A stretch of 64,000 nt of DNA from Ruminococcus sp. (lineage in GTDB: Bacteria; Bacillota; Clostridia; Oscillospirales; Ruminococcaceae). Below are positions 1 through 64,000 of this stretch, piece after piece. The notes under the pieces are model-generated. The model was not told the origin of the DNA. It saw only the letters and a list, made by a program, of their open reading frames with translations, and made no database searches. The number at the start of each line of letters is the position of its first letter. Position 1 is the first letter of the stretch. Where the stretch lies: NCBI GenBank assembly GCA_021200415.1, contig JAJQGO010000030.1:17630-81629 (forward strand). The letters are read 5' to 3'. The position numbers and the translations under genes were made by a program.

Positions 1-763
1 TGTAGATGAGATCCATTTCGCTGTTTGTTTCGTCGGAGGCATACTGCCCTGTTAATATATACTCACCGTAGCAGTCGCTGAGGAATGCCATAAGCTCCTT
101 AGCCGAGTCAGAAGCGTTTTCGTTTGAAAGCTCACCGTCCGCCTCGTAGCTTATTTCGCTGAGCGTTGTGTTATTTGAGATTTTCAGGTAATCCACGTCA
201 ATATTTCCGTCATTTGCCTGAAGTCTGATTTCCGATTCGCCGTTTAAGAGAAAAGCTCCGTAAATGGTGATAACGGCAAATGCTCCGCTGTCATCGGGCA
301 TTGTATCAAAGCTGCTGAATTCGGTATCGTTCACGAAAACTGTGCAGCTTACGGCTGTATCGGAGGCAATGCAGAAGGAGAGGTCGTAATGCTGATTGCT
401 GGGGACGTTCACCTCAAACGTGAGAGAATCCGTATCGTCCGTGGAAAATCCCGTAACATATCCCGTGCCGCTGAATCCTGCACGCTCCGCTGCTGTTGTA
501 AGATTGCCGAGGACGCAGCTTTCCGCTTCGTAGGTATCGCCCGTTTCCTGCTGCTCGATTTCCGGATAGACAACCGGATAATCGGGATAAACGCTGGCAG
601 CCTCTGTTGCTTCAGCTGAGGTTTCATCGGTAACACTCTGAACGCTGTCTGAAAGGGAATCATCGGACATTTCTATCATTCCGACTGTATCGCAGCCCGT
701 GAGAGCCGCTGCCGTCATAGCCGCCGCAAGAAAAAGGACTGCTTTTCTTTGTCGTAGATTCAT
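1..763 (-). CDS. Lipoprotein with N-terminal CBM-like domain and start of a GH26-like (beta-mannanase) domain; truncated at window edge
   Basis: Reverse-strand reading from ATG at 763: MNLRQRKAVLFLAAAMTAAALTGCDTV (lipobox LTGC), then YEAESCVLGN (CBM35-like), then KELMAFLSDCYGEYILTGQYASDE, typical of a GH26 N-terminus. Absent from the ORF track because it runs off the edge. Confidence 0.7.
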   Translation of the reverse strand, partial: MNLRQRKAVLFLAAAMTAAALTGCDTVGMIEMSDDSLSDSVQSVTDETSAEATEAASVYPDYPVVYPEIEQQETGDTYEAESCVLGNLTTAAERAGFSGTGYVTGFSTDDTDSLTFEVNVPSNQHYDLSFCIASDTAVSCTVFVNDTEFSSFDTMPDDSGAFAVITIYGAFLLNGESEIRLQANDGNIDVDYLKISNNTTLSEISYEADGELSNENASDSAKELMAFLSDCYGEYILTGQYASDETNSEMDLIY

Positions 764-772
764 AATTCCTCC

Positions 773-3106
773 TTATGCGCTGAATATGTAGGTTCTTCCC
801 GGAAGGGCGCTGAAAATAATTACGCCGTCGGAAATCTGTGAGCCTACAGTTTCTCCGTCGCAGGTTACGCTGACAACGCAATTTGCCCTGACGCGGCATT
901 CTCCCTCAAAATCGGCTGTTATTTCAGCCTTGACGAGCTTTCCCTTTGCCCAGTCTATATTAACTCCGAAGCCGCCCTTTGCGCGCAGACCGTGAATGTG
1001 TCCGTCAGTCCATTCCTCCGGCAGGGCAGGCAGCAGATTTATTTCTCCGCCGCAGCTCTGCATAAGGCATTCCGCAACGGCGGCAGTTCCGCCGAAATTT
1101 CCGTCTATCTGGAAGGGCGGATGCGAATCCAGAAGATTGGGATTTGTGGAATAAGCGAGAAGCTTTTTAAGGTTCTCATAGACCATGCGACTGTCGTAGA
1201 GACGTGCCCACATATTTGTAATCCATGCACAGCTCCAGCCCGTATGACCGCCCCCATGAATGAGTCTGCGGACGAGAGTAGCTCTTGCGGCATCCGCAAG
1301 CTTTGGCGTTTTGTGGGGAGTTATAAGGTCGGCAGGGTGCAGGGCGAAAAGCTGGGAAACGTGTCTGTGTCCGATTTCAACCTCATCATAATCCACTGCC
1401 CATTCCTTAATCTGACCGTACTTGCCGATTTCAGGCTGCGGCAGCTTTTTGAGCATTGATTTCAGCTTCTTTGAAAGTGTTTTATCTCTGCCGAGAATTT
1501 CAGCGCTTTTTATCACGTCATTGAAGAGAACGGTGATTATCTGCGAATCCATAGACGGTCCCATGCAAAGACTTCCCTTGACGCCCTTATCCGTGAGGTA
1601 GGTGTTTTCGGGAGAAACGGAGGGACAGGTTACAAGACGTCCTTCGCTGTCCTCCATGAGGTATTCCACAAAGAATTCAGCTGCCTCCTTCATTATGTGG
1701 TATTTGTCCGCAAGAAATTCCTTATCCTGCGTATATTCATAATGCTCGAAGATATGGAGTGCCAGCCATGCGCCGCCCGTCGGCCAGATTGTTGCGGGCA
1801 TCCATAAATCCTGCGGAGCGGTATCGCCCCATATATCTGTGTTGTGGTGACAAACGAAGCCCTTTTTCACGCCGTACATTTCCTTTGCTGTTGTTCTGCC
1901 GTTTTTGGAGACTCTTTCGAGGAGATCAAAAAGGGGAAGATGGCATTCGGAAAGATTACAGCTTTCAGCGCACCAGTAATTCATTTCGGTATTTATATTT
2001 ACCGTGTAGCGGCAGCCCCACGCAGGCCACATATCCTGATTCCAGATGCCCTGAAGATTCATAGGCTGAGTTCCGGGGCGGCTTGCCGAAATCATGAGAT
2101 AGCGTCCGTAATTGAAGTAAAGTTCAATGAGCTTGTTGTCGTGGATAAGACGTTCGCATTCCTTATCGTCCAGCTCGTTTCCGCGCAGACGTGCAATGCG
2201 TTCATCTGTAGTAAGCTCCTCATCCGCCTCGCTGTTGTCGTTCAGCGAAAGCTCCGCACGGTCAAAAAGCTCCTTGTAGTCGCTGACATGGCGGTAATAA
2301 AGCTCATTGTAGCTGCACCGGAGAGCCATATCCGCGTCAACCTGAGCCGATTCCTCATAGTATTCTCCGTAAAAGCTTGTGCGGACGGACAGAGCTATAA
2401 TAACCTCATCAGCATTTTTAACCTGAATTTTTCCTCCGATAGTGCGAACCTCGCCGCCCTCAGCCTTAGCTCCGACAGCTGCCGCAAAGAAAATGCCGTC
2501 CTTAGAGCCTGTTCCGCCGGTGAAGAGGAGCATATTTTCTCCGCAGGGACGGTTGTCGTCGTAGTAGTCGTCACGTCCGTCAATACTGCACGTCAGGCTG
2601 ACGGCATTCTCCTTTGAAGCTGTAATATGAATAATCATAACCTCATCGGGAGCGGAAACAAATACCTCCCGTGTAAATTCCACATCGTTCACGGTAAAAT
2701 GCACGTCTGAAACAGCAGTTGAAAGATCGAGGGAACGGCTGTAGTTTCTGACCTTGCCGTCAAGCTCCATATTTATTGAAAGATCGCCCAAGGGCATATA
2801 GTGGCGCATATTGGGAGTAACTCCCTGCAGCTTTTCAAAGGCGATTTTCTCGGCTTCGGGGATTCTTCCCTCCATGAGAAGGGCGCGAACCTCGGCAAGC
2901 CCCTCCTGAGCATCGGGATTCACACGGTGCCTTGGACCGCCCGACCATATGGAATCCTCATTGAGCTTGATAATCTCATTTGCGGCTCTGCCGAATATCA
3001 TTCCGCCGATTCTGCCGTTTCCCACGGGAAGCGCCCAGTTGAAATTTTCTTCCGGCTCTTCAAAATTCGCAGGCTGGTTATATTTCAAAATAGTTTCTGT
3101 TTCCAT
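773..3106 (-). CDS. GH95-type alpha-L-fucosidase / glycoside hydrolase
   Basis: 777 aa; N-terminal [45 protein letters not shown] and [23 protein letters not shown] motifs typical of GH95. No obvious signal peptide. Confidence 0.9.
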
Positions 3107-3237
3107 ATAAATCTCCTTAAATTCTTCAAACTCTTCTCTTACTGATTCTTACTGTGATATTATAACACACAATTTCAGCTTTTGCAAATTTCCGGAGGAT
3201 TTCCAGAGATTTTCTGAAACAAATTATAAAAAAGCCC

Positions 3238-3266
3238 TTGACAAAATGGCAAAAGTGTGATAATAT
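3238..3266 (+). promoter_or_regulatory. Sigma-A-like promoter upstream of the T-box leader
   Basis: TTGACA at 3238-3243, TAATAT at 3261-3266, spacer 17. Confidence 0.5.
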
Positions 3267-3283
3267 GAACAATAATAAGTAAT

Positions 3284-3513
3284 GGAAAACGATGACGAGG
3301 AAGGCTATCCCTATATCCCGTTTCAGAGAGCAGCCGTTGGGTGCAAGGCTGTACGGCAGGGTGACGCACACCGCCTCCGAGTATGCCTAATAAGCGTCGG
3401 GCGCTCCCGTTACAGAGCCAATGAGATGCAGAGCTGATGTTCTGCGTGAATCAGGGTGGAACCACGATTTTTTCGTCCCTTGAGCCGTATTGCGGCTTGA
3501 GGGACTTTTTTGT
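3284..3513 (+). promoter_or_regulatory. T-box leader (tRNA-Thr-sensing, inferred) with terminator
   Basis: GATGACGAGGA start motif, AGAGAG motif, canonical AGGGTGGAACCACGATTTTTTCGTCCCT antiterminator/T-box core, terminator CCCTTGAGCCGTATTGCGGCTTGAGGGACTTTTTT. Downstream thrS. Candidate specifier ACC at 3370-3372. Confidence 0.92.
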
Positions 3514-3551
3514 CATGAAGCTCCGGCGAAAATTACTATGGGAGTGATTTT

Positions 3552-4070
3552 ATGAAAAACGAAATGCTTGAGGCTCTTTCAAAGGAGGAGCTTATTCAGC
3601 TGGTGGAGATCTATTCAAAAAACTGGCTTGCGCTGGATGGAGTATGGTTTCAGTCAGTTGAAAAAAAGCTTGGCATGGACGAAGCCATGCTCCACGACAA
3701 GGAGGCTTGGAGCAGATTTACCGTTATCGAGGCAAGGCGTATCAGGGATTTCCTCAGGCTGCCTGAAAATTCAGGATTGGAGGGGCTGCAAAAGGCTCTT
3801 TCCCTGAGATTCTATGCCAATCTCAATGACGATGAATTTATCCGCAGAGGAAACACCCTCATCTATCGCATGGTGGACTGCCGTGTGCAGTCGGCACGAA
3901 CCCGCAAGGGCATGGAGCTGCACCCATGCAAAGCTGTCGGAATTATCGAGTATTCGGAATTTGCCCGAACCATTGACAGCCGCATTTCCTGCCGCTGTCT
4001 GAGCTGCTGCCCCGATATAACCGATGAAAGCTGCTGCTGCGCATGGGAATTCACATTGAATGAAAATTAA
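3552..4070 (+). CDS. Hypothetical protein, DUF6125-like, Cys-rich C-terminus
   Basis: 172 aa ORF directly downstream of the T-box and upstream of thrS; C-terminal CRCLSCCPDITDESCCCAWEF. Confidence 0.8.
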   Translation: MKNEMLEALSKEELIQLVEIYSKNWLALDGVWFQSVEKKLGMDEAMLHDKEAWSRFTVIEARRIRDFLRLPENSGLEGLQKALSLRFYANLNDDEFIRRGNTLIYRMVDCRVQSARTRKGMELHPCKAVGIIEYSEFARTIDSRISCRCLSCCPDITDESCCCAWEFTLNEN

Positions 4071-4094
4071 AATTATCCAAAAGGAGTAATTATT

Positions 4095-6041
4095 ATGATT
4101 AAACTAACGCTGAAGGACGGAAACGTCCGTGAAATCGAGTCGGCTATGCCGGCATCCGAAATCATCAAGGGAATTGGTATGGGTCTTTACAAGGCAGCCT
4201 GCTGTGTGAAGCTCAACGGAGAGGTAAAGGATCTCCGCACCGTTGTTGACGCAGACTGTGAATTTGAGGTCTGTACATTCGACAGCATTGACGGAAAAAA
4301 GACCTTCTGGCACACGGCTTCGCATATTCTCGCACAGGCTGTAAAACGCCTCTACCCCGAAGCTAAGCTGGCTATCGGCCCTGCAATCGACAACGGCTTC
4401 TACTATGATTTCGATCTGGAAAAGCCCTTCACTCCCGATGAGCTTGAAAAAATCGAGGCTGAAATGAAAAAAATCGTCAAGGAAGGACTTCCCTTGGAGC
4501 AGTTTGAGCTTCCCCCCGAAGAGGCTGTCGCTAAGCTTAAAGAGATGGACGAGCCTTACAAGGTTGAGCTGTGCATGGAGCACGCGGACAAGGGCGAGCC
4601 TATCTCCTTCTATAAGCAGGGCGAATTCGTTGACCTCTGCGCAGGCCCGCACCTTATGACGACTGCCCCTGTAAAGGCATTCAAGCTTCTCTCATGCACG
4701 GGTGCTTACTGGAGAGGCTCGGAGAAAAATAAAATGCTCTCACGTGTATATGCAACCGCATATCCTAAGGCTGCCGAGCTTGAGGCTGACATTAAGCAGC
4801 GTGAGGAGGCTAAAATGCGCGACCACAATAAGCTGGGACGTGAGCTTGAATATTTTACAACTGTTGATTATATCGGTCAGGGACTTCCCATTCTTCTCCC
4901 CAAGGGCGCAAGGGTAATTCAGCTTCTCCAGCGCTGGGTTGAGGACGAGGAGCAGAAGCGCGGCTATCAGCTTACGAAAACACCCTATCTTGCAAAGAGA
5001 GAGCTGTATAAAATTTCAGGACACTGGGATCATTATCTTGACAGTATGTTCATTCTCGGCGATCCCTACGACGAAACAAAGGAATGCTTTGCGCTTCGTC
5101 CGATGACCTGTCCGTTCCAGTATCAGGTATTCCTGAACAGACAGCGTTCCTACCGTGATCTGCCAATGAGACTGAATGAAACCTCAACGCTTTTCCGCAA
5201 GGAGGACAGCGGTGAAATGCACGGACTTATTCGTGTCCGCCAGTTCACCATTTCAGAGGGACACATCATACTTCGTCCCGAACAGCTTGAGGAGGAATTC
5301 AGAAACTGCCTTGAGCTTGCAAATTATATGCTTGAAACAGTTGGTCTTGCTGAGGACGTAACATACCGTTTCTCACAGTGGGATCCCGCAAACCCGAACA
5401 ACAAGTACGAGGGAACTGCCGAGCAGTGGGAAGAGGCACAGAGCCTTATGAAAAAGATTCTCGATCATCTTGAAATTGATTATACTGTCGGCATTGACGA
5501 GGCTGCATTCTACGGTCCGAAGCTTGATATTCAGATAAAGAACGTTTTCGGAAAAGAGGACACGCTTATAACAATTCAGATAGATATGCTTCTTGCGGAA
5601 AAATTCGGAATGGAATATGTCGATGTTGACGGCACAAAAAGACGTCCGTATATTATTCACAGAACGTCCATAGGCTGCTATGAGAGAACGCTTGCGCTTC
5701 TCATTGAAAAGTATGCGGGTGCACTTCCTCTTTGGCTTGCTCCGGAACAGGTACGTATAATTCCTGTTGCGGACAGACATCTTGAATACTGTGACAAGCT
5801 GCTGGCAAAGCTCAAGGACAGCGGAATCCGTGCAACTATTGACGACAGAGCTGAAAAGGTTGGATATAAGATTCGTTCGGCAACAGTTGAGAAGCTCCCG
5901 ATAATGCTTACAATAGGCGACAAGGAGGTCGAAAGCGAAACGGTATCGGTTCGTTCAAGACGTGAAGGCGATTTAGGGTCAATGACGCAGGCTGATCTTA
6001 TTTCAAAGCTTGTTGACGATGTTGAAAAGAAAGTAAAGTAA
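4095..6041 (+). CDS. thrS: Threonyl-tRNA synthetase
   Basis: 648 aa; TGS-like N-terminus, HTASHILAQAVKRLYPEAKLAIGPAIDNGFYYDFD, class II aaRS motifs (RPMTCPFQYQVF, FRKEDSGEMHGLIRVRQFTISEGH). Confidence 0.98.
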   Translation: MIKLTLKDGNVREIESAMPASEIIKGIGMGLYKAACCVKLNGEVKDLRTVVDADCEFEVCTFDSIDGKKTFWHTASHILAQAVKRLYPEAKLAIGPAIDNGFYYDFDLEKPFTPDELEKIEAEMKKIVKEGLPLEQFELPPEEAVAKLKEMDEPYKVELCMEHADKGEPISFYKQGEFVDLCAGPHLMTTAPVKAFKLLSCTGAYWRGSEKNKMLSRVYATAYPKAAELEADIKQREEAKMRDHNKLGRELEYFTTVDYIGQGLPILLPKGARVIQLLQRWVEDEEQKRGYQLTKTPYLAKRELYKISGHWDHYLDSMFILGDPYDETKECFALRPMTCPFQYQVFLNRQRSYRDLPMRLNETSTLFRKEDSGEMHGLIRVRQFTISEGHIILRPEQLEEEFRNCLELANYMLETVGLAEDVTYRFSQWDPANPNNKYEGTAEQWEEAQSLMKKILDHLEIDYTVGIDEAAFYGPKLDIQIKNVFGKEDTLITIQIDMLLAEKFGMEYVDVDGTKRRPYIIHRTSIGCYERTLALLIEKYAGALPLWLAPEQVRIIPVADRHLEYCDKLLAKLKDSGIRATIDDRAEKVGYKIRSATVEKLPIMLTIGDKEVESETVSVRSRREGDLGSMTQADLISKLVDDVEKKVK

Positions 6042-6045
6042 TATG

Positions 6046-6073
6046 AAAAGCACGCCGAGAGGCGTGCTTTTTT
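6046..6073 (+). terminator. Rho-independent terminator after thrS
   Basis: AAAGCACGCCGAGAGGCGTGCTTTTTT. Confidence 0.85.
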
Positions 6074-6130
6074 ACGGTAACAAATTCCGCATATAAAGGG
6101 ACGCCCTGAGACGTCCCTTTGTTACATATT

Positions 6131-7831
6131 CTACATATTTTCTATAATGTATATCCTCATTGCAAGCAAATCGAACACATCAAAATAACCGTCCTCATTG
6201 AAATCGCAGCGGCAGGTGTTGATTCTCCGCATGAGGTTATTTGCGCAGACAACCAAGTCTGCGGAGTTTACTTTTCCGTCGGAATTATAATCGCCGTGGA
6301 GCTGTTCTGCCTCCGTTGTGGTTGTGGTAGCTTCTTCGGCTGTTGCCGTAGTTGTAGTCGTCGTTGTTGCTTCTGTTGTAGTAGTTGTGGTGGTTGTTTC
6401 TGTAGTCGTGGTAGTTGTAGTGGTAGTTGTAGTTGTTGTTTCTGTAGTAGTTGTAGTAGTTGTAACCGTTGTCGTTGTGGTAGTTGCTTCTGTAGTTGAA
6501 GTAGTTGTTTCAGTGGTAGTCGTTGTTGCTTCTGTAGTAGTTGTAGTAGTCGTAGTTGTTGCTTCTGTAGTTGAAGTAGTTGTTTCAGCAGTAGTCGTGG
6601 TAGTCGTTGTTGCTGCTTCTGTTGTTGTAGTTGTCGTTGCCGTGGTAGTCGTGGTTGTTTCAGTGGAAGTTGTGGTAGTCGTAGTCGTTGTAGTAGTGGT
6701 AGTGGTAGTAGTAGTGGTAGTAGTTGTTGTTGTTGCAACTGCCTGATCAGGATCATAATCCGAGGTTGAAATTTCGGGATAGGTCAGGGGCGTTCCAAGG
6801 TAGTCGTAGCCTTCGGTATGCTCAACGAAAAAGCTGTCAGAGCCTTTCAGGAAGTAATCGTACTTAATCTCAATGCCGTATGAACCGTCTGTATCGTCCC
6901 ATGTAAGGTCGATTCCGTACCAATTGCCGTCCTCCATCTGAACGTAATTCCACATATGAGCTTCGTTGCTTTCCTCATCGTAATTTCCGAAAACAAGGAC
7001 ACACGGAATACCCAATTTGTCGCAGATAAGCTTGAAGCCCTCTGAGTAGCCTTCGCAGACCACGCCCGGCTCTACGAGCGAACCAATCGCTGAGCTTGTG
7101 AATGATGCGTTTAAATCATAATACGTGAAAAGAGAAATTGTATCATGAATACTTTTCAGCTGCTCATATCGTGTTTCGCCCTCAACCTCAAAATCCTCTA
7201 TTGCCGCGTCGAGCTTTTCCTTATAGAGAGCCGCATTTTCCACAGAACCGAGTGATTCATAAATTGCAGGTGTGAATTTCAGCTTCGTAATCTTCATGGT
7301 GTAATTATTTGTCGTCTGACTGTATGAGTAGGTTGCGTTCGAAATGCCAATGGTGAGCCTGCCCATTTCCAGCCAGAAAATCTCAGGATAATCGAACATC
7401 AGGCTGTCAAGACCGGGCTTGCAGTTTTCAAAAACAGCCTCACTGAAATTTTCAGCGTCCTCATCTGTGTAGTCGTCCGTTCCGGGGAGTCCCGAAAGGG
7501 TGATTCTAACTGTTTCGGGAAGCTCAACTGTTATTGCTTCGTCGGAGGGGTCTACCCAGACGGTAAGTGCGTTGTAAACGGCAAGATTATTGCTGTCCAG
7601 ATAATCCGCGAAGTTAAAGGTACCATCGCTGAAATTTGAAAGAACCGAAGGAGATTGGGGCAGACTAAGCTCAAGCTCCAGATCCTCCGAATCATCATAG
7701 GTGAGGTCGTCAATATCAACGCAGATTCCCGAGGTAACGCTCAGAGCCTCCGCATAAGATGTAATAACGTTGCAGCTCAGCAAGCAAGCCGCCGCAGCGA
7801 TTGATATGATCGATGAGAATATTTTTTTCAT
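6131..7831 (-). CDS. Secreted transglutaminase-like protein with Thr-rich linker and C-terminal type I dockerin
   Basis: Start at MKKIFSSIISIAAAACLLSC (RBS GGAGG), not the longer ORF start at 7912, which lies in a repeat. Transglutaminase-like region GVVCEGYSEGFKLICDKLGIPCVLVFG...HMWNYVQMEDGNWYGIDLTWDD; ~140-residue Thr linker; dockerin GDYNSDGKVNSADLVVCANNLM...CDFNEDGYFDVFDLLAMRIYI. Confidence 0.9.
   Translation of the reverse strand: MKKIFSSIISIAAAACLLSCNVITSYAEALSVTSGICVDIDDLTYDDSEDLELELSLPQSPSVLSNFSDGTFNFADYLDSNNLAVYNALTVWVDPSDEAITVELPETVRITLSGLPGTDDYTDEDAENFSEAVFENCKPGLDSLMFDYPEIFWLEMGRLTIGISNATYSYSQTTNNYTMKITKLKFTPAIYESLGSVENAALYKEKLDAAIEDFEVEGETRYEQLKSIHDTISLFTYYDLNASFTSSAIGSLVEPGVVCEGYSEGFKLICDKLGIPCVLVFGNYDEESNEAHMWNYVQMEDGNWYGIDLTWDDTDGSYGIEIKYDYFLKGSDSFFVEHTEGYDYLGTPLTYPEISTSDYDPDQAVATTTTTTTTTTTTTTTTTTTTTTSTETTTTTTATTTTTTEAATTTTTTTAETTTSTTEATTTTTTTTTEATTTTTETTTSTTEATTTTTTVTTTTTTTETTTTTTTTTTTTTETTTTTTTTEATTTTTTTATAEEATTTTTEAEQLHGDYNSDGKVNSADLVVCANNLMRRINTCRCDFNEDGYFDVFDLLAMRIYIIENM
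6310..6740. repeat. Low-complexity ACN-codon tract encoding the Thr-rich linker
   Basis: + strand is nearly all GTN/GTA trinucleotide-like runs (gttgttgtagtcgtggtagt...), giving poly-Thr on the - strand. Confidence 0.95.
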
Positions 7832-7853
7832 AAAAATTCGCCTCCAATTTTCC

Positions 7854-7923
7854 GGCATCACCTCATGAAGCCTGCCTAAGGGCTTTGCCGTGTGCCTGCA
7901 CAGCAATTTCATGCGGTATTGCC
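7854..7923. repeat. Diverged short copy of the TIR element (copy F)
   Basis: GGCATCACCTCATGAAGCCTGCCTAAGGGCTTTGCCGTGTGCCTGCACAGCAATTTCATGCGGTATTGCC aligns along its length with copy D at 19046-19116. Confidence 0.7.
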
Positions 7924-8215
7924 TATGCTATTCCCATTCCCCGTTTTTCGGTTATTGTCTTGTTTTCATTATATATAATCTTCACGAATTTGTCAATGAT
8001 TTTGAGAAAAAACAGTGAAAATGTCATAAACAGTGCCTTAATATCTGTTCAATTTCACAACACCTTGAATCAACCTTAAAAATACTAAAAATTATCAAAA
8101 AAAGCCGAAATTTAACATTTATATTAGGCAGAATTTTACTTGAAAATAACCTGATGCTGTGATATAATAATTTTAGTGTGTTATCACAACAATCTTTGAA
8201 GGCGAGGTTCTGAAT

Positions 8216-9493
8216 ATGGAATTATCTCAGATGAACAAGGAACAGCTGCTGTGTTTCAAAGGCGAAAACGAAGCAGATTACAGCAAGTTTAAGGCTCAGG
8301 GACTCAGTCTTGATATGTCAAGAGGAAAGCCCTCCTCCGACCAGCTCGACCTCAGCATGGATATGCTCAAGGTCTTTGATGACGGAAATTGTACAAGCGA
8401 AACAGGCTTCGACTGCCGCAATTACGGCTTACTCGACGGAATTCCCGAAGCCAAAAAGCTCTTTGCTCCAATGATCGGCGTAAATACCGATGAAATAATT
8501 ATATTCGGCAACTCAAGCCTCAGCGCTATGTACTGGTCAGTTCAGACTGCCTATACGCATGGTGTTCTTGGCTCAAAGCCGTGGTGCAAATATGATAAGG
8601 TTAAGTTCCTTTGCCCCGTTCCCGGCTATGACAGGCACTTTAAGGTTACTGAATTTTTCGGAATTGAAATGATTAACGTTCCCATGACTCCCACAGGTCC
8701 TGATATGGATATGGTTGAAAGGCTTGTTGCCGAGGACGAGACTGTCAAAGGAATATGGTGCGTTCCGCAGTATTCAAATCCTGATGGCATTTCCTACAGC
8801 GATGAAACTGTAAAGCGTTTTGCGGCTCTCAAGCCGAAGGCTAAGGATTTCCGTATTTTCTGGGATAACGCCTACTGCGTACATCATCTCACAGATAACC
8901 CGAAATACATTCTCAATATTCTCGATGAAGCCAAAAAGGTCGGCAACGAAAATATCGTTTATATGTTCGGCTCAACATCAAAAATCACATTCCCCGGCGC
9001 AGGAGTTGCCTTCATGGGCGGCAGCAAGGAAAATATGGACGCTCTCAAAAAATTCCTTGGTACAAGCATTATCAGCTACGACAAGATGAATCAGCTCCGC
9101 CACGTTAAATACTTCGGCACGTATGAAAACATTCTCGAGCATATGAAAAAGCATACGGCTCTTCTTGTCCCGAAGTTCAACGCAGTTACGGATATGCTTG
9201 AAGCTGAAATTGCTCCTTTGGGCATTGGCAGCTGGATTAAGCCGGAGGGCGGTTACTTTGTTTCGTTTAATTCTCTCCCCGGCTGCGCAAAGAGAATCGT
9301 TCAGCTTTGCAAGGAGGCGGGAGTCGTCCTTACGGGCGCAGGAGCTACTTTCCCGTACGGCAAGGATCCGGAGGACAAAAATATCCGTATTTCGCCGTCC
9401 TACCCCACAGTTGAGGAGCTTAAAAAGGCTATGGAGCTTTTCGTTATCTGCGTAAAGCTTGCAAGTGCGGAAAAGCTTCTTGCAGAAGCGTAA
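8216..9493 (+). CDS. PLP-dependent aminotransferase class I/II
   Basis: 425 aa; LSMDMLKVFDDGN, WCVPQYSNPDGISYSDETVKR, FGSTSKITFPGAGVAFMGGS (PLP Lys region). Confidence 0.9.
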   Translation: MELSQMNKEQLLCFKGENEADYSKFKAQGLSLDMSRGKPSSDQLDLSMDMLKVFDDGNCTSETGFDCRNYGLLDGIPEAKKLFAPMIGVNTDEIIIFGNSSLSAMYWSVQTAYTHGVLGSKPWCKYDKVKFLCPVPGYDRHFKVTEFFGIEMINVPMTPTGPDMDMVERLVAEDETVKGIWCVPQYSNPDGISYSDETVKRFAALKPKAKDFRIFWDNAYCVHHLTDNPKYILNILDEAKKVGNENIVYMFGSTSKITFPGAGVAFMGGSKENMDALKKFLGTSIISYDKMNQLRHVKYFGTYENILEHMKKHTALLVPKFNAVTDMLEAEIAPLGIGSWIKPEGGYFVSFNSLPGCAKRIVQLCKEAGVVLTGAGATFPYGKDPEDKNIRISPSYPTVEELKKAMELFVICVKLASAEKLLAEA

Positions 9494-9504
9494 TATTACC
9501 TTAA

Positions 9505-9536
9505 ATCCGGAGATTCACTGAACCTCCGGATTTTTT
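9505..9536 (+). terminator. Rho-independent terminator
   Basis: AATCCGGAGATTCACTGAACCTCCGGATTTTTTATT. Confidence 0.75.
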
Positions 9537-9624
9537 ATTGACCGAATCTGAATTATAATGTATAATAAGATAATCCTCACAGCACAGGAATTGTGCGTAA
9601 ATCAGAAACGGCAGGGTTTGAAAT

Positions 9625-12111
9625 ATGAAAATTACTCTTTACGGTGAAAAAAATAACGGCGTTATATTCGCGATTTCTGACGAAAATTCAGTGGACACAA
9701 CCGAAAACGGCTGGCTTTTTCCGAATTTGGCGGGAAATGCGGCATATTCCTCAAATGAGGTTTTCTCCGTAAGCCGCAGCGGAGAGGGACTCTTCATAGA
9801 ACCGAAAAGCTTCGGCTGCATGGCTCTTGAAATGCCCGATGCCGACGTTGAAATTGAAATTCTCCCCATAACCGATCATGGCAGCTATGTATACAGGAAC
9901 CTCCCCATAAGCGGCGGCGGATATGTCACAGGCTTCGCATTCGATGAGGACGGCTGCCTTTTCTGCCGCACGGACATAGGAGGATGCTATTCCTGCGAGC
10001 CGCCCTATGAGGTCTGGAATCCCCTTTCCCATGATGCGGATATGGATACCGAGTGGCTTTGCAATCCTCTTGCGCTTACCTGCAAAAACAACTCCCTTTA
10101 CGTGCTTTTCGGCAATCATCTTGGCAGCTTTCTCGGCATTTCCTCCGACAAGGGCAAAAGCTTCAGCTTCTCGCCCGTTCCTGCCTTTGTCCACGGAAAC
10201 TGTCTTTGCCGAAGCACAGGAGAACGCATTGCCGCAATCTCACACTGCGTTTTCATAGGCACAAGAGGCGCGGGACTTATGAAGGCTGAGCTTGGGAAAT
10301 CCCCTCTGAACTGGGAAAGGGTGACTGTTTTCCCCGACAGCGGCGATGAGCTGTATGTTTTCAAGGGACACAGAAATCCCCACGAGAAAATTTCCGCCTG
10401 CAATGATATTACCTTTGTTTACGCTGCCGACGACAGCACAATTATTGTGGGAACGGCGGAGGAGTGCGGCGTCTATGCCTCATATGACGGCGGAGTAAGC
10501 TTCTCCCGACTGCCCTCCCAGCCGAAGGGAGAATCGCCCTTTATCTCCCAGAGATGCACTGCTTTCGGGGATCTGCTCTTTATTTCCTACAGCCGATCCG
10601 ATGCCGACAGAAGCTTCATGTGGTACAGCTACGCCTGCGACGGCAGCAGACTATGTGACGGCAGAATTTATAAATATATCCGCAGAGACGGCGTTTACGA
10701 GCTTCTTGGCGATATTACTCCCGACCACGGCAAATGCGGATTTTCGGGAATAGATATTTCCACCTGCGGAAAAAATCTCGTATGCACAACCGTCTGCGGA
10801 GCGCCTGATAAAATCTTCCTCAGCCATGATTTCGGCGAAAGCTGGACGGAGGTTCTGAGCGATAAAGACTCGGCGGCGCAGGCTTTCGTCACGCCCTACA
10901 TGAAGCCCGAAAACAATAACGGTCAGTCGGTAATTCACTGGATGAGCGATATTAAAATTGTCCCCGATGACTGCAATTCCGCATATATCAACACAGGAAC
11001 AGGCGTGTTCCGCACAAGGAATCTCGGCAGTGCCGTGACCCTGTGGGAGGATTTCTCCGAGGGAATCGAGGAAACAGTTCATCTTGGCATTTACAGTCCG
11101 CCCGCGGGAGAGGTTCGCGTTCTCGATGCGGTAGGGGATTTGGGAGGCTTTGCATTCACAAATCTTGATAAAAAATGCAGCCGTACCTTCAGTGACGAAA
11201 ACAACAACAGGTACATCACCGTCATAAATGCGGATTTTGCCGAAAAGCGGCCTGAAATTGCAGTTATAACTCCACGCGGCAACTGGATCGGAACTTCAAA
11301 GGGCGGTGTGGCTCTTTCAACTGACGGCGGTCTGAGCTGGCGTCAGCTCAGCAATCCCGTGGGACTTAGCAGCCGTTCGGATGAGCTGCTTGAACGCATA
11401 TCCCGACCCAATACAGATTCCGGCTGGACGGCGGTTTCCTGTGACGGAACAGCCATTATACGTCAGATTGCCGACCTGCACACGCTCCCATCGGACTGCG
11501 CCGCAGTTACCTTCGATTACGGAGAAGCATGGACGAAAATACGCTTTTTTGACGGCGGCGGCAGAGATGTTACCTGCGAGGAGCTATCTGTAAGAATCTT
11601 CTCCGACAGGCTCGATCCCCACATTTTCTACGCATTCGGAAATGGCGGTGAGCTATTCGTCAGCCGTGACAGGGGAGTGAATTTCATTGAAACCTCCGCA
11701 AGGGGATTCCTGCCGCACTGTGACTTCTCATCAATCCATGAGCATAAGTCCCCCGACATACGTGTTTCGCCATTCAAATCGGGTGAAATTCTCATGTTCT
11801 TTAAAAGCTGCGGAATCATTCGCCTGACCCTTTCGGAATCCTGCTTTATCTCGGAAAGGCTCATTCCCGAAGAGCAATGCTCCTGTGCCCTCTGCGGAGG
11901 CTACGGCAAGGGCGGAGTTATTTTCTTCTGTGGAATTTACAACGGAGAATACGGCTTCTGGAGGTCGTTTGAAAGCGGCTGGATACGCATTAACTCCCAC
12001 GACACCCAATTCGGACAAATCCGCTCCATTTGCGGAGATCCACGGGCATACGGAAGATTCTACATCGCAACGGGAAGCTTCGGTGCCCTCTATGGTGAAA
12101 TAAAAAAATAA
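9625..12111 (+). CDS. GH74-like beta-propeller glycosidase without signal peptide
   Basis: 828 aa; ISGGGYVTGFAFDEDGCLFCRTDIGGCY, Asp-box repeats (SSDKGKSF, STDGGLSW, SRDRGVNF), LDAVGDLGGFAF; no hydrophobic N-terminus. Confidence 0.82.
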   Translation: MKITLYGEKNNGVIFAISDENSVDTTENGWLFPNLAGNAAYSSNEVFSVSRSGEGLFIEPKSFGCMALEMPDADVEIEILPITDHGSYVYRNLPISGGGYVTGFAFDEDGCLFCRTDIGGCYSCEPPYEVWNPLSHDADMDTEWLCNPLALTCKNNSLYVLFGNHLGSFLGISSDKGKSFSFSPVPAFVHGNCLCRSTGERIAAISHCVFIGTRGAGLMKAELGKSPLNWERVTVFPDSGDELYVFKGHRNPHEKISACNDITFVYAADDSTIIVGTAEECGVYASYDGGVSFSRLPSQPKGESPFISQRCTAFGDLLFISYSRSDADRSFMWYSYACDGSRLCDGRIYKYIRRDGVYELLGDITPDHGKCGFSGIDISTCGKNLVCTTVCGAPDKIFLSHDFGESWTEVLSDKDSAAQAFVTPYMKPENNNGQSVIHWMSDIKIVPDDCNSAYINTGTGVFRTRNLGSAVTLWEDFSEGIEETVHLGIYSPPAGEVRVLDAVGDLGGFAFTNLDKKCSRTFSDENNNRYITVINADFAEKRPEIAVITPRGNWIGTSKGGVALSTDGGLSWRQLSNPVGLSSRSDELLERISRPNTDSGWTAVSCDGTAIIRQIADLHTLPSDCAAVTFDYGEAWTKIRFFDGGGRDVTCEELSVRIFSDRLDPHIFYAFGNGGELFVSRDRGVNFIETSARGFLPHCDFSSIHEHKSPDIRVSPFKSGEILMFFKSCGIIRLTLSESCFISERLIPEEQCSCALCGGYGKGGVIFFCGIYNGEYGFWRSFESGWIRINSHDTQFGQIRSICGDPRAYGRFYIATGSFGALYGEIKK

Positions 12112-12148
12112 GGAACGCCCATAGGACGTTCCTGTAAATGCTGCCGGC

Positions 12149-12197
12149 GGAAAAATCTAACGGCGCATCTGTACGACAATCTTTGTGCGGTGTTGCC
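12149..12197. repeat. Right-end fragment of the TIR element (copy E)
   Basis: GGAAAAATCTAACGGCGCATCTGTACGACAATCTTTGTGCGGTGTTGCC, nearly identical to the right end of copy C. Confidence 0.85.
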
Positions 12198-12198
12198 T

Positions 12199-12990
12199 TT
12201 ATTTTTCGCAGCTGTGTATTGCCTTAACCGGACAGGCAGCAACGCAGATTCCGCAATTGACGCACTTGTCATAATCAATTGACGCATGAAAATCAGTTAC
12301 GGTTATTGCCCCCGAGGGGCATTTCTTTTCGCATATTTTGCAGCCGATACAGCCGTTTTTGCAGCTCAGCTTCGTTGCCTTGCCGTTATCCTTAGATGAG
12401 CAAAGAACGTCAATATGCTTTGCAAGCGGACGAATGGAGATAAGGGAATTCGGACAGACGTTTACGCATTTTCCGCATGAGCCGCATTTTGATTTGATTA
12501 TGGAGGCAAGGCCGTTTTCAATTACAATTGCGTCGTTTTCGCATACCTCCGCGCAGTCCCCAAGACCTATGCAGCCGTACTTGCATTTGCCGCTGCCGCC
12601 GTAGAATCTCTTTACCGCCTTGCAGCTCTGAATTCCGTCAAATTCAAATGATGTGCCTGTTGCATTGCAGTCGCCGTTGCAATGGACAACTGCCGCAGTC
12701 GGAACAACCTCAGCTGCGGAGGTTCCTAAAATGTCCGCTATTTTTGCGGCTGTATCCGAGCCGCCCGGCTTACAGAGATTCGTTTCCGCACCGCCGTTCA
12801 CGATTGCGGAAGCATAGTCCGCACAGCCTGCGTATCCGCACGCGCCGCAGTTTGCCTGCGGAAGCGCCTCTCCGATTTTTTCGATTCGCTCGTCAACCTT
12901 GACGAAAAATATTTTTGATGCCGCTGTCAGGAGAATTCCCGCGAGAATTCCGCAGCCGCCAAGTACGAGGGCAGGAATCAGATAAGTCAT
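12199..12990 (-). CDS. rnfB: Electron transport complex protein RnfB
   Basis: 263 aa; N-terminal TM, CGACGYAGCADYASAI Fe-S motif, multiple CxxCxxCxxxCP ferredoxin motifs. Confidence 0.95.
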   Translation of the reverse strand: MTYLIPALVLGGCGILAGILLTAASKIFFVKVDERIEKIGEALPQANCGACGYAGCADYASAIVNGGAETNLCKPGGSDTAAKIADILGTSAAEVVPTAAVVHCNGDCNATGTSFEFDGIQSCKAVKRFYGGSGKCKYGCIGLGDCAEVCENDAIVIENGLASIIKSKCGSCGKCVNVCPNSLISIRPLAKHIDVLCSSKDNGKATKLSCKNGCIGCKICEKKCPSGAITVTDFHASIDYDKCVNCGICVAACPVKAIHSCEK

Positions 12991-13006
12991 TGCGCTACCT
13001 CCTTGC

Positions 13007-13585
13007 TTAGCTGAAAAGTCCGGAGAATCCCATGAAGCTTACTGATACGATAGACGCTGCAATAAGCGTTGCGGGGACTCCCTTGAATGTTTCGGGTATA
13101 TCGGCGTATTCCATTTTTCTGCGGACTCCCGAAAAGATAACGAGTGCCAGCATGAAACCAAGACCTGCGCCAATGGAATTGACTATGGACTGAACGAAGG
13201 TGTACTCGTTGTCGATGTTAAGCACAGCAGCTCCCAGAACAGCACAGTTCGTGGTAATCAGCGGGAGATAAACTCCCAGCGATTTATAAAGGGAGGGAAT
13301 ACATTTTTTGAGTATCATCTCAACAAGCTGCACGAAGAGTGCAATTACAAGAATAAACACAACCGTGTCGAGATATTCCAGTCCGTTCGGCACGAGGAGT
13401 CCATAATGAATGGGATATGTAACCGCGCTTGCGCAAATCATGACGAAGGTTACGGCAAGTCCCATTCCCGAAGCGCTGTCGAGCTTCTTTGAAACGCCCA
13501 AAAACGGGCAGATTCCCATAAATTTCGATAAAACGAAGTTGTCTGTAAGCATTGCCGAAAGAAGTATTACCATCATGCTTTTCAA
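13007..13585 (-). CDS. rnfA: Electron transport complex protein RnfA
   Basis: 192 aa; DNFVLSKFMGICPFLGVSKKLDSASGMGLAVTFVM. Confidence 0.95.
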   Translation of the reverse strand: MKSMMVILLSAMLTDNFVLSKFMGICPFLGVSKKLDSASGMGLAVTFVMICASAVTYPIHYGLLVPNGLEYLDTVVFILVIALFVQLVEMILKKCIPSLYKSLGVYLPLITTNCAVLGAAVLNIDNEYTFVQSIVNSIGAGLGFMLALVIFSGVRRKMEYADIPETFKGVPATLIAASIVSVSFMGFSGLFS

Positions 13586-14271
13586 TTCTCGTCACCAGCC
13601 TTTCCTCCGCATTCAGCCGAATTCGGACATCCCTTGCAGCCGCCTCCGCAGGAAAGCTCCTCAGGCGGCTTGCGGTTAGTAATTTTATTTACTGCGGCAA
13701 TTATAACTCCCAGAGCAAAGAAGCCTCCGGCAGGCATTATGAATATGAGCATGGGATTTGAGCTTATGCCGGGAATTGAAATGCCAAACCACTGTCCCGA
13801 ACCGAGGATCTCACGCACAGAGCCCATAATAAACAGGGCGAGGGTGAAGCCTATGCCCATTCCCAGAGCGTCCAGAATTGACGGCAGAACCTTGTTTTTG
13901 CTTGCGAACATTTCCGCACGTCCGAAAATAATACAGTTTACGGTAATCAGCGTCAGATATATTCCGAGGCTGTCGTAAAGGGAAGGCATGAAGCCCTCCA
14001 GAAGAAAGCCTATAAGCGTTACGAAGCTTGCTATGATAACGATAAACGATGGGATTCGCACCTTATCGGGAATGACGTTCCTGAGAAGCGACACAACGAT
14101 ATTCGAGCCGAGGAGTACGAATGTTGTTGCAAGTCCCATGCCGATTCCATTGCTTGCCTGAGTTGTAACTGCCAGTGTCGGGCACATTCCCAAAAGCGTC
14201 ACGAGAACAGGATTTTCTTTGACGATGCCCTTTACAAATTCCCAGCCAAGACCTTTTTTCTTATCAGCCAT
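13582..14271 (-). CDS. rnfE: Electron transport complex protein RnfE
   Basis: 229 aa; KGIVKENPVLVTLLGMCPTLAVTTQASNGIGMG; Cys-rich C-terminus. Confidence 0.95.
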   Translation of the reverse strand: MADKKKGLGWEFVKGIVKENPVLVTLLGMCPTLAVTTQASNGIGMGLATTFVLLGSNIVVSLLRNVIPDKVRIPSFIVIIASFVTLIGFLLEGFMPSLYDSLGIYLTLITVNCIIFGRAEMFASKNKVLPSILDALGMGIGFTLALFIMGSVREILGSGQWFGISIPGISSNPMLIFIMPAGGFFALGVIIAAVNKITNRKPPEELSCGGGCKGCPNSAECGGKAGDEN

Positions 14272-14791
14272 TCAGAATTGCCTCCTTATTTTCATTGTAA
14301 ACGGCAAGAGCCGTATCAATTGCGTGAATCATACCCTTTGAGGAATACGTAGCGCCCGTAACGGTATCATATTCGCCGCCCGCTTCGGAAGCTCCGATAA
14401 ACTGCTGACAGAAGGATTCTTCATCACGCACCTTTGTGCCGAGTCCGGGAGTTTCACCCAGTGAAACGAATTCGATTCCGCAGATTTCACCTGATTCGTC
14501 GATTCCTATAAGAACCTCTATTCCGTCCTTGGAATAGCCGTCCACACAGAGCTGAAATGCTGTTTTGTTGTCGTCGGTTACGGCAATTGATTCGATTTCA
14601 TCGCTGCCGAAATTATCGTCAAGAAGCGTATATCCGCAGTCGCCGAAAAGAGCCTCAATGCTTTCGCTGAATTTTTCCTCACGCTGAGCTGAGATGCTGT
14701 CCGCAGTCGCTTCATACGCCAGAACGAGAAGCAGCGCTGCAATTACGCATATAACCGTCAGTACGAGCGTAGGCTTAACCTTATCCTTCAT
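14264..14791 (-). CDS. rnfG: Electron transport complex protein RnfG (flavinylation motif TGAT)
   Basis: Start MKDKVKPTLVL; EYDTVTGATYSSKGM; GTKVRDEESFCQQF. Confidence 0.93.
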   Translation of the reverse strand: MKDKVKPTLVLTVICVIAALLLVLAYEATADSISAQREEKFSESIEALFGDCGYTLLDDNFGSDEIESIAVTDDNKTAFQLCVDGYSKDGIEVLIGIDESGEICGIEFVSLGETPGLGTKVRDEESFCQQFIGASEAGGEYDTVTGATYSSKGMIHAIDTALAVYNENKEAILNG

Positions 14792-15716
14792 TTTTTTCAG
14801 CCTCCTTTGCTCCGAACACCTTGTGCCGTGTGAGAAGATCAATATAAGGCGTCAGGATATTCATAAGAAGTATCGAGAACGATACACCCTCCGGATACGA
14901 ACCGAAGCTGCGAATCACGAATGTTATAATTCCGCATCCAAGACCGAAGATTATTTTTCCCTTTGTTGTAATTGGAGTTGTAGCGTAATCGGTTGCCATA
15001 AAGAATGCTCCGATAAACACGCCTCCTGCAAGTATCTCATAAAGGGGATCGCCGCCGGAAATTGCCGTAAGCAGCGCAAGGCTGCCGATGAACGACAGGG
15101 GAGCGGCAAGGGAAATTATTCTCCTTATGGCAAGATAGATGCCTCCTATGAGAAGCGCAAGGGCGCAGGTTTCACCAAGACAGCCGCCTACGTTTCCGAG
15201 AAAGAGGTCGAGGTATGAAGCGTCGCCCGAAGCAAGGGGAGTAGCTCCCGTAACAACGTCGGCTGCCGATTCCTTATAGTAGAAGGGCACAGCCCAGTTG
15301 GTCATAGCGCTTGGGAAGGAAACCATAAGCACGATTCGGGCAGTTATTGCGGGATTTGCGAAATTCTGTCCCAGTCCGCCGAAAAGCTGCTTTACGATTA
15401 CGATTGCCACAAATGAGCCAATAACAGCCATCCATATAGGGAGCGTCACAGGGAGATTCATGGCAAGGAGAATTCCCGTAACAACGGCTGAAAGGTCACC
15501 GATAGTGTTGTCACGCTTCATTATTTTGCGGCACAGATATTCAAAGACGATGCAGCTGGCAACGCATACGGCAGTCAGCAGAAGCGCCCGAGGCCCGAAG
15601 ATTATGCATGACGCAACGACAGCCGGCATAAGGGCAATTATTACGTTGAGCATTATCTTCCATGTTTTCATATAATTTTCGTCGTGGGGCGACGGCGATA
15701 CTATCAATTTTTCCAT
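14781..15716 (-). CDS. rnfD: Electron transport complex protein RnfD (flavinylation motif TGAT)
   Basis: Multi-TM; SPHDENYMKTWKIMLNVIIALMPAV; DVVTGATPLASG. Confidence 0.95.
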   Translation of the reverse strand: MEKLIVSPSPHDENYMKTWKIMLNVIIALMPAVVASCIIFGPRALLLTAVCVASCIVFEYLCRKIMKRDNTIGDLSAVVTGILLAMNLPVTLPIWMAVIGSFVAIVIVKQLFGGLGQNFANPAITARIVLMVSFPSAMTNWAVPFYYKESAADVVTGATPLASGDASYLDLFLGNVGGCLGETCALALLIGGIYLAIRRIISLAAPLSFIGSLALLTAISGGDPLYEILAGGVFIGAFFMATDYATTPITTKGKIIFGLGCGIITFVIRSFGSYPEGVSFSILLMNILTPYIDLLTRHKVFGAKEAEKNEG

Positions 15717-15726
15717 GTTCACCCTC

Positions 15727-17007
15727 TCACTTTCTCGGTATCAGCATTTTTGCAAGCTGATTTGTTTCCGCAAGCTTTCTGTTGGCGGGACATACGTAGG
15801 TGCAGCTTCCGCAGTTCATGCACAGCGTCACCTTGAGGGACTTCAGCTCCTCAATGTTGCGTATTTTGTATGCTCGCTCTATTTCCGCAGGCATAATGCC
15901 GAGAGGACAGACATTTACACATCGTCCGCAGCGTATGCAGGCGGTAGGCTTGCGCTCGTCGTAGCTCTTCACTGCAAGAAGAGCGTTTGTGGTCTTGACG
16001 ACAGGCATATCCGCCGAGGGCAGGGACATTCCCATCATGGGGCCTCCGCCGATAAGCTTTTTTACGTTTTCCATATCGGTTTTGCAGAACTCCAGTATTT
16101 CACGGAATGGCGTGCCGATAACAGCGCGTACATTTTTCGGCTCGCCGACTGCATCGCCGTCAACTGTAAGACGTCTTGACGTCAGGGGCATACCTGTTTT
16201 GGTGTATCTGTAAATGAACGACACGGTTGATACGTTCATTACGATTACGCCCTCATCGGAGGGCAGCTCCCCCTCCTTGACGATTTTCCCTGTGGTGTTG
16301 TAGATTATCACCTTTTCAGCACCCTGAGGATAGCTTGACGGGAGAGTGAATACCTCAATTGAATCATCATTTTCCGTCATTTTTGTGAATTTTTCGATTG
16401 CCTCGGGCTTATTTGCTTCAATTGCAAGCTTAGCCTTTGGAATATCCAGCATTTTCAGCAAAAGCTTTATTCCTCCGGCGATGTCCTCTGAATTTTCAAT
16501 CATCTCACGGTAATCGGCAGTTATATACGGCTCGCATTCCGCCGCGTTGATAATGAGAGTATCAATCTTTGTTTTGGGATTGAGCTTGATATGCGTTGGG
16601 AATCCCGCACCGCCAAGGCCGCATGAGCCGCTTTCACGGACAGCCTTAATGAAGCTTTCCTTATCGGAAATCGCAGGAGGCTTCACCTCATCCGAAACCG
16701 TCTGCAGACCGTCTGTTTCAATTTCAACTGCCTTACAGACCGAACCGTTTGCCGCAAGGTAATCCGTAATTGCCGTGACCCTTCCGGACGCTCCCGAATG
16801 TACGGGAACGCTGAAAAACGCGTCCGTATCACCGATTTTCTGCCCGACCTTTACCTCGTCCCCGACCTTAACGAGTGGGACGCATGGCGCACCCATATTC
16901 ATGGACATGGGAACGGTCAGCTTTGCGGACAGCGGAAATTCAACCGTTGCCGAGTTTTCTGTGTTCTTTCTGTGATTAAGCTTTAGTCCCCTTAGTTTTT
17001 TCTTCAT
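15727..17007 (-). CDS. rnfC: Electron transport complex protein RnfC
   Basis: 426 aa; GLGGAGFPTHIKLNP, CIRCGRCVNVCPLGIMP, CMNCGSCTYVCPANR. Confidence 0.96.
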   Translation of the reverse strand: MKKKLRGLKLNHRKNTENSATVEFPLSAKLTVPMSMNMGAPCVPLVKVGDEVKVGQKIGDTDAFFSVPVHSGASGRVTAITDYLAANGSVCKAVEIETDGLQTVSDEVKPPAISDKESFIKAVRESGSCGLGGAGFPTHIKLNPKTKIDTLIINAAECEPYITADYREMIENSEDIAGGIKLLLKMLDIPKAKLAIEANKPEAIEKFTKMTENDDSIEVFTLPSSYPQGAEKVIIYNTTGKIVKEGELPSDEGVIVMNVSTVSFIYRYTKTGMPLTSRRLTVDGDAVGEPKNVRAVIGTPFREILEFCKTDMENVKKLIGGGPMMGMSLPSADMPVVKTTNALLAVKSYDERKPTACIRCGRCVNVCPLGIMPAEIERAYKIRNIEELKSLKVTLCMNCGSCTYVCPANRKLAETNQLAKMLIPRK

Positions 17008-17545
17008 CCTTTAAACGACTCCTTTCAGCAGAGCTTTTATGTTCAGCCTCCCCACCGAGATGAGGAAGCAGAATATGCATAATCAAGCCGGTAAAAGCTC
17101 CGGCAATGATTCCTGCGATTACCAATACAGGCAGATAGGATACAGTGTAAATGCTTCCTGCAAACACCGAAGCAGCCATGAGCTGCCCGACATTGTGGAA
17201 AACACCGCCTGTAACCGAAACTGCGAGAATGCCTATATCATTATTTCTTCTGCGGAACAGCATAAGACAGAGCCACATTGCGATTACGGAGAGAATACCT
17301 CCGCTGACTGACATGAAAAATGCCGAGGCTCCGCGTGTCGCGAACACAAAGCAGCTTTTCAGGACTGCTCCCGCAAGAGCTGATTTGAATCCCATAAACA
17401 TGAGAATATACATTATTACAATGCTGGAAAGCCCCGGCTTTACTCCCAGCGGAAGAGGCAGGGGAATAAGTCCCTCAAGGAACTGCAATGCCGAAGCCAG
17501 CGCCAGCAGGATTCCCATTTTGGCAATATAAAGCGATTTTTTCAT
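16976..17545 (-). CDS. Gx transporter family protein (heptaprenyl diphosphate synthase component I-like)
   Basis: 189 aa membrane protein; ALASALQFLEGLIPLPLPLGVKPGLSSIVIMYIL. Confidence 0.85.
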   Translation of the reverse strand: MKKSLYIAKMGILLALASALQFLEGLIPLPLPLGVKPGLSSIVIMYILMFMGFKSALAGAVLKSCFVFATRGASAFFMSVSGGILSVIAMWLCLMLFRRRNNDIGILAVSVTGGVFHNVGQLMAASVFAGSIYTVSYLPVLVIAGIIAGAFTGLIMHILLPHLGGEAEHKSSAERSRLKDEEKTKGTKA

Positions 17546-17548
17546 AAG

Positions 17549-17932
17549 CTACCCCACCGTTACATCGGCAGTGTCGGATTTGTCAGAGCCGCTTTCCACG
17601 GTAATGACAATTTTTTCGGGAACGCAGATTATGCTTTGCCCCGCATATCCGATATAGCCTGTTTCCTCGCAAATTTTATCGGGACAGACGGCCTCCCTGA
17701 CTCTTATTTTTCCGTCCGCAATTTCAAATACCGTTTCTCCGCAGTCCTCAAGGGTGAACACTCCCGATTCGCTGAGATTCACTCTGCAGACGATATCGCC
17801 GTATTGTATAACAGCTGTTTTTCCGCCGCTCCCGAGGAAACGCGGGAGAATAATTCCCAGAGCCGCAGCAGCAGTTATTGCCAGTATAATCAGAAGCTCA
17901 CGCCGTCTTATGAAATGAAATTTTTCTCTCAT
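17549..17932 (-). CDS. NusG domain II-containing protein
   Basis: 127 aa; single TM, IADGKIRVREAVCPDKICEETGYIGYAGQSIICVPEKIVITVE. Confidence 0.88.
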   Translation of the reverse strand: MREKFHFIRRRELLIILAITAAAALGIILPRFLGSGGKTAVIQYGDIVCRVNLSESGVFTLEDCGETVFEIADGKIRVREAVCPDKICEETGYIGYAGQSIICVPEKIVITVESGSDKSDTADVTVG

Positions 17933-18921
17933 TCATTGTCAGCCTCCTTTATGGTGTAGGAGGAATCCTCATTCAGCTCAAAATCTATTCCGCCGCTCAG
18001 GTATATTTCCCTGTTTTCGGTTACGGCAACAATTTTCAGCGTTTCGTCATCGAGATATTCGCCGAGCCGAGCCGTACCTCCCAGATAAATCAGCGTAGAC
18101 AGAAAATCGGATTTTATTCCGCTGTCGCAGATTACCGTTACGGAGGTCAGGTCGGTTTCTGAGGGACGCCCCGTGTTCAGGTCGAATATATGGGAATAAC
18201 GGCAGCCGTCAGCCTCAAAGTATCTCTCATAGCCGCCGGAGGTTGAGAGAAAGCACGCTTCGGTTCTGATTGTACCGAGAGTACCGTCGCCCTCGGGATC
18301 TCTCAGGGAAACGATAAACGGTTCTCCGTCAGGCTTTTCGCCGTTCAGCAGAATAGAGGAATTTGCGGAAACAATATAGTAGCTGTCGGAATCAAGCTCC
18401 TCATAAATTTTGTCCATTGCGTAGCCCTTTGCGACACTCCCCAGATCTATGCTGCCGTTTTCGTCGGCAAAGCTCATGGTTTCGAGGGAAAACGATGCTT
18501 TCCTGAAGCTGTCGAGAGCAGCTTCAATTTCCTCATCGGACGGAACTGTGGGATTTTCGGAATTGATATTCCAGCAGTCGGTAATGCTTCCCCCGAATAT
18601 GCTTACATCGCTGCCGTACAGCTCCGAAAGCTCGCAGGCGGAAATAATTATATTTTCCGTGTCCTCAGAAATATCGCAGCTCATGCGGTTATTTATGGCA
18701 TATATATCGCTTTCCTCGGAATACCTGTCAAAAAGCGAATCAAGGCGGTACAGGATTTCTTCAGCCATCTCTGCGTCCTGAGAGCTGCCCTTGAAGCTTA
18801 CGGCCGTATCCATTGCGAAAACAGTTTTTTCCACAGTCTCATCGGACTGCGACCCGACTGAGCATGACGCTGAAAATGCCGCAGAAGCAAGCAATGCTGC
18901 CATTATTATTTTTTTTCGCAT
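17929..18921 (-). CDS. apbE: FAD:protein FMN transferase (ApbE) lipoprotein
   Basis: Start MRKKIIMAALLASAAFSASC; FAMDTAVSFK, DLGSVAKGYAMDKIYEEL, YSHIFDLNTGRP, VTVICDSGIKSDFLST. Confidence 0.93.
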   Translation of the reverse strand: MRKKIIMAALLASAAFSASCSVGSQSDETVEKTVFAMDTAVSFKGSSQDAEMAEEILYRLDSLFDRYSEESDIYAINNRMSCDISEDTENIIISACELSELYGSDVSIFGGSITDCWNINSENPTVPSDEEIEAALDSFRKASFSLETMSFADENGSIDLGSVAKGYAMDKIYEELDSDSYYIVSANSSILLNGEKPDGEPFIVSLRDPEGDGTLGTIRTEACFLSTSGGYERYFEADGCRYSHIFDLNTGRPSETDLTSVTVICDSGIKSDFLSTLIYLGGTARLGEYLDDETLKIVAVTENREIYLSGGIDFELNEDSSYTIKEADNE

Positions 18922-19045
18922 AGAAATTTCCTTTCTGACGCAAAATAAAAAATGCCGCAGGAAGCGGCAGATAAATCCTCCATTTAAAATGCCACCATTG
19001 GCAAAATTCAAATGTGCAGATGCTTTTCGCAAAAAAGCTATGATA

Positions 19046-19116
19046 GGTAACACCGCACAAAGCACGCCTGACGGCTTTGCCACGCATCTGCACGACAATC
19101 TTCGTGCGGTGCTACC
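19046..19116. repeat. Short internally deleted copy of the TIR element (copy D)
   Basis: GGTAACACCGCACAAAG...CTTCGTGCGGTGCTACC; TA on both flanks (gaTA|GGTAAC...GCTACC|TAct). Confidence 0.9.
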
Positions 19117-19187
19117 TACTATATTTTATCATTATTCATCACAAAAGTCAAGGCGGCTCCGTGTAAAATTTATGGAAACCGCCTTAA

Positions 19188-19898
19188 TCAGCATTCAACA
19201 TATTTCTCTTTAATTTGTGAAACATCAACATAGTTTTTCGTGAAATCATCTTTATCCACGTAAACTCTCAATGTTTCACCGTCGAGCATGGGTGTCGGGT
19301 CGAACGTAAGCAATTCGCTTTTGAAGCTGTAAATTTTTCCATCGTTGGGATTTCTGTAGTTGCAGCGTATAATATAGGTCGGCTTGCCGTTCACCCTGAC
19401 ATTTGACGTGTCAATGCAGTCAATTTCAGCCTCAATGAAGCAGCCGCCCTCAACGAGGCGTTTACTCAGATTTTTTCTTCTGCGTCTGCACATGAGAATA
19501 ATCAAGCCGATTATCACAAGCACAAAACCGATGCCTTCAAAAATTCCGCCGAAAAGAAAATTGAAGTATGCCGAATGAGCCTCAGTCGGATTATCGGGAT
19601 TTATTAAAACCTTCCTCTCGTCGCCGACATTCATTGACGAGGAGTAGGAATCCAGCGGTATATTGCCGTAGGATTCTCCGTTATATTCGAAGCTGACATA
19701 CACGTCTGATTCTGTTTCGCCGTCAAGGTCAGTATAACGCTCAATTCCGGTTATGACAGCCGTAACCTTTGCGTATTCCTTATTCTGCACAGCAGATGTA
19801 CAGATCATGGCAGCGATGCCCAGCAAAAAAATTACAAGTCCGAATACGGCTAAAAAGATGCCGATAAATGATATAGGGTCAAAGGAACGCTTTTTCAT
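19188..19898 (-). CDS. DUF3592-like membrane protein
   Basis: Start MKKRSFDPISFIGIF; two TM segments; KVLINPDNPTEAHSAYFNFLFGGIFEGIGFVLVIIGL. Confidence 0.75.
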   Translation of the reverse strand: MKKRSFDPISFIGIFLAVFGLVIFLLGIAAMICTSAVQNKEYAKVTAVITGIERYTDLDGETESDVYVSFEYNGESYGNIPLDSYSSSMNVGDERKVLINPDNPTEAHSAYFNFLFGGIFEGIGFVLVIIGLIILMCRRRRKNLSKRLVEGGCFIEAEIDCIDTSNVRVNGKPTYIIRCNYRNPNDGKIYSFKSELLTFDPTPMLDGETLRVYVDKDDFTKNYVDVSQIKEKYVEC

Positions 19899-19953
19899 TT
19901 CAACATTCTCCCTTTCTAAGGTGATTATATCATTTATAAAGGGAGTTGTCAAG

Positions 19954-21771
19954 CTATTTCTTTTTTACAGAAAACATAAGTCCGTTCAGGGGCTGTAAAT
20001 CCACGGTAAGGGAGCTTCCGGAGTGCCGGAATCTTGTTCTGCCGGCAGGAGTCGAGCCGCTGTATTCGGTGCTGTCCGAATCAAGAAGCAGCTTTATTTT
20101 AACGTTTTCTTCAAGTGTCAGGGAATAATTTTTCTGCTCAATTCCCGAAAAATTAAATATACCGATTACATCGCCGTCACTGCTTTTGCGTCTTATGGCG
20201 TAAATGCATCTGTCGTGTGAGCTGCAGTCCTCCCAGCGGAAATTCAGCGGGTCGTAATCATAGTGAAGCGCCGTCTGCTTCAGGTAGATGTGATTAAGCT
20301 CCTTGATATATCTGTGGAAGGAATCATGTATGGGATATTTCAGAATATCCCAGTCCTGCTGACGCTTTTCGTGCCATTCACGAAGCTGTGCAAACTCATT
20401 TCCCATAAAGTTCAGCTTTTTCCCCGGATGCATAATCATGTACATATACAATGCCCGTGCCTGTGGAAATTTCCTGTCGTAATCGCCGTTCATTTTCTGC
20501 GCTATGGACGCCTTTCCGTGAACAACCTCATCATGTGAAAGGGGGAGGATAAAATTCTCGCTGTAAAAATACAGCATGGAGAACGTCAGCTTATCATAAT
20601 CGCTGCCTCTGAAAAGGGGATCGGTCTGGAAATATTCCAATGTGTCGTGCATCCAGCCCAGATCCCACTTGCAGTCGAAGCCAAGACCTCCTGCGTAAAC
20701 AGGCTTTGTAACTCCCGCATATGAGGATGAATCCTCCGCCGCAAGGATAGCCATAGGGTGACGTTCTTTAAGTCCGCTGTTCATATTTTTCAGAAATTCT
20801 ATAGCGGAACGGTTCTCGCCGCGCTGCTCGTTGCCCTGCCAGTATATCATGTTGCGGATAGCGTCCATGCGAAGCCCGTCAAAGTGGTATTTTTCCAGCC
20901 AATAGTTTGCCGCGGACTGAATAAAGCTTCTGACCTCGCCCTTTGAGTGCATGAAATTACGGCTGCCCCATTCGTTGTAGCCAATATCGTCATGTGGATA
21001 TTCATAGAGGTGCGTTCCGTCATATTCCGTAAGCGCATAGTGGTCAACGGCAAAGTGAACGGGAACAAAATCCGCAATTACGCCGATTCCCTTTCTGTGG
21101 CACTTGTCCACAAGCTCCATAAGCTCCCATGCCGTACCGTAGCGTGAAGTGGGAGCGAAAAACCCCGTGTTCTGATACCCCCATGATTCGTCGCAGGGAT
21201 GCTCGCTTACAGGCATAAGCTCGATATAGTTATAGCCGTATCCGAGAGCGTATTCCGTCAGCATATCGGCAATTTCGGAATATGAATACCAGCCCTCCTT
21301 TGCCCGTTCGTCCGCACCCTCAGATAAATCGGCAGGCTTTTTTCTCCACGAGCCTAAATGCACCTCGTAAATATTCATGGGGCTTATGCGGAAATCACGT
21401 CTGCTTTTCATCCATTCCTCATCGCGGAATTTGTAGCTTTCAAGATCACGCACAATAGAACAGGTGCCGGGGCGAACCTCCATGCCGAAGCCGTAGGGAT
21501 CGCAGTGATCAATGAAGCCACCCTTTCTGTCGTAGATTCTAAATTTATAGCGCATACCCTCCTTTGCCTGAGGGCAGAATATTTCATAAAAGCTGCCGTC
21601 GGCAATTTTTTTCATGGGAATATCCTCCCATTGACTGAAATCGCCTATCAGAGATACCTTCAGAGCGTTGGGAGCATAGGTGCGGAAGGTTGTTCCGTCT
21701 TTTGCAAGGTGTGCACCGAGATATTCGTAGACATCGAAAGCTCTTCCCGTATAAAAACCATAAATATCCAT
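19954..21771 (-). CDS. glgB: 1,4-alpha-glucan branching enzyme
   Basis: MDIYGFYTGRAFDVYEYLGAHL; GLRMDAIRNMIYW, ILAAEDSSSYAGVTKPV, LPLSHDEVVHGKASI, MGNEFAQLREWHE. Confidence 0.97.
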   Translation of the reverse strand: MDIYGFYTGRAFDVYEYLGAHLAKDGTTFRTYAPNALKVSLIGDFSQWEDIPMKKIADGSFYEIFCPQAKEGMRYKFRIYDRKGGFIDHCDPYGFGMEVRPGTCSIVRDLESYKFRDEEWMKSRRDFRISPMNIYEVHLGSWRKKPADLSEGADERAKEGWYSYSEIADMLTEYALGYGYNYIELMPVSEHPCDESWGYQNTGFFAPTSRYGTAWELMELVDKCHRKGIGVIADFVPVHFAVDHYALTEYDGTHLYEYPHDDIGYNEWGSRNFMHSKGEVRSFIQSAANYWLEKYHFDGLRMDAIRNMIYWQGNEQRGENRSAIEFLKNMNSGLKERHPMAILAAEDSSSYAGVTKPVYAGGLGFDCKWDLGWMHDTLEYFQTDPLFRGSDYDKLTFSMLYFYSENFILPLSHDEVVHGKASIAQKMNGDYDRKFPQARALYMYMIMHPGKKLNFMGNEFAQLREWHEKRQQDWDILKYPIHDSFHRYIKELNHIYLKQTALHYDYDPLNFRWEDCSSHDRCIYAIRRKSSDGDVIGIFNFSGIEQKNYSLTLEENVKIKLLLDSDSTEYSGSTPAGRTRFRHSGSSLTVDLQPLNGLMFSVKKK

Positions 21772-21882
21772 TTTCAAATCCCTCCGGATAATTGACATCT
21801 TAAATAAAATCATGTTATAATTAAAGAGTATTCACAAAAGCCGCTTTGCGCGCTTTCAGACATCAATTACATTATAGACAGC

Positions 21883-21933
21883 CGTCGTATATATTTCAAT
21901 AATCACTTTTAAACAACAGTCAAATATGCGACG
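21883..21933. promoter_or_regulatory. Possible operator: inverted repeat in the divergent glgB/tetR intergenic region
   Basis: CGTCGTATAT (21883-21892) and ATATGCGACG (21924-21933): 9/10 inverted match separated by 31 bp. Confidence 0.35.
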
Positions 21934-21969
21934 ATAATCAAAAATTATATATTAAAGGGATGTTTCTAT

Positions 21970-22518
21970 ATGGACATGAGAATCGAACGTACCAAAAAAA
22001 ATGTTATAAACGCTTTCCTCCAGCTGCGCTCCGGCAAGCCTCTGGAAAAAATAACTGTAAAGGAGCTTTCAGCTCTTGCGGAAATCAACAAGGCAACCTT
22101 CTATCTTCATTATCATGACGTCTACGACCTTTCGGAGCAGCTTGAAAATGAAGTCGTCTTTTCAACGCTTCACAGCATAGAGCATCCGGAGCTTATTTTC
22201 AGTGATACAAAACGCTTCACTCGGGAGCTTGCCGAAGGCTTTCTTGCCAATGAGCAGCTTATAAATATTCTGTTCGAGGGCAGCCGAAGCAGCTGCTTTG
22301 TTACGCTTTTTGAAAAGGAGCTGAAGAATCTTATTATTAAGGTTCACCCCGAATATGAGGAAACGCTCGAAAAAAATGCCGCAATAACCTATCTGATTTA
22401 CGGCGGATATTATACATATTTTAAATATGGCAAGTACGACAAGGAAGCTGTCTTTAACCTTATTGAAAATATGTCTGACGCAATAGTCAAGCTTTATGAA
22501 TTGGAGAAAGGAAAATGA
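21970..22518 (+). CDS. TetR/AcrR family transcriptional regulator
   Basis: 182 aa; RIERTKKNVINAFLQLRSGKPLEKITVKELSALAEINKATFYLHYHDVYDL. Confidence 0.93.
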   Translation: MDMRIERTKKNVINAFLQLRSGKPLEKITVKELSALAEINKATFYLHYHDVYDLSEQLENEVVFSTLHSIEHPELIFSDTKRFTRELAEGFLANEQLINILFEGSRSSCFVTLFEKELKNLIIKVHPEYEETLEKNAAITYLIYGGYYTYFKYGKYDKEAVFNLIENMSDAIVKLYELEKGK

Positions 22519-23369
22519 AGCATATGAAAACAGGATTGGTTCTTGAGGGCGGAGCAATGAGAGGAATTTGCACCTCCGGCGTTCTGGACGTTTTTCTGGA
22601 CTGGGGAATCAGATTTGACGGAGTTATAGGCGTTTCGGCAGGAGCAATTCACGGCGCAACCTATGTTGCGGAGCAGAACGGCAGAAATATACGGTATTAT
22701 AAAAACTACCGCAGGGACAGGCATTTTATGAGCATTTATTCTCTCGTCACCACGGGAGATGTTGTCGGCAGGGATTTTTGCTATCGGGAAATCCCCGACA
22801 GGCTCGACCCCTTTGATTATGAGGTGTTTAAAAGCTCCCCGACTGATTTCTACGTTGTCTGCACGGACGTGGAAAAGGGAACGCCTGTATATGTGCTTAT
22901 CAGTGACCTCAAGCCGCAGATGGAATATCTGCGTGCGTCGGCGTCAATGCCGTTGGTTACGAAAATTGTGGAGGCAGGAGGCAGAAAGCTGCTTGACGGC
23001 GGCATAACGGACAGCATACCTCTCCGTGCGGCGCAGAAGCTTGGCTACGATAAAATAGTTGTGGTTGAAACACGTGAGGAGGGCTATGTGAAATCCGCCG
23101 AGGGAAGTATTATAACCGACCGCTTTTACAGAAATTACCCGAGATTTGCCCATGCCATGCGAATGCGGCATATTATGTACAACGAGCAGAAGCGCTATGT
23201 TGCTGAGCTTGAAAAAAGCGGTGAAATTCAGGTTATCAGACCCTCCCGCTATGTTGACATCGGACGCATGGAGAGAAGCGTCGAAAAAATCGAAGAAATG
23301 TACCTCCTTGGCAGATATGACGCTGAAAATAAAATGCGTGATATTGAAAAATTTGTCAGCGGAGAGTAA
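22515..23369 (+). CDS. Patatin-like phospholipase family protein
   Basis: 284 aa; GLVLEGGAMRGICTSGVLDVF, GVSAGAIHG (GxSxG), LLDGGITDSIP; overlaps the tetR stop by 4 bp. Confidence 0.93.
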   Translation: MKHMKTGLVLEGGAMRGICTSGVLDVFLDWGIRFDGVIGVSAGAIHGATYVAEQNGRNIRYYKNYRRDRHFMSIYSLVTTGDVVGRDFCYREIPDRLDPFDYEVFKSSPTDFYVVCTDVEKGTPVYVLISDLKPQMEYLRASASMPLVTKIVEAGGRKLLDGGITDSIPLRAAQKLGYDKIVVVETREEGYVKSAEGSIITDRFYRNYPRFAHAMRMRHIMYNEQKRYVAELEKSGEIQVIRPSRYVDIGRMERSVEKIEEMYLLGRYDAENKMRDIEKFVSGE

Positions 23370-23375
23370 AGGCAA

Positions 23376-23409
23376 TCCCCGTGAAGTTCCGGCTTCACGG
23401 GTTTTTATT
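23376..23409 (+). terminator. Rho-independent terminator after the patatin gene
   Basis: CCCGTGAAGTTCCGGCTTCACGGGTTTTTATT. Confidence 0.8.
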
Positions 23410-23422
23410 ATAGGCAACACCG
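23403..23422. repeat. Left-end remnant of the TIR element (with flank)
   Basis: TTTTATTATAGGCAACACCG is a 20-bp identity with the flank plus left end of copy C at 59823-59842. Confidence 0.5.
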
Positions 23423-23513
23423 TCCGTTTTCGATTCCGCCAATGGGATTTTTTTGCATACTTGTACCCGAACGTGAATATAATCATACAAAGCAAAATTT
23501 CAAGGAGGTTACT

Positions 23514-25067
23514 ATGGATTTCAAAATAAACAGAGAAACTGTTTCGGCGGCGGAGTGCGTGTATGAGGGTATGCAGGAACAGGGGATTGAGCTTGATTAC
23601 ATTCTGCCCGACTACTATCCGGATATTTTCAAGCTGGTGCGCTGCGAGGTGTGCCCGATTATTATTGATTACGCGGTAAGCGGCGACAAGCTTTCCTATG
23701 AGCTGAGATGCGATATTAAAATTCTTTATTGCAGCGAAACGGGTTCGGTTTTGCAGTGCGTGAGTCAGCGTCAGAGCTTTACCAAAGCCGTTGATTTGGG
23801 ACGCTTCTGCGAAAACCCTGCCGTAAAGCTGATTCCGAAAACGGATCATGTGAATTATCGTGCGGTGAACAAGCGCAGACTCGACCTGAGAGGGGCTGTT
23901 TCCGTGAAAATCAAGGTGGAGTGCGAGAAAAATCAGGAGGTTATCTGCGATGCCTTCGGACTTAACGTACAGGTGAAAAAAACTCCCGTGCGTTTTTCGG
24001 CAAAGAAGCTTACAGCCGAAAAAACGCTTCAGCTTACCGAGGATATGGAAATTCCTGAAACACAGCCGACTGTGCTGAACATAGTCAGCTGCCGCTGCAA
24101 AGCGTCCGAGTGCGAGAAAAAGATGATTTCAGGAAAGCTTCTTGTCAAGGGAGAAGCCGATGTCAGGCTGCTGTATTCCTGTGAAAAGGACGGGGGAGGC
24201 GGACTTGAGCCGCTGTCATTTTCCGTGCCGTACAGTCAGATTATTGATATGGACGGCGTTGATGAAAGCTTTGACTGCGCTGCTTCGGCGGAGGTGGTTA
24301 GCTGTGATGCAGCTGTTTCCGCAGACAGAAACGGCGACAATCGTCTTATTAAATGTGAGCTTGAGCTTAGAATATCATGCCGTGCGGTTAAAACAGCGTC
24401 TATAATGTTGGGAACAGACGCCTATTCAACGGTTCATCCCTGTGAGGCAGCTTATACAGATATAAAGGTTGAACAGATTCCCGTAACATATATGCAGAAT
24501 TTCAGGCACAGCGCAAAAATATGCGAGGGTGAGAATATGCCCATGACGGTCTACAGTATGTGGTGTACTCCGAAAAATATAAACACACATATCTCCGACG
24601 ACGGAAAAACCTTGATTATAAGCGGAATGCTGACCTATACAATGGCGGCTAAGGATTCCACGGGAATGATAATTATGCCCGATAAGGAGGAGGCGTTTGA
24701 GGAGTCCGTGGAGATTGACGATCTCCCTGTAGGGGCGTTTGTAACTGCCGATATAAACGCTGCGGGAGTATCCTACAATATCGCGGCTGATAATATCCTT
24801 ACGGCAAAAGCCGATATAACGGCGAAAATTTCGGTTTACAGCTCCTCCTCCGTAAGAACTCTTTCCGACATCGTAATTGACGACAGCGTGAAGAAGGAGC
24901 GTGACGGCGATTACGCCATAAAGCTGTATTACGGCGTTGAAAACGAGGAGGTGTGGGACATCGCGAAACGCTACAGCACCTGTGTTTCCGCAATTATGGA
25001 GGAAAACGAGCTTTCGGGAGAAAAACTTGATACCTGCGGAATGCTGCTGATTCCCATTGTAAATTGA
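23514..25067 (+). CDS. SPOCS (DUF3794) domain protein with C-terminal LysM
   Basis: Start MDFKINRETVSAAECVYEGMQEQGIELDYILPDYYPDIFK; C-terminal LysM-like YYGVENEEVWDIAKRYSTCVSAIMEENEL. Confidence 0.88.
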   Translation: MDFKINRETVSAAECVYEGMQEQGIELDYILPDYYPDIFKLVRCEVCPIIIDYAVSGDKLSYELRCDIKILYCSETGSVLQCVSQRQSFTKAVDLGRFCENPAVKLIPKTDHVNYRAVNKRRLDLRGAVSVKIKVECEKNQEVICDAFGLNVQVKKTPVRFSAKKLTAEKTLQLTEDMEIPETQPTVLNIVSCRCKASECEKKMISGKLLVKGEADVRLLYSCEKDGGGGLEPLSFSVPYSQIIDMDGVDESFDCAASAEVVSCDAAVSADRNGDNRLIKCELELRISCRAVKTASIMLGTDAYSTVHPCEAAYTDIKVEQIPVTYMQNFRHSAKICEGENMPMTVYSMWCTPKNINTHISDDGKTLIISGMLTYTMAAKDSTGMIIMPDKEEAFEESVEIDDLPVGAFVTADINAAGVSYNIAADNILTAKADITAKISVYSSSSVRTLSDIVIDDSVKKERDGDYAIKLYYGVENEEVWDIAKRYSTCVSAIMEENELSGEKLDTCGMLLIPIVN

Positions 25068-25160
25068 CGTAGACGTATAAATACAACAATTTAAATTTTA
25101 AGGGCAGCGCCTTAGGAGAATAATGTGCGTATGCGCCCTGAAATTCACAAGGAGAAATAT

Positions 25161-26636
25161 ATGGTTAAAGATATATACAGCGATATTGCCGAACGCACGA
25201 ACGGCGACATATATATCGGCGTTGTAGGCCCTGTAAGAACGGGAAAATCCACATTTATAAAACGGTTCATGGAAACTCTTGTAATCCCAAATATATCAGG
25301 GGAATTCAAGCGTGAGCGCGCCATTGATGAGCTGCCCCAGTCGGCTGCTGGAAAGACTATCATGACAACTGAGCCTAAGTTTATTCCGGAGGAGGCTGTT
25401 GAGGTAAATCTCGGCGGCGGCGCAAGCTTTAACGTCCGCATGATAGACTGCGTGGGATATATTGTTCCCAGCTCTCTTGGGTACATAGAAAATGAAATGC
25501 CGAGAATGGTTATGACATCATGGTTTGACGAGGAAATTCCCTTTAACATGGCTGCGGAGATCGGTACGCAGAAGGTAATTTCCGATCACTCCACCATCGG
25601 GCTTGTCATTACGACAGATGGTACGATTTCGGATATTCCCCGCAGCGAGTATGAGGAATGCGAGGAGCGTGTTATACGTGAGCTTAAAGAGCTTGGCAAG
25701 CCCTTTGTTGTTGTTATGAATACGGTTAACCCCTCATCGGGAGAGGTGAAAAAGCTATGCGCCGACCTTACCGACCGTTATGACAGCAAGGTTATTCCGG
25801 TGAACTGCCTTGACCTCGGCGAGGAGGATATACGCAATATTATGCGTGAGATTCTGTTCTCGTTCCCCATTAAGGAAATCAATATCCGCACGGCAAGATG
25901 GATAAATTCCCTTGAAAAGGGGCATTGGCTTAAATCCGAGATTCTCAGCTGCATACGTGATTCCGCAAAGGATATAAAGCTTGTGCGTGAGGCGGAGCTT
26001 GCGGCACAGGCAATGTCCCAATGCCCTCATGTGGGGGAAACCGTAATAAGCAGCATTGACCTTGGGAAGGGCAGCGTGACGATTACAGCGGAGCTTGACA
26101 GCAATCTGTTTTACAAGATACTGGGAGAGGCAACGGGCATTGAAATTGAATCCGAAAGCGACCTTATGCCACTGCTGCTGGAGCTTAATCGAATAAAAAA
26201 GCTCTACGAGCGTATTGAGCCTGCCCTTGCGGAGGTTGAGGCGACAGGCTATGGAATCGTCATGCCGGAAATCGGCGAGCTGACTCTCGAAGAGCCGAAA
26301 ATCATCAAGCAGGGAGGAAAATACGGCGTCAAGCTGAAGGCGTCCGCTCCGTCAATTCACATGATGAGGGCGAATATCAATACAACGGTTAGTCCTATTG
26401 TTGGAACCGAGCGTCAGAGCGAGGAGCTTGTAATGTATCTTCTGGAGGGATTTGATGAGGATCCCACGAAAATCTGGGAATCGAATATTTTCGGAAAATC
26501 CCTTCACGAGCTTGTTAATGAAGGGCTGCACAACAAGCTGTTCAAGATGCCCGTAGAGGCGCGGATGAAGCTTCAGGAAACTCTTGAACGTGTTATAAAC
26601 GACGGATGCAGCGGACTTATCTGCTTTATATTGTAG
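25161..26636 (+). CDS. spoIVA: Stage IV sporulation protein A
   Basis: MVKDIYSDIAERTNGDIYIGVVGPVRTGKSTFIKRFMETLVIPNI, Walker A; PRMVMTSWFDEEIPFNMAAEIGTQKVI. Confidence 0.97.
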   Translation: MVKDIYSDIAERTNGDIYIGVVGPVRTGKSTFIKRFMETLVIPNISGEFKRERAIDELPQSAAGKTIMTTEPKFIPEEAVEVNLGGGASFNVRMIDCVGYIVPSSLGYIENEMPRMVMTSWFDEEIPFNMAAEIGTQKVISDHSTIGLVITTDGTISDIPRSEYEECEERVIRELKELGKPFVVVMNTVNPSSGEVKKLCADLTDRYDSKVIPVNCLDLGEEDIRNIMREILFSFPIKEINIRTARWINSLEKGHWLKSEILSCIRDSAKDIKLVREAELAAQAMSQCPHVGETVISSIDLGKGSVTITAELDSNLFYKILGEATGIEIESESDLMPLLLELNRIKKLYERIEPALAEVEATGYGIVMPEIGELTLEEPKIIKQGGKYGVKLKASAPSIHMMRANINTTVSPIVGTERQSEELVMYLLEGFDEDPTKIWESNIFGKSLHELVNEGLHNKLFKMPVEARMKLQETLERVINDGCSGLICFIL

Positions 26637-26651
26637 GGGCAGCTGATAAAA

Positions 26652-26690
26652 AAGAAAACAGGTTTACCTTTTGGTAAACCTGTATTTTTG
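26652..26690. terminator. Bidirectional-type terminator between spoIVA and ilvE
   Basis: AAAACAGGTTTACCTTTTGGTAAACCTGTATTTTT. Confidence 0.85.
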
Positions 26691-26705
26691 TGGCGTTGTC
26701 TTATA

Positions 26706-27773
26706 TTATTTAACCTCAACAATCCAGCCGAACTTATCCTCAATCTTGCCCCACTGAATACCTGTCATTGTATCGTAGAGCTTCTGAGAAATGTCGCCGA
26801 TTTTGTTTCCGTTGATTTCCATTACCTTGTCGTTCCACTTGAGATGACCTACAGGAGAAATAACAGCGGCAGTACCCGTACCGAATACCTCGTCAAGCTT
26901 GCCCGCATCGTAAGCATCGGCAATTTCCTGAATTGTAATGCGTCTTTCGGTAACCTTGAGTCCCCAGCTCTTGCAAAGCTCGATAGCCGATTTTCTTGTG
27001 ATTCCCGGGAGGATAGAGCCTTGGAGCATAGGAGTAATAACCTCGCCGTCAATGACAAAGAAAATGTTCATTGCGCCGACCTCTTCGATGTACTTCTGCT
27101 CAACTCCGTCAAGCCAGAGAACCTGAGAATAATTCTGCTTGTGAGCCTCGTCCTGACCGATAAGTGAAGCTGCGTAGTTGCCGCCTGTTTTAGCGTAGCC
27201 CATACCGCCTCTTACTGCGCGGACGTATTTGCTTTCAACGTAGATATTTACAGGATCAAGACCGCTTGAGTAATAAGCTCCCGAGGGTGAAAGAATAATC
27301 ATGAACAGATAATGCTCGCCGGGCTTTACGCCGAGATATGGGTCAGTGGCGAAGATATACGGTCTTATGTAAAGTGCCGTACCCTCTGTATGCGGAACCC
27401 AGTCCTTCTCGATTCGGAGAAGCTCCATAAGACATTCCATAGCAAGATTTTCATCAAGGGGCGGAATTACAAGACGCTGATTTGAAACATTAAGTCTTTT
27501 GAAATTTTCGTCGGGACGGAAAAGCTGAATTTTGTTGTCAGCAGTTCTATAAGCCTTTAGTCCCTCAAAAACGGTCTGACCGTAATGCAGGCACATAGCG
27601 GCAGGTGAAAGCTCGATATTGCCATAGGGACGGATTTCCGGATCATGCCAGCCCTGACCCTCGTCGTAGGGCATAACAAGCATATAATCGGTAAAGTTGT
27701 GACCAAATCCCAGCGTAGTTTCATCGACAGGCTTTTCCTTGAGAGCAGCTGCCTTAGTAAATTTGATTTCCAT
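26706..27773 (-). CDS. ilvE: Branched-chain amino acid aminotransferase
   Basis: [70 protein letters not shown]. Confidence 0.96.
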
Positions 27774-27795
27774 TTTCATCAACCTCTTTATAAAA

Positions 27796-27921
27796 TTATT
27801 CGCTGACAGTAAAGTATTTTTTATTAAACAGCTTCTTACAGATAATCAGAGCCGCACTTGTCAAGGCGGCAGCGGTAATTACAGAAGCAATTACGGCAAT
27901 AATTGAATTCCCATTTTTCAT
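27796..27921 (-). CDS. Possible small membrane protein (41 aa)
   Basis: [41 protein letters not shown], preceded by GGAGAAGATGTT; one predicted TM helix. Below the ORF-track cutoff. Confidence 0.5.
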
Positions 27922-28153
27922 AACATCTTCTCCATTCGGTGAATCTTGTGGCGGTATTAACCTGAATCACGGGACGTCGCAAATCAGACGATCCGTATGC
28001 TGTTCGTACCTATTATACCATGTTTTTACGTTTTTTTCCATAGGGATTTATAAATTCTTAATAAAATAAAGTATAAATTATCCCATGATTTTTCGGGGGC
28101 AGTTTGGTGATTATGCCTAAAATATCAATGCATATCACTTATGCAGCACCGGT

Positions 28154-28768
28154 TTAAGCATCATATTTTCTGACTCGCAGAGCTGCTCCCAGCTTCTCCG
28201 CAAGGCTGCGTGAAGCGTCAATCTGCTCCTGCGGAATAACGTCAACAACGGACATTATAATTTTGGCTTTTCCCGTTTTTACGCAGTCTGACGTGAATTT
28301 CTGCATTGCGCTGAAGGCTTCGGGAAATCTCGGACGCGTGACCCTCATGTACTCGTCCTCCGTTCCTGCGTTGAGGCTAATTGAAATCGTGTCGAACATT
28401 TCGCATAGTCCGGCGGCAGTCGGGCGTCCGGATATAATATCTGACAGTCCGTTTGTATTCAGCCTGAGAGGCGGACATCCGTCAAGGCTGCGCAGGAAGG
28501 CTGCTGACTGTATAAGAACGTCAATCCGTGACGTGGGTTCGCCGTATCCGCAGAACACAATTTCCTCATAGGACGCTATATCACGCTTCATCAGGTCGTC
28601 ACGTATCTCGTCAGGGGTTGGTTCATGCTCCAGCCAGAGCGGATCTGAGCCGTAAGCTCCGTCGGCGTTGTTTCTTATACAGAATGTACAATTGCATGGA
28701 CACTTATTTGTTATATTCATATAAAGCTTGCTGCCGATTTCATAGGAAATCGTCATTGCCTTTTTCAT
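28154..28768 (-). CDS. TatD-associated radical SAM protein
   Basis: 204 aa; YMNITNKCPCNCTFCIRNNADGAYGSDPLWLEHEPT, CFGYGEPTSR-type VFCGYGEPTSR. Confidence 0.88.
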   Translation of the reverse strand: MKKAMTISYEIGSKLYMNITNKCPCNCTFCIRNNADGAYGSDPLWLEHEPTPDEIRDDLMKRDIASYEEIVFCGYGEPTSRIDVLIQSAAFLRSLDGCPPLRLNTNGLSDIISGRPTAAGLCEMFDTISISLNAGTEDEYMRVTRPRFPEAFSAMQKFTSDCVKTGKAKIIMSVVDVIPQEQIDASRSLAEKLGAALRVRKYDA

Positions 28769-28790
28769 AGCGATCTCTCCTTTGCCTAAG

Positions 28791-29924
28791 CTATTTTATA
28801 TAAATTCTGGGAACCCTCTTTGAAATGCCGCATACGACCTCATATCCTATAGTTCCGTAGATTGAAGCAAGCTCATCGGCGGTAATCATATCGCCGCCGT
28901 CTTTGCCTATGAGAGTTACAATATCTCCCGGCTTTGCCTGAACCTCCGAAACATCTATCATCAGCTGATCCATGCAGACTCTTCCGACTATTTTGCATCG
29001 TTTGCCGTGAACGAGAATTTCTCCCCGTGAGGAAAGAAGCCTTGAATATCCGTCCGCATAGCCGATTGTTACGGTGGCAACAGGCATTTCACGCTGAGCG
29101 ACAAATGTTCTGCCGTAGCTTATGCAGTCCCCGGGCTTAACTGTTTTAACGTGGGAAATTACAGCCTTAAGCTCCATGACAGGTTCGAGTGCCTCGGGGA
29201 TTTTCAGACTGATGTCGGGGTGCAGACCGTACATTATGATTCCTGCTCTTGCAAGTGTGCTGCGCGGATTATTTCTGTAGCAGCAGGCTGCGCTGTTCAT
29301 GAAATGAACGTGCGGAAGCCTTATGCCGTCCGAGCAGAGAATATCATAGGTATCGAGGATAAATTTTTCCTGATTGTCGGTGTAGGCGATATTGTCGGGG
29401 GAATCGCTGTCGGCAGCGGCAAAGTGGGTGTAGATACCCTCAACGGAGAGTCCCCCGATTGCGCAGAGCTGCTTTATCTCCTCGGCGCAGGCAGCGGGAG
29501 TGTCGTGCTTCAGACCGATTCTTCCCATTCCCGTATCAATTTTTATATGGCAGCGGATTCCCTCGGAGCATCTGCTGACAAGGCTGTGGGCGTATTCGGA
29601 GGAAACAACGCCCTGAATAATATTGTAACGGGCGATTTCGTGGGCGTACTCAGGCGGCGTATAGCCGAGAATAAGTATTTCGGCATGAGGGCAGAAGCCT
29701 CTTACGGCAATGGCCTCATCAAGATTCGACACGGCAAAATATCTGATACCGCATTCCTCCGCAAGACAACGGCATATCTGTTCATCTCCGTGACCGTAGG
29801 CATCGGCTTTTACAACAGCCATTATTTCCGTTTTATCTGAATTCATACCCTTAATTGTGTCAATATTTTTTCTTAGCGCAGGCAGAGAAATTTCCGCCCA
29901 CGCTCTTTTGAGGTACGGTTTCAT
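28791..29924 (-). CDS. alr: Alanine racemase
   Basis: MKPYLKRAWAEISLPALRKNI...VVKADAYGHGD; RVCMDQLMIDVS. Confidence 0.97.
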   Translation of the reverse strand: MKPYLKRAWAEISLPALRKNIDTIKGMNSDKTEIMAVVKADAYGHGDEQICRCLAEECGIRYFAVSNLDEAIAVRGFCPHAEILILGYTPPEYAHEIARYNIIQGVVSSEYAHSLVSRCSEGIRCHIKIDTGMGRIGLKHDTPAACAEEIKQLCAIGGLSVEGIYTHFAAADSDSPDNIAYTDNQEKFILDTYDILCSDGIRLPHVHFMNSAACCYRNNPRSTLARAGIIMYGLHPDISLKIPEALEPVMELKAVISHVKTVKPGDCISYGRTFVAQREMPVATVTIGYADGYSRLLSSRGEILVHGKRCKIVGRVCMDQLMIDVSEVQAKPGDIVTLIGKDGGDMITADELASIYGTIGYEVVCGISKRVPRIYIK

Positions 29925-30081
29925 TTTTATTATCAATTCCTTTCTTTGCGTCAGAATTCAGGGCATTTCGACTGCTATTTACATATTAAAATTCAATTAC
30001 AGGTTGGAAAAGTCCTTGAAATATATTACGGCATATGATATAATTTAAGAAGTTATCATCAATAAAGACGGAGGTGCTGCG

Positions 30082-30762
30082 GTGCTGAAATCATTAGATT
30101 CGGGAATACCTGTTTATCCGGCGGATACGTATGACTCTGATTTGTCCGTAACCGCCTGCATTACAGGGCATCGTGAAAAAAGTGTTCCCTCATATAAAGA
30201 AAATCCAATTTATAAGGATATAACGCTGTCCGCGGTAAAGCTCATGCTGTACCGTTATATAGATATGGCGGTTGAACGCGGATATACCGACTTTTTCAGC
30301 GGACTTGCCGTCGGAACTGATTTGTGGGCAGCCGAATATATCATAAAAAAGCGCAGGCGCAACGGCAAGCTCAGGCTTATCGGGGTAATGCCCTATCTTC
30401 GCCATTCGGAGTTCTTTCCGCAAAGCTACCGTGAGGTACTTTGCCGTGTTGAAGGTGAGGCGGATCGGCTGCTGGTGGTGAACAGAAACCCAAATGTTAC
30501 CTACAGACCGTCATCGCAGCTTTATCGCGACAGGAACTATTTTATGGTTGATAATTCATCGGCGGTAATTGCCTTCCTGAACAGGGACAGCATAGCCTCC
30601 GGAACAGGTCAGACTGTGAATTACGCCAACCGGCGCGGACGCAGAGTGTGCCGCTTCGGAATTGAGGACGTATTCGGTATAATTGATGAGACGGGAGCAG
30701 ACATAAGAAAAATCGGCAGAGAGATACAGTTCCTTGATAACGCCTTCGATTTATTCTGCTGA
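30082..30762 (+). CDS. SLOG-family (DUF1273/YpsA-like) protein
   Basis: 226 aa, GTG start; CITGHREKSVP, TDFFSGLAVGTDLWAAEYI, RNYFMVDNSSAVIAFLNRDS.GGTGQTVNYA-like. Confidence 0.85.
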   Translation: MLKSLDSGIPVYPADTYDSDLSVTACITGHREKSVPSYKENPIYKDITLSAVKLMLYRYIDMAVERGYTDFFSGLAVGTDLWAAEYIIKKRRRNGKLRLIGVMPYLRHSEFFPQSYREVLCRVEGEADRLLVVNRNPNVTYRPSSQLYRDRNYFMVDNSSAVIAFLNRDSIASGTGQTVNYANRRGRRVCRFGIEDVFGIIDETGADIRKIGREIQFLDNAFDLFC

Positions 30763-30814
30763 CATATATTATATCACAAATAAAAAATATTGCAAGCACT
30801 GTGCAGGCATAGTT

Positions 30815-30899
30815 TTCAACAGAGTGTTGAATATGATGTTTAAACATTCCTTGGGAAAGAAAAGTGTTGAAAATGTTGAAAACAGTGTTGAATCCCAAG
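30815..30899. promoter_or_regulatory. Cluster of TGTTGAA repeats and nested dyads upstream of an LCP gene
   Basis: TTCAACA 30815-30821; TGTTGAA at 30825, 30865, 30874 and 30886; palindrome ATGTTTAAACAT 30836-30847; inverted repeat CTTGGGA (30850) / TCCCAAG (30893). Confidence 0.5.
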
Positions 30900-31078
30900 A
30901 ACAAGCCTCCTGATTTTAAACATACCGTTTTGGAAAACAATTTACATTCATTTTTCATGAATATTACAGGGGAATAATTATACAGAGCGTTAATTTTCAC
31001 GCTGATTTTATCGGCAGCTCAGAACGGGCTGCTCATGCTTATGTGAAAACGCTCCGAATCTATATGGAGGAACTGACT

Positions 31079-31999
31079 ATGGCAGGTAAGAAAAAGGGCA
31101 GAATCGCTGTTCCTTATATTATAACAATTTTTATAAGTTTGCTGATAATCGGCGGAGCCGCGCTTTTTATATACAACTATTTTGAGCTTGGCAAGGAGGA
31201 TGAGCTGCCTGAGCTTATGAGCAGAACCTCATCCGAAATTACATATGACGACAGCCATACGGTGCTGCTGATTCTCGACACTCCCGAGGATTCAAGTCCG
31301 CAGACGTTCGTGCTTATGCGTTCCGTGCCTGTTGATAAAACGCTTATGCTTGTGGGAATTCCCGCAAACACAGTCGGCTCGGTTTCGGGCAAGCAAAAGC
31401 AGCTCAGCGAGGTGTATGAAAGCGGCGGAGCTATGGAGACGATGGATTTCCTTGAACAGATTTTCAGCGTGGATATAAGCAGGTATATGATTTTTGATTC
31501 CGATGCCTTTATTGAATTGACCGATATTTTCGGCGGAGTCACATATACTCTCGATGTTAAAGTCCCCGGAGCGGGAGAAGCGGGCGTTGAAAAAATACTG
31601 AACGGAATGCAGATTGAAAGATATATCACATATGCGCTGTTTCCGGACGGCGAAATGCAGCGTGCCTTTAATACGGGGGCAATTCTTGCGGCAATGGTGA
31701 ATCAATCCGACGGACAGCGTATCGCAGATAATTTTGATATGTACTTCAATACAATTATAGATATGGTTGAAACAAATGTAACGGCTGTGGACTATAAAAA
31801 TTACAGCACGGCAATTAAATATATGTTTGAAAAGGGTACGGCAGTCGCCAAATACAGCTATATGACAGGCTCTACAGTGGGCGATGATTTCTATGCGGAC
31901 GCGGATTTCTGCGAATCCCTGAAGGAGGAGTATTTTACAGCTCCCGAACCCGAAACGGAAACGGATTCCCAGTCAGCCGATGACGATACTGAGGAGTAA
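31079..31999 (+). CDS. LytR-CpsA-Psr (LCP)-like membrane protein
   Basis: MAGKKKGRIAVPYIITIFISLLIIGGAALFIYNYF; VDKTLMLVGIPANTVG...YMIFDSDAFIELTDIFGGVTYTLD. Confidence 0.75.
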   Translation: MAGKKKGRIAVPYIITIFISLLIIGGAALFIYNYFELGKEDELPELMSRTSSEITYDDSHTVLLILDTPEDSSPQTFVLMRSVPVDKTLMLVGIPANTVGSVSGKQKQLSEVYESGGAMETMDFLEQIFSVDISRYMIFDSDAFIELTDIFGGVTYTLDVKVPGAGEAGVEKILNGMQIERYITYALFPDGEMQRAFNTGAILAAMVNQSDGQRIADNFDMYFNTIIDMVETNVTAVDYKNYSTAIKYMFEKGTAVAKYSYMTGSTVGDDFYADADFCESLKEEYFTAPEPETETDSQSADDDTEE

Positions 32000-32002
32000 G
32001 GA

Positions 32003-32785
32003 ATGATTTGCAAAATGGAAAATATTTTTGATACTCATGCGCATTACAGCGACAAAGCCTTTGACACGGACAGAGCTGAGCTTCTTGCCGAGCTTCCGTC
32101 AAGGGGCGTGAAATATGTGACGCTTGCTTCATCGTCGGTGGAGGAAACTGACGCAAATTCGAAGCTTTCCGAAAAATACGGATATATTTACTGCGCGGCA
32201 GGAGTTCACCCCGAAAGCGTTGATGAGAACCCGAAAAATTATCTGGATATAATCGAAAAAACAGCCAGCGGCAATCCGAAGGTGCGTGCTGTGGGAGAAA
32301 TCGGGCTGGACTATCATTACGAAAATTACAGCAAGGAAAAGCAGATGAAGATTTTTTGCGAGCAGCTTGAGCTTGCCCATGAGCTTGATTTGCCGGTGAT
32401 AATTCATAGCCGTGACGCAGCGGAGGATACGCTGAATATACTCAAAAAATACAAGCCGAGAGGCGTGGTTCACTGCTTCAGCGGTTCGGCTGAAACGGCA
32501 AGGGAAATCATAAAGCTTGGAATGTACATAAGCTTTACAGGAGTTATAACATTTAAAAACGCGAAAAAGGCGCTGAAGGCTCTTGAGGAGGTTCCGGTTC
32601 ATCGGTTAATGCTTGAAACCGACTGCCCCTACATGGCGCCGTCTCCCTTCAGGGGAAAGCGCTGTGACAGCTCCATGATACCCTATACTGCCCGAAAGGC
32701 AGCGGAAATAAAGGGCATGGACGTTCAGGAAATTATTGACGTAACCTGCAAAAACGGTATGGAATTTTATTCAATATCGGAATAA
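32003..32785 (+). CDS. tatD: TatD family hydrolase
   Basis: IFDTHAHYSDKAFD, VGEIGLDYHYENYSKEKQ, VIIHSRDAAEDT, VHCFSGS, LETDCPYMAP. Confidence 0.96.
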   Translation: MICKMENIFDTHAHYSDKAFDTDRAELLAELPSRGVKYVTLASSSVEETDANSKLSEKYGYIYCAAGVHPESVDENPKNYLDIIEKTASGNPKVRAVGEIGLDYHYENYSKEKQMKIFCEQLELAHELDLPVIIHSRDAAEDTLNILKKYKPRGVVHCFSGSAETAREIIKLGMYISFTGVITFKNAKKALKALEEVPVHRLMLETDCPYMAPSPFRGKRCDSSMIPYTARKAAEIKGMDVQEIIDVTCKNGMEFYSISE

Positions 32786-32834
32786 TGCGGTTTATTAGAT
32801 TAGGATAGTATGTTGATTTAATGCGAGGTCTGGT

Positions 32835-33581
32835 ATGTATTATTGCTGCGGAATAACTGAAAAAGGCAATATGCCCCATAACGAGGACGCAATGCTTGTG
32901 GGAAAATGCGTTGCAGACAGCGGAGCTATAAGCTGCAACCTTGAAGCTCCGTTTATTGCTGCCGTTTCGGACGGCGTTTCAGGGGAGCTTTCAGGTGAGG
33001 TTGCCTCAAAAATGTGCCTTGAAATGGTGGGGGAGATTAAATATTCCCGCAGAGTCAACCTTAAACAGAAGCTTCTTGATATTCACAGACAGCTTGGAGT
33101 ATACGGCGTGGGCAGCCGTGATACCTTGAATATGCAGGCGACCCTTTGCGGAATTGCCGTTGACGAAAGTAACGGAATAAATATTATAAATATCGGGGAT
33201 TCCCGCCTTTATCGCTTTCGGGGAGGTCATATACGCCAGATTTCACGTGATCATTCTCTCGTTCAGATGCTGTATGACGAAGGCTCGATTACACGGGAGG
33301 AGCTGCGGACTCATGTTCACAGGAATGTTATTTTCCCTGTTCTGGGAAATATTACCTCCGACCCGAAAATAGATGTACTTCCTCTTGAGGGCGGAATGAA
33401 GTACGGAGATGTTCTGCTTATCTGTACGGACGGGCTTTCCGATTACATTTCGCCGATTGAAATTGAAGAGGTGCTGGATTTGCCCAAAAGTATGCCTGTT
33501 CGGCTGGAAATGCTTGTGAAAAAGGCACTTGAAAAGGATTGTAAGGATAATATTACGGCAGTTGCGGTTGTTTACTGCTGA
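32835..33581 (+). CDS. PP2C-family serine/threonine phosphatase
   Basis: CGITEKGNMPHNEDAMLV, AAVSDGVSGE, IINIGDSRLYRFRGG, LLICTDGLSDYI, KDNITAVAVVY. Confidence 0.93.
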   Translation: MYYCCGITEKGNMPHNEDAMLVGKCVADSGAISCNLEAPFIAAVSDGVSGELSGEVASKMCLEMVGEIKYSRRVNLKQKLLDIHRQLGVYGVGSRDTLNMQATLCGIAVDESNGINIINIGDSRLYRFRGGHIRQISRDHSLVQMLYDEGSITREELRTHVHRNVIFPVLGNITSDPKIDVLPLEGGMKYGDVLLICTDGLSDYISPIEIEEVLDLPKSMPVRLEMLVKKALEKDCKDNITAVAVVYC

Positions 33582-33615
33582 TATGACATATTAGATTTCA
33601 GAAACGGAGCATATT

Positions 33616-34290
33616 ATGGATACATCGGTTATTATAGTCTGCGCAGGCAATTCGACACGAATGCAGGGGAAAAACAAGATTCTTCTTCCTCTCGGGGATA
33701 AGCTCGTCATAGGAGCTTCCATGTGGGCGTTTCAGGTCTGCGAAAGCGTCAGGGAAATTATAATAGTCGGGCGCGAACAGGATATTCCCGAAATAAAAGC
33801 GGAGGCTGAACGTATTGGGATAACTAAGCTTGCCGCCTGCGTCAAGGGCGGAGCAACACGTCAGGAAAGCGTAATAAACGGAGTTCGCTGCATTTCAAGG
33901 GATACGGAAATGGTTGCCGTTCATGACGGAGCAAGGCCTCTTGTGAAGCCGGAGCATATCGAGAGGGCTATTCGGGACGCGGGCATTTTCGGCGGCGCGG
34001 CTCTGGGAGTTCCCGTAAAGGATACAATAAAAACAGTGGACGACGGACTTGTTACGGATACTCCGCCGAGAAGCTCGCTCTACATAACTCAGACGCCGCA
34101 GATTTTCCGCAGAAAGCTCTACTTTGAGGGAATAGATTTTGCCCTTGAGCATGGTCTGGACTTCACCGATGATTGTCAGCTTATTGAAGCCATCGGAGGG
34201 AAAATCTACATGACTGTGGGAGATTACACCAACATTAAAATTACAACTCCCGAGGATATAAAGATTGCGGAGGTTCTGATGCAGTGCTGA
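33616..34290 (+). CDS. ispD: 2-C-methyl-D-erythritol 4-phosphate cytidylyltransferase
   Basis: [59 protein letters not shown]. Confidence 0.95.
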
Positions 34291-34304
34291 GAGGAGAAGG
34301 ATTT

Positions 34305-34790
34305 ATGTTCAGAATAGGTCACGGATATGATGTGCATAGGCTTGCCGAGGGGAGAAGGCTGATTCTCGGCGGCGTTGAGATTCCTCATAATGTGGGACTT
34401 CTCGGTCATTCGGACGCGGATGTGCTTGTTCATGCGGTAATGGACGCAATGCTTGGTGCGCTGGCGCTTGGAGATATAGGTCATCTATTTCCCGATACGG
34501 ACGAAAAATACAGGGGAGCGGACAGCATGAAGCTCCTTGGTGAGGTATGCCGTGTCTGCGAAAATCACGGCTATGAGATAGGCAATATCGACGCAACTGT
34601 TATTGCCCAGTCTCCAAAGCTTGCGCCGTATATAGTTCAGATGCGGCAGAATATTGCCGATGTCTGCGGCTGTAAGCCGGAGCAGATAAGCGTTAAGGCA
34701 ACTACGGAGGAAAAGCTTGGCTTCACCGGTGAAAGGCTCGGAATATCAGCTCATGCGGTTGCTCTTATGGTAAGGCGGCAGAATGGCTGA
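34305..34790 (+). CDS. ispF: 2-C-methyl-D-erythritol 2,4-cyclodiphosphate synthase
   Basis: [65 protein letters not shown]. Confidence 0.97.
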
Positions 34791-34797
34791 TATATAA

Positions 34798-34987
34798 GGC
34801 AATACCGCACAAAGCACGCCTGACGGCTTTGCCGCACATCTGCTTATATATTTCCCGTCATCTTGCACAAAAACTCCTTGACATACGTCAGTATGCCTGC
34901 GTCACTTTTTATACAATCTGACGGAAAATCTAACTTAGTTTATACTCGAAGAGTACATCTGCACGACAATCTTTGTGCGGTATTACC
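34798..34987. mobile_element. TIR-bounded MITE-like element, copy A (190 bp)
   Basis: GGCAATACCGCACAAAG...CTTTGTGCGGTATTACC; shares its interior with copies B and C; carries an extra ~18 bp containing TACTCGAAGAGTA. Confidence 0.85.
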
Positions 34988-35147
34988 ATAAGAATTTTCG
35001 TTTGGTGATGATACACAGCGCATTTTGAATTTTTTCGTCAAAACGCACAAAATTTAAATGGAAAATAAATAAGTCCTATACTTTAAATGGCTGATATGGT
35101 ATAATGATACTATATCAGCTAATTTTTTGAAAGGAAGAATAATTTAA

Positions 35148-36449
35148 ATGTTCCAAAAAGATATAGAAACCATGCCGCGTCAGAAAATCGAAGAACTGCA
35201 GCTTGAACGCCTGAAATGGCTTGTTGATTACTGCATGAAAAATATACCGTTCTATAACAAACGCCTTACAGAGGCAGGCGTTACTGCGGAAAAAATAAAA
35301 TCCCTCAAGGATATTGAGTATATACCCTATACCACAAAGGCGGATATTCGTGATACATATCCCTTCGGACTTTTCGGTCAGCCGATGAAAAATATCGTGC
35401 GCATACACGCTTCAAGCGGAACCACCGGCAAGCCTACCGTTGTGGGATACACCAGAAACGACCTTGAAAACTGGAGCGACTGCATGGCGCGTCTTTGTAC
35501 GGCGGCAGGAGCTACTGATGAGGATATTGTTCAGATTGCTTTCGGATACGGACTGTTCACGGGCGCTCTCGGACTTCACTATGGTCTGGAAAAGATTGGA
35601 GCTGCGGTTGTCCCCACATCAAGCGGAAATACGGAAAAGCAGATAATGCTTATGCAGGATTTTCAGACGACAGCTCTTGTGGCTACACCCTCCTATGCGC
35701 AGTATATCGGCGAAAAGGCTAAGGATATGGGAGTTATTGACAAAATTAACCTGAAGCTTGGACTTTTCGGTTCGGAGGGCTGCACAGTTGAAATGCGTGA
35801 TCAGATTGAAAAAACTCTCGGGCTTTTCGCTACCGACAACTACGGCATGAGCGAGCTTATGGGTCCCGGAGTTGCAGGCGACTGCCGTGAACGCTGCGGA
35901 ATGCACATAAATGAGGATCATTTCTACGCTGAAATTATCGACCCGAAAACTGCTGAGGTTCTGCCGAGGGGAAGTCAGGGCGAGCTTGTTATTACGACTC
36001 TCACAAAAGAGGGAATCCCCATGCTCCGCTACCGCACGAAGGATATTACGCAGATTGACTATGAGCCGTGCAAATGCGGACGTACATTCGCGAGAATGGC
36101 TAAAATCAAGGGCAGAAGCGATGATATGCTGAAAATAAGGGGAGTAAACGTGTTCCCGTCACAGATTGAAAGCGTGCTTATGTCATTTGATAAGATTGCT
36201 CCGCATTATCAGCTTGTTGTAACGAGAAAGGATTATTCCGACCGCCTCGAGGTCAAGGTTGAGCTTGCGGACGAAACGCTTCTTGAAAATTACGCAGAGC
36301 TTGAAAAGCTCCGCGGAAGCATTCATCACAATCTGAAAACGGTTCTCGGAATCGACACAAAGGTTTCCCTTGTGGAGCATAAATCTCTTGAAAGGTATCA
36401 GGGCAAGGCACATCGTATTGTCGATCTGCGTGGTCAGGAGCAGGAATGA
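35148..36449 (+). CDS. paaK: Phenylacetate-CoA ligase family
   Basis: 433 aa; YPFGLFGQPMKNIVRIHASSGTTGKPTVVGYT, LFGSEGCTVEMRDQIE, MLRYRTKDITQI, KGRSDDMLKIRGVNVFPSQIE. Confidence 0.93.
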   Translation: MFQKDIETMPRQKIEELQLERLKWLVDYCMKNIPFYNKRLTEAGVTAEKIKSLKDIEYIPYTTKADIRDTYPFGLFGQPMKNIVRIHASSGTTGKPTVVGYTRNDLENWSDCMARLCTAAGATDEDIVQIAFGYGLFTGALGLHYGLEKIGAAVVPTSSGNTEKQIMLMQDFQTTALVATPSYAQYIGEKAKDMGVIDKINLKLGLFGSEGCTVEMRDQIEKTLGLFATDNYGMSELMGPGVAGDCRERCGMHINEDHFYAEIIDPKTAEVLPRGSQGELVITTLTKEGIPMLRYRTKDITQIDYEPCKCGRTFARMAKIKGRSDDMLKIRGVNVFPSQIESVLMSFDKIAPHYQLVVTRKDYSDRLEVKVELADETLLENYAELEKLRGSIHHNLKTVLGIDTKVSLVEHKSLERYQGKAHRIVDLRGQEQE

Positions 36450-37273
36450 AAACCCTGTTTATCTCCGACCTTGATGGGACGCTTCTCAATTCCCACGGGG
36501 AGATTTCGGAATACACCGCAGGAGCTGTAAATTCCTTTATTGAAAAGGGAATGCATTTTTCCTTTGCGACGGCACGCTCTGTTTATTCCGCCGTGCCGAT
36601 TACATCCGCCATAAAAATAAACGCTCCGTGTATTTTAATGAACGGCGTGAGCATATATGATATAGGGCGGAACAGATACCTGAGCAGTGAATTTATTCCT
36701 GTCGGAGCTTCGGAGAAAATTATCAGCGCATTTGAAAAATACAGTGTGGAATGCTTCTTATATAAGATTCAGAACGGCGTTCTGACAGCCTGTTATACTA
36801 AGATTACCTCCCGTGTACTGAAGAGCTTTGCGGAGGTCAGGAAAAACAATTATAAAAAGCCCTTTTTGCAGTATCCCACTTTAAGGGACGCAGCCGATGA
36901 AGGAACTGTTTACTACACCACCACAGGAGAATATGAGACTCTGCTGCCCGTGAAAAATGAGATTGAATCCATATCGGGCGCGGATTACGCGTTCTATGAG
37001 GATACATATACAAAGAAATGGTTTCTTGAAATTTTTTCAGCGTCCGCTTCAAAGGCAAACGGAATAAAAAAGCTGCGCAGGGATTTCGGCTTCGACAGGG
37101 TAATCTGCTTCGGTGATAATCTGAACGATATGCCTATGTTTCGTGAATCCGATATAAGCGTTGCGGTTGCGAACGCAAAGACGGAGCTGAAGAATGCTGC
37201 CGATTTCATTGCCCTGTCAAATGATGAGGACGGAGCGGCAAGGTGGATAATAGAAAAATTCAACGAGATTTGA
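36446..37273 (+). CDS. Cof-type HAD-IIB family hydrolase
   Basis: LFISDLDGTLLNSHGEIS, FSFATARS, VICFGDNLNDMPMFRESDISVAVANA. Confidence 0.94.
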   Translation: MKTLFISDLDGTLLNSHGEISEYTAGAVNSFIEKGMHFSFATARSVYSAVPITSAIKINAPCILMNGVSIYDIGRNRYLSSEFIPVGASEKIISAFEKYSVECFLYKIQNGVLTACYTKITSRVLKSFAEVRKNNYKKPFLQYPTLRDAADEGTVYYTTTGEYETLLPVKNEIESISGADYAFYEDTYTKKWFLEIFSASASKANGIKKLRRDFGFDRVICFGDNLNDMPMFRESDISVAVANAKTELKNAADFIALSNDEDGAARWIIEKFNEI

Positions 37274-37287
37274 AAGGAAATTTACAT

Positions 37288-39024
37288 ATGAAAAAATTGA
37301 TGCTCGGAAACGATGCTTTTGCAAGAGGTCTTTACGAAGCGGGCTGCCGGTTTATTTCAAGCTATCCCGGAACGCCTTCTACGGAGATTACCGAGTCTGC
37401 GGCAAAATATGATGAAATGTATGCGGAATGGGCGCCCAACGAAAAGGTTGCCGTTGAAGCGGCTCTCGGAGCTTCTATAGCAGGAGCAAGATCCTTCTGC
37501 GGAATGAAGCACGTGGGACTTAACGTTGCCGCAGATCCGCTGTATACTGCCGCCTACACAGGAGTAAACGGCGGACTTGTAATTGCCGCTGCGGACGATC
37601 CCGGAATGCATTCCTCACAGAATGAACAGGACAGCCGCCATCACGCAATTGCCTCAAAGGTTCTTATGCTTGAGCCTTCGGATTCATCGGAATGTAAGGA
37701 ATTTACAAAAACCGCATTTGAGCTTTCGGAGAGGTTTGATGTTCCCGCAATTGTACGCCTTTCCACAAGAGTCGCTCATTCGCAGAGCGTTGTGGAGCTT
37801 TGCGGCAGAGAGGAAATCCCTCTGAAGGAATATAAAAAAAATCCGCAGAAATACGTTATGATGCCTGCCTATGCAAGGGGACGTCACGTGTTCGTAGAGG
37901 AACGTACAAAAAGGCTTGTGGAATTTGCGGAAACGTCGCCCCTCAACAGAATTGAAATTTCCGATAAAGCGCAGTTCGGCGTAATTACAAGTGGTGCGGC
38001 ATACGAATACGCAAAGGAGGCTCTTGGGGATAAAGCGTCCGTTTTGAAGCTTGGAATTGTAAATCCGCTGCCCGTTGAGCTTATTCGGGATTTTGCGGCA
38101 AAATATGAGAAAATCTACGTCATTGAGGAGCTTGACGGCGTTATTGAGCAGCACTGCCGCAATATAGGCGTGAATAACATTGTCGGAAAGGAGCTTTTCG
38201 GTTTCTGCGGCGAGCTTTCACAGGCTGTTGTCGCCGAAAAGATATTAGGCGGGAAAAGGGAATTTGTTTCACTTGAAAAGGCAGTTCCCGTGCGTCCTCC
38301 CGTAATGTGCGCAGGCTGTCCGCACAGAGGCTTGTTCTACTGCCTGTCGAAGCTCGGAGTAACGGTTTCGGGCGATATTGGCTGCTACACACTTGGAGCT
38401 TCAGCACCTCTTTCGGCAATGGATACGACAATCTGCATGGGAGCTTCAATTTCAGCGCTTCATGGCTTCAATAAGGTTCGGGGAGCTGAAAGCGAGCATA
38501 AATCGGTTGCCGTTATCGGCGATTCAACCTTCATGCACAGCGGCATGACAGGACTTGTAAACATTGCCTACAACGATTCCGATTCAACTGTTATCATTCT
38601 CGACAATTCGATTACGGGAATGACAGGTCATCAGCAGAATCCGACTACGGGAAAAAATCTCAAGGGCGATCCTGCCGCAGCGGTAAATCTTGAGGAGCTT
38701 TGCAAAGCCATCGGAATCAGGCGTGTTCGGGTTGTAGACCCCTATTCCCTTGCCGAAACGGAGGCTGCAATCAGGCAGGAGCTTGCCGCTGACGAGGCGT
38801 CTGTTATCATTTCAAGACGTCCCTGCGCACTTCTGAAATACGTTAAGCATAATCCGCCCCTTAAAACAGACGCGGACAAATGCAGGAGCTGCAAAAAGTG
38901 CATGAAGCTGGGCTGCCCCGCAATTTCCATGAAGGACGGCAAGGCTGTCATAGACCATACTCAATGTGTCGGCTGCGGAATTTGTCAGGAGCTGTGCGGC
39001 TTCGGCGCAATCGTCTGTCAATAA
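37288..39024 (+). CDS. iorA: Indolepyruvate ferredoxin oxidoreductase, alpha subunit
   Basis: MKKLMLGNDAFARGLYEAGCRFISSYPGTPSTEITE; TPP site; C-terminal ferredoxin CRSCKKCMKLGCPAIS...CVGCGICQELCGFGAI. Confidence 0.96.
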   Translation: MKKLMLGNDAFARGLYEAGCRFISSYPGTPSTEITESAAKYDEMYAEWAPNEKVAVEAALGASIAGARSFCGMKHVGLNVAADPLYTAAYTGVNGGLVIAAADDPGMHSSQNEQDSRHHAIASKVLMLEPSDSSECKEFTKTAFELSERFDVPAIVRLSTRVAHSQSVVELCGREEIPLKEYKKNPQKYVMMPAYARGRHVFVEERTKRLVEFAETSPLNRIEISDKAQFGVITSGAAYEYAKEALGDKASVLKLGIVNPLPVELIRDFAAKYEKIYVIEELDGVIEQHCRNIGVNNIVGKELFGFCGELSQAVVAEKILGGKREFVSLEKAVPVRPPVMCAGCPHRGLFYCLSKLGVTVSGDIGCYTLGASAPLSAMDTTICMGASISALHGFNKVRGAESEHKSVAVIGDSTFMHSGMTGLVNIAYNDSDSTVIILDNSITGMTGHQQNPTTGKNLKGDPAAAVNLEELCKAIGIRRVRVVDPYSLAETEAAIRQELAADEASVIISRRPCALLKYVKHNPPLKTDADKCRSCKKCMKLGCPAISMKDGKAVIDHTQCVGCGICQELCGFGAIVCQ

Positions 39025-39048
39025 TGTATCACTTGGAGGTATTCTGAA

Positions 39049-39447
39049 TTGGAAATATATCTTGAATTTGCAAAGTGGCTTGATAATTTGCTGGAAAATA
39101 ACGATATGCCTGAAAATACGGCTGCATTCTGTTTCAATCTCTACGATGAGGAGGACGAAAACTACGGAGTTCAGATTATCGCGTCCTGCGAATTTGATGA
39201 AAACGACGGCGGCGACTGGGCTTGCTCGGAGGTCTGGACATCCGGCGAGGACGTGTTCTTCATAGATCATTCAGATGAGGAAAATGCCGACCGTGAGCGC
39301 GGCCATGAGTTCATAGGCGGTCTTGTGGGAGATTATCTCGGGAGGGGTATGTACAGACATATTCTCCTTGATTCGGAGGCTGTGGGAATCGGCTTCGTGG
39401 ACGGAGAGCTTGAAATTCTGTACAGGAACAACGATGCTAAGGAGTAA
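39049..39447 (+). CDS. Hypothetical acidic protein between iorA and iorB
   Basis: 132 aa, TTG start; EIYLEFAKWLDNLLENNDMPENTAAFCFNLYDEEDENYGVQIIASCEF. Confidence 0.75.
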   Translation: MEIYLEFAKWLDNLLENNDMPENTAAFCFNLYDEEDENYGVQIIASCEFDENDGGDWACSEVWTSGEDVFFIDHSDEENADRERGHEFIGGLVGDYLGRGMYRHILLDSEAVGIGFVDGELEILYRNNDAKE

Positions 39448-39451
39448 AAAT

Positions 39452-40027
39452 ATGGAAACCAAATCAATTATGATAGTCGGAGTAGGCGGTCAGGGATCAC
39501 TGCTTGCTTCAAGGCTTCTCGGAAATGTTCTGCTTGCACAGGGCTTCGATGTAAAGGTGAGCGAGGTTCACGGAATGTCCCAGCGAGGCGGCTCGGTTGT
39601 GACATACGTAAAGTACGGTGATAAGGTGTATTCCCCCATTATCGAGAAGGGGGAGGCTGATGCGGTAATTTCCTTCGAAATTCTTGAAGCCGCAAGAAGC
39701 CTGCCCTATCTGAAAAAGGGCGGAAAGCTCATTACCTCAACGCAGCAGATTGACCCTATGCCCGTTGTTACGGGAGCTGCGGAGTATCCATCAGATCTGG
39801 AGGAGCAGCTAAGGAACGCAGGCGTGGAGCTTTCCGCTGTGGACACCCTCTCTCTTGCGGAGCAGGCAGGCTCTGCGAAGGCTTCAAATGTGGTTCTCAT
39901 GGGAGTTCTCTCGTCAAAGCTTGATTTCCCCGAGGAGCTGTGGCATAAGGCTGTTGAGCAGTGCGTTCCGCCGAAATTTTTGGAGCTGAACAAAAAAGCC
40001 TTTGAGCTTGGAAGGCAGGCGGGATGA
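39452..40027 (+). CDS. iorB: Indolepyruvate ferredoxin oxidoreductase, beta subunit
   Basis: METKSIMIVGVGGQGSLLASRLLGNVLLAQGFDVKVSEVHGMSQRGGSVVTYVKYG. Confidence 0.95.
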   Translation: METKSIMIVGVGGQGSLLASRLLGNVLLAQGFDVKVSEVHGMSQRGGSVVTYVKYGDKVYSPIIEKGEADAVISFEILEAARSLPYLKKGGKLITSTQQIDPMPVVTGAAEYPSDLEEQLRNAGVELSAVDTLSLAEQAGSAKASNVVLMGVLSSKLDFPEELWHKAVEQCVPPKFLELNKKAFELGRQAG

Positions 40028-40028
40028 G

Positions 40029-40643
40029 ATGAAAAAAATACGTAAATTTACAGCCCTTGTGTCGGCTGCGGCAATGCTTGTAATGACGGCAGGCTGCGGT
40101 GACGGAGAAAAGAACAGCAGTACAACTGTTGTTGAATATGACGAGGTCTATACGGAGTATCTCCAGCCGATTGAAAATGCGCTTGCAGCTATAAAAAGTC
40201 ATGACGGCGAGCTTATAACGCGTTCGTATTTTCCTGCCGAGCTTGTAACATATGAGGCTGAGGTCTGGTCAGAAATGACTGTGGAGGAATATTATGAAAC
40301 CTTTGATAATTACCTTGAAAGCCTTGACAGCTATTACAGTGGGCAGTACGGTGACGACTACACGATTGAATTCGAGGAAGTAGGCATAAAAATTAAGCTT
40401 GACGACGACGAATTTGAGGATTTAGAGGAGCTGTACAGCAGCGAGGCAAACGGAGAGGTTACGTTTGATTTCACGGACGGATACGACCTGAGCGGTCAGC
40501 TCACCATATCGGGAAGCCTTGGCGAAGCTACATCTGAAGTAGACGTTGCTGTGCTGTACAGTGAAAAGGACGGCTGGCTGTGCTACCTGAGCGACTTTTT
40601 TGTTTCCGCATTCTATGAAAGCGAATCGACAGAAAGCGAATAA
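40029..40643 (+). CDS. Hypothetical lipoprotein
   Basis: MKKIRKFTALVSAAAMLVMTAGCGDGE (lipobox). Confidence 0.8.
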   Translation: MKKIRKFTALVSAAAMLVMTAGCGDGEKNSSTTVVEYDEVYTEYLQPIENALAAIKSHDGELITRSYFPAELVTYEAEVWSEMTVEEYYETFDNYLESLDSYYSGQYGDDYTIEFEEVGIKIKLDDDEFEDLEELYSSEANGEVTFDFTDGYDLSGQLTISGSLGEATSEVDVAVLYSEKDGWLCYLSDFFVSAFYESESTESE

Positions 40644-40681
40644 AGAAACGAATATTTCAAATTGAAAAAGAGGAAAGTAAT

Positions 40682-41323
40682 ATGAAAAAAAGAATATTTA
40701 TGCTGCTTTTGGCAGGAATCATAAGCTGCATGGCTCTTGTGAGCTGTGGGAATGGGGAAAAGGATGAAAGTGAATCCGATACTGAGGTAAGCTCAGCCGA
40801 TGATGAAAATCAGGAGGAAGCTGACGACAGCGCCGATGAGTCGGAATATATGGCAGTAATCAATGCGTTCATTGACGGTGTAAATCAGGATGACGGACAG
40901 CTCTACGAAACGGCATTCCATACAGATGAGCAGCTCGACAAAATTTTTGAGCTGTACGAAAGTCACGGATATACCGACTTTGTTGAGAATTACTACAGCT
41001 ATATCGAGGAAAATATTACCGCTGCGAAGCTCACATTGAGTGAGGAAGGGGGCTGCGGCGATAATATACAGTATTCCTTCGAAATCAGTGAGACAGCAAA
41101 GGCTTCGTCCGATGAGCTGGCTGAATATGAGGAATCTTACCTTGCCAACAGAAGCAGCTATCTGCCCGAAACGACACTTGAAAAGGTCTACACCATTGTC
41201 GGAGTTATGACGGCAGCAGGTGACAGCGGTTCATATTCAACGGATTTCGTGTTTATCATTGCTAAGGAAAGCGACGGCGCATGGCTGATTCATCCGTATT
41301 CGTCAACGGTGGATCTTATGTAA
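40682..41323 (+). CDS. Hypothetical lipoprotein, possible paralogue of the preceding gene
   Basis: MKKRIFMLLLAGIISCMALVSCGNGEKDES (lipobox), same size (213 aa). Confidence 0.8.
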   Translation: MKKRIFMLLLAGIISCMALVSCGNGEKDESESDTEVSSADDENQEEADDSADESEYMAVINAFIDGVNQDDGQLYETAFHTDEQLDKIFELYESHGYTDFVENYYSYIEENITAAKLTLSEEGGCGDNIQYSFEISETAKASSDELAEYEESYLANRSSYLPETTLEKVYTIVGVMTAAGDSGSYSTDFVFIIAKESDGAWLIHPYSSTVDLM

Positions 41324-41357
41324 TTGTATAAAAAAACATTCAAAAGGAGGAACTATT

Positions 41358-41792
41358 ATGAATAATATCAGACAAATTTCAGTTTTTGTTGAGAACAAGC
41401 CCGGCAGACTCAGCGCGATTACAAAAATTCTCAAGGACAGCAGTGTTGACATACGTGCCCTTTCAATTGCCGATACAAGGGACTTCGGCATACTCAGGAT
41501 TATTGTTGACAATCCGGATATGGCTTGCAAAAAGCTCCGTCAGGAGGCGTTTACCGTCACGATTACCGAGGTTGTGGCAATCTGCATTGATGACGAAATG
41601 GGAAAGCTCAGCGATGTAATGAATATTCTGAATGACGCTGATATAAACGTTGAATATATGTATGCGTTCCTCAGTAAATCTGATAACAAGGCGTCGATTA
41701 TTCTGCGTGTGGACGATAACGCTAAGGCACATGAGGCATTTGATGCTGCCGGAATAGTTCAGCTTACCGAAAATGACATCAGCGGAATGTAG
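41358..41792 (+). CDS. ACT domain-containing protein (tandem ACT)
   Basis: 144 aa; QISVFVENKPGRLSAITKILKDSSVDIRALSIADT and VVAICIDDEMGKLSDVMNILNDADINVEYMYAF. Confidence 0.92.
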   Translation: MNNIRQISVFVENKPGRLSAITKILKDSSVDIRALSIADTRDFGILRIIVDNPDMACKKLRQEAFTVTITEVVAICIDDEMGKLSDVMNILNDADINVEYMYAFLSKSDNKASIILRVDDNAKAHEAFDAAGIVQLTENDISGM

Positions 41793-41839
41793 AATATGCA
41801 CAAATATCCGGCTCGCCGATAAAAAATATTTGAAAACAC

Positions 41840-41867
41840 TTGACAAATTTCATAAATGATGTATAAT
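41840..41867 (+). promoter_or_regulatory. Sigma-A promoter for the zinc-ribbon gene
   Basis: TTGACA 41840-41845, TATAAT 41862-41867, spacer 16. Confidence 0.7.
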
Positions 41868-41903
41868 GATATGTAGAAAGTTTGATTACAGGAGTGATTA
41901 GAA

Positions 41904-42281
41904 ATGGGTATTTTAGATAAAATCGGGGGAGTAAGTAAATCGGTGTCTGATGCAACAAAAAATGCATCTGATGCAGGCAACCTCAAGAATAAGATTTTGT
42001 ATGAACAGGAAAGAATTACAGAAATCTTTACGGAAATGGGCAAAACCTTTTACGAAAATCCCGATGGAGATCTTTCACCGCTTCGTGATTTATGCGAAGA
42101 TATTGACAAGAGAAAAAACAGAATCCAGAAGATGCGTCTTGAGCTTAACCAGATGAAGGGCTATAAGATTTGCCCCAAATGCGGAACAAAGCTTACGGAA
42201 AAATTCCAGTTCTGCGGAAAATGCGGAACAAAGCTTCCGGACATCAATGATGATGATTTTTCTGTGTCTGAAATTTCCTGA
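41904..42281 (+). CDS. Zinc-ribbon domain protein
   Basis: 125 aa; ICPKCGTKLTEKFQFCGKCGTKLPD. Confidence 0.85.
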   Translation: MGILDKIGGVSKSVSDATKNASDAGNLKNKILYEQERITEIFTEMGKTFYENPDGDLSPLRDLCEDIDKRKNRIQKMRLELNQMKGYKICPKCGTKLTEKFQFCGKCGTKLPDINDDDFSVSEIS

Positions 42282-42315
42282 ATCGGCGGTTGAATAATTT
42301 AATGTAGTAAGTTTG

Positions 42316-42349
42316 AGCTGTTCTGATTCTTCGGAACAGCTCATTTTTT
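42316..42349 (+). terminator. Rho-independent terminator
   Basis: GAGCTGTTCTGATTCTTCGGAACAGCTCATTTTTT. Confidence 0.8.
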
Positions 42350-42398
42350 GAAATGCGTAAAGCTTGAAATATAATAGATATTATGGTATAATATTTAA

Positions 42399-42571
42399 GG
42401 CAACACCGCACAAAGCACGCCTGACGGCTTTGCCGCACATCTGCTTTTATCTTTTCCGTCATCTTGCACAAAAACTCCTTGCCATACACAAAGTATGCCT
42501 GCGTCGCTTTTATACAATCTGACGAAAAATCTAATGGCGCATCTGCACGACAATCTTTGTGCGGTGTTACC
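42399..42571. mobile_element. TIR-bounded MITE-like element, copy B (173 bp)
   Basis: TTAA|GGCAACACCGCACAAAG...CTTTGTGCGGTGTTACC|TTAA. Confidence 0.9.
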
Positions 42572-42585
42572 TTAAGGCAGCATAA

Positions 42586-43005
42586 CTATCCGCCGTGATG
42601 AGCATTGACCGAAAGCTTTCCCCTCCGCGGATTAAGCCTGCGGCGTATCGCCATGCATAAGTAATATGCGGGAATGCAAAGAAGAAACCATGCCGCCGAA
42701 AAGGGCAGGCATATCTGTCCGAGGAAATTCATGGGAACTGTCGAGTAATCCCACACATTCCAGCCCATTACGATGTTCACGAGAACTCCCACTGCGAATT
42801 CGATTGCCGTTATTATGAAAGCGCCGATAAAGCAGCTGCGTATCAGGGAAATTGTGCGGATACTGTTGACGGCATAGAGAATTGACATGACAAGGCCGCC
42901 GGTAAGAGCCATTGTCCAGTGGGTATAGCCGCGGTTGATAATCTCAATCATGCTGTAAATAAAAAAGCCCATGAGAAAGGCGAAAAGTTCTTGTGAAAGC
43001 TTCAT
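42586..43005 (-). CDS. Putative ABC-transporter type IV permease-like membrane protein
   Basis: MKLSQELFAFLMGFFIYSMIEIINRGYTHWTMALTGG...VNIVMGWNVWDYSTVPMNFLGQICLPFSAAWFLL. Confidence 0.8.
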   Translation of the reverse strand: MKLSQELFAFLMGFFIYSMIEIINRGYTHWTMALTGGLVMSILYAVNSIRTISLIRSCFIGAFIITAIEFAVGVLVNIVMGWNVWDYSTVPMNFLGQICLPFSAAWFLLCIPAYYLCMAIRRRLNPRRGKLSVNAHHGG

Positions 43006-43143
43006 ATGCGTACCTCGATTCATGATTTGCTGCCTTAGTATTATGCGCAGCTTTTGATAATTTATACATTGGCATTTGCCCTTTGAAGCTCTGCTGCCGC
43101 TTGCGGAGCTTCATAGAGTCAGCGATTATTTTCAGGCGGCAGA

Positions 43144-44628
43144 ATGGAGATTTATATGCGAAAAGGATGTATTTTAATGCATATTTCCAGTATCCCATCT
43201 GAGTACGGCATCGGAAAAATGGGAAGTCACGCCTTTGAATTTGTGGATTTTCTTAAAAAAAGCGGCATAAAATGCTGGCAGATACTTCCCCTTTCTCCCA
43301 CGAGCTATGGGGATTCCCCGTATCAGTCCTTTTCTGTGAATGCGGGAAACCCCTATTTCATAGATTTTGAAATCCTTGAGTTAGAGGGACTTCTCGAAGA
43401 ATCTGATTATTCGGAGATTGTCTGGGAATCCGACCCAAGACGCATTGATTACAGCATTATTTACAACAACTGCTTTGATGTTCTGAGAATTGCCTATAAA
43501 AATTTCAAGCCTGCCCAGTCCCCTGATTACAGGACGTTTTGTGAGGAAAATAAATCGTGGCTGAACGAATATGCCCTGTTCATGGCGCTTAAATTCAAAA
43601 ACAACGGCAAGGCTTGGTATGAGTGGGACAAGCCTCTCGCTATGCATGATTCCAAGGCTGTTGCCGAAGCAAAAAAGGAGCTGAAGGACGATATTGGATT
43701 CTTTAAGTTCATGCAGTTTGAATTCAGCCGCCAGTGGGAAATTCTCAAGGGCTATGCCAACGATAACGGAATCGAAATTATAGGCGATATTCCCATTTAC
43801 TGCGCCCTTGACAGCGTTGAGGCGTGGGCTTCGCCGAAGCTTTTTCAGTTTGACAAGGACAAAAAGCCGATTGCTGTTGCGGGATGTCCGCCTGATATTT
43901 TTTCTCCTACGGGTCAGCTTTGGGGGAACCCACTCTATGACTGGAGCTATCATAAAAGGACAGGCTACAAATGGTGGATCAGCCGTATAAAACGTGCCTC
44001 TGAGCTGTATGATATAGTCAGAATCGATCATTTCAGAGGATTCGAAAGCTACTACACCATTCCCTACGGCAACAAGGACGCAACCATCGGAAAATGGGAA
44101 AAAGGCCCTGATATTGAGCTGTTCAGAGCTGCGGGGGAAAAATTGGGCAGGCTTAATATAATTGCCGAGGATCTGGGATTTGTTACGCCGGAGGTTCGGG
44201 AGCTTCTGGATAAATCAGGCTTTCCGGGCATGAAGGTTTTGCAGTTTGCCTTTGACAACGGAAAAAATGACGCTCTTCCCCATAATTTCACAAGCACGAA
44301 CTGCTATGCCTACACGGGAACTCACGATAACGAAACTCTCAGGGGCTGGGTTGAAGCCGCAGATCCCAAATCGCTGAAATTTGCGAAAAAATATCTTAAT
44401 GTGGAAAAGAAAAAGGATATTCCAATGGCAATGGTTCGGGCAGTGTGGGGAAGCGTCGCTCAGACGGCTGTTGCGCAGATTCAGGATTTTCTCGATTCGG
44501 GAAAGGATTGCAGAATGAACACACCGTCAACTCTCGGAGAAAACTGGCAGTTCAGGACGGTCAAGAGCGACTTTTCACCAAAGCTCGCAAAAAAAATCAG
44601 AAAGCTGAATAAGCTGTATAATAGATAA
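43144..44628 (+). CDS. malQ: 4-alpha-glucanotransferase
   Basis: MRKGCILMHISSIPSEYGIGKMGSHAFEFVDFLKKSGIKCWQILPLSPTSYGDSPYQSFSVNAGNPYFID; YDIVRIDHFRGFESY. Confidence 0.97.
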   Translation: MEIYMRKGCILMHISSIPSEYGIGKMGSHAFEFVDFLKKSGIKCWQILPLSPTSYGDSPYQSFSVNAGNPYFIDFEILELEGLLEESDYSEIVWESDPRRIDYSIIYNNCFDVLRIAYKNFKPAQSPDYRTFCEENKSWLNEYALFMALKFKNNGKAWYEWDKPLAMHDSKAVAEAKKELKDDIGFFKFMQFEFSRQWEILKGYANDNGIEIIGDIPIYCALDSVEAWASPKLFQFDKDKKPIAVAGCPPDIFSPTGQLWGNPLYDWSYHKRTGYKWWISRIKRASELYDIVRIDHFRGFESYYTIPYGNKDATIGKWEKGPDIELFRAAGEKLGRLNIIAEDLGFVTPEVRELLDKSGFPGMKVLQFAFDNGKNDALPHNFTSTNCYAYTGTHDNETLRGWVEAADPKSLKFAKKYLNVEKKKDIPMAMVRAVWGSVAQTAVAQIQDFLDSGKDCRMNTPSTLGENWQFRTVKSDFSPKLAKKIRKLNKLYNR

Positions 44629-44644
44629 AATTCGGAGGTTTTAA

Positions 44645-46990
44645 ATGGATAAGTCGATTTTTAAGGAAAAATTTATAGCAAAGCTCCCGTCTGATGTAAA
44701 ATCAGCGTCGCCCCAGCAGATTCACAACGCTCTCGGCGATACGGTTATGGAAATGTATGCGGACAGCTGGAATGAAAGCCGCCGTGAGCATCTCTCAAAA
44801 CGCCGTGCCTGCTATCTTTCAATGGAATTTTTGGTAGGCAGAGCTGTTTACAATAATCTCATTTGCCTTGGAATTTACAAGGACGTTGAGGAGGTTTTTA
44901 CTGAAATCGGAATTTCCCTTGCGGATTTGGAGGTAATTGAGGATGCTGCCCTCGGAAACGGCGGTCTGGGACGTCTTGCGGCTTGCTTCCTTGACAGTGC
45001 GGCATCGCTGAATCTGCCCCTTGACGGCTACGGAATCCGCTATAAATACGGACTTTTTAAGCAGTCTATCGTGGACGGATTCCAGTGCGAGGATATTGAC
45101 GATTGGACGAAATACGGCGATTGCTGGTCAGTGCGCTGCGATGAGGATACGGTTCTCGTCAATTACAGCGGTCAGACCGTCAAGGCTGTGCCTTATGATA
45201 TGCCGATTTTCGGCTGTAAAACCAGCAATGCAGGAACTCTCCGTCTTTGGCAGGCTGAACCTGTCAGAGAATTTGATTTCAACGTGTTCAATCAGCAGAA
45301 TTACCTTGAAGCTTCAAAGGAAAAAATATACGCAGAGGATATTTCCCGTGTGTTGTACCCCAACGATGATACAAATGAGGGCAAGAAGCTCCGTCTGAAG
45401 CAGCAGTATTTCTTCAGCTGCGCATCACTGACGGATATACTGAAAAAGCATAAGACAAGATTCGGAAATTTGGACAATCTTGCGGATTATGTTACAATAC
45501 AGCTGAATGATACCCACCCTGTAATTTCAATTCCGGAGCTTATAAGGCAGCTTGTGGACAACGAGGGCTTTACCTTCGACAGGGCATTGGAAATCGCGAA
45601 AAAGGTGTTCAACTACACCAATCACACGATTATGCAGGAGGCTCTTGAAAAGTGGAGCTGTGAGCTTGTGGAGGAGCTGCTCCCGAGAGTTTATGAGATA
45701 ATCATTATGATTAACGAGGCTCTCATTGCCGAGCTTTACAGCCTGAATGTTCCCAAGGAAAAGATAAATTCAATGAAGATTATCAAGGGAAATCTCGTTC
45801 ATATGGCGGATATGGCGGTTTACGCCTCATCTCACACAAACGGAGTTGCCGAAATCCATACGCAGATACTCAAGGATTCCGTTCTTGCGGATTGGTATAA
45901 TCTCTATCCGGAGCGTTTCCGCAACAAGACAAACGGCATCACCCAAAGGCGCTGGCTGGCACTCTGCAACATGGAGCTGTCGCAGCTTGTAACTGAGCTG
46001 CTGGGAACAGATGACTGGGTTGTGGATTTAAGCAGACTCAAGGAGCTTGAAAAATATGCCGATGATGAGGAGATACTCCGCAGATTTATTGATATAAAGA
46101 AAACAAAAAAGACACAGCTTTCGGACTATATTGCTCTTCACGACGGCGTGACTGTTGACCCTGAATCTATCTTCGATATACAGATTAAGCGCCTCCATGA
46201 GTATAAGCGTCAGCTTCTGAACGCATTTTCCATTCTGTATATTTATTACGGAATCAAGGACGGCTCAATTACTGATTTTGCACCCACAACATTCATATTC
46301 GGCGCAAAGTCCGCACCGGGCTACAGGAGGGCAAAGGCAATTATCAAATATATCAACGAGATTGCAAAAATTGTTTCCTCCGACCCTGACACAAAGGATT
46401 TGCTTAAGGTGGTGTTCGTGGCGAATTATAATGTTTCCTATGCGGAAAAGCTCGTTGCGGCAGCTGATGTTTCGGAGCAGATTTCCACTGCCGGCACGGA
46501 GGCTTCAGGTACAGGAAATATGAAGCTCATGCTCAACGGCGCGGTTACTCTCGGAACGTATGACGGCGCGAATATCGAGATTGTCCGTGAAGCGGGCGAG
46601 GAAAACAACTACATCTTCGGCGCAAAGGTTGAGGAGCTTGAAAAAATTGTTCCCGAATACGACAGCCGTAAGCTTTTTGCCGAGAATGGTAAAATCAAAC
46701 GTGTTGTTTCATCGCTTATTGACGGAACTGTTTCCGATGGCGGAAGCGGCGATTTCCGTGAGCTTTACACATCTCTTCTGGACGGCGCAAGCTGGCACGC
46801 TCCCGACCATTATTATCTCCTTGGCGACCTTGAAAGCTATGTGGAGGCTAAGCTTCGGGCTAATGCCGATTACAGCTCCGACCGCCTTGCCTTTGCAAAA
46901 AAGCAGTGGCTGAATATGTGCAATGCGGGCTGGTTCAGCTCCGACAGAACTATTGCGGATTACGCTGAGGATATATGGAAGATAAAATAA
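44645..46990 (+). CDS. glgP: Glycogen/starch phosphorylase
   Basis: 781 aa; DAALGNGGLGRLAACFLDSAASLNLPLDGYGIRYKYGLFKQ; EQISTAGTEASGTGNMKLMLNGAVTLGTYDGANIEI. Confidence 0.98.
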   Translation: MDKSIFKEKFIAKLPSDVKSASPQQIHNALGDTVMEMYADSWNESRREHLSKRRACYLSMEFLVGRAVYNNLICLGIYKDVEEVFTEIGISLADLEVIEDAALGNGGLGRLAACFLDSAASLNLPLDGYGIRYKYGLFKQSIVDGFQCEDIDDWTKYGDCWSVRCDEDTVLVNYSGQTVKAVPYDMPIFGCKTSNAGTLRLWQAEPVREFDFNVFNQQNYLEASKEKIYAEDISRVLYPNDDTNEGKKLRLKQQYFFSCASLTDILKKHKTRFGNLDNLADYVTIQLNDTHPVISIPELIRQLVDNEGFTFDRALEIAKKVFNYTNHTIMQEALEKWSCELVEELLPRVYEIIIMINEALIAELYSLNVPKEKINSMKIIKGNLVHMADMAVYASSHTNGVAEIHTQILKDSVLADWYNLYPERFRNKTNGITQRRWLALCNMELSQLVTELLGTDDWVVDLSRLKELEKYADDEEILRRFIDIKKTKKTQLSDYIALHDGVTVDPESIFDIQIKRLHEYKRQLLNAFSILYIYYGIKDGSITDFAPTTFIFGAKSAPGYRRAKAIIKYINEIAKIVSSDPDTKDLLKVVFVANYNVSYAEKLVAAADVSEQISTAGTEASGTGNMKLMLNGAVTLGTYDGANIEIVREAGEENNYIFGAKVEELEKIVPEYDSRKLFAENGKIKRVVSSLIDGTVSDGGSGDFRELYTSLLDGASWHAPDHYYLLGDLESYVEAKLRANADYSSDRLAFAKKQWLNMCNAGWFSSDRTIADYAEDIWKIK

Positions 46991-47027
46991 AAGCAGCACG
47001 GCACAGGAATTGTGCGTCTGCTTCATC

Positions 47028-47055
47028 GTCCCCGTTAATCGGGGACGTTTTTGCG
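47028..47055 (+). terminator. Rho-independent terminator after glgP
   Basis: GTCCCCGTTAATCGGGGACGTTTTT. Confidence 0.75.
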
Positions 47056-47139
47056 GTAAAGTTCACAATATAATGTAGATATTTCTCCGAGGAAGTGGTA
47101 TAATAAAGATTCAAGTAAATTCAAAGTAAAAAGGTTCAA

Positions 47140-49815
47140 GTGAAAATGAAAAAATTGTCAGTTATGAAGCTGCCTGCCATAGCCTTTGCTGCCGTGGGAG
47201 CAATATATCTGCTGTATTTTGCCATATACGGTTTCTACCCCTTTGGGGAGCGTTCCATAGCATGGTGCGATCTGGAGCAGCAGTATCTGCCTCTTCTTAT
47301 GGAGCTTCGTGAAATTATCCTTGACGGAGGCTCCTTCCTCCTCGGAAAGGGCGGCGGAGGCATGAATCTCTGGGGAGTAATTCTATTTTTTGTTTCGTCC
47401 CCATTGGGTATGTTGTCACTCCTTGTCAGCTCCGAAAGCATGATATACTTTATAAATATACTTACCGTCCTGAAGCTTGCTCTCTGCGGAGCGTCAGCGT
47501 CATATTTTTTTGGGCGGCTTTTCCGCAGTCTTCCGTCATGCTTCAATGTACTCCTGAGCGTAATTTATCCCCTCAGCGGCTACGTTATGATGTACTATCA
47601 GAACAATATGTGGTTGGATGTAATGATAATATTCCCTCCGCTGCTCTTGTCCCTGTTCAGTCTCTGCGAACAGGGAAAATGGAAATCATACACTATTCTC
47701 CTGAGCCTTGCCATGTTCATGAATTTCTACCTGTGTTACATGATTGTGCTTTTCGTTGTGATTTCCTTTGGAGTTATGATTTTCTTCTGCTGCGAAAAGG
47801 AAAAAAGAGGCAGTGTGGCTGTAAAATTTCTTCTTTCGGATTTATGTGCGGCACTTATAACGGCAGTCGTCTGGATACCGTCAATGAAGCAGTTCACATC
47901 ATCAGGAAGAGGGGACAGCTTTACCGAGCAGTTTACGGCCGGAGGATTTTTTTTCAATGGTGACGATAAGCTTGCGCTGCTCATAAGCTCTTCTATGGCT
48001 GTGGCGGCAATACTTGCCATGCTTGCGAGGAACAGGATGTTCCGGAAGGGCAGAGCCGCATACATTATGATTATGACGCTTATCATGCTTGCGGGAGCTT
48101 TCATCGAGCCTGCAAACAAGATTTGGCATACGGGCAATTATCAGGCATATCCTCTGCGCTACGGATTTATAATAATCCTTCTTGCGCTTTCCGCTGCGGC
48201 TGTGCTTCTGAGCGAAGCTCCGGCTGCCGAGCTGCCTGAAAAAAAGCGTTCCTTTCCCATGAAGCCTGCAATGGCGGCTGTCCTTTTGGGAGCTGTAATT
48301 GTTTTCGCAATCGGCATTGCAAATCATGGGGAGTACACCTCCTACACGTCCACACTGTGGCTTGACGGCGGAGATTCGGCTGCCGTTATAATCTGCGGAG
48401 CTGTGGGAGCTGCCGCTCTGCTGATTTTCCTTGCAGGCTACAGCAGAAGCATTCTTGGCAGACGTCTGACGGCGGCTTTCATGTCTGTGATTGTCCTTTG
48501 CGGCAGTCTTTTCAGCTTTGGAATTTTCTTTGACAACATAAACGATGTGACGCTGCGATTCAGCCAGACAACAGAGCTTAGCGGCAAAATAGACGATGAC
48601 GGATTTTACCGTGCAAAAAGCTCGAAGCGATATTTTTATTCAAATATGATGGAGGCTATGGGCTACAGCTCAATCGGGCATTACACCTCTCTTACGGATA
48701 AGGATTTCCTGTTCACGGCAAAGCAGCTGGGCTATTCCGCCTACTGGATGGATATTTCGTCAAACGGTGGAACTCTTCTTACGGACGCATTTTTAATGAA
48801 CAAGTATGTGTTTGGACTTAGCGGGGATAAAAACGGCTTCTATGAGAATTATAACACTGACGACGTATTGAAAATTTACCGCAGCACTATAGTTTCGGAT
48901 GGAGCTTTGATTTCCGGCATATCCCCCGAGGAGCTTTCGGATTTTGAAAATACACAGCGCATGGAGAGTACCGAATATATTGCGGAAAAGCTTTACGGGG
49001 CAGAGGATATTCTGCGCAGAGCCGAACCCTATGCGGCGAAAAATCTTGAATATTCGGAGGAAAACGGCACGTACCGATTTGAAATAACAGATCCGCAGGA
49101 GGAAGCCTCGCTGAAATACAGCTTCTATGTTTCGGGCAGACAGGAGCTTTACGCGGACGTTTTCGGCAACTATTCGACTGCCCTCAAGGAACCGTATTTT
49201 GAATCGGTCAGCATTTATGTGAACGGCAGCTTGATTTCGGATTACTATCCGAATAAAAAGGAAAACGGTATACTTGACCTCGGAACATATGAGGATCAGT
49301 TCATATCGGTTGAGGTTGTCGTGCATAAGGATTTTGAAGCCGCTGAATTCGGAATTTATCTGCTGGACGGCGAAAGGCTTGAGGAATGCGTTTCCTCCGC
49401 AAGCACGGGAGCTATTGAGCTTGACGGAAATAAAATACGCATAACTGCCGAAAGCAGCGGCGGCGAGTATGTATATATTCCCTTTGCGTACAGCGGCGGA
49501 TACAGTGCCAAGGTGAACGGCAGCGACGCATCAATTGAAAAGGCTCTGGGGGCATTTATGGCAGTGAAGCTGGAGGAAGGCGTAAATGAAATTGTGCTGA
49601 CCTTTTATCCGGAGGGCTTCTCAGTCGGAGCTGTTATAAGTCTTTGCGGAATTATCCTGTTTGCGTTTATAGCGCTGTTCGGCGGCAGATTCAGGATTCG
49701 CCGAAGGATTGAAAAAGCTGCCCTTGCGGCAGTCCTTGTCCTCAGCGCAGGTGCGTTTGCGGTTATATATATTTTATCTTCAGTCCTATGGATTGTCCTG
49801 CAAATTATAGGCTGA
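47140..49815 (+). CDS. YfhO family membrane protein
   Basis: 891 aa; RSIAWCDLEQQYLPLLMELREIILDGGSFLLGKGGGGMNLWGVILFF; multi-TM N-terminus, extracellular C-terminal region. Confidence 0.9.
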   Translation: MKMKKLSVMKLPAIAFAAVGAIYLLYFAIYGFYPFGERSIAWCDLEQQYLPLLMELREIILDGGSFLLGKGGGGMNLWGVILFFVSSPLGMLSLLVSSESMIYFINILTVLKLALCGASASYFFGRLFRSLPSCFNVLLSVIYPLSGYVMMYYQNNMWLDVMIIFPPLLLSLFSLCEQGKWKSYTILLSLAMFMNFYLCYMIVLFVVISFGVMIFFCCEKEKRGSVAVKFLLSDLCAALITAVVWIPSMKQFTSSGRGDSFTEQFTAGGFFFNGDDKLALLISSSMAVAAILAMLARNRMFRKGRAAYIMIMTLIMLAGAFIEPANKIWHTGNYQAYPLRYGFIIILLALSAAAVLLSEAPAAELPEKKRSFPMKPAMAAVLLGAVIVFAIGIANHGEYTSYTSTLWLDGGDSAAVIICGAVGAAALLIFLAGYSRSILGRRLTAAFMSVIVLCGSLFSFGIFFDNINDVTLRFSQTTELSGKIDDDGFYRAKSSKRYFYSNMMEAMGYSSIGHYTSLTDKDFLFTAKQLGYSAYWMDISSNGGTLLTDAFLMNKYVFGLSGDKNGFYENYNTDDVLKIYRSTIVSDGALISGISPEELSDFENTQRMESTEYIAEKLYGAEDILRRAEPYAAKNLEYSEENGTYRFEITDPQEEASLKYSFYVSGRQELYADVFGNYSTALKEPYFESVSIYVNGSLISDYYPNKKENGILDLGTYEDQFISVEVVVHKDFEAAEFGIYLLDGERLEECVSSASTGAIELDGNKIRITAESSGGEYVYIPFAYSGGYSAKVNGSDASIEKALGAFMAVKLEEGVNEIVLTFYPEGFSVGAVISLCGIILFAFIALFGGRFRIRRRIEKAALAAVLVLSAGAFAVIYILSSVLWIVLQIIG

Positions 49816-49828
49816 ACGGAGGTTAGAA

Positions 49829-50755
49829 ATGTCAGCTACAATTTTAAAACAAACTATCATCATGCTGATGCTGATTTTAGTTGGCGTACTGTGCGCTAAA
49901 ACTAAAATCATCAGCAAGGAAACAAACAAGCAGCTATCGTCCTTTGTATTGCAGGTGGTAAATCCCATTCTGATACTCATGTCCTTTCAGAAGGATTATC
50001 GTCCCGAGCTTGCGAGAAATCTTCTCATAACATTTGGACTGTCGGTTCTGGCGTTTGCAGTTATGATATGCGCGTCATTTCTGCTGGTACGCACTAAGGA
50101 CGGCAGAGAAACGGCAATCGAACGCTTTGCGTCAACATATTCAAACTGCGCGTTTATGGGGATTCCGCTGCTTAACGCTCTTTTCGGAACGGAGGGCGTG
50201 TTCTACCTGACGGCATTTATTGCGGTTTTCAACTTTGCCGTATGGACGCACGGAGTTATCCTGATTTCGGGCGAAAAGGACTTCAAACAGGTCGTAAAGG
50301 TTCTCTATTCCCCCACAATTATAGCCATAGTGCTTGGAATTATACTGTTTTTCGCGCAGATAAAGATTCCGTCCGTTCCCGCACAGGCACTCCAGCATAT
50401 TGCCGACATCAATACGCCTATGGCGATGATAGTTTCCGGCGTAACCATGTCCCAGACGAATGTGTTCAATATGCTGAAAAAGCCGAGGATATATTACGTC
50501 TGTCTGCTGAAGCTGCTTGTAATCCCCCTGATACTTACCATGATTTTGTCCCTGTTTGATATTGACGAGAAGGTTCGCCTGACGATTATAGTTGCGGCGG
50601 CAGCTCCGCCTGCGGCAATGTGTACACTTTTCTCCATAAAATATGGCAGAAATTCCCTTTATTCATCAGAAATTTTCACCGCAGGAACAATTTTGTCAAT
50701 AATCACTCTTCCGGTCGTCGTTAAAATAACTGAAAAAATAGGGCGCTTGTTGTAA
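49829..50755 (+). CDS. AEC (auxin efflux carrier) family transporter
   Basis: 308 aa; ten-TM pattern, TIIMLMLILVGVLCAKTKIISKETNKQLSSFVLQVVNPILILMSFQ; FMGIPLLNALFG. Confidence 0.9.
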   Translation: MSATILKQTIIMLMLILVGVLCAKTKIISKETNKQLSSFVLQVVNPILILMSFQKDYRPELARNLLITFGLSVLAFAVMICASFLLVRTKDGRETAIERFASTYSNCAFMGIPLLNALFGTEGVFYLTAFIAVFNFAVWTHGVILISGEKDFKQVVKVLYSPTIIAIVLGIILFFAQIKIPSVPAQALQHIADINTPMAMIVSGVTMSQTNVFNMLKKPRIYYVCLLKLLVIPLILTMILSLFDIDEKVRLTIIVAAAAPPAAMCTLFSIKYGRNSLYSSEIFTAGTILSIITLPVVVKITEKIGRLL

Positions 50756-50913
50756 ATTATTGTGCATTCATACGAAATTGGCATTTTGCACAATTTAATT
50801 CTTTCTTTTTGAGAGCAAATATGTTATAATAAAAATGGTATTTGAGCGAAACCACGCTCCAAATATTTATTATATCGGGATACATTAAAAATCAAGAAAT
50901 GGAGTTGTTATTA

Positions 50914-52134
50914 ATGGAAAAACTTGGAATTAGTAAACTTGACCTCAAGAGACGCAACAGAATGCAGATTCTCCGCGTCATCAGAGAATCAGGCCCTATC
51001 TCAAGAGTTGATGTGGCAAGCGCACTTGCAATCACAAGAGCTGCTGTAACTATCATCACAAATGAGATGATTGAGCAGGGAATCCTTCTCGAAATCGGTG
51101 AGGCGCCTATTAACTCTGACAGACTTCAGAAGGGCAGAAGAAAGATTCTCATCGACATCAACATGAACTGCAAGTTTGCTCTCGGCGCAACTGTTGATGA
51201 AAAGGAAGTTACTATCGGTCTGACTAACCTTAACTGCGAGATCCTCGATAAGGCAAGCATGGTTATCGACGAAAGAACAACAAGCAAGGACATCGTCACA
51301 TTTATTATCGACAAGTGCAACGAAATGATGGCAAACAGCGCACTTGACAAGAACAGCGTTCTCGGTGTCGGCATCGGCGTTGTACCTTCAATGTGGGGCA
51401 AGCTCAAGATCTTCTACAAGGACGGCGTGCTTGATTTCTCTAACTTTATTGACAGAGTATCAAGCGGCGTTTCAATTGACGTTCGCTGCGGCAACGCAAT
51501 CGGTCTTATGGCTCTTGCAAGCAACGATTTCAGAAACCCCAACGGTTCTCAGATCAATCAGGCATTCCTCCACAACGGCAATCAGGTAAACCTTGCTATT
51601 ATCAACAAGAACGATCTTTCACCTGACTATCTCTCATATACATATATGATTGAGAAGTATATCGTAAATCCCGGCGGAAAGTCTTATGAGGGCTATCCTG
51701 ACGGTTCTGTCAAGGCTGAGATTTCAAGAACTGCTATTCTCAACGCTTTGTACGATATTTATTCAAAGGAAAACACACCTATGCTCTACGAGCTTACTGA
51801 AGGCGACAAGAGCAAGATCAACACAGACAATGTATTTACAGCACTTTTCAGAGGCGAGCAGACTGTTAAGGATCTCGTTGACGATGTAATCTCTAAGTAT
51901 GCTGTTCTCGTAAACAATCTTGCTGTAAGCCACTTTGCACAGAAGATTTATATCCACAACTACAATCTCAACGAGAAGCAGTTTGACTACGTTAAGAGAG
52001 AAATGATTCGTCTTATCGGCGAGGATGTAGCTGACAGAGTTGTACTCAGCGGCGTTGAAGGCAAGACCAACTTCGTTGGCGGATGCGCTCTTATCATTCA
52101 GGATAACTTCTACGTAAGAGGCGGTATGTGCTAA
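50914..52134 (+). CDS. ROK-family (NagC/XylR-like) transcriptional regulator
   Basis: MEKLGISKLDLKRRNRMQILRVIRESGPISRVDVASALAITRAAVTIITNEMIEQGIL (wHTH) + ROK-like C-terminal half. RBS GGAG precedes ATG at 50914. Confidence 0.88.
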   Translation: MEKLGISKLDLKRRNRMQILRVIRESGPISRVDVASALAITRAAVTIITNEMIEQGILLEIGEAPINSDRLQKGRRKILIDINMNCKFALGATVDEKEVTIGLTNLNCEILDKASMVIDERTTSKDIVTFIIDKCNEMMANSALDKNSVLGVGIGVVPSMWGKLKIFYKDGVLDFSNFIDRVSSGVSIDVRCGNAIGLMALASNDFRNPNGSQINQAFLHNGNQVNLAIINKNDLSPDYLSYTYMIEKYIVNPGGKSYEGYPDGSVKAEISRTAILNALYDIYSKENTPMLYELTEGDKSKINTDNVFTALFRGEQTVKDLVDDVISKYAVLVNNLAVSHFAQKIYIHNYNLNEKQFDYVKREMIRLIGEDVADRVVLSGVEGKTNFVGGCALIIQDNFYVRGGMC

Positions 52135-52177
52135 TCACGCGCAGTATGTGCTGATTCAGTAAAATAAAACTGATTAT

Positions 52178-52206
52178 AATCCCCGTTTCCACTGAAGCGG
52201 GGATTT
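52178..52206 (+). terminator. Rho-independent terminator
   Basis: AATCCCCGTTTCCACTGAAGCGGGGATTTTTG. Confidence 0.8.
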
Positions 52207-52331
52207 TTGTCTGCCCTGAAGCGCCTGCCGGCGATTTTGATTTATGTGCAAATTCCTAAAAAACTGTTGACTATTTATCAATTATGGTTTATTATAATAA
52301 GTGTGTGAAAAATTTGGCTGCAGGAGGAGCT

Positions 52332-52844
52332 ATGGAAATCTGGGACGGATATTATGAGGATAAAACTCTTGCAGGAGTTGACATCGTGCGTGGAGGGAAA
52401 TTCCCGACGGGTCTGTATCACGCAGTTTCTGAAATTATCGTGCGCCATGCGGACGGCAGCTTTCTCGTGACAAAGCGCGATTACGCAAAGGAAAGTCATG
52501 CGGGCGAATGGGAAATCGGGGCAGGCGGCTCCGTCCTGAAGGGCGAAGGCTTCTATGACGCAGCAGTACGTGAGCTTTTTGAGGAAACTGGAATCCGTGC
52601 GGAGAAGCTTGAAAAAATATATGAGATTACCAAAGTCCACGAAAACGGCGTAGGAGTTCATTTTATCGGCTATCTTTGCGTGACTGATATGGATAAAAAT
52701 AATGTCGTCCTTCAAAAAGGCGAAACAATTGATTTTAAATGGATTTCCGCAGAGGATATTGTCAAGGGCGATTATATTCCACAGCGTAAGGCTGAATATG
52801 CAGTAAAAATAATAAACGACAACGGAGGAATTTATGAAAATTAG
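52332..52844 (+). CDS. NUDIX hydrolase
   Basis: GEWEIGAGGSVLKGEGFYDAAVRELFEETGIRAEKL (Nudix box). Confidence 0.93.
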   Translation: MEIWDGYYEDKTLAGVDIVRGGKFPTGLYHAVSEIIVRHADGSFLVTKRDYAKESHAGEWEIGAGGSVLKGEGFYDAAVRELFEETGIRAEKLEKIYEITKVHENGVGVHFIGYLCVTDMDKNNVVLQKGETIDFKWISAEDIVKGDYIPQRKAEYAVKIINDNGGIYEN

Positions 52845-55020
52845 GAAAAAGCTTTCCCTTTTGCTGGCATCTGTCATGCTTGTATCGTCTGTGAGCTGTG
52901 GTGAAAAAAAGAATGACAATACTGTCGATTATGTGTGGAGCAACGTGGCAATAGGCGGCGGAGGATATATTACAGGCATTGTGTACAATCCGACAGAGGA
53001 GGGACTCGCCTATGTAAGAACCGATATAGGCGGAGCGTACCGCTTCGATAAGGGACAGGATAAATGGGTTCCGATTACGGATCATCTCGGCTCGGATGAA
53101 TGGAATCTTATCGGCATCGAAAGCATTGCTACAGATCCCGTTGAGCCGAACAGAGTTTATGCGGCTTGCGGTACTTATATGTCGGATTCGGCAGCTCTTC
53201 TTGCTTCGGACGATTACGGAGAAACATGGTATCAGTACGATGTTGAGTTCAGCTGCGGAGCAAACCAGTCAGGACGCGGCGTCGGAGAACGAATGATGGT
53301 AGATCCCGTCAACAATAACAATATTTATCTCGGAACAAGAAATGCAGGTATGTGGAAGTCCGATGACTACGGTCAGAGCTGGAGTCAGGTTGAGTCGTTT
53401 CCGGTTAAGGGCGATTATAATCAGGAAAGCAACAATATCGGAATTATGTGGATTGAGTTCGATCCGGAATCAAACGATATTTACGCGGGAGTGGCAATGA
53501 CGAACGGTCAGTGCATTTATAAATCCTCCGACAGCGGAGCTTCGTGGGAGGCGCTTCCGGTGAATGCCAAGGGAATGTATCCCCTACAGGCGGAAATTTC
53601 CGAAAACGGAAAGATGTATCTGGCATACTCGGATACCTGCGGCCCTAACGTAGACCCCTCGGACGGAGCTGTTTATTCATATGACCTCGAAACGCAGGAA
53701 TTTACTGACATAACCCCTGATGTGGGCGATGGAAGATATGGCGGATTCGGCGGTATCTCCGTGGACGCTCAGGATCCCGATACAGTTGTTGTGACGTCCC
53801 TTAGCTTCTGGTCGGATAACGGTGATAATATCTATCGGACGACTGACGGCGGCGAAACATGGAATGCTCTTTTCACCAAGGACGAAAAAAATTACGTTAT
53901 GGATACCTCGGAGGCACAGTGGCTTGACTGGGGCAGAGATGAGGCGAAAACAGGCTGGTGGACTGCTGCCGTGGCGATAAATCCCTTTGATTCGGACGTT
54001 GTAACATACGGAACGGGAGCAACTCTCTTTTCCAGCGTAAACATGACAGACCTCGGAAGCGGAACTCCCGTGACTATTGAATTTGACGCAAAGGGAATAG
54101 AGGAAACGGCTGTTTACGAAATGGTTTCACCTCCCACGGACGGCACAACTCCGCAGCTGTATTCGATTATGGGCGACCTGACAGGCTTCTCGCATCTTGA
54201 TGTTACGGTAAGTCCCGATGACGCGCACTTTATGAAAAACGGCAATCCGGATTCTCTTGACTGCGCATGGCAGAATGGAAATATTGCCGTTTATACAAGC
54301 GAATCCACCAACTGCCTGAATTATACAACTGACGGCGGCGAAACATGGAACGTCATCAAGAATCTTCCTGAAGCCGCAAAGGGAGGAAAGGTTGCTGTTG
54401 CCGCAGACGGCAGCGCAATTATCTGGCGTCCGTCAACTATCAGCGGCAAGCCCTATATTACCCCTGATTTCGGTGAAACATGGTACTATTGTCAGGGCCT
54501 TGGCTATGGAGCGGAAATAATTGCCGACAGAGTTAATCCGCAGAAGTTCTATGCTGTGTGCAATGGCACGTTCTATGTTTCCACGGACGGCGGCTACACC
54601 TTTAATTCAACGGGAGCTATACTTACTGATGATGCAGTTCCTGTTGCCGTGGGAGATAAGGAGGGGCATATCTGGGTTGTGTGCGGCTCGCTGGTTATGT
54701 ATACTGAGGACGAGGGCAGCAGCTTTACTGTGCTGAAAAATATAAACGCAAACGCTATCGGATTCGGCGCTCCCGAAAAGGAGGGCGATTACATGACGAT
54801 TTATGTTATGGGAAACGATAATGTGGACGGCAACGAAAATCCGCAGGGCGACGGAATTTATCGTTCTACGGACAAGGGTGAAACGTGGCAGAAAATCAAT
54901 GACGATGAGCATCTTTTCGGTAATCTCACCTACTCAATTACCGGCGACAGCGAAATATTCGGGCGCGTTTATTTTGCAACAAACGGCAGAGGAATTGTTA
55001 TGGGAGATATTGCTGAATAA
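52834..55020 (+). CDS. GH74-type xyloglucanase-like lipoprotein
   Basis: Lipobox LVSSVSC; YVWSNVAIGGGGYITGIVYNPTEEGLAYVRTDIGGAYRFDKGQDKWVPITDHLG; Asp-boxes; SIMGDLTGFSHLDV. Confidence 0.95.
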   Translation: MKIRKKLSLLLASVMLVSSVSCGEKKNDNTVDYVWSNVAIGGGGYITGIVYNPTEEGLAYVRTDIGGAYRFDKGQDKWVPITDHLGSDEWNLIGIESIATDPVEPNRVYAACGTYMSDSAALLASDDYGETWYQYDVEFSCGANQSGRGVGERMMVDPVNNNNIYLGTRNAGMWKSDDYGQSWSQVESFPVKGDYNQESNNIGIMWIEFDPESNDIYAGVAMTNGQCIYKSSDSGASWEALPVNAKGMYPLQAEISENGKMYLAYSDTCGPNVDPSDGAVYSYDLETQEFTDITPDVGDGRYGGFGGISVDAQDPDTVVVTSLSFWSDNGDNIYRTTDGGETWNALFTKDEKNYVMDTSEAQWLDWGRDEAKTGWWTAAVAINPFDSDVVTYGTGATLFSSVNMTDLGSGTPVTIEFDAKGIEETAVYEMVSPPTDGTTPQLYSIMGDLTGFSHLDVTVSPDDAHFMKNGNPDSLDCAWQNGNIAVYTSESTNCLNYTTDGGETWNVIKNLPEAAKGGKVAVAADGSAIIWRPSTISGKPYITPDFGETWYYCQGLGYGAEIIADRVNPQKFYAVCNGTFYVSTDGGYTFNSTGAILTDDAVPVAVGDKEGHIWVVCGSLVMYTEDEGSSFTVLKNINANAIGFGAPEKEGDYMTIYVMGNDNVDGNENPQGDGIYRSTDKGETWQKINDDEHLFGNLTYSITGDSEIFGRVYFATNGRGIVMGDIAE

Positions 55021-55737
55021 ATGGAAAAAATAAAGAAAATAATTTTAATCCTTCTGGGAATTATTATGATAGGGGCAGCAGGAATGGTGTCTGTATATTT
55101 CTCGGAGGCAATTGTGAACAAGGAAAGATTTCCTGTAATGGGAGTTGATGTTTCCCACTATCAGGGGGAAATTGACTGGCAGGAGCTTGAGCGGCAGAAT
55201 GTGAGCTTCGCCTTTATTAAGGCAACTGAGGGCAGCGGTCATATTGATGAGTTTGCAAGACGCAATCTTGAAAGCGCTGCCGAAACGAATATAAAAATCT
55301 CGGCATATCATTTTTTCAGCTTCGACAGCTCAGGTGAAACGCAGGCTGAAAATTATATATCTGTTGTGGGAAAGGACGATATAAATATGCCGCCGGTGGT
55401 TGATATTGAATACTACGGCGATAAATCCGCAAACAAGCCTGACGGGGAGGAGCTTGAGAAAATTTTAACTCCGCTGATGACAAGGCTTGAGGATTACTAC
55501 GGTGTGAAGCCTATCATCTATACTACGCTTGCGATGTATAATAAGTATAAGGAATACTTCTCGGATTATCCTCTGTGGATACGCAGTGTGTACTGCGAAC
55601 CGGAATTTGTGCAGTGGAAATTCTGGCAGTACAGCGATAAGGGAGAGCTTTACGGCTTTGTCGGGGAGGAGCAGTATATAGACCTGAATGTTTATAACGG
55701 CTCGGAGGAAGAATTTTATGACGAGTATTCAGAATAG
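55021..55737 (+). CDS. GH25 lysozyme-like protein, membrane anchored or secreted
   Basis: N-terminal TM; MGVDVSHYQGEIDWQELERQNVSFAFIKATEGSGHID; PPVVDIEYYGDK. Confidence 0.94.
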   Translation: MEKIKKIILILLGIIMIGAAGMVSVYFSEAIVNKERFPVMGVDVSHYQGEIDWQELERQNVSFAFIKATEGSGHIDEFARRNLESAAETNIKISAYHFFSFDSSGETQAENYISVVGKDDINMPPVVDIEYYGDKSANKPDGEELEKILTPLMTRLEDYYGVKPIIYTTLAMYNKYKEYFSDYPLWIRSVYCEPEFVQWKFWQYSDKGELYGFVGEEQYIDLNVYNGSEEEFYDEYSE

Positions 55738-55746
55738 GAGGTTTAA

Positions 55747-56721
55747 ATGCAGCCATTGTTATTAAATCCGCCCATTAAGGATTACATCTGGGGCGGAACT
55801 AAGCTGCGTGAGCAGTTCGGCAAGGAAAGCAGCCTTGAACGTCTTGCCGAAAGCTGGGAGCTGTCATGCCATAAGGACGGCAGCAGCGTTATTGCAAATG
55901 GAGATTACGCGGGAAAGGAGCTGCCGGAATATCTGAGGGAGCATCCTGAAGCTCTCGGAACAAGCTGCGGCAGATTCGAGTTCTTTCCGGTACTCATAAA
56001 GCTCATAGACGCTCGGGATAATTTGTCTGTGCAGGTTCACCCCGATAACGAATACGCGCGCAGAGTTGAGGGTGAATACGGCAAAACCGAGATGTGGTAC
56101 ATCGTGGACTGCGACGAGGGAGCGGAGCTGATTTACGGCTTCAGGGAAAAAATCACAAGGGAGGAATTCCGCAGGGCAATCGAAACGAACACGCTTCTCG
56201 ACAGAGTAAACAGAGTTCCGGTAAAAAAGGGTGATGTTTTCTTCATAAGCGCAGGAACGCTTCATGCTATCGGAAAGGGAATCCTTATTGCGGAGATTCA
56301 GCAGAATTCCAACACCACGTACCGTGTGTACGACTACGGCAGATTGGGCGCGGACGGAAAGCCAAGGGAGCTGCATATTGAGAAAGCCCTTGACGTAACG
56401 AATCTTACGCCTGCGGAGGTTCAGAAGGCTCGTGAGCCTGTCATGCTGAGGGGTGAAAGCGAGGGAACGGCTGCTACAGTTCTTGCAGGCTGCGAATATT
56501 TCAATGTGACGAAAATCGACATGGAAAATACAGCTTATTCCGCGGAGGCGGACAGCGGCTCATTCGTTCACGTTCTCGTTGTGGAGGGAACAGGTCTGCT
56601 TGAGGCAGGCGGCGAGAAATTCAGCCTGAAAAAGGGAACGAGTATTTTTATTCCCGCAGGAACAGGCAAAATAAAAGCTACGGGCAATTGCAGTATTATA
56701 TGTACTGATATTGGTAAATAA
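55747..56721 (+). CDS. manA: Mannose-6-phosphate isomerase, class I
   Basis: LLLNPPIKDYIWGGTKLREQFGKES; SVQVHPDNEYARRVEGEYGKTEMWYIVDCD; ISAGTLHAIGKGILIAEIQQNSNTTYRVYDYGR. Confidence 0.96.
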   Translation: MQPLLLNPPIKDYIWGGTKLREQFGKESSLERLAESWELSCHKDGSSVIANGDYAGKELPEYLREHPEALGTSCGRFEFFPVLIKLIDARDNLSVQVHPDNEYARRVEGEYGKTEMWYIVDCDEGAELIYGFREKITREEFRRAIETNTLLDRVNRVPVKKGDVFFISAGTLHAIGKGILIAEIQQNSNTTYRVYDYGRLGADGKPRELHIEKALDVTNLTPAEVQKAREPVMLRGESEGTAATVLAGCEYFNVTKIDMENTAYSAEADSGSFVHVLVVEGTGLLEAGGEKFSLKKGTSIFIPAGTGKIKATGNCSIICTDIGK

Positions 56722-56738
56722 TAACAGGAGGAAATTAT

Positions 56739-57698
56739 ATGAAATACTATGTAGGAATCGATCTTGGAGGAACAAACATTGTTGCGGGAGTTGTTGATGA
56801 AAATTACAGCATCATCGCAAAGGCAAGCACAAAAACAAACTGCCCACGCCCTGAAAAGGAAATTGCCGACGATATGGCAAAAATGGCGCTTCAGGCAGTT
56901 GAAAACGCAAATCTCACAATAGACGACATTGAGTGGATAGGCGTCGGAACCCCGGGCATTGCCAACAGCTCCACGGGAATTATCGAGTATTCAAATAATC
57001 TCGGATTTAAGAATACCCCTATGGTGAAGTATATTCAGGAAACAATCGACAAGCCTGTATTTATTGAAAATGACGCAAATGCGGCAGCCTACGGAGAATA
57101 TGTTGCAGGTGCGGCAAAGGGAGCTAAAAATGCCGTATGCATTACCCTCGGAACGGGAGTAGGCGGCGGAATCATCATTGACGGAAAAATTTATGCAGGC
57201 TCAAACTTTGCAGGAGCTGAGATAGGCCACACGGTTATTGAGGTTGACGGCGCACAGTGTTCATGCGGAAGAAAGGGCTGCTTTGAGGCATATTCCTCGG
57301 CAACAGGTCTTATCAGAATGACTAAGGAGGCAATGGCGGCTGACGACCCTGAAAGCATTATGAATAAAATGGCTGAGGAAAAGGGCAAGGTTACGGCACG
57401 TACTGCCTTTGACGCTATGCGTGCAGGTGATAAGTCCGCAAAGGCAGTTGTTGATAAGTACATAAAGTACCTTGCAGCAGGAATTACAAATACAATTAAC
57501 ATATTCCAGCCTGACGTACTTTGCATTGGCGGAGGAGTCTGCAATGAGGGCGATCCGCTGCTTCTTCCTGTAAAGGCACTCGTAAAGGAAGAGGTTTATA
57601 CGAGAAATTCCGACAAGAATACTGAAATTGTAATTGCAAATCTTGGCAACGATGCAGGAATTATCGGAGCGGCATTCCTCGGAAGAGCGAATGGATAA
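56739..57698 (+). CDS. glcK: ROK-family glucokinase
   Basis: YYVGIDLGGTNIVAGVVDE; NDANAAAYGEYVAGAAKGAKNAVCITLGTGVGGGII; GAEIGHTVIEVDGAQCSCGRKGCFEAYSS. Confidence 0.95.
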   Translation: MKYYVGIDLGGTNIVAGVVDENYSIIAKASTKTNCPRPEKEIADDMAKMALQAVENANLTIDDIEWIGVGTPGIANSSTGIIEYSNNLGFKNTPMVKYIQETIDKPVFIENDANAAAYGEYVAGAAKGAKNAVCITLGTGVGGGIIIDGKIYAGSNFAGAEIGHTVIEVDGAQCSCGRKGCFEAYSSATGLIRMTKEAMAADDPESIMNKMAEEKGKVTARTAFDAMRAGDKSAKAVVDKYIKYLAAGITNTINIFQPDVLCIGGGVCNEGDPLLLPVKALVKEEVYTRNSDKNTEIVIANLGNDAGIIGAAFLGRANG

Positions 57699-57745
57699 CG
57701 GCTTAAAAATTACAAAAGGCAGTAAAGCATTAGGAGGAAAAGCTT

Positions 57746-58732
57746 ATGTATATTGCCAGCGAAAAAAGATATGACAAAATGATATATAACAGATGCGGAA
57801 AAAGCGGCTTGAAGCTTCCGGCAGTTTCCCTTGGATTCTGGCAGAATTTCGGCAGCGGCAGCAGCTTCGCAAATATGGAAAGCATGGTGCATACGGCATT
57901 TGACCTTGGCATTACACATTTTGACCTTGCCAATAATTATGGCAATCCCTACAACGGAAGCGCAGAGGAAAACTTCGGGAAAATACTTGATGGTATGCGT
58001 CATTACCGTGATGAAATGTGCATATCCACAAAGGCAGGCTATGATATGTGGGCAGGACCCTATGGGGACAAAAACGGTTCGCGCAAATATCTTACAGCTT
58101 CACTTGACCAGAGCCTGAAGCGCATGAAGCTGGACTACGTGGATATATTTTATCATCACGTTTTCGACCCGAATACGCCTCTCGAGGAAACGGCTCTCGC
58201 ACTTGACAATGCTGTTAAACAGGGAAAGGCGCTGTATGTTGGAATTTCAAATTATAACAAGCAGCAAACAGAGGAAATAATGAAAATATTCCGTGAGCTT
58301 CACACGCCGTTCATTGTTAATCAGCCGTCATATTCAATGCTGAATCGTTGGATTGAGGACGATGGACTTGATAAATTTGCGGAGGAAAAAGGAATCGGAC
58401 TTGCGGTATTTTCGCCCCTGTATCAGGGGATTCTAACCGACCGCTATCTTAATGGTATTCCTGCCGATTCACGAATCGGAAAGGGCGCATCGTGGCTTGA
58501 GCTTACACCGGAGATTGTCGAAAAGGTCAGGGAGCTTAATGAAATTGCGGTAAGGCGTGGACAGAAGCTTTCGCAGATGGCGCTTTCGTGGGTTCTGCGC
58601 TGCAAATCGGTTGCGACTGTGCTGATTGGAGCGAGCCGCCTCGAGCAAATCCGTGAGAATGCCGCCTGCATTGAGAAGCTTGACTTCTCGGACGAGGAAA
58701 TCAAAGAAATCGAAGATATTCTTGGCAAATAA
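57746..58732 (+). CDS. Aldo/keto reductase (YghZ-like)
   Basis: MIYNRCGKSGLKLPAVSLGFWQNFG; FDLANNYGNPYNGSAEENFGKIL; MKLDYVDIFYHHVFDPNTPLEETALALD. Confidence 0.95.
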   Translation: MYIASEKRYDKMIYNRCGKSGLKLPAVSLGFWQNFGSGSSFANMESMVHTAFDLGITHFDLANNYGNPYNGSAEENFGKILDGMRHYRDEMCISTKAGYDMWAGPYGDKNGSRKYLTASLDQSLKRMKLDYVDIFYHHVFDPNTPLEETALALDNAVKQGKALYVGISNYNKQQTEEIMKIFRELHTPFIVNQPSYSMLNRWIEDDGLDKFAEEKGIGLAVFSPLYQGILTDRYLNGIPADSRIGKGASWLELTPEIVEKVRELNEIAVRRGQKLSQMALSWVLRCKSVATVLIGASRLEQIRENAACIEKLDFSDEEIKEIEDILGK

Positions 58733-58888
58733 ATTCAGAACGTGCCGCGCGGGAGGTTCAGAAAACCGGTTTATATGAACTAAGGATGAATCTCCTGTAC
58801 GGTATTGCCTCTGAATCACAAAAAAATTAAATTTAGACCGCAATATAAAATATGGGAAATATTAAATGATAAATATTTCTGAAAACTA

Positions 58889-58917
58889 TTGACAACCGAA
58901 GCAGATTCTGATATAAT
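58889..58917 (+). promoter_or_regulatory. Promoter for tRNA-Trp
   Basis: TTGACA 58889-58894, TATAAT 58912-58917, spacer 17. Confidence 0.8.
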
Positions 58918-58945
58918 ATTAATGTTCTCATGTGAGAACAGATTT

Positions 58946-59021
58946 AGGGGTATAGCTCAGTTGGTAGAGCAGCGGTCTCCAAAACCGCGTGCCGAGGGTT
59001 CAAGTCCTTCTGCCCCTGCCA
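58946..59021 (+). tRNA. tRNA-Trp (anticodon CCA), CCA tail encoded
   Basis: AGGGGTATAGCTCAGTTGGTAGAGCAGCGGTCTCCAAAACCGCGTGCCGAGGGTTCAAGTCCTTCTGCCCCTGCCA; complete cloverleaf by eye. Confidence 0.97.
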
Positions 59022-59051
59022 GATTGGTGCAATAAAATAGATGCACCTTTA

Positions 59052-59082
59052 GAAAAGTCCGAATTCTCGGACTTTTTTTATT
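59052..59082 (+). terminator. Terminator after tRNA-Trp
   Basis: AAAAGTCCGAATTCTCGGACTTTTTTTATT. Confidence 0.85.
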
Positions 59083-59117
59083 AGGTCGGAAATGGATTCA
59101 GCTATAAAGAAAGCAAG

Positions 59118-59405
59118 ATGATAATAATGAAAAATTCTTACCCTATTATTTTAACACCCGATGAAATCGGTTATGTGGTATATATACCTGATTTTGACGT
59201 TGGAACAGAGGGTGACACGCTTGCGGATGCAATTGAAATGGCAAAAGATGCAATCGGACTTATGGGAATCGTCATGGAGGACGATATGAAAGAAATTCCT
59301 GCCCCCACACCGATTGACAAAGTAAAAAAGAATTCCCTTGATGATATTATTACATTAGTAGATGTGGATTTTACTGAATATCGTAAGAAAATGCCATGCA
59401 ATTAA
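59118..59405 (+). CDS. HicB-like antitoxin family protein (orphan)
   Basis: YPIILTPDEIGYVVYIPDFDVGTEGDTLADAIEMAKDAIGLMGIVMEDD; no HicA-like ORF adjacent. Confidence 0.82.
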   Translation: MIIMKNSYPIILTPDEIGYVVYIPDFDVGTEGDTLADAIEMAKDAIGLMGIVMEDDMKEIPAPTPIDKVKKNSLDDIITLVDVDFTEYRKKMPCN

Positions 59406-59466
59406 AGCACAATAAATAAAGCCGGAAAGCTGATGCTCTCCGGCTGAATTTGTTTTAAAATATAGC

Positions 59467-59799
59467 TTAATCCTCGTCCATTAAATCATTATCAAGCTTA
59501 ATCTGTATCAATAACAGATGCTTAGTCTGAAATGCGTTGCAGATGAGGGAGGCAAGTGCGTTAAGCACCGCTGAAATTATGTAAATCACACCTGCTGTCA
59601 TGCAAATTGATACAAGCACTATCAAAAAAGAGACTGCGTCGATTACCACTCCACAAATAATACTTGCGATAATGCCCAATATAAGCACTATGACTGTTAT
59701 AAATTGCAAAATCGTCGTTAATTTTGAAAGCGAATAGTAAGCAGATGGATAGCTATCAATTGTTCTTGTAAGTTCCCTTTTTAATTCCTTTTTTTCCAT
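59467..59799 (-). CDS. Small two-TM hypothetical membrane protein
   Basis: Start MEKKELKRELTRTIDSYPSAYY (RBS present); the longer ORF start at 59874 is inside repeat copy C. Confidence 0.7.
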   Translation of the reverse strand: MEKKELKRELTRTIDSYPSAYYSLSKLTTILQFITVIVLILGIIASIICGVVIDAVSFLIVLVSICMTAGVIYIISAVLNALASLICNAFQTKHLLLIQIKLDNDLMDED

Positions 59800-59832
59800 G
59801 GTAAAACACCTTTCTGTATTGATTTTATTATA

Positions 59833-60004
59833 GGCAACACCGCACAAAGCACGCCTGACGGCTTTGCCGCACATCTGCTTGTATATTTTCCGTCATCTTG
59901 CACAAAAACTCCTTGACATACGTTAGTATGCCTGCGTCGCTTTTATACAATCTGACGAAAAATCTAACGGCGCATCTGCACGACAATCTTTGTGCGGTGT
60001 TGCC
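59833..60004. mobile_element. TIR-bounded MITE-like element, copy C (172 bp)
   Basis: ttaTA|GGCAACACCGCACAAAG...CTTTGTGCGGTGTTGCC|TAtat; perfect 17-bp TIR and TA on both flanks. Confidence 0.92.
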
Positions 60005-60059
60005 TATATTATACAGTATTATGGAAAAAAGTTCAATTCGCATATTTAACAATGAATTG

Positions 60060-60076
60060 TTTTTTTTTTTTTTTTT
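60060..60076. repeat. Poly-T tract (17 T)
   Basis: Direct reading. Confidence 0.9.
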
Positions 60077-60117
60077 GTTGACATTGCACAAACTTTTGTA
60101 GGTGATATTTTTGTGTT

Positions 60118-60717
60118 CTAACTCACCTCAATAGCGATACGCTGATCTACGGGGGACTGAGTAACTGACAGCCACATCTCTTCATTTTCAAGGTCGTTCC
60201 ACTGCTCAGTATTGAAATCCTTCCAATAGAGCCTATACGCTACTTTTAATGTTCTGTGACCCTCAGCTTTTGCTTTTATGCATACATTTCTGCCCTGATC
60301 CTCAAAACCATTTATATAAATAGTCGCATCGGGATCATAAAAGGTATACCAATTAGTTCCGAGTACAGGTATTCCATAGAGGGAAAAAACATTTTCCATA
60401 TCGCCGTTATTCACAATGTCAATTGTAATTTCAAGATACCGTTCGGAAAGCATATTAAAATCATCGGAGGTTTTACCCATTTCCTCTAAATAATCATCTG
60501 CGTCAATTATTCTTGCGTCAGTGACAGCTATATCATAATCAGGCTGCTCTATCATATTATATGACACACTATCAGTCAGAGAAACCGGTTCGTTCATTGA
60601 GTATATCTCTATCGGGTATGTTGTTTTTACTTTAAATGTTCCATTAAGCGAGTAAAATCTGATACACCAGCCGGTCAGAGCAACAAGTATAATCGCACTT
60701 ATGGCAATTTTTTTCAC
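60118..60717 (-). CDS. Hypothetical exported protein, last gene of the ABC operon
   Basis: 199 aa; N-terminal TM MKKIAISAIILVALTGWCIRFYSL; beta-rich DUF4352-like YLEITIDIVNNGDMENVFSLYGIPVLG. Confidence 0.75.
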   Translation of the reverse strand: MKKIAISAIILVALTGWCIRFYSLNGTFKVKTTYPIEIYSMNEPVSLTDSVSYNMIEQPDYDIAVTDARIIDADDYLEEMGKTSDDFNMLSERYLEITIDIVNNGDMENVFSLYGIPVLGTNWYTFYDPDATIYINGFEDQGRNVCIKAKAEGHRTLKVAYRLYWKDFNTEQWNDLENEEMWLSVTQSPVDQRIAIEVS

Positions 60718-61361
60718 GATTGAACGCCCCTCTCGTCAATTATTCGTCCGTGTTCAATGGTGTAAATCACATCACTTACATTTTCAAGTATCTCCCTGTC
60801 GTGGCAGGTCATTATAACAAGCGCCCCGCGCTCACATTCTTTTCTGATGAGATTTTGTGTAAGCTCAACTCCCTTTGAATCAAGAGCGTTAGTCGGTTCA
60901 TCGAGGATTACAAGATCGGGCGATTCCATAATAGCCGCGGCAATGCCCAATCGCTGCTTCATTCCGAGAGAGTATTTGCGGTATTTTTTCTTGTCGTCAG
61001 GGTCAAGTCCAACTCTTCTTATGGTGTCCGCAATTTTATCTTTATCCGCTTTTCCCTTTATGGAGGCAAGAAGCTTCAGATTATCAAAGCCTGAACGGCT
61101 GTCAAGAAACGCCGGATTTTCAATAAGTATACCAATGCTTGGTGGGAAGTTAAGCTTTTTTCCGAGTATTTGCCCGTCATATGAAACACTTCCGCTTGTA
61201 GGCGTTATAAGTCCCGCAATAAGACGCATCAGCATTGTTTTTCCGCAGCCGTTATATCCGCACAGACCATAGACTTTTCCGCTTTTCATTGTAATATTGA
61301 TGTTGTCAATAATCTTGTTTCCGCTTAATATTTTAGTCAGTTCCTTTACTTCTATTTTCAT
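60714..61361 (-). CDS. ABC transporter ATP-binding protein
   Basis: MKIEVKELTKILSGNKIIDNINITMKSGKVYGLCGYNGCGKTMLMRLIAGL; YSLGMKQRLGIAAAIMESPDLVILDEPTNALD. Confidence 0.96.
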   Translation of the reverse strand: MKIEVKELTKILSGNKIIDNINITMKSGKVYGLCGYNGCGKTMLMRLIAGLITPTSGSVSYDGQILGKKLNFPPSIGILIENPAFLDSRSGFDNLKLLASIKGKADKDKIADTIRRVGLDPDDKKKYRKYSLGMKQRLGIAAAIMESPDLVILDEPTNALDSKGVELTQNLIRKECERGALVIMTCHDREILENVSDVIYTIEHGRIIDERGVQS

Positions 61362-61362
61362 A

Positions 61363-62226
61363 CTACACCTCATTTTTCTGTGGTAAAATATCGTATCTTC
61401 TGAACCATATTCCGCCTGTGATAACAGATACAGCAATCACAACAATACAAACTATCCAGCCGGAATTTATATCATATCCTCCCTGCTGATAATGTTCGCT
61501 GAACGTCATCATTGCGCTTCTTGGAAAAATCACTGTCCAATCCACAAAATCGGTCAGCAGCAGCACGCCAAGCGTTACAAAGAAGCTGTACAACGGCTTA
61601 ATGAACAGACTAAGCGTCATCTGGAAGATGTTCAGAGTGCATATAACGATAAGCGGACTTAAAATAAAAATCAGCAGCTCTATGCCTTTAACCTCTTCGG
61701 TGTTCTTAAATGTATAATAACAGCTGGAGTTCGCAAGGAGATCGGAAAGGAGAGTATTATCCTTAAAGGTCATGGAATAGCCGTTTGCGGCAGCAAATAC
61801 TATCAACGTCAATAGAAAAAGAGCGTAGTAATATACTCCCGAAAGAATAACCCATATGCACTTTGAATGCCACCATGAGGAACGCCTGCCTGTTCGCAGA
61901 ATAATCTGCATTCCGAAATTTGATATATCATCATAGGCATAATCATAGATTGTGAACGTGGAAAAAATGAAAATCGATGTCCAGATATATGGCAGTGAGG
62001 CGTGCATTTCCATTATTTTTGAAAGAGGATCGCAGCCGCGGAAGGCATCTATCAGCAAATTAAATAAAGTCGGAGTAACGTCTATGCTGAATGCGCTAAG
62101 AAAGGAATCAATTCTCATCTGAGCCACCAGTAATACAAATAATGCGACAAGAGGAGCAGCTATGAAACGTTTGTTTTTGAGTGTGCCCTCTTTTATATCA
62201 CATAGTACCATTTTAAAGACACTCAT
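61363..62226 (-). CDS. ABC transporter permease (ABC-2 like)
   Basis: 287 aa, about six TM segments; immediately upstream of the ATPase on the same strand. Confidence 0.8.
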   Translation of the reverse strand: MSVFKMVLCDIKEGTLKNKRFIAAPLVALFVLLVAQMRIDSFLSAFSIDVTPTLFNLLIDAFRGCDPLSKIMEMHASLPYIWTSIFIFSTFTIYDYAYDDISNFGMQIILRTGRRSSWWHSKCIWVILSGVYYYALFLLTLIVFAAANGYSMTFKDNTLLSDLLANSSCYYTFKNTEEVKGIELLIFILSPLIVICTLNIFQMTLSLFIKPLYSFFVTLGVLLLTDFVDWTVIFPRSAMMTFSEHYQQGGYDINSGWIVCIVVIAVSVITGGIWFRRYDILPQKNEV

Positions 62227-63028
62227 ATTTTTTACCTCTCATAAAATAGATAATAGCGACTACAGCAATAATAACCGCAATATTTCCCCATACAAAATCC
62301 TCCGGATTTCGTGTGCCGGGATCAGCGTAAAGCATTTCATTCCACGACATACACAGATACGTTTCCTTCAGAAGTACATTGTATCTCACCTGTACAAATG
62401 TAGCAACTATCTCCTGACAGGTGAAAATAATGAACGAAACTAAAGGCGTGACAGCCGATTTTTTCATTATCATTCCTGCAGCCAAACTTATTCCTGCCAT
62501 AGCTCCGCCCCATGCAAATGCCGTAAGGAGCCATACAAGCACAAATAAATATGTATTTGTATAGAACAAATCCGAACAGAATCTGAAGGGATCCATAAAC
62601 GAATTCAAATCTCCCGGAACCGGATTCAGGTTAGGATACATTGTTGCCAGCAGCATTAAGTGAAGCAGCAGCGCTCCTGAAAAAATCATTCCTCCGCTTG
62701 TGAACGATGCCATAAATTTTGCGGTAAAATATTTGAAGCGGCTTGTTCTCGTAACAATCTGGTTAATGTATCCTGACATACGATCGCTGCACGCGCTCCA
62801 GCTGTAACCAAGAGATGTCAGAATAGGCAGCGACAGGAAAAAATATCTGCCCGTATAATTCTCGTTGTTTACTCCCAGCCATGAATAATATATGCTTCTC
62901 TCCATATTGCCAAGCTGCAGACATTCAATAAAATCTGATACTATGATTGCGGCGGTTATAATACAGGCAATCCACATGGATCTGCTGTGCCACAATCTGT
63001 TCCACTCAAATTTAAACATTGTCCACAT
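62213..63028 (-). CDS. ABC transporter permease (ABC-2 like)
   Basis: 271 aa, about six TM segments; MFKFEWNRLWHSRSMWIACIITAAIIVSDFIECL. Confidence 0.8.
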   Translation of the reverse strand: MWTMFKFEWNRLWHSRSMWIACIITAAIIVSDFIECLQLGNMERSIYYSWLGVNNENYTGRYFFLSLPILTSLGYSWSACSDRMSGYINQIVTRTSRFKYFTAKFMASFTSGGMIFSGALLLHLMLLATMYPNLNPVPGDLNSFMDPFRFCSDLFYTNTYLFVLVWLLTAFAWGGAMAGISLAAGMIMKKSAVTPLVSFIIFTCQEIVATFVQVRYNVLLKETYLCMSWNEMLYADPGTRNPEDFVWGNIAVIIAVVAIIYFMRGKKYECL

Positions 63029-63828
63029 TATGAATCTCCCCCTAATTTAAGGTCAACCATTATATCACTTTTATTGCCGGAGGATGTAGAAAAATACAGG
63101 TATTCGGGGTCACAGCAAAAAATATATGCCAAGTCGAACTCAACCTTTTCGCCGACCGGACATTGAAAGAGGCAATGGTTTGTCTCATCTATGTAGTCTA
63201 CACTGCCTTCTAATGAAAAGTATATAAGTTCGTAGCAGAGGTAATTCATTTCTGTTACCATATAATTATTATCTGTATTACATAGGTTAAGAGAGCCAAC
63301 TGAAAATATGTCATCTGCATATTCTTCTTCTTCGGTGCCATAAGTATCGTTGACAAGTGATATTGCGGATTCATTTTCAAAAGTAAGGTGAATTTTCGCG
63401 ATTCGCCAGCCATTTATCATATCACCGGTGCTTTTGTCATAAGTAACACCTTCATGAGTTATTTCGTTGTATCTTTCGATTACTTCTCCATCTGGTGTAA
63501 GAAGAGAGTAAGGCTGCAACTGCGATTCTTCAATTCCTGCATCGTTTAAATTATCGAAAATTTCCGCACTGTCAACAGTCAGATAACCGCCGCTCTCTAC
63601 CATATATTGCGCCACAAATCTTTCGCCAATTTCCGGGCGTATATTTAGCTGAAAGTCTTCTGCGTCATCTGAATTTCCGGATTCTTCAGCTGTCCCATCG
63701 GAATCATCAGCTTCGTTAACATTATTTGCTTCTTGTGATGATGAATCAGAATTTTCAACACTTACATCCTGTAGTGAACAACCGGTAAGCGCCATCATTA
63801 CCGCAAGACTTAAAATAAGTTTACGCAT
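63028..63828 (-). CDS. Hypothetical lipoprotein, first gene of the ABC operon
   Basis: MRKLILSLAVMMALTGCSLQDVS (lipobox); acidic Ser-rich linker; beta-rich domain. Confidence 0.8.
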   Translation of the reverse strand: MRKLILSLAVMMALTGCSLQDVSVENSDSSSQEANNVNEADDSDGTAEESGNSDDAEDFQLNIRPEIGERFVAQYMVESGGYLTVDSAEIFDNLNDAGIEESQLQPYSLLTPDGEVIERYNEITHEGVTYDKSTGDMINGWRIAKIHLTFENESAISLVNDTYGTEEEEYADDIFSVGSLNLCNTDNNYMVTEMNYLCYELIYFSLEGSVDYIDETNHCLFQCPVGEKVEFDLAYIFCCDPEYLYFSTSSGNKSDIMVDLKLGGDS

Positions 63829-63882
63829 TTTATATCAACCTTTCAATATAAATATAGTTTTCGTAATGTGTTTGTTTGTGTG

Positions 63883-63924
63883 TTTTTTTTTTTTTTTTTT
63901 TTTTTATTTTTTTTTTTTTTTTTT
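63883..63924. repeat. Double poly-T tract (23 T, A, 18 T) upstream of the ABC operon
   Basis: Direct reading. Confidence 0.9.
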
Positions 63925-64000
63925 GCAGGTTTTTTAATTTCATTAAAGCAAAAATAAAAAATTAAAATGTTTAAAAATTAAAAAAAACGACAAAATAGGG

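Follow-up and report, generated by a model that had tools for sequence, protein, structure and literature searches.

A MITE family of Ruminococcus and other Oscillospirales, probably mobilised by IS5-family transposases and carrying a conserved predicted strand-specific fold

Copies of the element in the window

Scattered through the window, the whole stretch of 64,000 nucleotides of Ruminococcus sp. DNA analysed here (contig JAJQGO010000030.1), are short non-coding elements bounded by terminal inverted repeats (TIRs). Copy C starts with GGCAACACCGCACAAAG and ends with the exact reverse complement of that sequence, and two further long copies accompany it (Table 1), in one of which, the 190-bp copy, a 17-nt insert separates the outer from the inner stem. 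The 71-bp copy retains the TIRs, the outer stem and the side hairpin and is devoid of the inner core; the diverged 70-bp copy has the same layout. The half element is 98% identical to positions 125-172 of the 172-bp query. Overall, a 14-base end with at most two mismatches occurs 11 times in the window, compared with 1.2 times in shuffled sequence, and none of 100 shuffles reached 11.

The initial annotation of this DNA had listed these long and short copies from the letters alone, and all of them hold; a covariance model, as an independent check, detects the short ones too (E 2e-13 and 7e-7 for the copies starting at 19046 and 7854, respectively). It had also listed two fragments, of which the half element stands and the other, at 23403-23422, is weak and too short to rely on. 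Its 20 bases (TTTTATTATAGGCAACACCG) reproduce the junction at the left of copy C, ten TIR bases preceded by the ten bases that precede copy C; a terminator-like hairpin lies directly before them, and no element follows.

Table 1. Copies of the element and associated target duplications in the window (CM, covariance model score)
Feature	Position	Strand	Details
Copy C, full-length, 172 bp	59833..60004	- (stable-fold strand)	perfect 17-bp TIRs; CM 201.9 bits
Left target duplication of copy C, TATA	59829..59832	.	flank sequence
Right target duplication of copy C, TATA	60005..60008	.	flank sequence
Full-length copy, 173 bp	42399..42571	-	TTAA each side; CM 183.8 bits
Full-length copy, 190 bp	34798..34987	-	ATAA each side; CM 160.8 bits
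Short copy, 71 bp	19046..19116	-	flanks GATA/TACT, no intact duplication; CM 70.5 bits
Diverged short copy, 70 bp	7854..7923	-	flanks TTCC/TATG, no intact duplication; CM 39.8 bits
Right-hand half element	12149..12197	-	one intact TIR, 12184-12197

Distribution and size classes

A BLAST search of the 2.35 Mb host genome with the 172-bp sequence placed the element at 45 sites, 31 of them full-length, some of the remainder being two pieces of one copy. The 17-base end is found 54 + 55 (109) times genome-wide in the host, against 2 + 1 (3) times for a reversed control. BLAST further located the element in 16 of 35 genomes of the same genus and in none of 24 genomes sampled from other families; additional carriers are one Subdoligranulum variabile plasmid record and seven unverified fecal phage scaffolds. 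A covariance model built from 44 copies (R1) extends the family to 26 genera, with matches in 40 of the 247 genomes analysed from the order, the sample of copies being biased to the 172-bp query. Within a species the copies are 87-99% identical (small sample), and the groups are species-specific. The open-access literature searched contained no account of this family.

The elements span 46 to 268 bp, with 17-bp TIRs and chance open reading frames only. The size classes of 171-173 and 187-190 bp are joined by copies of 46, 56, 71, 81-83, 92-94, 147, 244 and 268 bp. Short copies have lost the inner hairpin and kept the ends, several of them with intact 4-bp duplications, and core-less copies of 46-83 bp likewise bear such duplications; the 244- and 268-bp copies have an additional hairpin inserted at the apex. 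The many copies, the target duplications and the species-specific sub-families agree with the initial view of this scattered, TIR-bounded non-coding family as a MITE.

In three copies (L063, host C33; L064, host C57; L174, G140) an inserted second palindrome, with CCTCTGTCA...TGACA and CCTCCCC...GGGGAG-like arms, is shared between genera and is probably another repeat family nested in the MITE. At another locus (L226, G255) a ten-base remnant of a terminal repeat (GGCAACACCT) adjoins an intact element, an arrangement consistent with insertion beside or into an older copy.

Target duplication and the source of the transposase

Direct repeats of 4 bp, such as TTAA, TTTA, TATA and ATAA, flank the copies. 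Flanks were compared for 86 copies, drawn from the host and other genomes of the genus and from a small number of plasmid and phage records. The outermost 4 bp are identical in 54 of these copies, compared with 15.8 expected from swapping left and right flanks between different copies, and none shows a 5-bp duplication. The flanks of all three long copies in the window follow this pattern.

The parent insertion sequence (IS) was sought by scanning the end GGCAAYACCGCACAA across the 247 genomes of the order, and the scan returned contigs in which a transposase gene follows the end. One contig of 1126 bp (L264) is exactly one whole IS with ends GGCAACACCGCACA and a 328-aa IS5 transposase, and a second copy measures 1134 bp (L241); their proteins, of 325-328 aa, match the IS5 transposase model NF033581 at E 1e-92 to 1e-95, and also PF01609 and PF05598. 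Further autonomous IS5-family elements carry the ends of the MITE (L282, L291, L298 and others). A scan of GTDB genomes for relatives yielded 80 loci, including Angelakisella massiliensis, Anaerotruncus colihominis, Oscillibacter and Ruminococcus. Most of the approximately 65 relatives inspected have GGCAAYACCGCACA-type ends 1.12-1.14 kb apart, a few being without clear ends, and many have an exact 4-bp duplication, for example TTAA, TTAG or TAAA. The search for a full-length IS with the same TIRs thus led to IS5-family elements of 1.12-1.14 kb in other Oscillospirales. MITE and IS share the GG-beginning ends and the duplications; the GGCAAYACCGCACA TIR and the TTAA/TTAG-like 4-bp duplication are common to the MITE and the roughly 1.13-kb IS (NF033581, transpos_IS5_4), but the IS encodes a transposase, whereas the MITE shares only about 14-17 bp at each end and has a structured, unrelated interior. 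Two other sets of candidate parents were rejected: none of the IS1380 (PF13701) and PF01609 transposases in 11 element-rich genomes had the ends, and half elements and single TIR sites in the genus proved to be ordinary genes or contig ends.

The initial annotation had favoured duplication of a TA target by an IS630/Tc1-mariner-type transposase. TA does flank copy C on both sides, as it does three copies of a related shell in genome G028 (TTGCTCCACC...), but the actual duplication is of 4 bp and TTAA-like (exact in 54 of 86 copies; ATAA, TTAA and TATA in the window, TTTA elsewhere), which excludes a TA duplication for this family. Since, moreover, the only autonomous elements found with matching ends encode IS5-family transposases (NF033581, E 1e-92), the IS630/Tc1-mariner reading is ruled out for the window family and retains a negligible probability. 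The MITE status of the family and its IS5 source are well supported.

It is appreciated that a candidate donor was not found in the host itself: a search of its genome gave no intact relative of the parent transposase and no match to it, so that recent activity there is not apparent. In 60 genomes of the same genus, the search found only one near-complete copy, with a stop (G024), together with fragments. The host copies were probably moved by a transposase that has since been lost or was provided by another element.

A conserved predicted strand-specific fold of the core

In copy C the minus strand of the window is predicted to fold at -91 kcal/mol into a near-full-length hairpin, as against -54 for its complement, and the difference between strands has the same direction in all 171-173 bp copies sampled. 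The predicted layout comprises one long hairpin, interrupted by two internal loops of tandem G·A, together with an apical hairpin and, in most long copies, a small side hairpin. In the alignments, changes between species keep this strand, and only this strand, able to fold in this way. For 44 copies, RNAalifold predicted 54 pairs, 33 of which show double-sided changes. Because a G-U pair reads as A-C in the complementary strand, a palindrome selected as double-stranded DNA would be expected to show the two equally often; the paired columns hold 293 G-U and 27 A-C cells, an approximately tenfold excess, and the comparison across genera gives 146 and 20. The tandem G·A pairs are present in 38 and 34 of the 44 sequences at columns 29/30 with 150/151, and in 40 and 37 at columns 70/71 with 126/127, and a DNA palindrome would not keep such loops.

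The fold also extends across genera. An alignment of sequence alone gave no consensus fold for copies with differing ends because their stems misalign, and a model-guided alignment was used instead. In that alignment of 28 copies from several families, which leans to the model by construction and counts cells instead of independent events, 94.8% of cells are paired, compared with 66.5% after shuffling and 38-48% with the partners slid. Conservation of a strand-specific fold in the core is thus well supported by these comparisons of predicted structure.

A known structured RNA would have offered another account of the element. A conserved strand-specific fold is indeed present, but no Rfam family matched it: at gathering score, Rfam 15 over the window gave only an unrelated T-box and a tRNA, and at a relaxed threshold three loci gave nothing plausible. 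A T-box leader lies at 3283-3483 of the window (RF00230, 93.6 bits).

Genomic position and the possible role of the core

Altogether, the family is in all likelihood an IS5-mobilised MITE with a conserved strand-specific fold, a judgement that leaves aside what the fold does. The elements would be mobilised in trans by IS5-family transposases from IS ending in GGCAAYACCGCACA; the transposase would bind both terminal repeats and move the piece, with duplication of an AT-rich 4-bp target, mostly TTAA. The anatomy of this scheme is seen in the copies, and the reaction is what we infer from it. The core between the TIRs does not look like an IS remnant.

Selection appears to act on the element itself and not on each insertion site, because the copies are oriented to their neighbouring genes seemingly at random and because short forms devoid of the core are mobile as well. 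With respect to the genes on either side, the folded strand lies same/same in 19 cases, opposite/opposite in 23, divergent in 18 and convergent in 11, a mixture that argues against a fixed regulatory role per site. Moreover, the element is not fixed at orthologous sites in either of the two loci open to comparison. There the flanks of the host copies, once joined, correspond to unbroken orthologous intergenic regions that contain neither the element nor an end of it (the L027 site in G314 and the L007 site in G033), in species so diverged that the exact pre-insertion TTAA is hidden.

The leading reading, a tentative one, is that the core would serve as a folded transcript upon read-through from neighbouring promoters, where it could make insertions tolerable or alter the stability of host transcripts. 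Its main rival is that a single DNA strand folds during replication and stimulates transposition, comparable with structured single-stranded transposition substrates. The strand specificity of the fold, the lack of orientation bias relative to genes and the apparent selection on the mobile lineage would all suit such a role. However, the duplications at core-less copies of 46-83 bp imply that the fold is not required, and the substrate of IS5-type DDE transposases is understood to be double-stranded ends; a role of the folded DNA strand is the less likely of the two readings.

The fold could also be functionless, inherited from a palindromic founder with G-U pairs and kept by template-switch correction and descent. 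Palindromic elements can self-correct, template-switch correction can preserve pairing, and copies within a species are close to one another, as this account would have it. Template-switch correction would mimic some of the covariation, but not the one-strand G-U excess, which persists between genera (146 versus 20), nor the G·A loops, which are non-palindromic in DNA and still conserved. Together with the double-sided changes, which across genera lead to several pair types, these features make a functionless fold improbable. Domestication as a host regulatory RNA at particular genes would agree with the RNA-like fold and the location between genes (a rough ORF caller placed 4 of 86 copies within an ORF), but it is disfavoured, and very improbable, given the inconsistent orientation and position relative to genes, the lack of an Rfam match and the absence of the element from the two orthologous sites. 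Folded-strand recombination of the integron attC type was set aside because target duplications are present.

Differing ends around the core and relation to known repeats

Across the 28-copy set, identity with the reference over the outer 18 bases falls from complete to less than 40%, and identity over the core lies between 49 and 88%. Copies of one genus have their own common ends: GGTTCARRTGTYA in G170 and G098, and TTGCTCCACCAATTAAACATTGCC in three copies of G028, each flanked by TA at either end. Some copies that keep the core have unrelated yet complementary ends and, in a few, a different target duplication; one copy of G188 ends in GGAACCTCTGAATAAATC and has a CTTA duplication. In the same genome, two contig ends start with GTAACCTCTGAATAAATC, followed by a reading frame opening with MKQETFTDIEYSFRKKK, which is similar to the beginning of an IS5-type gene of G188 (MEKQQSFTDIEYGQRRR, found with NF033581). 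This similarity suggests an IS5-family element as the owner of the second set of ends too, although a complete copy of such an element was not observed.

The core therefore seems able to change its terminal repeats and, we infer, the IS that mobilises it. That ends are exchanged is the least usual of the claims made here, and few families support it; the same differences may instead have arisen by gradual divergence. It is possible, though less likely than not, that the core is an independently inherited strand-specific module parasitising several IS families in turn, with ends and transposase exchanged and the interior conserved across the order.

MITEs are usually recognised by their conserved ends, the interior being variable or decayed, and other short palindromic mobile repeats include NEMIS/Correia, RUP and ERIC, which resemble the present MITE in form and differ in hosts, ends and target duplications. 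Structured mobile repeats are a known kind in the descriptions available for bcr1 and QMITE2. The former, from the Bacillus cereus group, is described in a stem-loop family list citing the original report as a repeat of approximately 150 bp with mobile-element characteristics and a conserved predicted secondary structure (PMC2267715); it is like the present MITE in size, mobility and structure, but has another sequence and host group, a comparison by description only. The latter, from Coxiella burnetii, combines TIRs, a core, direct repeats and a very stable predicted transcript hairpin (PMC10969869, citing PMC5896051), as does the present MITE, but its direct repeats are 7-9 bp long and not 4 bp, and in the parts of PMC10969869 available neither a core conserved across genera nor exchanged ends are described. 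The corresponding open-access accounts of bcr1 and QMITE2, as far as available, describe no conserved core with differing ends (PMC2267715, PMC10969869). The novelty lies in the interior: a structured core, specific to one strand, that seems able to change its TIRs.

The combination of a folded interior conserved over many genera with ends that differ among some of the copies suggests that the interior is under selection and that MITEs switch the transposase that mobilises them. One repeat family of gut Oscillospirales also gains a named source of transposase, together with a covariance model by which the family can be found.

Two further arrangements of ends were observed. Three copies of a related hairpin in G171 (L202-L204, with a ATACTGACGTAT apex) have at least 30 further upstream bases in common, and that G171 element accordingly has a different 5' boundary. 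In G263 (L168), two core-containing elements at 102-273 and 1501-1672 lie approximately 1.2 kb apart in opposite orientation, and their ends differ (GGCAGCAGCAAACGG and AGCAGTACCACGCG).
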